Assembly (NCBI RefSeq): GCF_900104055.1
Contig: NZ_FNJQ01000020.1
Coordinates: 23,715 to 65,690 of the forward strand
Reading direction: 5' to 3'
From: Pseudoselenomonas ruminantium
GTDB lineage: Bacteria; Bacillota; Negativicutes; Selenomonadales; Selenomonadaceae
DNA length: 41,976 nucleotides
The notes beneath the pieces are model-generated. The model was not told the DNA's origin. It saw only the letters and a program-made list of their open reading frames with translations, and searched no databases. Within the stretch, counting starts at the first letter, position 1; each line of letters opens with the position of its first letter. The position numbers were made by a program, and so were the translations under genes. Of the stretch, positions 1 through 41,976 are shown piece after piece.

Positions 1-1
1 A

Positions 2-127
2 GAGCGTAAAAAAGAGCAGGAGACTGCACGTGTGGAAGAGGAAAAGAAAAAAGCTCAAGAATTAAAGCGTAAAAAAGAGCAGGAGACTGCACGTGCGGAA
101 GAGGAAAAGAAAAAAGCTCAAGAATTA
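2..127 (+). repeat. 63-bp in-frame tandem repeat, two full units
   Basis: Units 2-64 and 65-127 are nearly identical at DNA level (for example gag to aag in the first codon and gtg to gcg at the eleventh). They encode the 21-residue unit ERKKEQETARVEEEKKKAQE-L. A degenerate third unit starts at 128. More copies may lie upstream of the window. Such near-identical repeats can change copy number by slippage or recombination. Confidence 0.8.
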
Positions 128-853
128 GAGCGTCGGAAGGAACAAGAGGGGCGTAAAAAAAGCTTAAAGGATGGGGAAACTAAGTCTACTAGTCAAGATT
201 CTTTTCCTATGAATTTTGATTCTGTATTGCAGTACAATTATATAGAAGTACCAATTTCGCATTTTGCGAATATGCCGTCTACACAAACAAAAATTAAAAA
301 GTTATGTAAAAATGTGCAAATAAAGCATGATGAAATGGCGAATAAAACATATTACTCTCCTAAAAGGGTTTATGTTGATCCTATAGCACTATATCCCTAT
401 ATTGTCGTTAATCATGATACTAAAATAATGCAGCTTATTTATCATTCTGTATATATGGGAAGTTACTCTGCTTCATCGTTTAGAGGGATAACGGTGCAAA
501 TGGGAAAGGCCCGTTGGATAAATTATCATATGATAAGGATAAGAGCTGATAATAAGCTTTACGAAATGAGATATGACCAAAGCAGAGCAAATCGCAATAT
601 ACAAACGGCCTCACCGATGATACAGGGAGGAATTTTTGGTTATAGTGCTTCTGTTTCTGCTGTTGAGAGTTATGATGAAGTTATGGATAAAAATGCTTTT
701 GAAGTTTTTCAAGCTATCGTTGCTGCAAAGGATGTCAAAATGCGATTTATAGGTGATAACACATATGTAGATAAGAAGATGAAAAGTAAGCTAAAGGCTA
801 TTCATGAAGAAGTGTATGCGATTTTTAATTTATTAATGGGAAAAAATAATTAA
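2..853 (+). CDS. Uncharacterised protein with charged coiled-coil repeat, 5' end outside the window
   Basis: The reading frame is open to the left edge of the window, so the true start lies upstream; the GTG at 32 sits inside a repeat and is probably not the start. The visible N-terminal part (about 50 residues) is almost entirely Glu, Lys, Arg, Gln and Ala, as two 21-residue repeats plus a partial third, and should form a long charged helix or coiled coil. It is followed by about 220 residues of mixed hydrophobic and polar sequence with many Tyr and Ile residues. No catalytic motif or membrane segment is visible in this portion. The gene is much more AT-rich than most genes of the window, which may reflect transfer. 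It is followed after 31 bp by another uncharacterised gene on the same strand, probably in the same transcript. I do not recognise the family. Confidence 0.75.
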   Translation, partial: ERKKEQETARVEEEKKKAQELKRKKEQETARAEEEKKKAQELERRKEQEGRKKSLKDGETKSTSQDSFPMNFDSVLQYNYIEVPISHFANMPSTQTKIKKLCKNVQIKHDEMANKTYYSPKRVYVDPIALYPYIVVNHDTKIMQLIYHSVYMGSYSASSFRGITVQMGKARWINYHMIRIRADNKLYEMRYDQSRANRNIQTASPMIQGGIFGYSASVSAVESYDEVMDKNAFEVFQAIVAAKDVKMRFIGDNTYVDKKMKSKLKAIHEEVYAIFNLLMGKNN

Positions 854-884
854 TTAAAGGAAAAATTATGGGAGAGGTGGGAGT

Positions 885-1532
885 ATGAAAAAATATGGAT
901 TATGTGTTGGTCTGATAATGCTGGTAGTTCTTATCATAGCACCTATGAGAGTAATGGCGGAGACTTTGAAGGATACTTCTTCAATTAATAGTGACATCAA
1001 AACGGAAAGTAGTCATGTAGAAGAGGAACGGTCAGTAACCGGTGCTTTGGGTAATGATATGGAAAGCAAACAACAAAAAAATAGGAAACATACGAATAAA
1101 AAAGAGCGCTATGTCTTATTGCTTGAGGACAATGGTTTTGCTTATTATCTGGACAGACAGAATGCCAAGTGGAAAAAAATCCCGTACTCCGAATCGGAAG
1201 ATATCCTCGATGTCTGGATTCGGCTGGTGAAGACGGATGACAGTGGGGAGTACAGCTACCCGCCCAAGTATTACTTGGAGCATTATTATCTGCGGCCGAA
1301 AAAACAGCAGGTGCAGTTCCTCAGTGAGCTGGAAGTGACGGGACGACCCAATAATGCCATCAAAGAGCGGGCGTATAGTGTGCGGAACTGGGAAAATCTG
1401 GTTCCGGGTTCTTTGGAGGATGAGATTTATCACAAGGTATTAAAGCAGATGAAGCAGTCTTCGGCTAAGAATTGGTTCAAGGGCAAGAGCCTGCGGGATG
1501 AAATTGAAGATAAATTGCGCATTTCTCTCTGA
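885..1532 (+). CDS. Uncharacterised exported protein
   Basis: The 215-residue protein starts with a Sec-type signal peptide: MKKYG, a hydrophobic stretch to about residue 20, then a probable cleavage after VMA near residue 25. A Ser/Glu/Lys-rich linker follows to about residue 70. The rest is a compact domain with aromatic and charged residues (RYVLLLEDNGFAYYLD near 75-90, VWIRL near 110, YYLEHYYLRPKKQ near 128-140). The start is supported by GGGAGAGGTGGGAG just upstream. It probably functions outside the cytoplasmic membrane; the family was not identified. Base composition changes inside the gene: the first part is AT-rich like its upstream neighbour, and the part after about 1100 is GC-richer like the rest of the window. 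Confidence 0.7.
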   Translation: MKKYGLCVGLIMLVVLIIAPMRVMAETLKDTSSINSDIKTESSHVEEERSVTGALGNDMESKQQKNRKHTNKKERYVLLLEDNGFAYYLDRQNAKWKKIPYSESEDILDVWIRLVKTDDSGEYSYPPKYYLEHYYLRPKKQQVQFLSELEVTGRPNNAIKERAYSVRNWENLVPGSLEDEIYHKVLKQMKQSSAKNWFKGKSLRDEIEDKLRISL

Positions 1533-1543
1533 ATTGGCAATAG

Positions 1544-1572
1544 AAAAAGGCTGGCGTGCTGCCAGCCTTTTT
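1544..1572. terminator. Bidirectional intrinsic terminator
   Basis: A 12-bp stem (AAAAAGGCTGGC / GCCAGCCTTTTT) with a 5-nt loop, bordered by A- and T-runs on both sides. It can end the 885-1532 gene on + and the AICAR formyltransferase gene on -. Confidence 0.85.
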
Positions 1573-1605
1573 GCAGTGTGTGTATGTAAGAACGGGGTAA
1601 ACGAA

Positions 1606-2775
1606 TTAATGATGGAACAAGCGGATATGCGTCATAGCCATGGTCATATTGTACTTGTCGCAGGTGGCGATGACATTATCATCACGGATGGAGCCGCCTG
1701 CCTGGGCAATGTAGCTTACACCGCTCTTGCGGGCGCGCTCGATGTTGTCGCCGAAGGGGAAGAAGGCATCAGATCCTAAAGCCACGCCAGTCTGGGTGGC
1801 CAGCCATTCCTTCTTTTCCTCGCGCGTCAGCGGCGCTGGTTTTTCGGTGAAGAGGTGTTCCCAGTTGCCATCGGTCAGCAGATCTTCGCTTTCTTCGCCA
1901 ACATATACGTCAATGGCGTTGTCGCGGTCCGGGCGGCGCACATCTTCCTTGAAGGGCAGGTTCATGACCTTCGGGCACTGGCGCAGATACCAGATATCGG
2001 CCTTATTGCCAGCTAAGCGGGTGCAATGCACACGGGACTGCTGGCCGGCACCGATGCCGATAGCCTGACCGTCTTTGGCATAGCAGACGGAGTTGGATTG
2101 GGTGTATTTCAGGGTAATCAGGGAAATCAGCAGGTCGCGTTTGGCGCTTTCCGGCAGTTCCTTGTTAGCCGTGGGAATTTCCGTCAGGCAATCTTCTGTG
2201 AGTTTGATATCATTGCGCTGCTGTTCAAAGGTGATGCCGAAGACCTGTTTCTGTTCCAGCGGTTCCGGCTGGTAGTTGGTATCCATCTGAATGACGAGAT
2301 AGGTGCCCTTGCGTTTGGATTTGAGGATTTCCAAAGCTTCAGCGGAGTAGGAGGGAGCGATGATACCATCGGAAACTTCGCGCTTGAGGAAGCTGGCCGT
2401 CTGGGCGTCGCATTCGTCAGACAGGGCGACGAAGTCACCATAGGAAGACATGCGGTCAGCACCACGGGCACGGATATAGGCCGTGGCGATAGGGCTGAGT
2501 TCTACGCCTTCGACAAAATATGCTTTCTGCAAGGTTTCGGAAAGTGGTACGGCTACGGCGGCACCAGCCGGGCTGACATGTTTGAAGGAAGCGGCGGCGG
2601 GCAGGCCCGTGGCTTCTTTGAGTTCGCGTACCAGCTGCCAGCTGTTCAGGGCATCCAGCAGGTTGATATAACCCGGTTTGCCATTGAGCACCGTGAAGGG
2701 CAGGCCTTTTTCGCAGAAAACCTTGGCCGGTTTCTGATTGGGGTTGCAGCCGTATTTCAGTTCCATTTCCGTCAT
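1606..2775 (-). CDS. Stand-alone AICAR formyltransferase (PurH-type, without the IMP cyclohydrolase domain)
   Basis: This 389-residue protein is the formyltransferase part of PurH. It transfers a formyl group from 10-formyl-tetrahydrofolate to AICAR (ZMP), the penultimate step of purine synthesis. Recognisable blocks are KYGCNPNQKPA at residues 6-16, LNGKPGYINLLDALNSWQLV near 30-50, AASFKHVSPAGAAV near 60-75, YTQSNSVCYAKDGQAIGIGAGQQSR near 225-250 and the end block DAFFPFGDNIERA...GGSIRDDNVI. Bifunctional PurH is about 510 residues; the N-terminal cyclohydrolase domain is absent here. Such 390-residue versions occur in Firmicutes, so this is a family variant and not a truncation. The ATG at 2775 follows AAGGAG by about 9 nt. 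The leader holds a ZTP riboswitch, which fits the substrate. Confidence 0.9.
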   Translation of the reverse strand: MTEMELKYGCNPNQKPAKVFCEKGLPFTVLNGKPGYINLLDALNSWQLVRELKEATGLPAAASFKHVSPAGAAVAVPLSETLQKAYFVEGVELSPIATAYIRARGADRMSSYGDFVALSDECDAQTASFLKREVSDGIIAPSYSAEALEILKSKRKGTYLVIQMDTNYQPEPLEQKQVFGITFEQQRNDIKLTEDCLTEIPTANKELPESAKRDLLISLITLKYTQSNSVCYAKDGQAIGIGAGQQSRVHCTRLAGNKADIWYLRQCPKVMNLPFKEDVRRPDRDNAIDVYVGEESEDLLTDGNWEHLFTEKPAPLTREEKKEWLATQTGVALGSDAFFPFGDNIERARKSGVSYIAQAGGSIRDDNVIATCDKYNMTMAMTHIRLFHH

Positions 2776-2799
2776 TGCAATTTCTCCTTTTCCTATACG

Positions 2800-2844
2800 A
2801 AAAAAGCCGACACGAATCCGGGTATCACCCAGACGGTCGGCTTT
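2800..2844 (-). terminator. Expression-platform terminator of the ZTP riboswitch
   Basis: On the minus strand AAAGCCGAC (2844-2836) pairs with GTCGGCTTT and is followed by a run of T, about 25 nt before the start codon. The loop contains the conserved CCGTCTGGG element and an inner GGGT/ACCC hairpin, so ligand binding and termination compete for the same sequence. Confidence 0.82.
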
Positions 2845-2891
2845 CCTTCCCTGTGCTCCCTGTGGTTATCCACTTCCGTCAGTCGCACAGC
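2800..2891 (-). promoter_or_regulatory. ZTP (pfl) riboswitch controlling the AICAR formyltransferase
   Basis: Read on the minus strand, the leader has a stem CTGTGC/GCACAG enclosing GACTGACGGAA and a GTGG-ATAA-CCAC hairpin followed by AGGGAGCAC, then the downstream conserved element CCGTCTGGG. This is the known ZTP riboswitch layout: an upstream junction with a GACUGRCG segment, the CCAC-GGGAGC segment, and a 3' CCGYCUGGG loop that forms a pseudoknot. The pseudoknot pairing here is ACGG with CCGT instead of the commoner GGCG with CGCC, a compensated change. The 3' element lies inside an intrinsic terminator, so ZTP/ZMP binding should favour read-through into a gene that consumes ZMP. Confidence 0.88.
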
Positions 2892-2959
2892 ATCAACTAC
2901 AACGAATTTAACATGAAACGCGTCTGCTTGTCAAGGACATTTTAAAGATAGTGTCGTTA

Positions 2960-3132
2960 GGGCGCGGGGATATATTTTGCGGGTTGCGCTAAATGACCGG
3001 CTCGGAAAGCCGCGCTTTCCAGCGAAATGCTCCGGTCACCACGTCGCGGCTTTCAGCGTTGTGTCCAGCTTTTTTCTATTACCGGCCAGCCTGACGGCAG
3101 TCGCTCCACCCGCAAAATATATCCCCGCGCCC
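2960..3132 (+). repeat. 173-bp element, copy 1, with 25-bp perfect terminal inverted repeats
   Basis: Arms 2960-2984 and 3108-3132 are perfectly complementary over 25 bp (outer end GGGCGCGGGGATATATTTTG). The 123-bp interior is homologous, without gaps, to the reverse complement of the interior at 3221-3343. Conserved islands are AAATG at 2991-2995, a 19-bp identical block GCTCCGGTCACCACGTCGC at 3029-3047 followed by CTTTCAGCG at 3050-3058, and GCCAGCCT..GGCAGT..GCTCC at 3085-3107. No credible protein is encoded; short open frames here cross the arms on both strands and look accidental. It could be a miniature mobile element, a structured RNA or a nucleoid-associated repeat; the sequence alone does not decide. 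Confidence 0.85.
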
Positions 3133-3195
3133 CTCGCTGTGCTTGTGGCTTTGGGTGAGGGGCTTGATTGCGATGTACTTGCAACTCTGTGGCTT

Positions 3196-3368
3196 GGCAG
3201 AAGGGGACTGTTTTTTGTATGGAGCGCACTGCCGGAGGCTGGCTCGCAAGAGAACGATGCGGGAAGATGCGCTGAAAGAAGCGACGTGGTGACCGGAGCG
3301 GGCGGCTAAGAAAACGGAATTATCATGCGAGACATTTGCGCGAATACAAAAAACAGTCCCCTTCTGCC
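3196..3368 (-). repeat. 173-bp element, copy 2 (inverted), with different 25-bp terminal inverted repeats
   Basis: Arms 3196-3220 and 3344-3368 are perfectly complementary over 25 bp (outer end GGCAGAAGGGGACTGTTTTT). Length (173 bp) and interior length (123 bp) equal those of copy 1, but the element is in the opposite orientation. The conserved islands sit at the same offsets, for example GCGACGTGGTGACCGGAGC at 3281-3299. The arms differ from those of copy 1 at about 12 of 25 positions, and every change is matched in the partner arm. A G-run followed by a T-run is common to both arm types. The copies are separated by 63 bp containing no recognisable gene. Confidence 0.85.
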
Positions 3369-3460
3369 GAGTAGCAGTATCTTTGAAGGATGCCCCTTCT
3401 CCCTGACGGATATAGGCTGAGAAGCAACGCTCCAACTTTGGACGGTGATGAAAAAATTTC

Positions 3461-3489
3461 TGTTAGATTTCCTCTTTTTATGGTATGAT
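3461..3489 (+). promoter_or_regulatory. Candidate pfkA promoter
   Basis: A good -10 (TATGAT, 3484-3489) lies about 80 bp before the start codon; the -35 at 17-bp spacing (TGTTAG, 3461-3466) is poor. The stretch 3369-3460 upstream shows nothing else recognisable. Confidence 0.4.
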
Positions 3490-3514
3490 AGGGATTAGTG
3501 AGTTTTGTTTTTTC

Positions 3515-3538
3515 CTGCGGTCAGCAAATTGACCGCAG
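3515..3538 (+). promoter_or_regulatory. Dyad in the pfkA leader (operator or RNA hairpin)
   Basis: CTGCGGTCA (3515-3523) and TGACCGCAG (3530-3538) form a perfect 9-bp inverted repeat with a 6-nt spacer, about 25-50 nt downstream of the candidate -10 and 32 nt before the start codon. There is no following T-run, so it is not an ordinary terminator. It may be a repressor site or a leader hairpin. Confidence 0.5.
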
Positions 3539-3570
3539 ATTGCTTATAATTTCAAGGGGGAACTTCGATT

Positions 3571-4533
3571 ATGCTTAAAAGTATTGCAGTCATGACCAGC
3601 GGCGGCGACAGCCCCGGAATGAACGCAGCAGCTCGTGCCGTTGTGCGCACGGCGCTCTATGAAGGGGTAAAGGTTTGGGGTATCCGTGACGGTTATCATG
3701 GTCTGCTTGAAGAGAATATGTTTGAGATGAAGTCCAAAGACGTGGGCGACATCATCCAGCGCGGTGGTACGTTCCTGGGCACGGCCCGCTGCAAACGCTG
3801 GAAGACGCCGGAAGGCCGTATGCTCGGCTATCAGCATCTGGTGGACCGTGGCATTCAGGGCCTTTGCGTTATCGGCGGTGACGGCTCCCTGCGCGGAGCG
3901 TCCCTGCTGTCTCAGGAAACCGGTATTCCTATCGTAGGCCTGCCGGGCACTATCGACAACGACGTTTGGGGTTCTGACTACACCATCGGCTGCGATACGG
4001 CTGCCAACACGATCATCGATGCCATCAACAAGCTTCGCGATACGGCATCTGCTCATCGCCGCGTTATCGTCATGGAAGTCATGGGCCGCAGCTCGGGCTG
4101 GCTGGCACTGGTTTCCGGTATCTCCGGTGGTGCTGAGTACATCCTCGTACCGGAAGAACCGTTTGACCTCGATAAACTTTGCGATGATATGAAGAACGCT
4201 TATGCCGAAGGCAAGCGCTATATCCTCGTTGTTGTGGCTGAAGGTGCCGGCAATGCGCAGGAAATCGGTGACTTCATCGCCAAGAAGACGGAACTCGATA
4301 CCCGCGTGACGGTTCTCGGTCATATCCAGCGTGGCGGTTCCCCGACGGTTATCGACCGCGTACGCGCCAGCCAGCTGGGCGAGCAGGCAGCGCTGGCTCT
4401 GATTTCCGGCCTGTCTGATGTGGTCTTTGGCTTCAGCAAAGGTCGTGTCGTATCCATCGACCTGCACGATTCCGTAAACAACAAGAAGCAGCTTGATCCG
4501 GAATATCTGCACCTGGCTAAGGTCCTGTTCTAA
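3571..4533 (+). CDS. pfkA: ATP-dependent 6-phosphofructokinase
   Basis: The enzyme phosphorylates fructose 6-phosphate to fructose 1,6-bisphosphate, the committed step of glycolysis, in the cytoplasm. At 320 residues it has the usual bacterial PfkA length. Motifs in order: TSGGDSPGMNAA (residues 9-20, nucleotide-binding loop), GGDGSLRGA near 103 (the GGDGS form of ATP-dependent enzymes), PGTIDND near 125-131 with the catalytic Asp, MEVMGRSSGW near 170 (substrate binding), and HIQRGGSPT near 250. The ATG at 3571 follows AAGGGGGA by about 8 nt. It is transcribed alone, with a terminator directly after it. Confidence 0.97.
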   Translation: MLKSIAVMTSGGDSPGMNAAARAVVRTALYEGVKVWGIRDGYHGLLEENMFEMKSKDVGDIIQRGGTFLGTARCKRWKTPEGRMLGYQHLVDRGIQGLCVIGGDGSLRGASLLSQETGIPIVGLPGTIDNDVWGSDYTIGCDTAANTIIDAINKLRDTASAHRRVIVMEVMGRSSGWLALVSGISGGAEYILVPEEPFDLDKLCDDMKNAYAEGKRYILVVVAEGAGNAQEIGDFIAKKTELDTRVTVLGHIQRGGSPTVIDRVRASQLGEQAALALISGLSDVVFGFSKGRVVSIDLHDSVNNKKQLDPEYLHLAKVLF

Positions 4534-4552
4534 AAAAATGAAAAAAAAATGA

Positions 4553-4592
4553 AAAAAATAGCGTTTCCTGCTTAAGGAAATGCTATTTTTTT
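4553..4592 (+). terminator. Intrinsic terminator of pfkA
   Basis: AAAAAATAGCGTTTCC pairs with GGAAATGCTATTTTTTT around a 7-nt loop (one G-T pair), ending in a T-run. Confidence 0.9.
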
Positions 4593-4663
4593 CGATATAA
4601 TAAGTACAGGTAGGATTGTATCAAGCTGAAAGTAAAAGAGTATTGTCAGAAAATAAACAATGC

Positions 4664-4692
4664 TTGCAATTTTTAGGGCGGTACGCTATAAT
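4664..4692 (+). promoter_or_regulatory. Sigma-70 type promoter of the small secreted protein gene
   Basis: TTGCAA (4664-4669), 17-bp spacer, TATAAT (4687-4692). The -10 hexamer is enclosed by GGTAC (4680-4684) and GTACC (4693-4697), a short dyad that could be an operator. Confidence 0.75.
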
Positions 4693-4768
4693 GTACCTAC
4701 CATGAGTTTAGGATGATTGATAACTCAAGAGTCGCACAATGTCAACATTACCTAGGAAGGGGATGAAC

Positions 4769-5218
4769 ATGATGCAAAAGCTTTGGAAGAAACTGGCTAT
4801 GGCAGCCGTTGTATGCGGAGCGATGGGGCTTTGGTCCGGAACGACGGAAGCAGCCGTAGCGCAGGCAGGCAATCCGTTTGCTGTAGCGATTACTGGTCAG
4901 GTGCAGCAGTATGATCTGAGTGTGGGCATTGATGGGCTTCCAACGGAAGATCTGCTGACACCAGCACAGCGCAGACGTATTGAAATGGAACGCCGTCGTC
5001 GTGAGATGGAGAGACGCCGTCGTTACCATCGTCCGCCTCCGCCGCCACCACGTCGCCATGGGCCTCCGCCACCGCACATGCGTCGGCATTATCCACCCCC
5101 ACCGCCACCGCGCCGGCACTATCCGCCACCACCGCGTCGGCATTGGTCAGTGGATACGAACATCACCAATAGTGTGTTCCAGCTGCCAAGTGGAGCAACG
5201 GCATCCGTGATGGATTAA
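4769..5218 (+). CDS. Small secreted Pro/Arg/His-rich protein
   Basis: A 149-residue protein with a clear signal peptide (MMQKLWKKLAMAAVVCGAMG, cleavage likely after TEA or AVA near residues 26-29). The mature part has a short conserved segment (NPFAVAITGQ, then LSVGIDGLPTEDLLTPAQR) followed by an Arg/Glu-rich helix (RRRIEMERRRREMERRRR) and a tail of Pro runs alternating with Arg and His. The start at 4769 is chosen because GGAAGG lies about 8 nt upstream; the ATG at 4763 touches the Shine-Dalgarno, and an upstream ATG at 4739 has none. The His/Arg/Pro tail could bind metal, polyanions or cell wall; no function is known to me. A near-copy follows at 5396. Confidence 0.7.
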   Translation: MMQKLWKKLAMAAVVCGAMGLWSGTTEAAVAQAGNPFAVAITGQVQQYDLSVGIDGLPTEDLLTPAQRRRIEMERRRREMERRRRYHRPPPPPPRRHGPPPPHMRRHYPPPPPPRRHYPPPPRRHWSVDTNITNSVFQLPSGATASVMD

Positions 5219-5232
5219 TTTTATGGTAGAAG

Positions 5233-5257
5233 AGGAGAGGCGTTTTACCTCTCCTTA
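5233..5257 (+). terminator. Probable terminator after the first small secreted protein
   Basis: AGGAGAGG (5233-5240) pairs with CCTCTCCT (5248-5255) around a 7-nt loop; the T-run is weak (TTATTA). Confidence 0.6.
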
Positions 5258-5395
5258 TTATGCACTTTTGCAATCGTGAACACTTTAATTTTGGAAAATA
5301 AAAATGATTACATTTTTGCAGAAAATAGTATAAGAAATGAACAAGGAATTATCAACAGGAGTGCAATGTCAACATTACCTAGGAAGGAGATGAAC

Positions 5396-5784
5396 ATGAT
5401 GCAAAAGCTTTGGAAGAAACTGGCTATGGCAGCCGTTGTATGCGGAGCGATGGGGCTTACAAAGAAAAAGAAGCAGCCGTAGCGCAGGCAGGCAATCCGT
5501 TTGCTGTAGCGATTCCTGGTCAGGTGCAGACGTTTGATCTGAGTGTGGGCATTGATGGGCTTCCAACGGAAGATCTGCTGACACCAGCACAGCGCAGACG
5601 TATTGAAATGGAACGCCGTCGTCGTGAGATGGAGAGACGCCGCCGTTACCATCGTCCGCCCCCACCACCGCCACGCCGCCACTATCCACCTCCACCGCGC
5701 AGAAGACATTGGTCGGCAGATACGACTGCCATCAACAATGCATTCCAGCTGCCGGATGGCTCCGTGGCTAAAGTAACGGAATAA
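5396..5784 (+). pseudogene. Frameshifted duplicate of the small secreted Pro/Arg/His-rich protein
   Basis: The sequence from about 5366 repeats that from about 4737, including the leader, the Shine-Dalgarno and the first 20 codons. In the signal peptide the 15-nt stretch at 4833-4847 of copy 1 is replaced by 11 nt (ACAAAGAAAAA) in copy 2. Translation from 5396 therefore runs into TAG at about 5480 (ending GLTKKKKQP), while the mature part (AVAQAGNPFAVAIPGQ...) continues in the -1 frame to 5784. The mature frame is otherwise intact and well conserved, so the shift is recent, or is bridged at the A-rich site AAG AAA AAG AAG. The second explanation is possible but unproven. The tail is shorter than in copy 1. 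The only alternative start in the mature frame, TTG at 5410, would destroy the signal peptide. Confidence 0.75.
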
Positions 5785-5801
5785 GTTTTTGCAAGACAAG
5801 C

Positions 5802-5829
5802 AGGAGAGGCCTTCGGGCCTCTCCTTTTG
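5802..5829 (+). terminator. Intrinsic terminator
   Basis: AGGAGAGGCC-TTCG-GGCCTCTCCT, a 10-bp stem with a stable UUCG loop, followed by TTTTG. It ends the duplicated small gene and separates it from convergent metH. Confidence 0.9.
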
Positions 5830-5838
5830 TGTGGCTGT

Positions 5839-8229
5839 TTAATTCTTTTTCACTAATGTCTTGGCCAGTTCGACGGCTTTCACGCCATCCGCTGCATAGG
5901 CATCGGCGCCGGCGCTGTCGGCGTAGTCCTGGGTGACGGCAGCACCGCCGACCATTACCTTGGCGTTGCAGCCGGCTTCTTTGAGGTCTGCGATGACCTT
6001 GTCTATCTGTACCATGGTGGTGGTCATCAGGGCGCAGAGGCCGACGATATCGGCATTGTTCTCGATGGCGGCCTTGACGATCTCCGTGCTGTCCACGTCT
6101 TTGCCGAGGTCGATCAGCTTGAAGCCGCTGTTGGCCAGCAGGGCGCCTGTGATATTCTTACCCAGATCATGCACGTCGCCCTTGACGGTGGCAATCACCA
6201 CTGTACCCTGTTCCGGAGCGGTGCTGGCTGGTGTCAGTTCCTTGAGTTTGTTGAATGCGGCCCGCATGGTTTCCGCCGAAAGCAGGACTTGCGGCAGGAA
6301 CATGCGGCCGGCGCCAAAATCGACGCCGATATCCGTCATGGCAGCAGTCAGAGCCTGCTCCGTGATCGTGTTGGCTTCAATTCCTGCCTTGAGTGCATTT
6401 TCCACCAAAGCGGGGATTTCGTCTTTTTCCCCGTCAATCACGGCCTGTTTGATGGCTTCGAGCGGGGAAAGTTCTGTGACCTTTGCGGTGGCAGCCGCTT
6501 TGGGTACAGCCAGATTGGCTTCGTTCTTGCTGTAGGCAAGGCCATTGGGATCGTCGCCCAAGAGGGCTGCACTGGCCATCAGGGCTTTCTGCATGGACTC
6601 ATCATAGGGATTCATGATGGGCGCATCAAGGCCTGCCGCCAGGCACATGGCAAAGAAGGTGCTGTTGATCAGCGGGCGGTTGGGCAGGCCAAAGGAGATA
6701 TTGGACAGGCCCATGGTGGTGGGATAACCGAAGCGTTCGCGGTACATCTGCAGGGTGATCAGTACCTCATAGCAGGCGTTCTTATCGGCAGATACGGTCA
6801 TGACCAGCGCATCGAGCAGGAAGTCGCCGTCATCGAGGCCCTGTTCCTTGGCGGCAGCAATGATCTTCCGCATGACATCGATGCGTTCTTCGGCGGTCTT
6901 GGGTACGCCGTCCGGCGTGATGGGCAGGCAGAGGATGGCTGCGCCGTATTTTTTGGCCAGCGGCAGGAACTCGGCAATGCGCTCCGGTTCATAGCTGACG
7001 GAGTTTATCAGGGCACGGCCCGGATAAGCTTTGAGGCCGGCTTCCAGCGCCTTGGCATCACTGGTATCGATAGCCAGCGGCGCATCGGTGAGCTGGGCGA
7101 TTTCGGTCACGGCTTTCTGCATGGCGGCGGCCTGGTCGATGCCGCCAACACCCATATTGACATCCAGCAGATGTGCCCCGGCTTTCACCTGATTGACGGC
7201 TTCTTTCTTGACACCGAGCAGGGAGCCGTCGCGGATTTCGGCGGCCAGCTTCTTGCGGCCGGTAGGATTGATGCGTTCGCCGATCAGGCGGGTGGGCAGG
7301 CTGTGGTCGATGCAGACGGCTTTGCTGCGGCTGGTGAGCCAGAGTTTCTTGGCCGGCAGTCTGCGTTCCGGCAGGGGCATATCCTTCAAGGCTTTCGCCA
7401 GTTCCCGGATGTGTTCGGGGGTGGTGCCGCAGCAGCCGCCCAGGTAGGAAGCACCGGCTTCCAAAAGCTTCAGGCCCCATTTGCCGAAGTCTTCCGGACC
7501 CATGGGGAAGACCGTCTGGCCATCCTTGAGATAGGGCATGCCGGCGTTAGGCAGGACGCTGATGGGGCAGGTGCAGTTTTCGGCCAGTGTCTTGACGATG
7601 GGCACAAGTTCTTCCGGGCCAAGGGAGCAGTTGACACCGATGATATCCGCGCCCATGGCATCGAGGAGAATCGCAGCCGACTGCGGATCTGTACCCGTTA
7701 CCGTACGGCCATCTTCGCTATAGGAAAGCTGGCAAATCACGGGGATATCCGATGCTTCCTTGGCTGCCAAAAGGGCCGCACGCATCTCCTGCAGATCAAT
7801 GCAGGTTTCGATGATCAGAAAGTCGGCGCCGGCTTCAGACAGGGCTTTGGCCTGGTCGTAAAAGTTCTGGAAGGCTTCGTCAAAAGACAGATCGCCCAGC
7901 GGTTCGATGAAACGCCCTGTCGGTCCCATAGAACCAGCTACTTTTGCCCGGCCTTGTGCCGCTGCTTTGGCAATGGTGACGGCGGCTTTATTGAGCTCGG
8001 CCATGCGGTCCGTAAGACCGTAGTGTGCTAATTTCAGCGCGCTGGCGCCGAAGGTATTGGTTTCGATGATTGTGGCGCCGGCTTCAATATAGGCCTTATG
8101 AATATTTTTCACGACTTCCGGATTTTCCACATTCATCAGTTCCGGACAGGCGCCGGGCTGAAGACCGCCGGCCTGTAACATGGTACCCATGGCACCATCA
8201 AATATTTCGATTCTGCTCAATACATTCAT
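5839..8229 (-). CDS. metH: Cobalamin-dependent methionine synthase, lacking the reactivation domain
   Basis: MetH transfers the methyl group of 5-methyl-tetrahydrofolate to homocysteine through methylcobalamin. At 796 residues it lacks the C-terminal SAM-binding reactivation domain of full-length MetH (about 1200). Domains: homocysteine methyltransferase (1 to about 285) with Zn-ligand cysteines in GVNCSLGP near 200 and GGCCGTTPEHI near 265; folate-binding domain (about 310-570) with LIGERINPTGRKK and LDVNMGVGG; B12 cap (about 590-670); and Rossmann-type B12 domain (about 675-796) with GDVHDLGKN, whose His is the lower cobalt ligand. The missing function is supplied by the gene just upstream, only 6 bp away and in the same transcript. 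Confidence 0.95.
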   Translation of the reverse strand: MNVLSRIEIFDGAMGTMLQAGGLQPGACPELMNVENPEVVKNIHKAYIEAGATIIETNTFGASALKLAHYGLTDRMAELNKAAVTIAKAAAQGRAKVAGSMGPTGRFIEPLGDLSFDEAFQNFYDQAKALSEAGADFLIIETCIDLQEMRAALLAAKEASDIPVICQLSYSEDGRTVTGTDPQSAAILLDAMGADIIGVNCSLGPEELVPIVKTLAENCTCPISVLPNAGMPYLKDGQTVFPMGPEDFGKWGLKLLEAGASYLGGCCGTTPEHIRELAKALKDMPLPERRLPAKKLWLTSRSKAVCIDHSLPTRLIGERINPTGRKKLAAEIRDGSLLGVKKEAVNQVKAGAHLLDVNMGVGGIDQAAAMQKAVTEIAQLTDAPLAIDTSDAKALEAGLKAYPGRALINSVSYEPERIAEFLPLAKKYGAAILCLPITPDGVPKTAEERIDVMRKIIAAAKEQGLDDGDFLLDALVMTVSADKNACYEVLITLQMYRERFGYPTTMGLSNISFGLPNRPLINSTFFAMCLAAGLDAPIMNPYDESMQKALMASAALLGDDPNGLAYSKNEANLAVPKAAATAKVTELSPLEAIKQAVIDGEKDEIPALVENALKAGIEANTITEQALTAAMTDIGVDFGAGRMFLPQVLLSAETMRAAFNKLKELTPASTAPEQGTVVIATVKGDVHDLGKNITGALLANSGFKLIDLGKDVDSTEIVKAAIENNADIVGLCALMTTTMVQIDKVIADLKEAGCNAKVMVGGAAVTQDYADSAGADAYAADGVKAVELAKTLVKKN

Positions 8230-8235
8230 CTCCTG

Positions 8236-8910
8236 TTATTTCTTTCTGGACGGGCAGTTCAATTGGCTACAGGCAGCGCAGCCATTGGGGGAGTGCTTTA
8301 TCTCACTGTTTTCCTGTTTGCGGTAGAGGCCGATAATGGCCGTAACGCTTTTGCGGGGCACGAGCATCATGGAGGAGGAAAGCCCCACACCGATACTTTG
8401 GGCATGGGACAGTCGGATTAGTTCCGGCTGCTGCTCCAGGGGCCAATCGCCATAGCCGGGACTGAAGCGCCATTTCATGCCGAAACCCTGAGCCGCCATC
8501 TTCGGGGCCAGAGCCTTTTCCAGCCCATCGGCTACCTGTTCCACGGCGGCGGTAGCGGCGGCGTCCAAAAGAACGGCCATGCTGTATTCGCCAGCGTTGA
8601 AACGCTGGGTGACATCCTCTTCGATATCATCACCGACCGTGGCGGCCAGCAGGATCACCTTTTCACAGCCGGCGAGGTGCTGGCCTATCTTTTCGCCCTG
8701 AATCCGGCAGGGCGGATCGGACTGGATCTCCTGCTTTTCGCAGTCATAATCGTAGATTTCCCAAACGCTGCGGGGCTGGGCCAGAAGCCTGGCATCCTGG
8801 CAGGCGGCGAGGATCTTATCCTCGGAGAAGTCCTGCGCTTTCTGCAGGCCTGCATAGCGGCGGGTTTCCTTGGCATCAATGGCCAGCAGAGGAGTATTAT
8901 AGATTGGCAT
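8236..8910 (-). CDS. Stand-alone MetH reactivation-domain protein
   Basis: This 224-residue protein resembles the C-terminal activation domain of MetH, which binds SAM and re-methylates the oxidised cobalamin cofactor. Family-like features are the LLAATVGDDIEEDV stretch, the DAAATAAVEQVADGLE helix and the RFSPGYGDWPLEQQPELIRL block; RxSPGYxxxP is the SAM-site signature. It lies directly before metH and completes it in trans, as known for some other bacteria. The ATG at 8910 is chosen because AGGTGG stands 7 nt upstream; a longer frame to 8970 would run through a parS site and has no Shine-Dalgarno. The C-terminus carries C211-x2-C214-x4-C219, absent from the classical domain and suggestive of a bound metal or iron-sulfur centre. 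Confidence 0.85.
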   Translation of the reverse strand: MPIYNTPLLAIDAKETRRYAGLQKAQDFSEDKILAACQDARLLAQPRSVWEIYDYDCEKQEIQSDPPCRIQGEKIGQHLAGCEKVILLAATVGDDIEEDVTQRFNAGEYSMAVLLDAAATAAVEQVADGLEKALAPKMAAQGFGMKWRFSPGYGDWPLEQQPELIRLSHAQSIGVGLSSSMMLVPRKSVTAIIGLYRKQENSEIKHSPNGCAACSQLNCPSRKK

Positions 8911-8937
8911 CCTATCACCACCTAAAATTTTTTTGCT

Positions 8938-8953
8938 TGTTTCACGTGAAACA
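8938..8953. promoter_or_regulatory. parS: parS site A (perfect palindrome)
   Basis: TGTTTCACGTGAAACA, a perfect 16-bp palindrome matching the Bacillus-type ParB/Spo0J site. It lies between the MetH reactivation gene and parA, 27 bp before the former's start codon. Confidence 0.95.
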
Positions 8954-9128
8954 ATGGCATTTTTTGTCATTTCATATTATTATATAGGTATGGTTTTTTG
9001 CAGGCCGGTTTTCTAATGACAACTGTCCAAAATAAAACCTGTAATGTAACAATTATACTTATTATAAAGGACTTTTACAAGCATTACTGTAACCTAATGC
9101 ACGGATTTTAAGGAAAGTGGTGAAAAAT

Positions 9129-9890
9129 TTGGCAAAGATTATCGCAGTTGCCAATCAGAAGGGCGGCGTGGGCAAGACCACGACGTCGGTAAATCTGGCA
9201 GCTTGCCTGGCGGCCAAGAAAAAGAAGGTCCTGTTGGTGGATTGCGATCCGCAGGGCAATGCCAGCAGCGGCTTTGGTGTAGATAAATCCACGTTGCAGG
9301 GCAAGACCATCTATCAGGTGCTGATCGACAACCTGCCTGTCAGTGAAGTGATCCAGAAGACGGAGTTCAAAGTGGATATCCTGCCGGCCAATATCGATCT
9401 GGCTGGTGCTGAGGTTGAATTGGTGGCGGCTATTTCCCGCGAAACGCGGCTCAAGAAGGCTTTGGATGCCGTGCGGGAGAACTACGATTACATCATCATT
9501 GACTGCCCGCCTTCATTAGGCCTGCTCACCCTGAATTCGCTGACGGCGGCGGATTCGGTACTGGTGCCCATTCAGTGTGAATTCTATGCTTTAGAAGGTG
9601 TGGCTCAGCTCATGCGTACGATTGAACTGGTGCGCAGCAACCTGAATGCAGAATTGAAGCTGGAAGGTGTGGTCATGACCATGTATGATTCCCGCACAAA
9701 GCTGGCTGAACAGGTGGTAGCAGAGGTGCGGAACAGTTTTGATACGGTCGTTTACAAGACCATGATTCCCCGTAATGTGCGCCTGAGTGAAGCTCCCTCC
9801 TTCGGCCAGCCTATCATCTATTACGATAGGAAGTCCAAGGGTTCTGAGGAGTATATGAAACTGGCGAAAGAGGTGATTGCTTGTGGCTAA
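9129..9890 (+). CDS. parA: Chromosome-partitioning ATPase ParA (Soj)
   Basis: A Walker-type ATPase that forms DNA-bound dimers and moves or releases ParB-parS complexes during origin segregation. The deviant Walker A motif ANQKGGVGKTTTSVNLAACL stands near residues 7-26; the DCDPQGNASSG block (Walker A' region) near 40 and IIDCPPSLGLLTLN near 120 (Walker B) are typical. Length 253 matches the small chromosomal ParA type with no N-terminal DNA-binding domain. I prefer the TTG at 9129, which gives MAKIIAVANQ as in homologues and lies 5 nt after AAAGTGGTGA; GTG at 9117 or 9120 would add MVKN. The stop overlaps the parB start, so the two genes are coupled. Confidence 0.95.
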   Translation: MAKIIAVANQKGGVGKTTTSVNLAACLAAKKKKVLLVDCDPQGNASSGFGVDKSTLQGKTIYQVLIDNLPVSEVIQKTEFKVDILPANIDLAGAEVELVAAISRETRLKKALDAVRENYDYIIIDCPPSLGLLTLNSLTAADSVLVPIQCEFYALEGVAQLMRTIELVRSNLNAELKLEGVVMTMYDSRTKLAEQVVAEVRNSFDTVVYKTMIPRNVRLSEAPSFGQPIIYYDRKSKGSEEYMKLAKEVIACG

Positions 9891-10839
9891 GCAAGGTGGC
9901 CTGGGCAAGGGCTTAGGGGCATTGTTAGGCGGCCCAAAACCTGTCAGTGATACGGCGAGCGTGGAAAAGGCTCATAAGATTGCCATCAGCATGATCCAGC
10001 CCAATCGCTATCAGCCACGCACGGAGTTTGATGAAAGCTCATTGGATGAGCTCAAGGATTCCGTGCGGGAATTCGGTGTCCTGCAGCCTTTACTGGTACG
10101 CAAGGTCGCTGATAACAGCTATGAACTGATTGCTGGGGAACGGCGCCTGCGGGCGGCAAAGCTGGCTGGCCTTACGGAAGTGCCGGTGGATATCCGCGAA
10201 TTCAATAATGAGGAAATCGCACAGATTGCCCTGATCGAGAACATCCAGAGGGAAAACCTGAATGCCATGGAAGAAGCTCGGGCATATGACCGCCTGATGA
10301 AAGAGTTCAGTCTTACGCAGGAAACCGTGGCGAAGAAGGTCGGCCGCAGCCGTTCCCATATTGCCAACTTCCTGCGCCTGCTGAATCTGGCTGAACAGGT
10401 CCAGGCTTATGTGGCCAATGGCTCGCTTTCCATGGGACAGGCCAAGCCGCTGCTGGCTTTGGAGGATAAGAACCTGCAGTTAGAGGCAGCGGACTATATC
10501 CAGAGCAGGGAAATGTCTGCCCGGCAGTCGGAACAGCTGGTGAAGAAACTGCTGGAAAACCCGGATCTGCTGCATGAGCAGAGTGGGGAAAAAGCGCCGC
10601 AGGCCAAACCGGAACAGGATATATTTGTCAGGGATGCCGTGGATAAGCTTACGGAGATGTTTGGTACGCAGGTGCGGATCCAGACCGGCAGGAAGAAGAG
10701 CAAGCTGGAGATCGAGTTCTACTCTCCCGAGGATCTGGAGCGCATCATGAACACCATGCTGCAAAGACAGCAGGATGTGAAAGAACAGAAGATGGCGGCG
10801 CTGCGCCAGTTCTCGCAGACAGGGAAATTCACGGTTTAA
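9883..10839 (+). CDS. parB: Chromosome-partitioning protein ParB (Spo0J)
   Basis: ParB binds parS, spreads as a CTP-dependent clamp and loads SMC on origin-proximal DNA. The 318-residue protein begins with the typical KGLGALLGG tail that stimulates ParA. The N-terminal ParB/CTPase domain follows (about 28-120) with LIAGERRLRAAK near 85-96 and the IENIQRENLNAMEEA block. The helix-turn-helix region (about 145-170) has QETVAKKVGRSRSHIANFLRLL. After a charged linker comes the C-terminal dimerisation region (about 245-300). The GTG at 9883 lies 6 nt after AGAGGTGA and overlaps parA by 8 bp. Nine matching parS sites occur in the window. Confidence 0.96.
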   Translation: MAKQGGLGKGLGALLGGPKPVSDTASVEKAHKIAISMIQPNRYQPRTEFDESSLDELKDSVREFGVLQPLLVRKVADNSYELIAGERRLRAAKLAGLTEVPVDIREFNNEEIAQIALIENIQRENLNAMEEARAYDRLMKEFSLTQETVAKKVGRSRSHIANFLRLLNLAEQVQAYVANGSLSMGQAKPLLALEDKNLQLEAADYIQSREMSARQSEQLVKKLLENPDLLHEQSGEKAPQAKPEQDIFVRDAVDKLTEMFGTQVRIQTGRKKSKLEIEFYSPEDLERIMNTMLQRQQDVKEQKMAALRQFSQTGKFTV

Positions 10840-10866
10840 AGCAATAGGGGAGTTTTGGATTTTAGA

Positions 10867-11376
10867 ATGGATATGAAATTTTTTATGCATTTTATGGCAG
10901 ATAATATGCCATTTATCGTGGTAACAATGGCAATCGTGATGATCATCATGCTTTGCATCATGATCCGTCAGGCCTGGAATCTGAGCTACATGAAGAAACG
11001 CTATCGCAAGATGATGAGCGGCGTGGACGGGGATAATCTGGAACGCCTGCTCATGGGACACATTGATGAAGTCCGTCATGTGGTGGAGGAAAATCAGCGT
11101 ATTGATGCGGAAAACCGCCGGATGGATGAGCTTTTGAACCTGGCCGTTACGCGGGTAGGGATGGTGAGATTCCGCGCCTTTGAGGATATGGGCAGCGACC
11201 TGAGCTATGCGGTGGCCCTGTTGGATGCGCATAACAATGGTGTGGTGCTCTCCAGCATCTTTGGCCGGGAAGATTCCCGCAGCTATGCGAAACCCATTGA
11301 AGATGGCAAATCCACCTATCCCATGACGAAGGAAGAAGAACAGGCCCTGCATGAAGCCATGGGCAAGGCCATGTAA
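10867..11376 (+). CDS. DUF4446 family membrane-anchored protein
   Basis: About 169 residues: one N-terminal membrane helix (about 10-32, VVTMAIVMIIMLCIMI), a basic stretch, a helical region rich in Glu, Asp and Asn (about 50-95), and a compact C-terminal domain with VGMVRFRAFEDMGSDLSYA, VLLDAHNNGVVLSSI and REDSRSYAKPIEDG. These blocks are typical of DUF4446, often found beside parAB in Firmicutes; its role is unknown. The start is uncertain: AGGGGAG lies 14 nt before this ATG and only 2 nt before a TTG at 10855. The gene follows parB by 27 bp without a terminator and is probably co-transcribed. Confidence 0.75.
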   Translation: MDMKFFMHFMADNMPFIVVTMAIVMIIMLCIMIRQAWNLSYMKKRYRKMMSGVDGDNLERLLMGHIDEVRHVVEENQRIDAENRRMDELLNLAVTRVGMVRFRAFEDMGSDLSYAVALLDAHNNGVVLSSIFGREDSRSYAKPIEDGKSTYPMTKEEEQALHEAMGKAM

Positions 11377-11399
11377 TATTTTCGGAAAGGAAGTTCTAG

Positions 11400-12374
11400 A
11401 TGTCAGCAGAAAAAGAAGTGAAAAAAACTGCTGCTGAGGAGTATACGATAAAATTTATCCCTCCCCAGGGTGGCGATGTGAAAACGATCCGCTTGCCCAA
11501 AAATCTCTTGAAATACGGCGTGGCCTCGCTGCTAGCTGGCGCGCTGCTCTTCGTGGGAGCGTTCAGTTACGCGGTTTATTCCACTTTCCTGAATCGTAAT
11601 GGCGCTGCCGAAATCGAGGATCTGCGCCAGGTCAACAGCATCCAGCAGGAACAGCTGCTGCAGCTGGCCAAGAAGGCTAACAGCCTGCAGGAGGAAATGA
11701 ATCAGCTCAAGAAGCTGGAAGAGGATATCCGCCGTTTGTCGGGGGCGCAGCCCTTGCAGGAAGACAAGGCCAAGGAGGAAAACAACAGCGGCGATAATGC
11801 GGCTGTTGATCCGGCCACCCATAATGGTCAGGGCGGGCCGTTGACTTCGCCGACGGTGGCAAATGTCAGCGATACGCTGGCCCTCGTGGAGCAAGGACTG
11901 GCTCAGCGCCGTGAGTCGCTGACGGCCCTGAAGGAAGAACTCAGCAAGCGGCAGGAAAGCCTGGGGCTGACGGCAAATATTTCCCTGCCGGGCGGCACAA
12001 CGCCGGCTATCTGGCCGGCCCGTGGCGTGGTCAGCTCGCCCTATGGACTGCGCTGGAATGGTTCGGACTTCCATCCGGGCATCGATATTGCCAACGATAT
12101 GGGGACGCCAATCCTGGCTACGGCAGATGGCGTTGTCCGTGTGGCCGGCTGGAATGATGGCGGCTATGGCAACATGGTGGATATCGACCATGGCAATGGC
12201 ATCATGACTCGTTATGGGCATGCCATGCAGGTCGCTGTAACCGCCGGCCAGCATGTGCGCCGCGGTCAGGTCATTGCCTATATGGGCAGTACCGGTTTCT
12301 CGACAGGCCCTCATGTACATTATGAAGTACGGATTAACGGTCAGGCGGTCAACCCCTCAGCCTATCTGCATTGA
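11400..12374 (+). CDS. Membrane-anchored M23 (LytM-type) peptidoglycan endopeptidase
   Basis: A 324-residue protein with a short cytoplasmic N-terminus, one membrane helix (about 40-62), a coiled-coil and Gln/Ser-rich periplasmic linker (about 70-190) and a C-terminal M23 domain (about 205-322). Zinc and catalytic residues are visible in FHPGID, RYGHA and HVHYE, the conserved H-x3-D and H-x-H pattern, so the domain should be active and not a pseudo-LytM. It should cleave or remodel peptidoglycan outside the membrane. The gene follows DUF4446 by 23 bp with GGAAAGGAAG before the ATG, as last member of the parA-parB operon. Confidence 0.9.
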   Translation: MSAEKEVKKTAAEEYTIKFIPPQGGDVKTIRLPKNLLKYGVASLLAGALLFVGAFSYAVYSTFLNRNGAAEIEDLRQVNSIQQEQLLQLAKKANSLQEEMNQLKKLEEDIRRLSGAQPLQEDKAKEENNSGDNAAVDPATHNGQGGPLTSPTVANVSDTLALVEQGLAQRRESLTALKEELSKRQESLGLTANISLPGGTTPAIWPARGVVSSPYGLRWNGSDFHPGIDIANDMGTPILATADGVVRVAGWNDGGYGNMVDIDHGNGIMTRYGHAMQVAVTAGQHVRRGQVIAYMGSTGFSTGPHVHYEVRINGQAVNPSAYLH

Positions 12375-12434
12375 TGTGGCTGCCAGCGGAAGTATTATGT
12401 ATACTTGAGCAAAAATGCGGGCAACAGAGACAAC

Positions 12435-12469
12435 TTATGTATTCCTGTATACCGTAAAAAAATACATAA
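12435..12469. other. AT-rich inverted repeat downstream of the M23 gene
   Basis: TTATGTATT (12435-12443) and AATACATAA (12461-12469) are perfectly complementary with a 17-nt spacer and no following T-run. Purpose unknown; the related motif ATACATT recurs at about 12609, 12736 and 12770 in the same intergenic region. Confidence 0.4.
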
Positions 12470-12493
12470 CATAACAAAAGCAGTATATTACAG

Positions 12494-12529
12494 AAAGTCT
12501 TATGCATCTTGGTGCATAGGGCTTTTTTA
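12494..12529 (+). terminator. Intrinsic terminator of the parAB operon
   Basis: AAGTCTTATGCA pairs with TGCATAGGGCTT (including three G-T pairs) and is followed by a T-run. Confidence 0.88.
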
Positions 12530-12684
12530 TTGCCCTGCTTGCTATAACGAATCAGTAATATTGTAAATGCTTCTTTTTATAAAAATACAAATTAACGAAT
12601 AAAAATGCATACATTGTTTAGCAAAATGGTTATTTATAAGGGGTTATACCTATCATAAATGTATATTTTCTGCCTTTTTTTATA

Positions 12685-12713
12685 TTGACAGAGGTTTACA
12701 AAGTTCTTATAAT
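12685..12713 (+). promoter_or_regulatory. Consensus sigma-70 promoter of the glutamate synthase operon
   Basis: TTGACA (12685-12690), 17-bp spacer, TATAAT (12708-12713): a perfect consensus, about 80 bp before the first gene. The rest of the 420-bp gap 12375-12794 is AT-rich with ATACATT motifs on both sides of the promoter, and holds no open reading frame or RNA gene I can recognise. Confidence 0.88.
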
Positions 12714-12794
12714 ATAAATCACGATGTAACGAAAATACATTGAGTAAGGACAAAGATATATTATTTTGTATACATTCGCAAAGGAGCGACAGTT

Positions 12795-13901
12795 ATGTGC
12801 AGAATTGGTTCGATTAAGAGCAAGGTGCCTATCCAGCCCTCCAAGGCATTGCATCTGATGCTGCCTCAGCAGGAAGGCCATGATAATTCGGGCTTTGCCA
12901 TGGTTATGCAGGATCTCTATGGTATATTCTCCGATTATAAGGATAAGCCATTGCTTTCTCTGGCTTGCACCCAGCGCGGCGCACAGCTGGTAGAAGAATA
13001 CATGGATGCGCATAACTTCGTGCCGCTGGCCGAATGGATTCCCGTCCCGGACAAGCGTCCAGGCCTCGACATCAAGGCCATGCCTTACTATATTTTCCGC
13101 AACTATGACTATCCAGAAGAAGCGGGCCATATGTCTAAGGAAGAAAAGGAAAATCTCCTGCTCGATACCCGTCTGGACCTGCGCAAGATTCTCACGGAGA
13201 ACAATGCTGGTTTCGTTTATTCCTTCTGGCCGGATGTGCTGACCTTGAAGGAAATCGGCGATCCGCGTGACATTGCTACTTATTTCCACCTCTGGGATGA
13301 CAATGGCTGCCTCGTGGCTAAGTCCATCGTGGCTCAGTGCCGCCAGAACACCAACTATGATATCGTGCGTTATGCAGCGCATCCGTTCTTCCTGCAGGGG
13401 TATACGCTCTGTGCTAATGGCGAGAATACCTTCTATACGAAGAACAAGGAATTCCAGTCCTCCCTGCACCGTGGCTATATCGGCTTCGAATCTGATTCTC
13501 AGTGCTTCCTGAACACCCTGCACTATGTACATCATGAACTCAAATGGCCTCTGACTTATTACAAGCATGTAATCACGCCGCTGCCTTTTGAAGAATGTGA
13601 ACAGCGTGAGGATAAGGATGTCCTGATTGCCATCCGCCAGTCCCTGGCGAACCTGGAAATCAACGGACCAAACACGGTCATCGGGGTATTGCCGGACTGC
13701 CGCATGATCACCTGCTGTGATTCCAAGAAACTCCGCCCGGTAGTGGTGGGCCGCGATGAAAACATGGTGGCTATTTCTTCGGAAGTCTGCGGCATCAATG
13801 AAATCATGCCCAACCGTGATCAGTCCCAGGATATCTATCCAAACGAACGCGAAATCGTGGTCATTGACAATGACTTGGAGGTACAGAGATGGAAGCAGTA
13901 A
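12795..13901 (+). CDS. Glutamate synthase, separate glutamine amidotransferase subunit
   Basis: This 368-residue class II amidotransferase corresponds to the first domain of the glutamate synthase large subunit and releases ammonia from glutamine. It starts MCRIGS; after Met removal Cys2 becomes the N-terminal nucleophile. GHDNSGFAMVMQDL near 32-45 is the class II GATase block equivalent to RGPDxxG. In most bacteria this domain is fused to the FMN and GXGXG domains; here, as in archaeal-type enzymes, it is its own gene. GGAGCGA precedes the ATG. Its end overlaps the next gene by 13 bp, indicating translational coupling and a stoichiometric complex. Confidence 0.9.
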   Translation: MCRIGSIKSKVPIQPSKALHLMLPQQEGHDNSGFAMVMQDLYGIFSDYKDKPLLSLACTQRGAQLVEEYMDAHNFVPLAEWIPVPDKRPGLDIKAMPYYIFRNYDYPEEAGHMSKEEKENLLLDTRLDLRKILTENNAGFVYSFWPDVLTLKEIGDPRDIATYFHLWDDNGCLVAKSIVAQCRQNTNYDIVRYAAHPFFLQGYTLCANGENTFYTKNKEFQSSLHRGYIGFESDSQCFLNTLHYVHHELKWPLTYYKHVITPLPFEECEQREDKDVLIAIRQSLANLEINGPNTVIGVLPDCRMITCCDSKKLRPVVVGRDENMVAISSEVCGINEIMPNRDQSQDIYPNEREIVVIDNDLEVQRWKQ

Positions 13902-15520
13902 AAACACAGGAAATCGGCGTCAATGACCTGCCGTGGAAAATCGAATATCATGCAGAACGCTGTACCATGTGCGGCAGCTGCGTGGCCGGATGTTCCTTCA
14001 AGGCCATCAAGGTAGAGGTGCAGAAACAGTCCCTGACGGTTTCTGAGGGCAGTCAGCCGGAACCGAAACATACCCATGTGGCTCGCCCGATCATCAAGCA
14101 GGTGGCCAGCCTCACGGATTTCTGCCGTGGCTGTGGCATGTGCGAGAAGATCTGCCCGAATAACGCCATCCGTCCAGTACGCAACCCAGATTCCCGCCGC
14201 ACGCTGCTGGCTAAGGATAATGGCCCCATCAAGCGCGGTGGCCGCACCAACCTCAATGCTCAGCGCACGCTGGACAGCATCGTGGTGGGGCGTATCTCCC
14301 AGATGACTGACCCGTCGCTTGATGCTGCCCGTCATACCTTCGATATCCGTTCGCCGTTTGGCCGCGTACTGCCGGCGAAAGACCTGCCCTTTGAAATCAA
14401 GGATGGCAAGCTGGTACAGAAGACCAAGACGCCGCCGGTGGATTGGATCTACCCGTTGATTTTCTCCGATATGTCCATCGGCGCTCTGTCCACCCGTGCC
14501 TGGGAAGCTGTGGCGCTGGCTGTAGGCTATCTCAATGAGAAATGCGGCCTGCCCGTGCGCATGAGCTCCGGTGAAGGTGGTATGCCGGTTAAGCTGTTGG
14601 AATCGGACTATCTCAAATACTTCATCATCCAGATCGCTTCCGGTCATTTCGGCTGGAACCGTATCATCAAGGCTATGCCGCATATGGTCACGGACCCGGC
14701 TGGTATCCTGATCAAAATCGGTCAGGGTGCAAAACCCGGTGACGGCGGCCTGCTGCCGAGCGCCAAGGTGGCGGAACACGTGCAGGCTATCCGCGGTGTA
14801 CCGAAGGCTACGCTGGCTTCACCGCCAAACCATCAGGGCCTTTACTCCATCGAAGAATCCGTACAGAAGATGCACCTTTCCATGAATGCGGCCTTTGGCT
14901 TCCGTGTACCGGTGGCCATCAAGTGTGCGGCTTCCGCCACTTCCGTATCCGTATACAACAACCTGCTGCGCGATCCCTATAAGATCTGCGGCGGCTTCTT
15001 CCTCGATGGTATCCAGGGTGGTACTGGTGCCGCTAATGAGGTATCCCTCGACCATACGGGCCATCCGGTTGTCTCCAAGATCCGCGACTGCTATCTGGCA
15101 GCCGTCAAGCAGGGCCTGCAGGGCCAGATCCCGCTTTATGGCGGCGGCGGTATTGGCATGACCGGCAATGCGGCTGCCGATGCCTTCAAGCTTATGTGCC
15201 TTGGTGCCAACGGCGTATTCGTCGGTAAGGTACTGATTCAGCTTCTGGGCTGCGTCGGCAACGAGCAGGGCCGCTGCAACTCCTGTAATACGGGCAAATG
15301 CCCCATGGGCATCTGCACCCAGGATCCGCGTCTCGTCAAGCGCCTCGATATCGACAAGGGCGCCCAGAAGATCGTGGACTATGTGCTGGCCTTCGACTCC
15401 GAGCTCAAGAAGCTCATGGCGCCTATCGGCAACAGCTCTTTGCCAATCGGCCGCAGCGATGCGCTGGTTTCCACGGACAAGGCCGTGGCCGACCAGCTCG
15501 GCATTCAGTATGTATGTTAA
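13889..15520 (+). CDS. Glutamate synthase FMN-domain subunit with N-terminal ferredoxin domain
   Basis: The subunit makes glutamate from 2-oxoglutarate and ammonia on FMN. In 543 residues it has two N-terminal [4Fe-4S] motifs (CTMCGSCVAGC near 28-38 and CRGCGMCEKIC near 81-91), then the glutamate-synthase TIM barrel (about 150-490). Barrel marks are MSSGEGGMPVKL, the KIGQGAKPGDGGLLPSAKV block, PNHQGLYSIE and GGGGIGMTGNAAADAFKL (FMN phosphate). A Cys-rich segment near 455-475 (GCVGNEQGRCNSCNTGKCPMGICTQ in part) fits the 3Fe-4S cluster of the family. It overlaps the amidotransferase gene and is followed after 16 bp by the third subunit. Confidence 0.93.
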   Translation: MEAVKTQEIGVNDLPWKIEYHAERCTMCGSCVAGCSFKAIKVEVQKQSLTVSEGSQPEPKHTHVARPIIKQVASLTDFCRGCGMCEKICPNNAIRPVRNPDSRRTLLAKDNGPIKRGGRTNLNAQRTLDSIVVGRISQMTDPSLDAARHTFDIRSPFGRVLPAKDLPFEIKDGKLVQKTKTPPVDWIYPLIFSDMSIGALSTRAWEAVALAVGYLNEKCGLPVRMSSGEGGMPVKLLESDYLKYFIIQIASGHFGWNRIIKAMPHMVTDPAGILIKIGQGAKPGDGGLLPSAKVAEHVQAIRGVPKATLASPPNHQGLYSIEESVQKMHLSMNAAFGFRVPVAIKCAASATSVSVYNNLLRDPYKICGGFFLDGIQGGTGAANEVSLDHTGHPVVSKIRDCYLAAVKQGLQGQIPLYGGGGIGMTGNAAADAFKLMCLGANGVFVGKVLIQLLGCVGNEQGRCNSCNTGKCPMGICTQDPRLVKRLDIDKGAQKIVDYVLAFDSELKKLMAPIGNSSLPIGRSDALVSTDKAVADQLGIQYVC

Positions 15521-15536
15521 GTAGGGGGATAGCGTA

Positions 15537-17879
15537 ATGTTCAAGATCGATACAATGAAGGGACATGACCGTATGTCCACCCAGGACCTGCTGCTGGCCA
15601 TTGAAGAGGCTGTGCGTCAGGGCGAAACGGAATTTGAGGTAGCTGCTTCCGGTCAGCATGATATCGGCGGTCCGCTCTGGCATCCAGAAGGCAAGACTCT
15701 GCATTTCCATGTGACCAATGCCGGTCAGCGTGTCGGTTCCATGTGCTTGCCGGGCACGGAAATTGTGGTGGAGGGAGCAACCTCTGCTGACGTGGGCTGG
15801 CTTAATGCTGGCGGTATCATCACCGTCAAGGGTGATGCCGGCGATACGGCTGGCCATTGCTCCTCCGGCGGTAAGATCTTCATCGGCGGCCGCAGCGGTA
15901 CTCGTACGGGTTCCCTGATGAAGCACGATCCGCTCTATGAGGAGCCGGAACTCTGGATTCTCAAGAATACGGGTTCTTTCTCCTTCGAATTCATGGGCGG
16001 CGGCAAGGCTGTCGTCTGCGGCTATGACAGTGCAGAATTCACTTCTGTGCTCGGCGAGCGTGCCTGTGTCGGCATGGTCGGCGGTGTCGTTTATGTCCGC
16101 GGTAATGTGGATGACTTCCCGGCAGATATCAAATGCCTGCCGCTCGATGATGACGATATTGCCTTCCTCAATGGCGGCATGGATGATTTCCTGGCCCATA
16201 TCGGCCAGCAGGCGCTCAAAGCGGAACTCACGAACTGGAATGAATGGCAGAAGCTCACGCCGCTGACCTTTGCAGAAAAGGCAGCCAAGGGCAACAACAA
16301 GCCGTCCATGCAGGCTTTCCGCATGAATGACTGGGTGAAAGGCGGTATCTTCTCCGATGTAGCGCATGATGATTTCGCCGTGCATAACACTCTGTCCACG
16401 GGTCTTTACCGCCTGCGCGTGCCGAGTTGGGATAATGCGAAATTCGCAGCACCCTGCGAATTCAACTGCCCCACGGGCATCCCGACGCAGCGCCGCTATG
16501 ACCTGATCCGTCAGGGCAAGCTCGACGAAGCTTTCCAGCTCGAACTGGAATACACGCCGTTCCCGGGTTCGGTCTGCGGTTCGGTCTGCCCGAATCCTTG
16601 TATGGATGGCTGTACCCGCGGCAGCATCGACCAGCCCATCCAGATTGGTGACCTCGGCTATCGCTCCGCCTTCCTTTCCGTGCCGAAGCCGGAAGTACAG
16701 ACGGGCAAGAAGATCGCCGTTGTCGGCGGTGGTGTAGCTGGCCTGTCCGCAGCTTGGCAGCTGGCCCGTAAAGGCCACAGCGTGACGGTCTACGATGAGG
16801 CTGAGCATATCGGTGGTAAGTTGGAACAGGTTATCCCGCGCGGCCGCCTGTCCCATGAACTCCTCGAAGCAGAACTCAAACGCATTGAAAGCGTTGGTGT
16901 GAAATTCGTATCCTCCTGCAAGGTGGATAAAGATAAATTCGCCCAGCTGCGCGGCGAGAATGATGCCGTTATCGTAGCTACGGGCGGCACGAAATCCCGC
17001 TTCTTCCCCTGGGAAGGGGCAGAGCGCCTGACGATGGGGCTCGAATACCTCAAGGCCATCAACCGTGGCGAAAAGCCGAAAACTGGCAAGCATGTAGTCG
17101 TTATCGGTGCCGGCAACTCCGGTATGGATACCTGCCGTGGTGCCTACGAGATGGGCGCAGAAACGGTAGTGGCTGTCGACGTGCAGAAACCGGCGGCCTT
17201 CAAAGAGGAAATTGACTATGTAGAAGGTCTGGGCGGTAAGCTCGTATGGCCGTTCTTTACGAACAAGATTACTGCTGAAGGCGTTTACGCCAATGATGGT
17301 ACCTTTATCCCTGCGGATCAGGTTATCGTCTCCATCGGTGAAGAGCCGGTGCTCGACTTCCTGCCCGAAGATGAAGGCATCGAATACTTCCGCAAGAGCT
17401 GGCTCGTGCCGAAGGCTGACCAGTCCATTGCCAAGGGCGTATTCACGGCCGGCGATACCATCAAGCCGGGCCGCCTGACCGATGCCATTGGCAGCGGCCG
17501 CAAGGCAGCCTACTATGTCGATCAGTATGTGATGGGCAAGGAAGTAAAAGCCTTCCCGCAGAAAGCACAGATTCCTGCGGAACGCCTGTCCAAGGCTTAC
17601 TTCGACAAATGCCATCACTGCCTGCTCGGTGATCCCGTGGATGACCATGCGCGCTGCGTAAGCTGCGGTACCTGCCGCGACTGTAAGATGTGCCTGGAAT
17701 CCTGCCCGGAAAAAGCCATCACCCGCGTTGAGAAGGAAGATGGCAGCTGGGAATACGTATCCGATCCCGATAAGTGCATCGGTTGCGGCATCTGCGCCGG
17801 TGTTTGCCCCTGCGGTGTCTGGAGCATCGAAGACAACCCGGAACCCATCAAGATGTATTCAACTGGTGCAAAAGCATAA
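15537..17879 (+). CDS. gltD: Glutamate synthase GXGXG domain fused to the NAD(P)H-oxidoreductase (GltD-type) subunit
   Basis: A 780-residue fusion. Residues 1 to about 235 are the GXGXG beta-helix normally at the C-terminus of the large subunit (GWLNAGGIITVKGDAGDTAG, GGKIFIGGRSGTRTG, FEFMGGGKAVVCG). From about 300 comes a small-subunit-like part: a Cys-rich Fe-S segment (CEFNCPTGIPTQ, CGSVCPNPCMDGC), an FAD Rossmann fold (VVGGGVAGLSAAWQL near 392), an NAD(P)H fold (VVVIGAGNSGMDT near 522) and TAGDTIKPGRLTDAIGSG near 640. The C-terminus adds a Cys-rich segment (CHHC...CVSCGTCRDCKMCLESCP) and a 4Fe-4S motif (CIGCGICAGVCPCG). It should feed electrons from NAD(P)H or ferredoxin to the FMN subunit. 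AGGGGGAT precedes the ATG. Confidence 0.92.
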   Translation: MFKIDTMKGHDRMSTQDLLLAIEEAVRQGETEFEVAASGQHDIGGPLWHPEGKTLHFHVTNAGQRVGSMCLPGTEIVVEGATSADVGWLNAGGIITVKGDAGDTAGHCSSGGKIFIGGRSGTRTGSLMKHDPLYEEPELWILKNTGSFSFEFMGGGKAVVCGYDSAEFTSVLGERACVGMVGGVVYVRGNVDDFPADIKCLPLDDDDIAFLNGGMDDFLAHIGQQALKAELTNWNEWQKLTPLTFAEKAAKGNNKPSMQAFRMNDWVKGGIFSDVAHDDFAVHNTLSTGLYRLRVPSWDNAKFAAPCEFNCPTGIPTQRRYDLIRQGKLDEAFQLELEYTPFPGSVCGSVCPNPCMDGCTRGSIDQPIQIGDLGYRSAFLSVPKPEVQTGKKIAVVGGGVAGLSAAWQLARKGHSVTVYDEAEHIGGKLEQVIPRGRLSHELLEAELKRIESVGVKFVSSCKVDKDKFAQLRGENDAVIVATGGTKSRFFPWEGAERLTMGLEYLKAINRGEKPKTGKHVVVIGAGNSGMDTCRGAYEMGAETVVAVDVQKPAAFKEEIDYVEGLGGKLVWPFFTNKITAEGVYANDGTFIPADQVIVSIGEEPVLDFLPEDEGIEYFRKSWLVPKADQSIAKGVFTAGDTIKPGRLTDAIGSGRKAAYYVDQYVMGKEVKAFPQKAQIPAERLSKAYFDKCHHCLLGDPVDDHARCVSCGTCRDCKMCLESCPEKAITRVEKEDGSWEYVSDPDKCIGCGICAGVCPCGVWSIEDNPEPIKMYSTGAKA

Positions 17880-17887
17880 AAATATAT

Positions 17888-17903
17888 TGTTGCACGTGAA
17901 ACA
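17888..17903 (+). promoter_or_regulatory. parS: parS site B
   Basis: TGTTGCACGTGAAACA, 8 bp after the stop of the glutamate synthase operon. It forms one arm of a large hairpin with site C. Confidence 0.93.
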
Positions 17904-17937
17904 ACGCCCGGCAGGCGATAAGCTTGCCGGGCGTTGT

Positions 17938-17953
17938 TGTTTCACGTGCAACA
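17938..17953 (-). promoter_or_regulatory. parS: parS site C
   Basis: TGTTTCACGTGCAACA on + (TGTTGCACGTGAAACA on -), 4 bp beyond the narK stop codon, inverted relative to site B. Confidence 0.93.
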
Positions 17954-17957
17954 TGTT

Positions 17958-19301
17958 TTAACAATGTTGACCGGAATTTTTGCGGTCGTAGAAATACCAG
18001 GTGACGATAATGGTACTGATGGTAAAGGCGATCAGGATGTAGAAAGCTGGGGTTACATCCTGATAATTGCTGTAGGCCCAGCCGAAGATCTTGGGAATCA
18101 GGAAAGCGCCATAGGCGGCAATGGCAGCGGTAAAGCCTGTAACCAAAGAGGAGTGGAAGGGATTATTGAAGATATAGGGAATCATGCGGAAGGAAGCACC
18201 GTTGACAAAACCGGTGGTCAGGAACAGCAGCAGGAAGGAACCAAAGAACATTGCGAAGTTATGCGCTTGGATGCCCAGCATGGTTACAAGGCTGGCTGCC
18301 AGCATCACGAATAGGGAGAGAAGCGTGACGCGAGAACCGCTGTCGAGTTTATCGGCCAGCCAGCCTCCCAGCGGCCGTACGCTGGCGCCGATAAAGGGGC
18401 CAAGGAAGGCCGCCATGGAGAAGGAAACCTCGGGGAATTCCTTGGATACCAGCAAGCCTAAAGCGGCAGAAAAGCCGATAAAGGAACCGAAGCCGCAGGT
18501 GTAGATCCAGCACATCAGCCAGGTGTGTTTGTTGCCGAAGATGGATAATACGCTCTTGGGGCTTTGTTTGGGCAGGGGCAGATTATCCATAAACATCCAG
18601 ATAAGTACAAGTGTGATCAATGTGGGGATAGCCCAGAAATAGCAGACATTCTGCAGGTAGAGAGTCGAACCTGCGGCGGTGGGCAGGCCGGCACCGAAAA
18701 GGCCGGACAAGTTCCAGCCCAGCAGCAGGGGGGCTGTCAGGTAGATCAGGGATACGCCCAGATTGCCCACGCCTGCGTTGATGCCCAGGGCCAACCCTTT
18801 ATTTGCCTTGGGGAAGAAAAAGCCGATATTGGCCATGGAGGCGGAGAAATTGGCGCCGGCTATGCCGATAAAGGATACGAGGAGCACAAAGGTCTCATAG
18901 GAGGTGCTTGTATCCTGCAGGGCATTGCCCAGGCCCATGATTGGCAGCAATAACAGGGCCGTGGTCAGCAATGTTGAGGTCTTGCCTCCGAGCAGGCCAG
19001 GCAGATAGGTGTAGAACAGGCGTCCCGTGGCACCAACAAGCCCCGGCAGGGCGGCCAGCGTGAAAATCTGCTCATCTGTGAAGTGGAATCCCACGGTGTT
19101 GAGCTTAGCGGCAATGGTGGCCCATAAGGTCCAGACCACAAAGGATAAAACTAAAGCCCAGGTGGAGACAGCCAGATTCTGGTTGGCAATCTTTTTGCCG
19201 TATGTCTCCCAAAATATCTTGTTTTCCGGCTCCCAATGCTGCAAGATTTCCCGACGGGAGGGATTTTCGCCGAGGACAGCGAAGTCTTTGCTTGTTGACA
19301 T
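17958..19301 (-). CDS. narK: Nitrate/nitrite transporter (MFS, NarK type)
   Basis: A 447-residue polytopic protein of the major facilitator superfamily with about 12 membrane helices, starting after about 38 cytoplasmic residues (NLAVSTWALVLSFVVWTLWA). Glycine-rich helices typical of nitrate porters are present: GIAGANFSASMANIGFFFPKANKGLALGINAGVGNLG (in part) is the nitrate-signature type block, followed later by GFGSFIGFSAALGLL and PFIGASVRPLGGWLADKL. It should import nitrate and/or exchange it for nitrite for the NarGHJI enzyme. The start is ATG 19301 (MSTSKDF) or 19316 (MDDEQM); both lie downstream of the mapped -10, while the longer frame to 19478 does not. A candidate Fnr box and -10 lie upstream. 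Confidence 0.9.
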   Translation of the reverse strand: MSTSKDFAVLGENPSRREILQHWEPENKIFWETYGKKIANQNLAVSTWALVLSFVVWTLWATIAAKLNTVGFHFTDEQIFTLAALPGLVGATGRLFYTYLPGLLGGKTSTLLTTALLLLPIMGLGNALQDTSTSYETFVLLVSFIGIAGANFSASMANIGFFFPKANKGLALGINAGVGNLGVSLIYLTAPLLLGWNLSGLFGAGLPTAAGSTLYLQNVCYFWAIPTLITLVLIWMFMDNLPLPKQSPKSVLSIFGNKHTWLMCWIYTCGFGSFIGFSAALGLLVSKEFPEVSFSMAAFLGPFIGASVRPLGGWLADKLDSGSRVTLLSLFVMLAASLVTMLGIQAHNFAMFFGSFLLLFLTTGFVNGASFRMIPYIFNNPFHSSLVTGFTAAIAAYGAFLIPKIFGWAYSNYQDVTPAFYILIAFTISTIIVTWYFYDRKNSGQHC

Positions 19302-19348
19302 TTGTTCATCATCCATCCTTATTATCACATTGTTATTGATTTGTATTA

Positions 19349-19354
19349 AGTATA
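19349..19354 (-). promoter_or_regulatory. narK -10 element
   Basis: TATACT on the minus strand; its centre is exactly 32 bp from the centre of the Fnr box at 19376-19391, as expected for activation from about -41.5. Confidence 0.7.
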
Positions 19355-19375
19355 ATTGAAATATATCAATATGTA

Positions 19376-19391
19376 AGTAACAAACCTCACG
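19376..19391 (-). promoter_or_regulatory. Fnr box upstream of narK
   Basis: Minus strand CGTGAGGTTTGTTACT, 8 of 10 matches to the Bacillus-type Fnr consensus TGTGA-N6-TCACW. It is a direct repeat of the box at 19397, 21 bp away (two helical turns). Confidence 0.75.
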
Positions 19392-19396
19392 GAAAA

Positions 19397-19412
19397 CGTA
19401 ACAAATCTCACA
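19397..19412 (+). promoter_or_regulatory. Fnr box upstream of fnr
   Basis: CGTAACAAATCTCACA: right half TCACA perfect, left half CGTAA 3 of 5 against TGTGA-N6-TCACA. Its centre is exactly 32 bp upstream of the centre of TATGCT at 19434-19439, which indicates autoregulation. Confidence 0.72.
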
Positions 19413-19433
19413 GTTAGAATGGGAAATTTTTAG

Positions 19434-19439
19434 TATGCT
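19434..19439 (+). promoter_or_regulatory. fnr -10 element
   Basis: TATGCT, placed 32 bp from the Fnr box centre. Transcription would begin near 19446, so the upstream ATG at 19435 cannot be the fnr start. Confidence 0.7.
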
Positions 19440-19476
19440 TAAGGGAAGCAAGTTGAGTTTTGAGAGGGGTAAGGTC

Positions 19477-20151
19477 ATGGAGTCTTTGGTTCGTCAATTG
19501 TATGAAGTTCCCGGCAAGGTTATTATGCTGCATGATGGGGAATATCTGTTTCACGAAGGTGATCCGGCGAAATATTTCTATATCGTGCGTACAGGGCAGA
19601 TATTCATCACGAAATATGCCACCAGCGGGCGGGTGCTGTCCTTGCGGTTAGCTACCCGCAGCAGCATTATTGGAGAATTGCCGTTGTTTGAGGATAATCC
19701 TACTTACATCTTCAATGCCATCGCCCAAAGTGCCGCTGAGGTCTACGCCATTGAATTCCCCGTATTGCAGAGCTATCTGGAAAAGCGTCCCCATATGGCA
19801 GTGAATATCCTGCGCATCATCAGCGCCCATATGCGCAAGCAGCATACAAAATTCCGGGATCTGCTGCTTTATGGCAAGAAGGGGGCGCTGTATTCCACCC
19901 TGATACGGCTGGCCAACAGTTATGGCAAAGAGGTGGATGGGGGAATCCTTATCTCCGTGCCCCTGACCAATCAGGAATTGGCCAATTATTCTGCGACCGC
20001 CCGGGAGAGCCTGAACCGCATGCTGGGAGAACTAAAGAAGGCGGATATCATCGAATACCGGGGACATCTGATCTTCATCAAGGACATGGATTACCTCAAG
20101 GACGCGATCCAATGTGAGAACTGCGGCCGGGAAGTCTGCAATATCGAATAA
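19477..20151 (+). CDS. fnr: Crp/Fnr-family oxygen sensor with C-terminal Fe-S cysteines (Bacillus-type Fnr)
   Basis: A 224-residue regulator with a cyclic-nucleotide-binding-type beta barrel (about 12-120; FHEGDPAKYFYIVRTGQI, IIGELPLFEDNPT), a dimerisation helix (about 115-140) and a winged helix (about 165-210; LTNQELANYSATARESLNRMLGELKKADII) whose recognition helix has the E-S-x-x-R pattern of Fnr/Crp proteins. The last residues contain C213-x2-C216-x4-C221, the same spacing as the three cluster-ligating cysteines of Bacillus subtilis Fnr, so it probably binds an oxygen-sensitive [4Fe-4S] cluster and activates nitrate respiration. The start at 19477 follows GAGAGGGG by 7 nt. It lies divergent to narK and convergent with narI. 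Confidence 0.88.
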   Translation: MESLVRQLYEVPGKVIMLHDGEYLFHEGDPAKYFYIVRTGQIFITKYATSGRVLSLRLATRSSIIGELPLFEDNPTYIFNAIAQSAAEVYAIEFPVLQSYLEKRPHMAVNILRIISAHMRKQHTKFRDLLLYGKKGALYSTLIRLANSYGKEVDGGILISVPLTNQELANYSATARESLNRMLGELKKADIIEYRGHLIFIKDMDYLKDAIQCENCGREVCNIE

Positions 20152-20158
20152 GGCTATG

Positions 20159-20189
20159 AAAAAATCGCTGGCAGAGACCAGCGATTTTT
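20159..20189. terminator. Bidirectional terminator between fnr and narI
   Basis: AAAAATCGCTGG-6 nt-CCAGCGATTTTT, a 12-bp perfect stem flanked by A- and T-runs. Confidence 0.93.
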
Positions 20190-20199
20190 GTGTAAGAAC

Positions 20200-20865
20200 T
20201 TATTTTTTTCGGTAGATGATATGGCTGCGGAACAGGTATTCAAAGGGGAAACTCAGACAATGCACCAGCCGCGTGAAGGGGAATAGCATGGCGGTCATCA
20301 TCCAGCTCAGCATATGGATCTGGAAAACAAGGGGGACGTTTTCCATCAATCCAACCTCAGGCTGCAGCATGAGTACCGAGCGGAACCAGGGGGAGATGGT
20401 TTCACGGTAGTCGAAGCCGCCGGGGATATTGCTGACCGTGCCGATGGTGCCGGATACGATGGTCAGCAGCAGCACGAGATAGAGCAGTTTGTCCATGCCG
20501 CTAGTATTTACCTGCATGCGGTCATTGCCGGCAAACCGCCGCTGGCAGAGCCACAGAAAACCGCCGAGGAAGAGCACCGCCGCCGGCAGGCCGCCTGCGA
20601 GGCTCATAAGATGATACATATGCTCATCGGTGCCCGCAGCCTCGGTCATGAATTTTGGCACAAGGATGCCGACGCAGTGACCGCCGAAGGCCATCAGCAG
20701 GCCGATATGGAAAAGGGGATTGGCCCATTTCAGGTCGCGCTTAGACAGGAACTCGCTGGACTTCGTGGTCCAGTTGCGTTCATAGATGGTATAGCGCATA
20801 ATGGTGCCCCCTGCGAAGATTGTCAGGGCGATATAGGGCAGCACCCCATAGAGGAATTCATTCAT
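20200..20865 (-). CDS. narI: Respiratory nitrate reductase gamma subunit (cytochrome b)
   Basis: A 221-residue membrane protein with five hydrophobic segments, starting MNEFLYGVLPYIALTIFAGGTIMRYTIYERNW as in NarI. It anchors NarGH to the membrane, carries two b hemes through conserved His residues (HIGLLMAFGGHCVG near 52-65 and the MLSWMMTAMLFPFTRLVHCLS region near 185-205) and oxidises quinol. The ATG overlaps the narJ stop (ATGA), so translation is coupled. It is the last gene of the narGHJI operon. Confidence 0.95.
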   Translation of the reverse strand: MNEFLYGVLPYIALTIFAGGTIMRYTIYERNWTTKSSEFLSKRDLKWANPLFHIGLLMAFGGHCVGILVPKFMTEAAGTDEHMYHLMSLAGGLPAAVLFLGGFLWLCQRRFAGNDRMQVNTSGMDKLLYLVLLLTIVSGTIGTVSNIPGGFDYRETISPWFRSVLMLQPEVGLMENVPLVFQIHMLSWMMTAMLFPFTRLVHCLSFPFEYLFRSHIIYRKK

Positions 20866-21398
20866 GCGGTTGCTCCCTCCAGTTCATCCGTTTCGGTCAA
20901 AATCACATCCAGCAGGAATGTATGGGCAAGTTTTGCCGCCACAAAGCGCTGGCGCAGCAGTTCAATCTTAGGCTGTATTCTGGACAGCACCTTGCCTGCC
21001 TGTTCGGCAGAGAGGTGGGCCGCCAATTCCAGCAGGGCAGGCAGGAAATCCGGCAGTTCCTTGTTCAGGTCATAGCCGTTGTCCAAGAAGAGATTCTTGA
21101 ATTCCAGCATTTCCCGGGCCTGCTTGCCGAAGTCCGTGCGGTCGTGCATGGTCAGGTAGAGATTGGTATTCGCAGAAAACTCGAAGGTGCGGACATAGAG
21201 TTCTTCATATTCTTTATGTCCCATGATCTCGATATAATCCAAGGTGTCCAGGATGATCTGCTTGTTCTGCGGGTTCTCAAGGCTGGCTGCTTCCTGGCGG
21301 CAGGCGGGGAGTTTTGCCCACCATTCCGCATGGGGATAGGCGAAGAGATAGGCAGCCAAAGACAGCGTTTTCTGATATTCTGTTGTTTCGGTCATCAT
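20862..21398 (-). CDS. narJ: Nitrate reductase assembly chaperone (delta subunit)
   Basis: A soluble helical chaperone of the TorD/NarJ family, about 178 residues, that holds NarG while the molybdenum cofactor and the Fe-S clusters are inserted. Typical blocks are YLFAYPHAEWWAKLP near 18-32, YEELYVRTFEFSANTNLYLT near 72-92 (the NarJ YV..F..S...LYL pattern) and LPDFLPALLELAA near 125-138. The start at 21398 is preferred because GGGAGG lies 6 nt upstream; a GTG six bases earlier would touch it. The start overlaps the narH stop (TGATG). Confidence 0.9.
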   Translation of the reverse strand: MMTETTEYQKTLSLAAYLFAYPHAEWWAKLPACRQEAASLENPQNKQIILDTLDYIEIMGHKEYEELYVRTFEFSANTNLYLTMHDRTDFGKQAREMLEFKNLFLDNGYDLNKELPDFLPALLELAAHLSAEQAGKVLSRIQPKIELLRQRFVAAKLAHTFLLDVILTETDELEGATA

Positions 21399-22816
21399 CA
21401 GCACCCTCCCGGACAGTTATAGCCACAGGAACCCTGCAGTTCTCGTAATTTATCTTCCGCTTGTTCCTGCAAACCAGCAGGAATGTTGAAACGGTCCTTA
21501 TACTTGGCAATGCCCATCAGCCGGTACATGGCTTCATAGGTTTCCAGATCGTATTCCAGCCGGCGGGGAAGTTCCTCACCGGTCTCCTTGGCACGCATGA
21601 CCATGCGCATATCCAGCAGACGCTGCAATACGTTTTCCACCACTGCCACATTGCCGGCGGCAAAGAGCTCGGCAATATAGGAAAGGGGGATGCGCATATC
21701 CTTTACGTCTGGCAGGTAAACATCCGCTTCCGCCCGCCGGGTGATGGGGGACAGGGGCGGTACATACCAGACCATGGGCAGGGTGCGGTATTCTGCATGC
21801 AGGGGCAGGGCTACCTGCCATTCCTTGACCATTTTATAGACCGGGGAAGCCTGTGCTGCCTTGAGCCAGTTGTCAGGAATGCCTGCATCTTTGGCTGCCT
21901 TGATGACCTCTGGATCATGAGGATCCTGAAGGATATCCAGCATGCTGTGATAGATCTCACCTTTGTCCGGTGTCGAAGCCGCATCCTTGACCTTATCCAT
22001 ATCGTAGAGCAGCACGCCAATATAGCGCAGACGCCCTACGCAGGTATCGGCACAGATTGTAGGCAGGCCGTTTTCCAGGCGGGGGAAGCAGAAAATACAC
22101 TTTTCTGCTTTATTTGTCTTCCAGTTGAAATAGACCTTCTTGTAGGGACAGGCAGGGATGCAGTGACGCCAGCCCCGGCAGCCGTCCTGGGACACCAGCA
22201 CCACGCCGTCCTCCTCCCGCTTGTAGATGGCACCAGAAGGGCAGGCCGCCACACAGGCGGGGTTCAGACAGTGGTTGCAGGTGCGGGGCAGGTATTTCAT
22301 GAAGAGGTCATGGAATTCCAGGGTGATATCTTCAGCGATATTCTTGAAGTTGTGATCCTGCCGGGCGGATTCCCCGGCGGCCAGATCGTCTTCCCAGTTC
22401 GGCCCCCATTTGATTTCCATGGGTTTCTGGGTGATCAGGGAACGGGGGCGGGCGATGGGCTGATGGTTTTTGCGCTTGGACGTGATCAGGGTTTCATAAT
22501 CGTAGGTCCAGGGCTCATAGTAATCATCCATTTCCGGCTGATCGGGATGGTAGAAGAGCTTGGCCAGCCGTTCCAGCTTATTGCCGGAACGCAATTGCAG
22601 CTTGCCGCCTTTGAGCTCCCAGCCACCCTTCCATTTCTCCTGGTTTTCCCACTGTTTGGGATAGCCGATACCGGGTTTTGTCTCCACGTTGTTGAAGTAC
22701 ATGTATTCCGCACCCGGGCGGTTGGTCCAGACATTCTTGCAAGTGATGGAGCATGTATGACAGCCAATGCACTTGTCCAGATTCATGACCATGGAAATCT
22801 GTGCTTTAATCTTCAA
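21398..22816 (-). CDS. narH: Respiratory nitrate reductase beta subunit (Fe-S)
   Basis: A 472-residue electron-transfer subunit passing electrons from NarI hemes to NarG. Four Cys clusters are visible: CIGCHTCSITCKNVW at 18-32, CNHCLNPACVAACPSGAI near 180-197, GCRGWRHCIPACPYKKVYF near 212-230 (the Trp in place of a Cys marks the 3Fe-4S cluster) and CIFCFPRLENGLPTICADTC near 240-260. The start codon is TTG at 22816, supported by GGAGGTAGA about 8 nt upstream and by the MKI start shared with other NarH proteins. It overlaps the end of narG by 11 bp. Length is close to that of other NarH proteins (about 490-510). Confidence 0.96.
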   Translation of the reverse strand: MKIKAQISMVMNLDKCIGCHTCSITCKNVWTNRPGAEYMYFNNVETKPGIGYPKQWENQEKWKGGWELKGGKLQLRSGNKLERLAKLFYHPDQPEMDDYYEPWTYDYETLITSKRKNHQPIARPRSLITQKPMEIKWGPNWEDDLAAGESARQDHNFKNIAEDITLEFHDLFMKYLPRTCNHCLNPACVAACPSGAIYKREEDGVVLVSQDGCRGWRHCIPACPYKKVYFNWKTNKAEKCIFCFPRLENGLPTICADTCVGRLRYIGVLLYDMDKVKDAASTPDKGEIYHSMLDILQDPHDPEVIKAAKDAGIPDNWLKAAQASPVYKMVKEWQVALPLHAEYRTLPMVWYVPPLSPITRRAEADVYLPDVKDMRIPLSYIAELFAAGNVAVVENVLQRLLDMRMVMRAKETGEELPRRLEYDLETYEAMYRLMGIAKYKDRFNIPAGLQEQAEDKLRELQGSCGYNCPGGC

Positions 22817-25800
22817 GCCAATCTACCTCCTCCAGCTTGCGGGCCACCACATACATATCCCGCTGGTTGCCTGTGGGGCCATAATAATTGAATCCATAGC
22901 TTAATTGTCCATAGCCCCCGATCATATGGGTGGGCTTCATATGGATGCGTGTCGGCGTATTGTGGGTGCCGCCGCGGGTGCCGGAAATCTTGCTGCCCGG
23001 CACGTTGATATGGCGATCCTGGGCATGATGCATATAGACCACACCCCGGGGCAGGCGCGGGGATACCACGGCCCTTGAAACCACTACGCCATTATGGTTG
23101 TAGAGTTCCACCCAGTCATTGTCCCTGACGCCGATTTCAGCGGCATCCTTTTCATTGAACCAGACGGTCTGGCCGCCACGGAACAGGGTCAGCAGCTGCT
23201 GGCTGTCAAAGTACATGGAATGGGTGCTCCATTTGTTATGGGGCGTCAGATATTTCAGGGTGATTTCCCTTGTGCCGCCTAACTTGTTTTTGATGGGCAG
23301 ATAGTCCAGAATGGGCTTGTAAGTAGCCATGGACTCACCCATCTCGTGCATCATCTCATGGTCTAGGAAGAAGGACTGCCGTCCCGTAATGGTACGGAAA
23401 GGGACGAGTTCCTCGATACTGGTGGTAAAGGGAGTATAGCGCCGGTTCTGATTGCTGCCCGTGAAGGTGGGAGAGGTGATGGTTTCCCTTGGCTGCACGG
23501 CTACCTGCTCAAAGGTGAAGCGTTCATCTTCCCGGTCTTTGGCCAGCTTTGTGAGGTCATTGAGGCCGGTTTTCTTTTCCAGGGATTTCCAGGCCTTGAC
23601 AGCCACTTTACCGTTGGTGGTGGTGGAAAGGCCTAATACCGCATCCGCAGCCTGTTTGGCATCGGCAATAGAAGGCATCCCATAGGAGATATAATCCTTA
23701 TTCTGGATGGTGCCGTTGCGCTTGCCGATTTCTGCATATTCGGGGGCAGAATCCCAGCTCATGGAGAGGCTGCCCATCTTTTCGGATACACCGGGGCCAA
23801 GGGCAATCCATTTTTCATAGACCTTGGTGAAATCCAGTTCCGTTTCCATAAGGTTTGGCATGGTCTTGCCGGGAATGGGTTCGCACTCGCCCTTGCTCCA
23901 ATCGCGGATGCGGCCTGCGGGCTGGGCTGTTTCCCCTTCGCTGTCATGCTGGATGGGCATGGCAACCACATCCTTATAGGGCTGGACGTTGGCTTCTTTG
24001 GCCACTTCGGAAACCTTTTTGGCCAAAGTCTTGAAGATTTCCCAGTCGGTTTTGGCCTCCCAAAGGGGATCGACTGCGGCTTGGAAGGGGTGGACGAAGG
24101 GATGCATGTCCGTGGAGGACAAATCATCCTTTTCGTACCAGGTGGCTGTGGGCAGTACCACATCGGCATAGAGGGCAGAGCTGGCCATGCGGAAGTCGAG
24201 GTCAATCAGCAAATCCAGTTTGCCATTGGCCGCGCCATCGAGCTGATTGAGTTCTGCTGCTTCCCGCCATTTGATTTCCTTGGGGCGGTTAGGGGCTTCT
24301 TCCTCGGAGAACAGGCCGTTTTTTGTGCCTAAGAGATACTTCAGGAAGAATTCGTGGCCCTTGGCTGAGGAGCCAATGAGGTTGTTGCGCCAGATAAAGA
24401 GATTGCGGGGGAAGTTGGCGGGATTATCCGGATCTTCCACGGCAAATTGCAGGCTCTTGTCCTTGAGGCTGTTGACGATATACTTCTTCACATCTATGCC
24501 GGCGGCTTTGGCCTCGTCATGGAGCTGCTGGCCGCCCTTGTTGAAGGTGGGGTAGGAGGGCAGCCAGCCCAGACGTGCCGCCATGACATTATAGTCACCG
24601 GCATGGAGGTAGCGGGGGGTTACGCCTTCTGCAGTCAGATCGGACAGGTCAATTTCATCGCTGCGCCACTGGTCGGTGGCAAAATAATAGAAGGAGGTGC
24701 TGTTCTGCAGGCGGGGCGGCTTCTTCCAGTCAAGGCCTGTCATGATACGCTGCCAGCCCTCTGCCGGACGCAGTTTCTCCTGTCCCACATAATGAGCCCA
24801 GCCGCCGCCGTTGCGGCCTTCGGCGCCGACAAAGAGGAGCAGGTTCAGGATCGTGCGGTAGACCACATCGGCGTGGAACCAGTGATTGATGCCGCCACCC
24901 ATGATGACCATGGTGCGTCCCTTGGTCTTGAGGCTGTTGTCGGCAAATTCCCTGGCCGTATGAATAACCGTTTCCATGGGCACGCCCGTGTATTTTTCCT
25001 GCCATTTCGGCGTATAGGGCACATCATCTTCATAGGAGGATGCCACTTCACCGCCAAGGCCGCGGTCAATGGCATAGTTGGCCAAGGTCAGGTCGTATAC
25101 CGTGGTCACCAGAATCTCACCATCTGCCGTCTTGATGCGCTTGGCGGGGACTGATCTGGTCAGCAGTCGGTTTTCCCGCTCATTGCCGAAGTAGGGCAGC
25201 TGGATTTCCACAATTTTATCCATGGAGCCCAGGACGGAGAGCTGCGGTGTGATGGCATCGCCATTATCGCTGTTTTCCTCTTTGAGGTTCCATTTTTCCT
25301 TGCGGTCCCAGCGGTCACCCATGGTGCCATTGGGCACGACCAGGCTGCCGGTCTTCTCATCCATCACATAGTGCTTGAAATCGGCATGCTTGTCCTTGCG
25401 CCCCATATCCTGACCATTCAGGAAGCGGGTGGCCTGATATTTGCCATTTCGCTCTTCCAGACGAACGAGGAAGGGGAAGTCCGTATACTTGCGGGTGTAT
25501 TCCACAAAGAATTCTGCCGGTTCGCCCCAATAGTATTCATTGAGGATGACATGCCCCATGGCCATAGCCATTGCCGCATCACTGCCGACTTTCAAGGGGA
25601 TCCATGTATCGGCAACTGTCGTGGATTCGGCATAGTCCGGGGCGATGGAAACGACCTTCGTACCCTTGTAGCGGGCTTCCACTAAGAAATGGGCATCCGG
25701 CGTGCGCGTCAGGGGCACGTTGGAACCCCAGGTGATGATGTAGCCCGCATTGTACCAGTCGGAAGACTCGGGCACATCGGTCTGATCGCCCCAGACCTGC

Positions 25801-26483
25801 GGGCTGGCGGGTGGCAGATCCGCATACCAGTCGTAGAAGGAAAGGCCGGCACCGCCCATCAGCTGCATAAAGCGCAGGCCGCCGGCATAGGAAAGCATGG
25901 ATTTTGCCGGGATTACGGAAAAGCCGAAATTCCGGTCCGGGCCATATTTTATGGCAGCATGGATCATGGAAGCCGCCACGATTTCGGAGGCTTCCTCCCA
26001 GGTGGAGCGAACAAAGCCGCCCAAGCCGCGGGCTTCCTTATATTGCTTCATTTTGGCCGGCTCGTTGGCGATACTCTGCCATGCTTCCAGCACGGTATGG
26101 TGATTTTTTTTCGCCTCCCGCCAAAGCTGCGCCAGTTCACTGCGCAGATAGGGATATTTGATGCGATGGGGGCTATAGAGATACCAGGAAAAGGATGCTC
26201 CGCGAGGACAGCCCCGGGGTTCGAAATCTGGCATATCCGGTGCTGTTTCCGGATAATCGTGGATCTGGTTCTCCCAGGCCACCAGACCATTCTTGACATA
26301 GATATTCCAGCTGCAGGAACCCGTGCAGTTCACCCCATGGGTGGAGTGCACGCACTTGTCAAAAGACCAGCGGTCGCGGTAGGTATTCTCCCACTCACGG
26401 CCGCCTTCGTTTAACTGCTGATGCCCGTTGGCTGATTTTTTCTTGGGAATAAGGTAGTTGAACTTTTGAAACACATTGCTCAC
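22806..26483 (-). CDS. narG: Respiratory nitrate reductase alpha subunit (molybdopterin)
   Basis: The catalytic subunit reduces nitrate to nitrite at a bis-MGD molybdenum centre, on the cytoplasmic face of the membrane. At 1225 residues it has the usual length. The N-terminal Fe-S motif begins with His (STHGVNCTGSCSWNIYVKNG, near 48-67), the hallmark FS0 ligand of NarG. YIITWGSNVPLTRTPDAHFL near 248-267 contains the Asp that ligates molybdenum in membrane nitrate reductases. Further blocks are GGGINHWFHADVVYR and MHHAQDRHINVPGSK. The start is GTG at 26483, 8 nt after AGGAGG. It is the first gene of narGHJI, with an Fnr-type promoter. No molybdenum-cofactor or two-component nitrate-sensor genes are in the window. 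Confidence 0.97.
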   Translation of the reverse strand: MSNVFQKFNYLIPKKKSANGHQQLNEGGREWENTYRDRWSFDKCVHSTHGVNCTGSCSWNIYVKNGLVAWENQIHDYPETAPDMPDFEPRGCPRGASFSWYLYSPHRIKYPYLRSELAQLWREAKKNHHTVLEAWQSIANEPAKMKQYKEARGLGGFVRSTWEEASEIVAASMIHAAIKYGPDRNFGFSVIPAKSMLSYAGGLRFMQLMGGAGLSFYDWYADLPPASPQVWGDQTDVPESSDWYNAGYIITWGSNVPLTRTPDAHFLVEARYKGTKVVSIAPDYAESTTVADTWIPLKVGSDAAMAMAMGHVILNEYYWGEPAEFFVEYTRKYTDFPFLVRLEERNGKYQATRFLNGQDMGRKDKHADFKHYVMDEKTGSLVVPNGTMGDRWDRKEKWNLKEENSDNGDAITPQLSVLGSMDKIVEIQLPYFGNERENRLLTRSVPAKRIKTADGEILVTTVYDLTLANYAIDRGLGGEVASSYEDDVPYTPKWQEKYTGVPMETVIHTAREFADNSLKTKGRTMVIMGGGINHWFHADVVYRTILNLLLFVGAEGRNGGGWAHYVGQEKLRPAEGWQRIMTGLDWKKPPRLQNSTSFYYFATDQWRSDEIDLSDLTAEGVTPRYLHAGDYNVMAARLGWLPSYPTFNKGGQQLHDEAKAAGIDVKKYIVNSLKDKSLQFAVEDPDNPANFPRNLFIWRNNLIGSSAKGHEFFLKYLLGTKNGLFSEEEAPNRPKEIKWREAAELNQLDGAANGKLDLLIDLDFRMASSALYADVVLPTATWYEKDDLSSTDMHPFVHPFQAAVDPLWEAKTDWEIFKTLAKKVSEVAKEANVQPYKDVVAMPIQHDSEGETAQPAGRIRDWSKGECEPIPGKTMPNLMETELDFTKVYEKWIALGPGVSEKMGSLSMSWDSAPEYAEIGKRNGTIQNKDYISYGMPSIADAKQAADAVLGLSTTTNGKVAVKAWKSLEKKTGLNDLTKLAKDREDERFTFEQVAVQPRETITSPTFTGSNQNRRYTPFTTSIEELVPFRTITGRQSFFLDHEMMHEMGESMATYKPILDYLPIKNKLGGTREITLKYLTPHNKWSTHSMYFDSQQLLTLFRGGQTVWFNEKDAAEIGVRDNDWVELYNHNGVVVSRAVVSPRLPRGVVYMHHAQDRHINVPGSKISGTRGGTHNTPTRIHMKPTHMIGGYGQLSYGFNYYGPTGNQRDMYVVARKLEEVDWLED

Positions 26484-26523
26484 CCTAAGCTCCTCCTAAA
26501 ACACATACATCTGAATTATGCTT

Positions 26524-26529
26524 ATTTTA
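26524..26529 (-). promoter_or_regulatory. narG -10 element
   Basis: TAAAAT on the minus strand, centred 32 bp from the Fnr box centre, about 40 bp before the GTG start. Confidence 0.72.
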
Positions 26530-26550
26530 TCCGAATCACATGTTTTTTCA

Positions 26551-26566
26551 TGTGATAAACATCACT
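26551..26566 (-). promoter_or_regulatory. Fnr box of the narGHJI operon
   Basis: TGTGATAAACATCACT on +; TGTGA-N6-TCACT matches the Bacillus-type Fnr/Crp consensus in both halves. A second dyad, TCACATG-N6-CATGTGA (26537-26556), overlaps it and could bind another regulator. Confidence 0.85.
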
Positions 26567-26573
26567 TCCAGTG

Positions 26574-26614
26574 CAATAAAATACCCCTTGAGCAATAATG
26601 ATATGCTCAAGGGG
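26574..26614 (-). terminator. Terminator of the HAD phosphatase gene
   Basis: On the minus strand CCCCTTGAGCA and TGCTCAAGGGG form an 11-bp stem, followed by TATTTTATT. It insulates the Fnr-controlled narG promoter from upstream transcription. Confidence 0.85.
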
Positions 26615-26630
26615 GACCTGTTATATGTTT

Positions 26631-26646
26631 TGTTTCACGTGCAACA
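26631..26646 (-). promoter_or_regulatory. parS: parS site D
   Basis: TGTTTCACGTGCAACA on +, 8 bp after the phosphatase stop codon and before its terminator. Confidence 0.93.
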
Positions 26647-26654
26647 ATAGTGCT

Positions 26655-27737
26655 TTATTTGGTTCTGGTTACATTGTCACCATAGATGGTCTTGAAATCA
26701 TCACGCATGGAAACCGGAATCCAGCCGTATTTTTCGCAGGAAGCCCGCATCTTGTCGGCTTTTTTCTGGTTGCCCAGTTCGCGTTCCGTGTCATCGCAGA
26801 GCAGGGAGAAGGCGAGGGCCTTGTATTTGTTGTTCGTGATGGTGTAGTTGAACATGCTGCCGTCACCGGAGCTGTTGCCGAAGGCCAGGACCGGCTGTTT
26901 GCCGATTTCGCGGGCGATATTGGATACCTTGTTCATCTTGACGTCTTTGAGGGTGAATTCGCCGCGGATGACTTCATCGTCTTTGCGATAGAGGTAGTCA
27001 AGTCCATCGGTATCGCCCTGATGGGATGCCAGATTCCAAACATCGGTACCGATGATATTGTCTTTCTCGATCGGCATGATGCCATCGGTCAGGATGCGCA
27101 GGGCCTGACGGTCAGAGCCGGATACTACGAAAATCTTGAATTTATTGGCGTTCAGATAGGAAACGACCTCGACCATCGGCAGATAGAAGGAGTCGCCGCG
27201 TTTGAGATTGTTCATGCCTTCAGCCGGCGTCTGCATGAATTTCTTCACATAGGCTTCATATTCCGGCAAGGTCATACCAGCAAATACGGAGGCCTGGGAT
27301 TTTGCCTCTTTGCGTTCCATATCTTCGGGCAGGGAGCCCTTGTCAATTGCAGCTTTTACGACTTTTGCATATTCACGGTCTTCTTTTTTCGGCGTGAAAG
27401 TAGGATCGTTGAGTGCTCTTTCCAGATACATCATCCACTCGAAATAGGATGGCGTGGTTTCGCAGATCAATGTGCCGTCCAAATCAAATACGGCGATACG
27501 GTCTTCCACGGGAATGAAGTTCTTGCTCTTGGGGTTGGTTACGTCTTTTACATAATTGGTGAGAGCCTGATAGGACTTCGCATCTTTGTTCCAATACTTG
27601 AAGTTTGTGCCCTTTTGGTTTACAGAAATCTGAGCCAGCTCGGCGCGGGTAGCGGCTTCCGTGCTCGGTGCACCAGCCATGAATCCAAAACCGAGAGTTG
27701 CTGCCAATACGGCTGCACAGAGTTTCTTGCTACGCAT
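26655..27737 (-). CDS. Exported HAD-superfamily phosphatase
   Basis: A 360-residue protein with a signal peptide (MRSKKLCAAVLAATLGFGFM, cleavage likely after STEA near 28) and a haloacid-dehalogenase fold. Motif I is FDLDGTLICET near 84-94 with the nucleophilic Asp, motif II FVVSGSDRQALRIL near 200, and the acidic motif GNSSGDGSMF near 290. A helical cap lies between motifs I and II. It is likely a periplasmic phosphomonoesterase; the substrate is unknown. The ATG at 27737 follows GGGGAGG by 9 nt; an ATG at 27755 lies before that ribosome-binding site and is less likely. It is downstream of the PreA-like gene on the same strand. Confidence 0.85.
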   Translation of the reverse strand: MRSKKLCAAVLAATLGFGFMAGAPSTEAATRAELAQISVNQKGTNFKYWNKDAKSYQALTNYVKDVTNPKSKNFIPVEDRIAVFDLDGTLICETTPSYFEWMMYLERALNDPTFTPKKEDREYAKVVKAAIDKGSLPEDMERKEAKSQASVFAGMTLPEYEAYVKKFMQTPAEGMNNLKRGDSFYLPMVEVVSYLNANKFKIFVVSGSDRQALRILTDGIMPIEKDNIIGTDVWNLASHQGDTDGLDYLYRKDDEVIRGEFTLKDVKMNKVSNIAREIGKQPVLAFGNSSGDGSMFNYTITNNKYKALAFSLLCDDTERELGNQKKADKMRASCEKYGWIPVSMRDDFKTIYGDNVTRTK

Positions 27738-27834
27738 AAAAAAATACCTCCCCATAAAAATCTGTGAACATTACACGCTTGTCTTATTCGCGATGCAGGT
27801 GCCAAAATCCTTGTGGGTGAAAAAAATTTTACTT

Positions 27835-27850
27835 TGTTGCACGTGAAACA
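27835..27850 (+). promoter_or_regulatory. parS: parS site E
   Basis: TGTTGCACGTGAAACA, one base beyond the stop codon of the PreA-like gene (minus strand). Confidence 0.93.
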
Positions 27851-27851
27851 T

Positions 27852-29357
27852 TTATTTCGGGCGGGCGATGCGTTTGCCTGCTGGCCGGATTGCTTTGGCT
27901 GGGCAGATCAGGATGCAGAGGTGACAGCCCACACATTTTGCACCGTTCAGGATGGGCTGGCGTTTATCATTGAGTTGGATAGCCTGATGACCGCCATCGG
28001 CGCAGGAGATTTCACAGCGTCCGCAGCCAAGGCATTTTGCGTGGTCAAATTTGGGGAAAAGGATGGTATCTCGTTCGAGGACGTCCGTTGATTCGCTGAC
28101 TGATGCCAGACCATGGCCAATGATGTCTCCGACATGCTGGACGCCTTTTTCATGGAGAAAATAGGTGAGGCCGGTTTTTAGGTCATCGATGATCCGATAG
28201 CCATATTGCATCACGGCAGTGGTTATCTGGATGGAACCGGCGCCCAGTGCCAGATATTCCAGTGCATCATGCCAGGTTTCGACGCCGCCCATGCCGGAGA
28301 TATGCATCCCCTGGAGCGCCGGATTCTTGCCTAACTCTGCGATAAAGCGCAAGCCGATGGGCTTTACGGCATTGCCACTGTAGCCGCCTACGGCCGAAAC
28401 ACCATGGACTGCCGGGCTGGAAACAAAGGTGTGCGGATTGACGCCCATGATGCTTTTGATGGTGTTGATGGCGGCGAGCCCGTCTGCGCCGCCGCGTTTG
28501 GCTGCTTCAGCTGCAGGATTCATGGAGGCGACATTGGGGGTGAGTTTGGCCAGCACGGGAATCTTGACTTTGCGTTTGGCTGCCGCGGTAAAGCGTTCCA
28601 CCAGGTCCGGGACTTGTCCGATATCGGAACCTAAGCCGCCTTCCATCATATTGGGACAGGAGAAGTTCAGCTCAATGGCATCGGCACCGTTTTCCTGACA
28701 GGTATAAGCCAGCTCCGTCCATTCATTTTCATCCTGCCCCATGATGGAAGCCAGGATCACCTTATGCGGATAGTTCTTCTTTAACTGCCGGAAGATGGCC
28801 ATATTCTCCGGCACACTGTGGTCGGAGAGCTGTTCAATATTCTTGAAACCGATGATGCTGCCATCGCCGCCATCAATCGCGGAAAAGCGGGGCGAGGCTT
28901 CGTGGATGTCCATGGTACAGATGGTCTTGAAGGCCGCACCTGCCCAGCCTGCTTCGAAGGCTCGGGCGCACATGTCATAGGTGCTGGCGACAACCGAGGA
29001 GGAAAGCAGGAAGGGATTTTCCAATGGGATGCCGCAGATTTCCGTGCGCAGTACATTTTCATTTTCAGGATACTTCCCATCCAGTTGCGGGCGAACCTCT
29101 GCGACCAGCCGGGAGAGCAACTGGCGGATAGGGACTTCACGGGAACGTACGCAGGCATATTCGCAGGGGGCCGGGCAGTTAAGGCAGGGCGGTACTGCAG
29201 AAATCTTCAAGGCTGCGCAATCCTCATTGTCAAAATAAATGGAGCGCAGCAGATGGGACGGGGAGATATTTTCGGGGCAGGCACGGTCACAGGGAGCATT
29301 GTGGCAAAGGGCACATTTGAGCATGTCTTTGCGCATTAAGATGTTTTCCAGCTTCAT
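27852..29357 (-). CDS. preA: PreA-type dihydropyrimidine dehydrogenase with an added N-terminal Fe-S domain
   Basis: A 501-residue flavo-iron-sulfur enzyme. Residues 1 to about 95 are a Cys-rich helical domain (CALCHNAPCDRACPENISPS, then CLNCPAPCEYACV) like the start of dihydropyrimidine dehydrogenase and GltD. About 105-415 is a dihydroorotate-dehydrogenase-type FMN barrel with IELNFSCPNMMEGGLGSDIG around the active-site Cys, and LAKLTPNVASM. The C-terminus has two 4Fe-4S motifs (CLGCGRCEISC, CVGCHLCILICP). The family reduces uracil or thymine or acts in reverse. In Escherichia coli PreA lacks the first domain, which belongs to its partner PreT with the FAD/NAD(H) part; that part is absent here, so the electron partner is elsewhere. 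AAAGGAG precedes the ATG. Confidence 0.85.
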   Translation of the reverse strand: MKLENILMRKDMLKCALCHNAPCDRACPENISPSHLLRSIYFDNEDCAALKISAVPPCLNCPAPCEYACVRSREVPIRQLLSRLVAEVRPQLDGKYPENENVLRTEICGIPLENPFLLSSSVVASTYDMCARAFEAGWAGAAFKTICTMDIHEASPRFSAIDGGDGSIIGFKNIEQLSDHSVPENMAIFRQLKKNYPHKVILASIMGQDENEWTELAYTCQENGADAIELNFSCPNMMEGGLGSDIGQVPDLVERFTAAAKRKVKIPVLAKLTPNVASMNPAAEAAKRGGADGLAAINTIKSIMGVNPHTFVSSPAVHGVSAVGGYSGNAVKPIGLRFIAELGKNPALQGMHISGMGGVETWHDALEYLALGAGSIQITTAVMQYGYRIIDDLKTGLTYFLHEKGVQHVGDIIGHGLASVSESTDVLERDTILFPKFDHAKCLGCGRCEISCADGGHQAIQLNDKRQPILNGAKCVGCHLCILICPAKAIRPAGKRIARPK

Positions 29358-29447
29358 AATGCAACTCCTTTCTGTCGAAATACCGGACGTTACGATACTT
29401 GGGGTATATCTTTTATATATTCGACATAAGTAAGGAGATTCCTATTT

Positions 29448-29463
29448 TGTTGCACGTGAAACA
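29448..29463 (+). promoter_or_regulatory. parS: parS site F
   Basis: TGTTGCACGTGAAACA, immediately adjacent to the stop codon of the LysR gene (29464). Confidence 0.93.
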
Positions 29464-30399
29464 TTAGACGGCGGCAAATTGTGCAACGCTCTCCCAAAAA
29501 GCTTGAATGGCTTTGGGATGATAACTGCTGCGCGGAATCGCAATGAAGATTTCCCGCTGCAATAATGGATGCTCCAGCAGATAATAGTTCAAGCTGTCAT
29601 TCGGTGCGGCCATGCGGATCAGAGTGTCGGTCAGGAAGGTGGCGCCTAAGCCTGCTGCCGCCATATGATAGGCAGTCATCAGCTGGTTGAGATAGAGCCG
29701 GACATGGGGCGTAATCTCGGCCTCGCGAAAGAGTTCCATGGTCCGGCGGTACATATCATTGCCCTTGCCGAGCAACAGGAAGGGAACTTCGGCGAAATGC
29801 TGCAGGCTGGAGGCGGCTGATCCTGCCTGCAAATGTTTGCCGGCAATGATTTCCTGCTGGGAAAAAGCCCTTTCCTGTTCTATGGCAAAGGTCTTGGGCA
29901 CTGCCAGCATGATCCTGTCCGTAAAGAAGGTCAGGGATTCGAATTCTTTGGTGTTGCATTCGCCGCTGTCGATGACAAGGTCAATGTTGCCCTGCTTGAG
30001 GCCGGCAAATAATTCGGCACTGCTGGATTCGATTACGGAAATATGGATGTTGGGATGCTGTTCATTGAACTGTTTGATCAGGCGGGGCAGGAAGCAGGCC
30101 GTTACGAAATTTGTGCCGCCAATCACCAGACTGCCGCTTTCGAGTTCGGCCAGGTCGTTGACAAAGCGCTGGAGGTTCTTCTGGATCTGAAAGATCTTTT
30201 CAGCAGCTTCGATGTAGGCCTGTCCGGCATCAGTAAGTCTTAGCGGGGAATGGGAGCGGTCGAAGATGGGCAGACCGAGTTCTCCTTCCACTTTCTTGAC
30301 TGCTGCCGATAGGGCAGGCTGCGTCATAAAGAGTTTCTTGGCGGCGGCAGAAAAGCTTTTCTCTTCGTATACGGTATAGACGTATTCCATACCTGTCAT
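29464..30399 (-). CDS. LysR-family transcriptional regulator
   Basis: A 311-residue regulator with an N-terminal winged helix (YVYTVYEEKSFSAAAKKLFM, then QPALSAAVKKVEGELGLPIFDR) and a periplasmic-binding-like effector domain (about 90-300). The ATG at 30399 follows GAGGTGA by about 5 nt; a GTG nine bases upstream lies inside that site. It is divergent from the Asp/Glu racemase gene across a 138-bp AT-rich gap, the usual arrangement for a LysR regulator and its target. It also precedes the PreA-like gene on the same strand. The effector is unknown. Confidence 0.9.
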   Translation of the reverse strand: MTGMEYVYTVYEEKSFSAAAKKLFMTQPALSAAVKKVEGELGLPIFDRSHSPLRLTDAGQAYIEAAEKIFQIQKNLQRFVNDLAELESGSLVIGGTNFVTACFLPRLIKQFNEQHPNIHISVIESSSAELFAGLKQGNIDLVIDSGECNTKEFESLTFFTDRIMLAVPKTFAIEQERAFSQQEIIAGKHLQAGSAASSLQHFAEVPFLLLGKGNDMYRRTMELFREAEITPHVRLYLNQLMTAYHMAAAGLGATFLTDTLIRMAAPNDSLNYYLLEHPLLQREIFIAIPRSSYHPKAIQAFWESVAQFAAV

Positions 30400-30453
30400 C
30401 GCAATCACCTCATATATAAAATATTTTTATATTGTATATATAGTTATATGTAT

Positions 30454-30482
30454 TTGCTTATATTCTACGGCAGTGTTATGCT
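30454..30482 (+). promoter_or_regulatory. Candidate promoter of the racemase gene
   Basis: TTGCTT (30454-30459), 17-bp spacer, TATGCT (30477-30482). The AT-rich palindromic stretch just upstream (TATAAAATATTTTTATA type) could hold the LysR sites. Confidence 0.6.
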
Positions 30483-30537
30483 TTAAGCAAGATGAACGTA
30501 CGCAAATCTTCTTGAGAAAATACGAGGAGTGAGCAAT

Positions 30538-31248
30538 ATGAAGACAATCGGCATTATGGGTGGCATGGGGCCAATGGCAACGGTGGATCTGATGCGAAAA
30601 ATCATCATGGCGACACCAGCCAGATGTGATCAGGAACATATCCCCATGCTCGTGGATAATAACTGTACGATTCCCGACCGCACCCGAGCCATTAAGGGCT
30701 TGGGCGCATCCCCGGCACCGGAGATGGTGAAGACGGCCAAGCGTTTGATGATGGCCGGTGCGGATTTCATCATCATCGCCTGCAATACAGCCCATTATTT
30801 CCTGCCGGAAATCCTGCCGCAGATCACGATTCCGGTGTTATCCATCATCGATGTGACGATTGCCAGCGCCTGGGAAAAAGGCTATCGCAGTGTCGGCCTG
30901 CTGGCAACCAGCGGAACTATCAGCACGGGGCTTTATCAGGATGGCTTGGAGGCCAAAGGCATCCAATGCATTGCGCCGTCTGCAGAAAAGCAGCATCTGA
31001 TCGATGATTTGATCTATGATGGTGTCAAGTCCACAAATAAGGCTTACGATACGACAGCGGTTAGGGAGCTGCTGAAGGAAATGCAGGCGCAGGGCGCTGA
31101 GGCCTTTATTCTTGGCTGTACGGAAGTGCCTGTGGCTGTAGATATGTATGGGCTGGAGGGCACATTTATTGACTCCACTGATGAGCTGGCCAAGGCGGCT
31201 GTTAAATTTGCCAAGATGGAAGCTACGGATGGAACCATGATTGCATAA
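30538..31248 (+). CDS. Aspartate/glutamate racemase family protein
   Basis: A 236-residue cofactor-independent racemase. The start MKTIGIMGGMGPMATVDLM is typical of aspartate racemases. The two catalytic cysteines are in IACNTAHYFLPE near 82 and LGCTEVPVAV near 192. It likely interconverts L- and D-aspartate or a related acidic amino acid; the exact substrate cannot be read from the sequence. The ATG at 30538 follows GAGGAG by 8 nt; a GTG at 30529 overlaps that site. The gene is divergent from a LysR regulator and is terminated by the hairpin at 31272. Confidence 0.88.
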   Translation: MKTIGIMGGMGPMATVDLMRKIIMATPARCDQEHIPMLVDNNCTIPDRTRAIKGLGASPAPEMVKTAKRLMMAGADFIIIACNTAHYFLPEILPQITIPVLSIIDVTIASAWEKGYRSVGLLATSGTISTGLYQDGLEAKGIQCIAPSAEKQHLIDDLIYDGVKSTNKAYDTTAVRELLKEMQAQGAEAFILGCTEVPVAVDMYGLEGTFIDSTDELAKAAVKFAKMEATDGTMIA

Positions 31249-31259
31249 TGTCGTCTATA

Positions 31260-31275
31260 TGTTGCACGTGAAACA
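31260..31275 (+). promoter_or_regulatory. parS: parS site G
   Basis: TGTTGCACGTGAAACA, 11 bp after the racemase stop codon; its last bases enter the stem of the following hairpin. Confidence 0.93.
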
Positions 31276-31310
31276 ATCCCCTGCAAGCAGAGTCCTTGCA
31301 GGGGATTGTT
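31272..31310. terminator. Bidirectional hairpin overlapping parS site G
   Basis: AACAATCCCCTGCAAG pairs perfectly (16 bp) with CTTGCAGGGGATTGTT around a 7-nt loop, between convergent racemase and esterase genes. T-runs are weak. Confidence 0.75.
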
Positions 31311-31335
31311 CGTGTGTAAAATGTTGTAAGGGGGA

Positions 31336-32244
31336 TTAGCGGGCAAGTTTTTCAATAAGGGGGATTGCACCTTTTGCCATACCCGTACCGTCATGGCCGA
31401 CGCCAGGTACTGTAATCAGCTGCCAGTTAAACTTTAAGTCCAAACTGGTGGCTTTTTCTTGTGCATTTTTATAGAAGTTATGTCCGCGTTCCAAACGATT
31501 TTGACCTTGTGCATCTGCTTCGGGGGTTTTGCGCAGAGCTCCTGAACGAAGTGTATCATTTTCACCTAAGAGAATGACAACTGGTTTAGTAAAGGCATTA
31601 CGGAAATTTTCCTTCGTCAGATTCAGTCCTTTTATGCCATAGGAGTAAGGAATGCTTTCATCGGGCATGGTGTACCAGCCTGAATTGGCCGCAATGATGA
31701 GGTCAGCAGAGGTACCTTTGTTTAAAAGCACATAACGGTGAACGAGTTGAGCACCAGCAGAGTGACCATAGATGATGACACGGCTTTTCTTAGCGTTAGC
31801 CTGTTTTTTGGTTTCTTTGATGATGTTATCGATTACTGGGAAAATCCACTGTTTTGTTGGCTGTATGTTTCCACCTGTATTGTCGTTGTCGATAACGTTA
31901 CCGAAGTTGTAATAACGCACGCCGGGAAATTTACTTTCGGTGAATTCTGGACAGGCGATGAGGAAATTATGCTTTTCCGCATATTCCTTCCAGCCTTGAC
32001 AGTATTCTTCCGCATTGCGCTTCAGTCCGTGAAAGACGACGACAATGGGGCGGCCGTCTTGCCAGGCGGCTGGCTTGTAGGTATATACCTTTAGTGAATC
32101 GGTAGTGGCGCCAGCCGTTTCAGCCATGGAAAAATCACTTAGACCGGTGGGGAGTGGCTGTTTTTGTGCATGAACATCGTGAGATGGCAAAAGGATGCAC
32201 GTTAATAACAGCAGCAACCCCATAAGTAGAGAACGACCCTTCAT
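31336..32244 (-). CDS. Secreted alpha/beta-hydrolase (esterase)
   Basis: A 302-residue protein with a Sec signal peptide (MKGRSLLMGLLLLLTCILLP, cleavage probably after VHA near 27). The alpha/beta-hydrolase core shows VVFHGLKRNAEEY near 70 (oxyanion loop), the nucleophile elbow IIYGHSAGAQLVHRY near 157-172 (Ser in GHSAG), an acidic residue in VILLGENDTLRSG near 228, and the catalytic His in VPGVGHDGTGMA near 285. The pattern resembles polyhydroxybutyrate-depolymerase or feruloyl-esterase-like enzymes; the substrate is unknown. AAGGAG precedes the ATG by 9 nt. It lies 59 bp downstream of a LysR gene on the same strand. Confidence 0.82.
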   Translation of the reverse strand: MKGRSLLMGLLLLLTCILLPSHDVHAQKQPLPTGLSDFSMAETAGATTDSLKVYTYKPAAWQDGRPIVVVFHGLKRNAEEYCQGWKEYAEKHNFLIACPEFTESKFPGVRYYNFGNVIDNDNTGGNIQPTKQWIFPVIDNIIKETKKQANAKKSRVIIYGHSAGAQLVHRYVLLNKGTSADLIIAANSGWYTMPDESIPYSYGIKGLNLTKENFRNAFTKPVVILLGENDTLRSGALRKTPEADAQGQNRLERGHNFYKNAQEKATSLDLKFNWQLITVPGVGHDGTGMAKGAIPLIEKLAR

Positions 32245-32303
32245 TAAAAAGCACTCCTTTCAAGGGTGATATAAATAATATTCTAACGGTAAGAATCTGC
32301 TAT

Positions 32304-33206
32304 TTATGCTTCATCCTGACCGTAGTTTGTACGGATATATTCCCAGAATTTATCGACCAACGGTGGATGTTTTTCTTCCCGCCGTCTTACCATAGCAATG
32401 TGCTTGTAAAAGGGCTCTGTTAAAGCGCGGGATACAACATCAGCATGGTGGTTGAAATAGGTCAAACCACTTTCCGAAATCAGACTGACACCTAATCCAG
32501 AGTGGACGAGGTCAATTCGCTGGCCGGGTGTATTGCAGTAAGTAACGATATTCGGGGTGAAGCCTGCTTTCTGACAGACTGCCATAAAGACGTCATAGGA
32601 AACATTTTCGGCCGTAGGGAAGATGAAATTTTCGCTCTGCAAGTCTTTTAGGTTTATTTGTGCATGATTTGCCAGCGGATGGGCTGGTGGGAGAATAACC
32701 ATAAACGGTTCATGCTGCAAGGAGAGGAGTTCAAATTCCGCTGTGGATAATTCGTCGGGGACAGCCATAATGGCAATGTCTACTTCGTGATTGCCCAGCA
32801 TATGGCAGAGTTTCTTACTAAGACAATTGGTTAGGGAAAATTGCATCTGTGGGGAGATTTCGGTATTGAATTTGGAAAATATGTCTGTGAGGGGGAGTTT
32901 TCCCAGACCTGTAATCACGCCAACGTGTAAAGTTCCTTGATTGTCGCGGGAATAATGCTGCATTTGCAGCTCAAGATGATTGATATCGGATATTATTTTT
33001 TGGGCGCAGCGGTAAAATTCTTCACCAGCTGGAGTTAATGTAATGGGATGTGAAATGCGGTCAAGAAGTTTAACCCCTAAATCCTCTTCGAGTTTGTTTA
33101 TTTGCTGCGATAGAGCAGACTGGGAGACAAAGAGTTGTTTCGCTGCTTTGGTAAAGTGGTGTGATTCTGCTACCGCCATAAAATACTGTATTTGCCGCAA
33201 GAGCAT
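32304..33206 (-). CDS. LysR-family transcriptional regulator
   Basis: A 300-residue regulator with winged helix LRQIQYFMAVAESHHFTKAA, then SQSALSQQINKLEEDLGVKL at the N-terminus, and an effector domain from about residue 90. AAAGGTGA precedes the ATG. It is divergent from the M20 peptidase-DcuC-porin operon, whose promoter region carries a T-N11-A dyad, so this operon is the likely target. The secreted esterase gene follows on the same strand and may be co-transcribed. Confidence 0.9.
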   Translation of the reverse strand: MLLRQIQYFMAVAESHHFTKAAKQLFVSQSALSQQINKLEEDLGVKLLDRISHPITLTPAGEEFYRCAQKIISDINHLELQMQHYSRDNQGTLHVGVITGLGKLPLTDIFSKFNTEISPQMQFSLTNCLSKKLCHMLGNHEVDIAIMAVPDELSTAEFELLSLQHEPFMVILPPAHPLANHAQINLKDLQSENFIFPTAENVSYDVFMAVCQKAGFTPNIVTYCNTPGQRIDLVHSGLGVSLISESGLTYFNHHADVVSRALTEPFYKHIAMVRRREEKHPPLVDKFWEYIRTNYGQDEA

Positions 33207-33274
33207 GACGCATCACCTTTCTGCGTTTTTTCGATTTCGCCATCATTATATACTGTTTTTTCATGTTTTGTCCA

Positions 33275-33289
33275 ATTAGATTGGCTAAT
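33275..33289. promoter_or_regulatory. Candidate LysR operator
   Basis: ATTAGATTGGCTAAT: a perfect ATTAG-N5-CTAAT dyad containing the LysR T-N11-A signature, between the divergent LysR gene and the M20 operon, upstream of the latter's -35. A weaker dyad (ATTTAGTCTAGCAAAT, 33316-33331) lies between -35 and -10. Confidence 0.65.
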
Positions 33290-33310
33290 AAATTTAGAAG
33301 TATTGCGAAT

Positions 33311-33339
33311 TTTACATTTAGTCTAGCAAATATTATGAT
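33311..33339 (+). promoter_or_regulatory. Promoter of the M20 peptidase-DcuC-porin operon
   Basis: TTTACA (33311-33316), 17-bp spacer, TATGAT (33334-33339), 60 bp before the start codon. Confidence 0.75.
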
Positions 33340-33398
33340 AATGATGTGGCCATGACATTTTGTTTTACCAAAGAATATTTTACAGGAGGTAGTTGGGT

Positions 33399-34532
33399 AT
33401 GGAGCTGGAAAAACAGCGCTATCTGGACGAACTAGCCAAGCTCGTTAATATCGACAGCGTTTCCTCTGAGCCAGAAGGTGCCGGTAAGATTGCTGCTTTT
33501 ATGAAGGAAAAGTATGAATCGCTCGGCTGGCTGGCCGAAGAAGTCAGGTTGTCACCGACCATTGCACCTTGTCTGCGCATTGTCAATCGAGAGGCTGACC
33601 ATTATGATGTATTGGTACTTGCGCATATGGATACCGTATTTCCTTTGGGAACAGCAGCTAAACGTCCTTTTACAATCGATGGAAATCGCGCCTATGGTCC
33701 TGGGGTAATCGATTGTAAGGCGGGGATGCTGAGCGGTTTTTACGCATTGGCCAATTTACAGGCACGGGGCGTTTTGCAAGAAGCCTCTATATGTGTGTTT
33801 CTCAACAGTGACCACGAGGGCATAAGTTCAAGGTATTCGGCAGTGTATTCTACGGAACTGGCCAGAAAAAGCCGCTACGTTCTTGTCCTGGAAGCTGGCC
33901 GTGCCAATGGAAATTTGGTTCATAAACGCAAAGGGATTGCCAGATACCATATCAATATCAAAGGGGTAGCGGCACATGCAGGGGTGGATTATCAGGCCGG
34001 TAGAAATGCCGTTGAGGAATTGGCCCATTGGATTATCGCCCTGCAGTCCGCCACGGATTTTACTAAGGAGACTACGGTAAATGTAGGCAAGGTCTGGGGC
34101 GGTACTGGCATAAGCGCCGTACCAGGAGAAGCCGGTGCCGAGGTTGATGTACGCTATTATGACAAGGCCGAAATAGAGCGTGTGTCTGGGGTTATGAAAG
34201 CATTACATAATCAGCCGCATGTAGAGGGAACGGCAGCTGCCGTGGAAGGTGGCATAACAAGACCGCCGATGCTTCCTACGGAAAAAACCATGGAGCTTTG
34301 CCGGCGCATTGATGAAATTGGGCAGGAAATCGGTGTCGATTTTGGCTGGACTGCCAGCGGTGGCGGTTCTGATGGCAGCTTTGCTGCAGCTGGTGGAACG
34401 CCGACCATTGATGGCTTAGGGCCAGTGGGCGGCGGTGCCCATAGTGAGGGTGAATATCTGGAAATCGATAGCATTATTCCCCGCTATGAGCTATTATGCC
34501 GGATTATACAGCATATTATCGGTTCGCGGTAA
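33399..34532 (+). CDS. M20-family metallopeptidase (carboxypeptidase G2-like) with an altered catalytic position
   Basis: A 377-residue zinc amidohydrolase of the M20 family. Metal ligands are visible in LAHMDTV (H76), GVIDCKAG (D105), LEAGRANG and GGGAHSEGE. The catalytic pair, normally Asp-Glu-Glu, reads SDHEG here (codons GAC CAC GAG), so the general base Glu is His139 while ligand Glu140 remains. Active enzymes of the family release C-terminal glutamate or deacylate amino acids. The ATG follows AGGAGG by 9 nt; a TTG six bases earlier is too close. First gene of an operon with a C4-dicarboxylate carrier and a porin, which suggests use of an imported acidic conjugate or peptide. Confidence 0.87.
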   Translation: MELEKQRYLDELAKLVNIDSVSSEPEGAGKIAAFMKEKYESLGWLAEEVRLSPTIAPCLRIVNREADHYDVLVLAHMDTVFPLGTAAKRPFTIDGNRAYGPGVIDCKAGMLSGFYALANLQARGVLQEASICVFLNSDHEGISSRYSAVYSTELARKSRYVLVLEAGRANGNLVHKRKGIARYHINIKGVAAHAGVDYQAGRNAVEELAHWIIALQSATDFTKETTVNVGKVWGGTGISAVPGEAGAEVDVRYYDKAEIERVSGVMKALHNQPHVEGTAAAVEGGITRPPMLPTEKTMELCRRIDEIGQEIGVDFGWTASGGGSDGSFAAAGGTPTIDGLGPVGGGAHSEGEYLEIDSIIPRYELLCRIIQHIIGSR

Positions 34533-34548
34533 AAGAGGAGGAGAGCTT

Positions 34549-35904
34549 ATGTTAGCGTTGGCCTTGGCTTTCGTAACGACTGTGGTTGTGGCCTACATGA
34601 TCCTAAAAAAGAAAAATGCACAAACGGTGCTCTTTGCCGGGGGCATTTTCTTGATGGCGATGACCATTCTGCTGGGATATCCATTATTGGATGCAAAGAA
34701 AACAACGGGGATGGTCTGGTTTGATATCTTTAAGTTTATCGAGGATACGTTTAGTTCCCGTGCAGCCGGTATAGGTTTGCTCATTATGGCTGTCGGTGGC
34801 TTTGCCAAATATATGGAGCATATCGGCGCCAGCCGGGTTTTGGTTCATCTGTCCGCCAAGCCGCTTAGCATGCTGAAATCTCCCTATTTGTTGCTGGCCG
34901 TAAGCTATGTGGTGGGACAGCTGTTAAATATCGTTATTCCGAGTGCCGCAGGGTTATGTGTGTTGCTGATGGCTACTTTGTATCCGGTCCTCATTAGCTT
35001 GGGCGTCAGCCGCTTATCGGCAGCGGCCGTTATTGCCACCGCACCTTGTTTGGATTTGGGGCCGGCTTCTGGTACCGCTGTGTTTGCTGCGAAAACTGCA
35101 GGTTTGGATGTCGCAGATTATTTCGTTGGTGAGCAGATTCCTATCGCCGTGGTGACGATTTTGGCTATTGCGGTAACGCATTTTGTGGTTCAGCGTTGGT
35201 TTGACCGACGGGATGGTATCGAGGCTAAGTCCATGGAATTTGTCGCTGTGGAAAAGGATGATTCCCTGCCGCCAGCGATTTATGTGATTTTGCCGTTGGT
35301 ACCCATTGGGTTGGTGCTCGTATTCAGCAAGCTGTGTATCACGACAATAAAAATGCCCGTGGTAACTGCGATGATTATCAGCATTGCTTTGGCGATGCTG
35401 TTTGAGTTGCTTCGGACGCGTGATGTAAAGACGGTGTTTGACAGCATAAAGGTCTTCTTTGATGGCATGGGCAAGATTTTTGCTACGGTCATTACGTTGA
35501 TTGTAGCCGGTGAGACCTTTGCTTTTGGCTTGATGAAAATCGGGGCAGTGGACATGATTATCAGCGGTGCACAAAGCTCTGGCTTCGGAGCGGCTGGGAT
35601 TACTCTGGTTATGGTGATGATTGTAACGGTATCGGCGGTCATTATGGGTTCAGGTAATGCACCCTTTTATTCCTTTGGTGCTTTGGTGCCGGATATTGCC
35701 GCGAAGCTGGCAATTTTACCGGCCGCGATGATAACGCCGATGCAGATGGCTTCCAGCATTGCCCGCAGCGCTTCGCCGATTACGGCAGCAGTAGTTGCTG
35801 TGGCTGGTGTAGCAGATGTGTCGCCTGTGGATGTCGTAAAACGGACGGCCATTCCTATGCTCGTGGCTTTGGTTACGTCCTTTGTTATGTCAGTTCTGGT
35901 GTGA
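34549..35904 (+). CDS. dcuC: Anaerobic C4-dicarboxylate transporter (DcuC family)
   Basis: A 451-residue membrane protein with about 12 hydrophobic segments. Family-like parts are the GGFAKYMEHIGASRVLV block near 83-100, VPSA-type IVIPSAAGLCVLLM near 127, TAPCLDLGPASGTAVFAA near 165 and IMGSGNAPFYSFGALVPDIA near 367. DcuC proteins move fumarate, succinate or aspartate-like acids and can export succinate during anaerobic growth. The ATG at 34549 follows GAGGAGGAGAG by 5 nt and stands 16 bp after the M20 stop; a longer frame reaching back into the M20 gene is not plausible. The true substrate in this operon may be an acidic amino acid. Confidence 0.85.
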   Translation: MLALALAFVTTVVVAYMILKKKNAQTVLFAGGIFLMAMTILLGYPLLDAKKTTGMVWFDIFKFIEDTFSSRAAGIGLLIMAVGGFAKYMEHIGASRVLVHLSAKPLSMLKSPYLLLAVSYVVGQLLNIVIPSAAGLCVLLMATLYPVLISLGVSRLSAAAVIATAPCLDLGPASGTAVFAAKTAGLDVADYFVGEQIPIAVVTILAIAVTHFVVQRWFDRRDGIEAKSMEFVAVEKDDSLPPAIYVILPLVPIGLVLVFSKLCITTIKMPVVTAMIISIALAMLFELLRTRDVKTVFDSIKVFFDGMGKIFATVITLIVAGETFAFGLMKIGAVDMIISGAQSSGFGAAGITLVMVMIVTVSAVIMGSGNAPFYSFGALVPDIAAKLAILPAAMITPMQMASSIARSASPITAAVVAVAGVADVSPVDVVKRTAIPMLVALVTSFVMSVLV

Positions 35905-35936
35905 TTCATATTTTCGATTAAAGAGGAGTGCAGGTT

Positions 35937-37217
35937 ATGAAAAAAACAGTTTTATCCATGCTGTCCGCTGGTCTGGTAATGGGCGCAGCTACCGGTGTCA
36001 GCGCCGCTGCCAATCCTTTTTCGGATGTACCAGCAGACCACTGGGCATACGATGCCATAGCGACACTGGCTGCGGATGGGGTTATCGAAGGTTATGGTGA
36101 TGGCAGCTATCAGGGAGCGCGCAACATCACTCGCTACGAAATGGCGCAGATGGTGGCTAAGGCCATGGCCAAAGATAAGGGCAGTGCAGCTGACAAAGGT
36201 CTTGTGGATAAGCTGGCAGCTGAGTTTGCTGAGGAATTAAATAATTTTGGTGTACGTGTGACCAATTTAGAGCGAAATGCGGATCTGGTAAAGTGGTCAG
36301 GGGAAGCGCGTTATACCTACACCAGCCAGCGAACAGAGGACAACAAGGGCAAGATGAGTGATTCCACTTCAGAAGCGTTTTTATTGCGTCTTGAGCCTAA
36401 GGCGCAGGTCAATAAGAATTGGAACGTACATGCACGCTTGGATTCAACCGTTGATGTGCGGGAAGACAGCACAGATAATGTGGCCTTAAAACGGCTCTGG
36501 GCGCAGGGAAATTATAAGAACTTCAATGTGAAGATAGGGCGCATTCCAGATACGACAAATTATGACAAGAATTTGATGTTTTTCACACAATTATCCGGTG
36601 TTGAGGTAAACTATGGCCAGAAGGTCAAGGTACAGGCTCGTGCAGGCCGTATAAATAAGGATAATCTGCGCTATGATGAAGCATTGAAACGGGCAACGAA
36701 ACGCAAGATTAGCGAGGATGTGGCCAGCATCCAAAGCTTAGCGGTAACGGTTAGTCCGGGAAAGCTGTCTTTGACGGGAGCATATTATCATTTTAAGAGT
36801 GGGATGTTTAAGGATACGTTTTACAGCAAAGGTGCTAATGAAGAAAATGCGCATATCTGGGAAGGTGCAGCAACTTACCGCTTCGACAAGAATGTATCCT
36901 TAACGGGTGCTTATATGCAGAATACCGCCGCAGATTACTATAAGCGTTCAGGACTCGTGCATCTTGCCTATAAGGGCGCCAATAAATTGCATCAGGGTTC
37001 ATGGGGGGCTTATCTCTCGTATCGTCATCAAGGCGGCAATACCTCCATGTATCCGTCCTGCGATGGTGCTTTCTATAATACCAAGGGTATAGAAGTGGGC
37101 GCCCAGTATACCATTTTGCCTAATGTTCAGGCAAAGGCAATCTATTTTAACGGCAAGCAGTTGGAAAATGACCGCAAAGCAGAAAAACTGTTCGGCCGAG
37201 TGGAATATTGGTTCTGA
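35937..37217 (+). CDS. S-layer-homology-domain outer-membrane porin
   Basis: A 426-residue protein with a signal peptide (MKKTVLSMLSAGLVMGAATG, cleavage after VSA near 24), one SLH domain (about 26-75: NPFSDVPADHWAYDAIATLA, then GYGDGSYQGARNITRYEMAQ), a short coiled-coil (about 90-115) and a beta-barrel-like region ending in aromatic Phe (GRVEYWF). In Negativicutes such SLH porins anchor the outer membrane to the polyamine-modified peptidoglycan and form the channel. The ATG at 35937 follows GAGGAG by 8 nt. It stands 32 bp after dcuC with no terminator between, so it probably serves as the outer-membrane entry of this operon's substrate. Confidence 0.92.
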   Translation: MKKTVLSMLSAGLVMGAATGVSAAANPFSDVPADHWAYDAIATLAADGVIEGYGDGSYQGARNITRYEMAQMVAKAMAKDKGSAADKGLVDKLAAEFAEELNNFGVRVTNLERNADLVKWSGEARYTYTSQRTEDNKGKMSDSTSEAFLLRLEPKAQVNKNWNVHARLDSTVDVREDSTDNVALKRLWAQGNYKNFNVKIGRIPDTTNYDKNLMFFTQLSGVEVNYGQKVKVQARAGRINKDNLRYDEALKRATKRKISEDVASIQSLAVTVSPGKLSLTGAYYHFKSGMFKDTFYSKGANEENAHIWEGAATYRFDKNVSLTGAYMQNTAADYYKRSGLVHLAYKGANKLHQGSWGAYLSYRHQGGNTSMYPSCDGAFYNTKGIEVGAQYTILPNVQAKAIYFNGKQLENDRKAEKLFGRVEYWF

Positions 37218-37236
37218 TTATATCGTTTTATCTTTA

Positions 37237-37252
37237 TGTTGCACGTGAAACA
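37237..37252 (+). promoter_or_regulatory. parS: parS site H
   Basis: TGTTGCACGTGAAACA, 19 bp after the porin stop; its right half TGAAACA is part of the adjoining hairpin stem. Confidence 0.93.
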
Positions 37253-37290
37253 AGGCCCTGCAAGCGATTGGCTAGCAGGGCCTTGTTTCA
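37246..37290. terminator. Bidirectional hairpin overlapping parS site H and the sbcC stop
   Basis: TGAAACAAGGCCCTGC (37246-37261) pairs perfectly with GCAGGGCCTTGTTTCA (37275-37290), a 16-bp stem with a 13-nt loop between convergent porin and sbcC. The sbcC stop codon lies in the right arm. Confidence 0.8.
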
Positions 37291-40200
37291 GCTGATTTGC
37301 CATGTTACATGGCTGCCTTTTTCGTTTTTGCGGACGATAAGCTGGTTGTCGATTTCCTGTTTGAGCTCCGTTACATGGGAGATAATGCCGATGAGCTTGT
37401 CACCGCCGGAAAGGCGTTTGAGCACTTTGATGGCTTGGTTGCGGGAGTGGTCGTCAAGGGAACCGAAGCCTTCATCGATAAACATGATATCGAGGTTAAT
37501 GGCGGCGGTGTTGGCCTGAATCTGGTCGGCAAGACCCAGGGCTAACGACAGAGCTGCCATAAAGGATTCACCGCCTGAGAGGGTTTTGATATCCCGCTCC
37601 TGACCGGTGACGGTGGAGTAAACCCGGAGGTCGAGACCGCGATTCTTGCCTTGCCCCGCATCTTCCACAGGCATCAGGCGCAATTCAAATTGTCCGGCGG
37701 ACATCTCAGCAAAGCGGTAATTGGCGGCCAGAAGGATTTGCTGAAGATAATGGCGCTGGACGAAGGTTTCAATATCCATACGGCTGCCTTTCATTTTACC
37801 GGAGAGGCGGTTGTAGAGACCTTCGATGCGGGCCGCTGTGGCAATTTTGCTGTTGCGGGAACTCAGTAATTCCTGTAGTATTTGCGCAGTTTCTTCATTG
37901 CGCTGCCGCATTTGCTGAACGCGTTTGCGTTTTGCATCTAACTCCTGCCATTGCTTATTCAGTGTATCCTGCGCCGTGGCAAGTGCGGTCAGGTCTGGCC
38001 GCTTTTGGTCATTGATGTTTTTGAGTTGGGCTTCTTTTTGCCCCAGGATTCCCTGATAAACTGCCTTATACTTTTGATAGCCTTGTTGTTTTGCTTCGCC
38101 ATCTTGAGCGGTGTATTCTGCAACCAGGGACTGCCATTGTGCTTCAGTCAGTTTTTTGGCGCTGCGTGTTTTTTGATATTCGGCAAAGGCCGTTTCCTTT
38201 TCGTGCGTTTGCTGGGGAAGCTTGCTCTGGCAATCCTTGATGATGGTTTCAGCTGCTTGCTGAGCTTTTTGCGCCAGGGAAACGGCGATTTCCGTTTCTT
38301 TGGCGGCTGCCTGTGCCTGTTGGAGTCGTTTTTGACCGGCCTGTAATTCTGCTTCTGCTGTGGCAAGTGATTCATAAGTTTGCTGGCCTTTGAGCGTTTC
38401 CAACTGACTGTTCAATGCCTGCCACTCGGTTTCCAGTTTTCTATGTGCCTGATCTGCTTCCAGTGCGGCGGTTTCCAGCTCTTTCAGTCTTGTCTCGCTG
38501 GTGGCGAGCTTTCCTTTGAGCGCATTGGCTTCATTGGCTTCCAGCGTATACTTTTGCAGCTTCTGTTGGATGATAGCCTGCCATTTATTCAGTTCTGCAG
38601 CAATGTCAGGCAGGCTGGTATCGGCAGATATCTTTGCTTCCTGCAGGCTGTTTATGAACTTTCCTTTGTTCGTTTGATATTGTTCTTCGAGGTTTCGGCA
38701 GGTGGCCAGTGCTTCACTAGCGCTTTGGGAGGCATTATTCCGTTGCGTGTTGAGGAGTCCAACTTTTTTTTGCCAGGTTTCTAGTTCCCCCCGTTCCAGC
38801 GGCTGTTCATCGGCGCTCAAAACATAAGGGTGAGGGTGAGTGGTAGAGCCGCATACCGGGCAGGGCGTGTCTGGTTTTAAATCAGCTGCTAGAAGACCGG
38901 CTTGGGCATTGAGGAAAATATGATGGGCATGTTCATATGATTTTTGTTCCTGCTGATATTTTGCCTCAGCCTGTTGGAAGCTTTTCTGGGCATTTGCTGC
39001 CGTTTCTTTGGCCCGGGACAGTTTTTGCTCCAAGGCTGCCAAGTCTGTTTTCTGTTGCTGCCATGCCTGTAGTTTTTCCTGCTTGGCGGACCATTCCTGC
39101 GCCTTGGCTTCGGCTGTTGATAGTTCCTGAAAGCGTTTATGCCAGAGATTTACCTCTGCTTTGAAGTCATTTAGGTCCTTTTGTGCAGTCGTGTTTTTGG
39201 CTTGTGCAGCAGCAGTTTTTGCCTTGGCTGCCGTACTGGCCTTTTCAGCAGCTGCGATGGCCGCGAATTTTTCTTTGGCTGCAGAAATTTTTGTCTGTAA
39301 GGCCGAATAGGCGGTTAATTCCTGCTTTTGTGTTTCCTGTGCGCCCTGATTTTTCTTACGTGCATCTTCTTCGGCCGTCTTTAGCTGGGGGAGGCGGGAC
39401 GTTTCTTGTTCCATTTGAACGATCGTAGTTTGCAGGAGCTTTTCCTTGCCTGTGTAGATGTCATGGCTGGCTTTTATCTGGTAGGCATTCATAATGGCCT
39501 GCGCCAGCTGGGCATCTTTTTCCTGTTGGGGTTGTTGGTCCAGGAGTTCTTTTTCCTGCAGGCTGATCTTATCCAATTCCGCATAGGCGTCAGCCAGGAT
39601 TTTCCCTGCCGTGTATGCGGCAATGCTTTTTTCCCGCTGGGCAGAGAGGGCGTCATTTTCTGTGTTGAGTTCTTTTTCCTGTTGGCGAAGCTCTTCACAT
39701 AGTGGCGTGAGTTCTTCCAGCAGTTTTTCGATGGCGGCGATATTCGGTTTTTCGGCCTTGCGGATGGCTTTGGTAAGCTCTGCCAAGGGATGGTCAGCAG
39801 ACAGGTCTTCCGGCAGCTGGATATCCTCAGCTTTTACTTTGCAGCGCAGCAGGAGTTTGTCCATTTCTGCCTGCGCGGCCTTATTGCGCTCCTTTAAATT
39901 ATCTGTTATCCGCTGGAAAATATCGGTGTTGAACAATTTGCGGAAAATTTCTTTCTTGGTGGCGGAATCCGTGCGCAACAACTCCATGAATTCGCCTTGG
40001 GCGATCATGCCTACCTGCATGAACTGTTCTTTGGTCAGGCCGATGATTTCCTGCAGCTTGTTGTTGATTTCGTTATTCTTGCCATTAAAATCAGTGCCAT
40101 CAGGCATGGTCAGCGAGATGCTTTCGTTGACCGGGATATCGCCACCCTTGCCGCGCTGGCGTTTGCGGAAATGGGCGGGAATGCGGTGGACGGTATAGAT

Positions 40201-40479
40201 TTCCTCATTGCCGCCGTTCATTTCGCTGAAGGTCAGTTCGACAAAGGGTTCCACTTCTCGGCCGACAAATTGGCTTTGCAGGTCATTGCCGGTTTTTTTG
40301 TTGGTGTTGGAGCTGTTTTCACCATAAAGTGTATAGACCAGGGCATCGAAAATCGTAGTCTTGCCGGCGCCAGTATCACCTGTGACGAGAAAAAGACTTT
40401 GGCTGGGGCGGGTAAAATCAATGCTGGTTTTTTCGCCATAGGAGCCAAATGCTTGCAAAGTGAGTTTTATTGGTTTCAT
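37288..40479 (-). CDS. sbcC: Nuclease SbcCD subunit C (SMC-like ATPase)
   Basis: A 1063-residue Rad50/SbcC-type protein. The N-terminal Walker A is VTGDTGAGKTTIFDALVYTL near 32-51; two long coiled-coil arms (about 180-480 and 560-870) flank a zinc hook, TPCPVCGSTTHPHP near 510-523. The ABC signature LSGGESFMAALSLALGLAD and Walker B INLDIMFIDEGFGSLDD stand near 960-1010. With SbcD it opens hairpins and cleaves palindromic DNA and protein-blocked ends during repair. The start ATG at 40479 lies 14 bp after the sbcD stop, in the same operon. Several large palindromes in this window would be potential substrates. Confidence 0.96.
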   Translation of the reverse strand: MKPIKLTLQAFGSYGEKTSIDFTRPSQSLFLVTGDTGAGKTTIFDALVYTLYGENSSNTNKKTGNDLQSQFVGREVEPFVELTFSEMNGGNEEIYTVHRIPAHFRKRQRGKGGDIPVNESISLTMPDGTDFNGKNNEINNKLQEIIGLTKEQFMQVGMIAQGEFMELLRTDSATKKEIFRKLFNTDIFQRITDNLKERNKAAQAEMDKLLLRCKVKAEDIQLPEDLSADHPLAELTKAIRKAEKPNIAAIEKLLEELTPLCEELRQQEKELNTENDALSAQREKSIAAYTAGKILADAYAELDKISLQEKELLDQQPQQEKDAQLAQAIMNAYQIKASHDIYTGKEKLLQTTIVQMEQETSRLPQLKTAEEDARKKNQGAQETQKQELTAYSALQTKISAAKEKFAAIAAAEKASTAAKAKTAAAQAKNTTAQKDLNDFKAEVNLWHKRFQELSTAEAKAQEWSAKQEKLQAWQQQKTDLAALEQKLSRAKETAANAQKSFQQAEAKYQQEQKSYEHAHHIFLNAQAGLLAADLKPDTPCPVCGSTTHPHPYVLSADEQPLERGELETWQKKVGLLNTQRNNASQSASEALATCRNLEEQYQTNKGKFINSLQEAKISADTSLPDIAAELNKWQAIIQQKLQKYTLEANEANALKGKLATSETRLKELETAALEADQAHRKLETEWQALNSQLETLKGQQTYESLATAEAELQAGQKRLQQAQAAAKETEIAVSLAQKAQQAAETIIKDCQSKLPQQTHEKETAFAEYQKTRSAKKLTEAQWQSLVAEYTAQDGEAKQQGYQKYKAVYQGILGQKEAQLKNINDQKRPDLTALATAQDTLNKQWQELDAKRKRVQQMRQRNEETAQILQELLSSRNSKIATAARIEGLYNRLSGKMKGSRMDIETFVQRHYLQQILLAANYRFAEMSAGQFELRLMPVEDAGQGKNRGLDLRVYSTVTGQERDIKTLSGGESFMAALSLALGLADQIQANTAAINLDIMFIDEGFGSLDDHSRNQAIKVLKRLSGGDKLIGIISHVTELKQEIDNQLIVRKNEKGSHVTWQIS

Positions 40480-40493
40480 GCCAGGTCCTCCAA

Positions 40494-41645
40494 TCAGCGT
40501 GCCACGTGTACTTCATTGATGATTTCGGTAAGCAGTTTTTCTTCTTCGCTGTCCATATCTTCTAAAAAATTTTTGCATAGCTCAAAGGGGGAGAGCATGT
40601 CCTGGGCGGTGACGCTGTTTTTGTAGTTAACCCGCTTCAGTCCCTCCCGCTGGATTTCCAAAAGATTAGGGAAAGCTTCCCGGAGTCTGTCCTGCATGTC
40701 GAATACATCGAGATCTTCTTTGTCGGTCAGGGTGATGCTGACATAATCATCGGAGGGCAGGGCGAGGATATTTTTCAGGGAGTCTTTTAATTTGCGTACG
40801 GCGCGTAGTGGCTTGAGTGGCAGGCGGTTAGTGATAATAGTACCCTTTTCCAAAAGTTCTACTTCAAGGATTCCCTTTTCTTGTTCCGCTTCACTAACCG
40901 AGCAGGCCAAAGGCGTACCGCAATAGCGATAACATTCCTGGCCGTTCAACCGTTGGGGCTTATGGATATGGCCCAGCGCTGCATAGTCGAACTGTTCCAG
41001 TATATCACCGTTGATGGAGTCGATATTGCCCACGGTGATGATTTCGGAATCGCTGCGGGCAATATCTTCAGCCGTGCCCCCAGTGGAGAGATAGAATTGA
41101 TGACTGACGAGCACATTGCGCTGCGATGTATCGATTGTTTCACGTGCAACAAGGGCATGGAGGGTGTCATTATAGGACAGGTTATTGCCATTTTCATCCG
41201 TGCCGGTGATGGCTTTGACCATGGACGGTTTGACGAAGGGGAGCAGGTAGAAGTTGACCGGACCATATTCGTCAGTCAAAGTGACTTGCTCGATATACTC
41301 TTCAGGGGTCTGTGGCGGGAGCCCAATCATATGCAGATGATGGCGGGCGAGCAGGGAGCGGAAGACATTGACGCGCTGGGCACTGTCATGGTTGCCGGAA
41401 ATCAGCATGATTTCGGCCTTTGGGACGGCATGGGCCAGACCTGTGATAAATTCATCAAACAGGGTGACAGCTTCGGCGGAAGGAATGGCCTTGTCATAGA
41501 TATCTCCGGCAATCACGATGGCATCGGGCTGACGGTCCCCGGCGTATTGGATGATTTCGTTCAATATGTATTCCTGATCCTCTTTGAGGTCATGGTTGAT
41601 CAGTTTCAAACCGATATGCAGATCGGAAAGATGAAAGACTTTCAT
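40494..41645 (-). CDS. sbcD: Nuclease SbcCD subunit D (Mre11-type)
   Basis: A 383-residue metallophosphoesterase nuclease. Metal-binding motifs are LSDLHIG near 6-12, VIAGDIYDK near 44-52, LISGNHDSAQRV near 83-94, VSHQFYLS near 180 and ALGHIHKPQ near 223. After the core follow a capping domain and a C-terminal helical region that docks on SbcC. AGGAGGTG precedes the ATG by about 5 nt. The codons for LVARETID at 41134-41157 contain an exact parS site, so this gene encodes both a protein and a ParB-binding site. Confidence 0.95.
   Translation of the reverse strand: MKVFHLSDLHIGLKLINHDLKEDQEYILNEIIQYAGDRQPDAIVIAGDIYDKAIPSAEAVTLFDEFITGLAHAVPKAEIMLISGNHDSAQRVNVFRSLLARHHLHMIGLPPQTPEEYIEQVTLTDEYGPVNFYLLPFVKPSMVKAITGTDENGNNLSYNDTLHALVARETIDTSQRNVLVSHQFYLSTGGTAEDIARSDSEIITVGNIDSINGDILEQFDYAALGHIHKPQRLNGQECYRYCGTPLACSVSEAEQEKGILEVELLEKGTIITNRLPLKPLRAVRKLKDSLKNILALPSDDYVSITLTDKEDLDVFDMQDRLREAFPNLLEIQREGLKRVNYKNSVTAQDMLSPFELCKNFLEDMDSEEEKLLTEIINEVHVAR
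41136..41151 (-). promoter_or_regulatory. parS: parS site I, inside sbcD
   Basis: TGTTTCACGTGCAACA on +, an exact 16-bp match within coding sequence; the codons for Val-Ala-Arg-Glu-Thr accommodate it. Confidence 0.92.
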
Positions 41646-41674
41646 TGCGGCACCTCCTGATAGTTATCCCTTAC

Positions 41675-41680
41675 ATTATA
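41675..41680 (-). promoter_or_regulatory. Candidate -10 of the sbcDC operon
   Basis: TATAAT on the minus strand, about 30 bp before the sbcD ATG; the -35 position (TTTTTC, 41698-41703) is weak. Confidence 0.55.
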
Positions 41681-41721
41681 CCGCAGTTTTTGCACATGAA
41701 AAAGCCAGCCCAAGGGGTGAT

Positions 41722-41779
41722 ATGCTCCCTATTAGGTAGACAGAAGAAATAATAAAACTGTCTGCTTGATAGGGAGCAT
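41722..41779. other. Hairpin in the IS left end
   Basis: ATGCTCCCTAT (41722-41732) pairs with ATAGGGAGCAT (41769-41779), and inside it AGACAG (41738-41743) with CTGTCT (41759-41764). The right arm covers the sequence just before the transposase ATG (AGGGAG would be its Shine-Dalgarno), so transcripts entering from outside would fold up and hide the ribosome site, a known protection strategy of insertion sequences. Confidence 0.65.
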
Positions 41780-41782
41780 TTT

Positions 41783-41976
41783 ATGTACAAGAAGAGATTA
41801 TCACCCGAAGAGAAAATCCACTTCATTGAAAAGTATAAACGTGGAGAGGGCAGTTATGCCTCCATAGCCGCGGATGCAGGCGTTGACAGCAGATCCTTCA
41901 GGCAATGGGTTCGTAACTATGATGCTTGCGGCCCGGATGTATTCTTCAAACGACATCATCAGCGCTATTCTGTTGA
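41783..41976 (+). CDS. IS3-family transposase OrfA, 3' end outside the window
   Basis: Sixty-four codons are visible: MYKKRLSPEEKIHFIEKYKR, then GSYASIAADAGVDSRSFRQW, VRNYDACGPDVF. This is the helix-turn-helix of IS3/IS150-type OrfA proteins, which recognise the element's ends; an OrfB with the DDE catalytic domain would be expected downstream. The frame is open to the window edge. AGGGAG lies about 9 nt before the ATG. Confidence 0.8.
   Translation, partial: MYKKRLSPEEKIHFIEKYKRGEGSYASIAADAGVDSRSFRQWVRNYDACGPDVFFKRHHQRYSV

Follow-up and report, generated by a model that had tools for sequence, protein, structure and literature searches.

In retron msr-msd RNAs, a structured core lies between private ends that pair. 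REPINs are inverted doublets of REP sequences and are linked to RAYT transposases. Integron attC sites are marked by conserved core tips and an integrase. Bacterial MITEs are short, non-coding, intergenic elements with outer inverted repeats and stable folds, in the accounts given by parts of PMC10969869 and PMC3049150. Some BOX repeats are transcribed, and the text of PMC3049150 makes no mention of compensatory change or covariation. Finally, IS1272, of the IS1182 family, targets stem-loops, as set out in part of PMC5678879.

Inverted pairs of hairpin elements occur in Selenomonas and its relatives. We hold that these couples are a real family of small, mobile-looking elements, for which no name was found. 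None of the open-licence papers listed in our searches describes repeats of this kind from Selenomonas: a search for "miniature inverted-repeat" together with Selenomonas led to work on viral satellites, as did one for repeat together with noncoding RNA.

The couple in the window

The window is the whole stretch analysed, 41,976 nucleotides of Pseudoselenomonas ruminantium contig NZ_FNJQ01000020.1. It contains two 173-bp elements, recognized in the initial annotation: element 1 (2960–3132), structured on the minus strand; and element 2 (3196–3368), structured on the plus strand. Both open with 25 bases whose exact reverse complement closes them, as first reported. These arms, given here on the plus strand, form the terminal stem P1: 2960–2984 is the perfect partner of 3108–3132 in element 1, and 3196–3220 of 3344–3368 in element 2, where the repeat reaches 28 bp with one mismatch (3193–3371). 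The arms of elements 1 and 2 differ at 12 of 25 positions, again as noted earlier.

The 63-bp spacer between the elements (3133–3195, no strand assigned) has CGATGTACTTGC, with one difference, in common with the spacer of the 600-bp subfamily described below, as judged by eye. Outside the elements lies a weak, imperfect inverted repeat of 19–21 bp, in which 2935–2953 (plus) pairs with 3375–3395 (minus); its local score was equalled in 0.3% of 2000 shuffles, for a stretch picked after inspection. The whole divergent couple, comprising outer repeat, element 1, spacer, element 2, and outer repeat, occupies 2935–3395 (about 460 bp, no strand assigned).

The interiors are homologous. An identical 19-mer is present at 3029–3047 of element 1 and at 3281–3299 (plus strand) of element 2, where it is the best-conserved inner stretch. 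With one interior reversed, 74 of 123 positions are identical ungapped, compared with a mean of 34.3 (sd 5.0, maximum 56) in 2000 dinucleotide shuffles. The interior local score is 69; shuffles average 16.8 and reach 31 at most. With element 1 as query, a whole-genome search recovered element 2 at E = 1.1e-9. The initial annotation had allowed that the resemblance might be chance confined to this pair; it extends beyond the window and stands above shuffles. The same annotation called the interiors gap-free; strictly they are not, since in the family alignment they carry small indels that cancel.

The couple is flanked by a minus-strand gene that starts at 2775 and by a gene at 3571, read from its translation as a putative pfkA. 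A ZMP/ZTP riboswitch lies at 2820–2896 on the minus strand, upstream of the minus-strand gene adjoining the couple, and the gene behind it is read as purH-like. The window has other repeated features. A palindrome close to TGTTTCACGTGAAACA, which we take to be the ParB site parS, occurs eight times in 42 kb (8937, 17887, 26630, 27834, 29447, 31259, 37236, and 41135), and three of these copies are fused to terminator-like stems. Tandem duplicate genes at 4725–5218 and 5352–5784, 93–94% identical over two blocks, encode a small Arg/Pro-rich, secreted-looking protein. A 63-bp tandem repeat at 3–128, 97% identical, overlaps a Lys/Glu-rich open frame.

Modules, couples, and their distribution

A search of the same genome with element 1 returned 29 rows at E ≤ 1, including the query and its own two arms; some rows near E = 1 are probably chance. 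Many of these copies match in the interior only. Full-length copies (modules) have their own inverted repeat of about 25 bp, with a few mismatches at most, and span 169–198 bp. One fixed end common to all copies, the mark of a plain MITE in the initial annotation, is absent. That annotation also described the ends as private to each copy. The arms do vary, but their types have a loose core (a G-run, then a T-run) and recur among copies: ATATTTTGCGGG, TGCTTGCTTTTTG, GGGGACTRTTTTTTG, and GGGGGAGTRCTTTTTCTG. Arm type is tied only loosely to interior similarity. For example, element 1 and the module at L002 are 82% alike inside and have different arms; element 1 and the module at L010 are 69% alike inside and have similar arms.

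By plain DNA search, 10 of the 22 genus genomes have the family, as do 0 of 19 genomes from outside the genus. With a covariance model made from 25 copies, matches were found in 17 of the 22 genus genomes, and five had none. The number of model matches per genome reaches at least 84, opposite-strand duplicates included; there are 61–62 in the genome of the window and 78–79 in the genome designated G010, a few of them opposite-strand duplicates. When 121 genomes of the bacterial family were drawn and stricter filters applied, 12 had matches, three of these from two other genera. A pattern for the commonest subfamily gave at least 80 loci; of the 80 listed, 76 are in Selenomonas, mostly in S. 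ruminantium, whose strains HD4 and ATCC 12561 carry the motif. Rfam has no family at the modules (window at the gathering threshold; five loci at permissive settings). The phage and plasmid collections searched held no match to the elements; in viral contigs, a pattern of 20 fixed bases matched one stretch. A link to reverse transcriptase was considered and rejected: PF00078 occurs in four of seven genomes searched, with a distribution unlike that of module copies.

Elements 1 and 2 were originally described as two inverted elements. Homologous and inverted they are, but they are halves of one divergent couple rather than independent insertions. Close pairs number 34 in the complete genome G010, and every one is divergent, with the structured strands outward; for this reason we take the couple to be the unit. 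Here 68 of 75 modules are paired (79 matches less four opposite-strand duplicates), and 31 of the 34 gaps measure 105–111 bp. At four loci (L031, L036, L047, and L134) a strong module is accompanied by a weaker one in divergent orientation; these loci include one of the seven single modules of G010, so that six of its matches stay single.

The interiors were cut into six clusters. Among the 49 couples with both modules aligned, 46 join two different clusters, as do 34 of 34 within the 600-bp subfamily; the remaining three unite modules of the same cluster, two of these three being one locus present twice. A simpler scheme, with two family-wide module types and one of each per couple, was rejected: clustering puts groups D and E nearer to each other than to B and A. 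The loss of this scheme leaves the couple, and the covariation described below, unaffected.

Some loci have altered arrangements. At L062 (genome G013), a deletion derivative keeps element 1's left arm and element 2's right arm, now joined, and at L342 (genome G017) a D/E couple has been cut down to one hybrid module. A nested insertion was suspected at L006/L007, where only a truncated end adjoining a full copy is shown. Terminator-like hairpins with a common GTCCGCTGAC-like core lie beside couples at L121, L122, L124, L135, L164, and L351; they may belong to the unit, mark a favoured target, or be ordinary shared terminators.

Covariation and strand bias of the proposed fold

The family alignment (A3) holds 150 of 157 matches, from hand-chosen loci that overlap in places. 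Structure was read on each module's own strand, minus for element 1 and plus for element 2. For P1 and four short helices, 94.4% of cells are paired; sliding the partner leaves no more than 48.5% paired. Changes on both sides are found at 27 of 40 pairs, and 0 of 500 shuffles were as high, although related rows mean that such counts overstate independence. The covariation score is 0.440, against 0.175 in shuffles and at most 0.127 with partners slid; because the structure comes from this very alignment, the comparison with slid partners is tilted in its favour. The internal helix P3 covaries at four of four pairs. In element 2 this helix joins 3244–3247 to 3327–3330 on the plus strand, positions taken by hand from the alignment.

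The ends also vary with pairing preserved at orthologous sites, where the changes call for no fresh insertion, so that what the initial annotation saw in one pair of elements holds both here and family-wide. In 14 orthologous sets, 50 of 570 P1 pair comparisons were changed, comparisons within a set not being independent and S5a and S6a being possibly misaligned locally. The 50 include 15 compensated doubles and three other doubles, where independent arms predict 2.0 doubles; the single changes comprise 24 to or from G.U and eight that break the pair. P1 sites change at 0.060 per site, compared with 0.153 at positions outside the modelled pairs. Three compensated pairs distinguish element 1 of the window from its counterparts in G010 and G011, and the G011 element 1 has one lone arm change, which gives A.C on the expected strand.

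The P1 mismatches are biased by strand. Read on the module's own strand, the ratio of G.U to A.C is 49:10 in group B, 10:3 in A, 85:13 in D, and 51:5 in E, the group labels being rough, from hand-typed motifs, with some E included in D. The totals, with four ungrouped rows, are 203 and 32 cells, alongside 70 cells with other mismatches; this count left out 16 of the 150 aligned rows (15 opposite-strand and one partial copy) as well as identical rows. Most G.U cells are confined to a few columns. Counted as distinct column-and-pair kinds, the ratios are 14:7 (B), 5:3 (A), 19:9 (D), and 9:4 (E). In each of the four groups, the own strand also gives the better fold. Upstream of the modules there is no conserved σ70 promoter (A/B and D are at shuffle level, E slightly above), and a promoter scan of the window gave chance level.

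We read the covariation and the strand bias as selection on a folded single strand. Selection on a stem, as proposed in the initial annotation, is to this extent partly supported. The folded strand is most likely RNA. Strand-biased mutation in single-stranded DNA may be the source of the G.U excess.

These observations suggest a model, which we favour with moderate confidence: the couples would be small non-coding, mobile-looking elements of Selenomonas, with the couple as unit and with a fold that is kept by selection and read by a mover or maintainer. Each couple would consist of two homologous modules of about 170–200 bp, as a rule of different subfamilies, in a head-to-head arrangement with both structured strands running outward. 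On its own strand each module is predicted to fold into a branched structure, with P1 as its terminal stem (25–29 bp), a second, short stem, a small hairpin, and a P3 helix around a conserved hairpin. Selection would keep this fold, most probably as RNA or alternatively as single-stranded DNA during transfer, and the P1 sequence would drift so long as pairing holds. Presumably, whatever moves or maintains the couple reads this fold. A point against the model is that the structured strands of a couple are opposite, so two transcripts or two exposures would be needed.

The same pairing could in principle arise from selection-free repair, in an ordinary MITE whose arms are kept alike by arm-to-arm copying (template-switch quasi-palindrome correction, or conversion). 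Such correction could plausibly act on perfect 25-bp arms separated by 123 bp. The high copy number, intergenic sites, and outer repeats agree with this account, and couples inverted in place at two orthologous sites indicate that something acts on the repeats. Copying would yield perfect pairs, however, and would leave unexplained why G.U outnumbers A.C on one strand in all four groups; it also sits uneasily with the better folding of the own strand in every group, and with covariation throughout P3, whose 4 bp are short for copying. The wobble bias and the P3 covariation therefore favour strand-specific selection on the fold, and we regard arm-to-arm copying as a rather unlikely source of the pattern.

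Sites, insertion sequences, and related systems

Returning to the favoured model, in which a selected fold belongs to a mobile-looking couple, the arrangement of sites bears on mobility. Couples of groups D and E, the commonest subfamily, measure about 600 bp between inward-facing 13-bp repeats, AAATTGCAGTTTG, and their flanks are unrelated. The unit is bounded by terminal inverted repeats, of 13 bp in the 600-bp subfamily and imperfect in the window couple. TA is frequent at both ends of the 600-bp units. Allowing up to one mismatch, AAATTGCAGTTTG is found at 41 sites in G010; at 38 of these it lies on a module's outer flank and points inward, and a reversed-pattern control found 0 sites. At this stringency the repeat occurs in G010 only at couples and at three unpaired sites, with no autonomous parent. 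Among the matches listed in G000, G011, and G017 (up to one mismatch), there is likewise no autonomous element with these ends; G000 is a draft in which many outer-repeat sites fall at contig ends.

Occupancy differs among relatives. The gap between lon and ysxC holds a couple one way round in G010 and the opposite way in G011, G003, G008, and G016; the couple is missing from the genome of the window, from G020, G013, G017, and G004, and from others. Another couple has opposite orientations in G010 and G011, its collinear flanks being 94–96% identical. The site of the window couple, located in G017 through a pfkA 94% identical to the query, has no couple. Orthologous couple-free sites exist, in intergenic gaps too diverged for clean target duplications to be read. 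The number of copies, the differences in occupancy, and the outer repeats lead us to infer that the couple is mobile.

These site differences weigh also on a second alternative, in which the host keeps the modules as a chromosomal non-coding RNA or regulatory element (an insulator, a terminator-like structure, or an RNase III site) spread by duplication. The strongly maintained fold is in its favour, as is the gene context. By a crude ORF rule, 37 couples, several of them mutual orthologs, lie in 13 convergent, 15 same-direction, and six divergent gene gaps, with three undetermined; this context fits elements tolerated between genes better than gene leaders. On the other hand, copies and sites vary among close relatives, as at the window site in G017 and at lon–ysxC, and five of the 22 genomes have no match. 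In the stems that were aligned for this purpose, the 12 bases beyond them contain no T-run, and there is no conserved promoter. A host function of this kind therefore seems improbable.

The stems themselves are targets for an insertion sequence. G017 has six copies of a 1,711-bp element of the IS1182 family (NF033551, E = 8e-106), and five of them sit at the foot of P1 stems (L351, L352, L353, L356, and L359). Each of these five is bordered by a 9-bp duplication that consists of the outermost bases of the P1 arm. The sixth copy lies in an apparent coding stretch without a full module. Among the 22 genomes, the full insertion sequence is found only in G017, with fragments in G008. Because its ends, GAGGCCACTGAAAAA, are unlike the outer repeat of the couples, the insertion sequence is a visitor and not the parent. 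Three 2.33-kb units with AAATTGCAGTTTG in G017 were tried as the autonomous parent and rejected: they are couples that hold the IS1182 element, with its own ends and 9-bp duplications.

The stem insertions suggest that an enzyme can recognise the P1 stems in DNA form. A more specific form of the favoured model can be put forward tentatively: the mobile couple may be addressed by its shape, as RNA or single-stranded DNA, with ends that turn over freely and with stems that serve as landing sites for an insertion sequence of the IS1182 family.

Alternatively, modules could insert into ready-made palindromes and so carry captured arms, a possibility raised in the initial annotation. IS1272, which replaces stem-loops, is described in part of PMC5678879 as targeting them, and an IS1182-family element homes on these very stems in G017. 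Capture predicts arms that are unrelated between sites and that change only upon new insertion; the observed arms have a common core and recur, and they change by compensated steps at one site. Capture is thereby disfavoured, and we think it highly improbable. Least credible of all are retron-like msr-msd RNAs with pairing terminal repeats a1/a2. Their general plan is alike, with private complementary ends closing about 175 nt of structured RNA, but they would hardly account for the couples that were read, which have no gene between or inside the modules save for the IS1182 copies of G017, or for a PF00078 that, in the seven genomes searched, has no match in G017 (44 module matches) and is present in G007 and G009 (none).

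What, then, would follow from a selected fold that is recognised? A small mobile element would be exempt from the usual rule of common ends between copies. Each unit would bring two structured modules, and rumen bacteria that can be cultured would supply dozens of natural variants. The couples would also offer a data set for distinguishing RNA-structure selection from copying between the arms of DNA palindromes, and would show how, in nature, an insertion sequence homes on stems. The results suggest that the folded shape, rather than the end sequence, is what is kept in these hairpin elements.

Among known systems, the IS1182-family element at the foot of the stems is in line with the stem-loop targeting described for IS1272; the couples are set apart from non-autonomous IS1182 derivatives by having no IS ends, with one IS1182-family element compared. 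Retron msr-msd RNAs have private paired ends as well, but here no reverse transcriptase tracks the copies in seven genomes. BOX elements of Streptococcus pneumoniae are likewise modular, high-copy, and strongly folded, and are set apart by being made up of different modules.

The bacterial MITEs RUP, Nezha, and QMITE2 are closer: they too are non-coding, with outer inverted repeats and stable folds, and the couples are likewise short, intergenic, and present in many copies. MITEs are thought to carry the ends of a parent insertion sequence, whereas no parent of the couples was found and the module ends vary among copies. In REPINs, as here, an inverted pair is the unit, and the view that singlets derive from doublets is a further likeness. 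However, REPs are short and have conserved tips, whereas modules are 170–200 bp long with conserved interiors, and their ends are the variable part; moreover, unlike in REPINs, the two modules of a couple are usually of different subfamily. The family, in our judgement, operates most like REPINs and MITEs but reverses, unusually, which part is kept: the ends are variable and covary, and the interiors are conserved.
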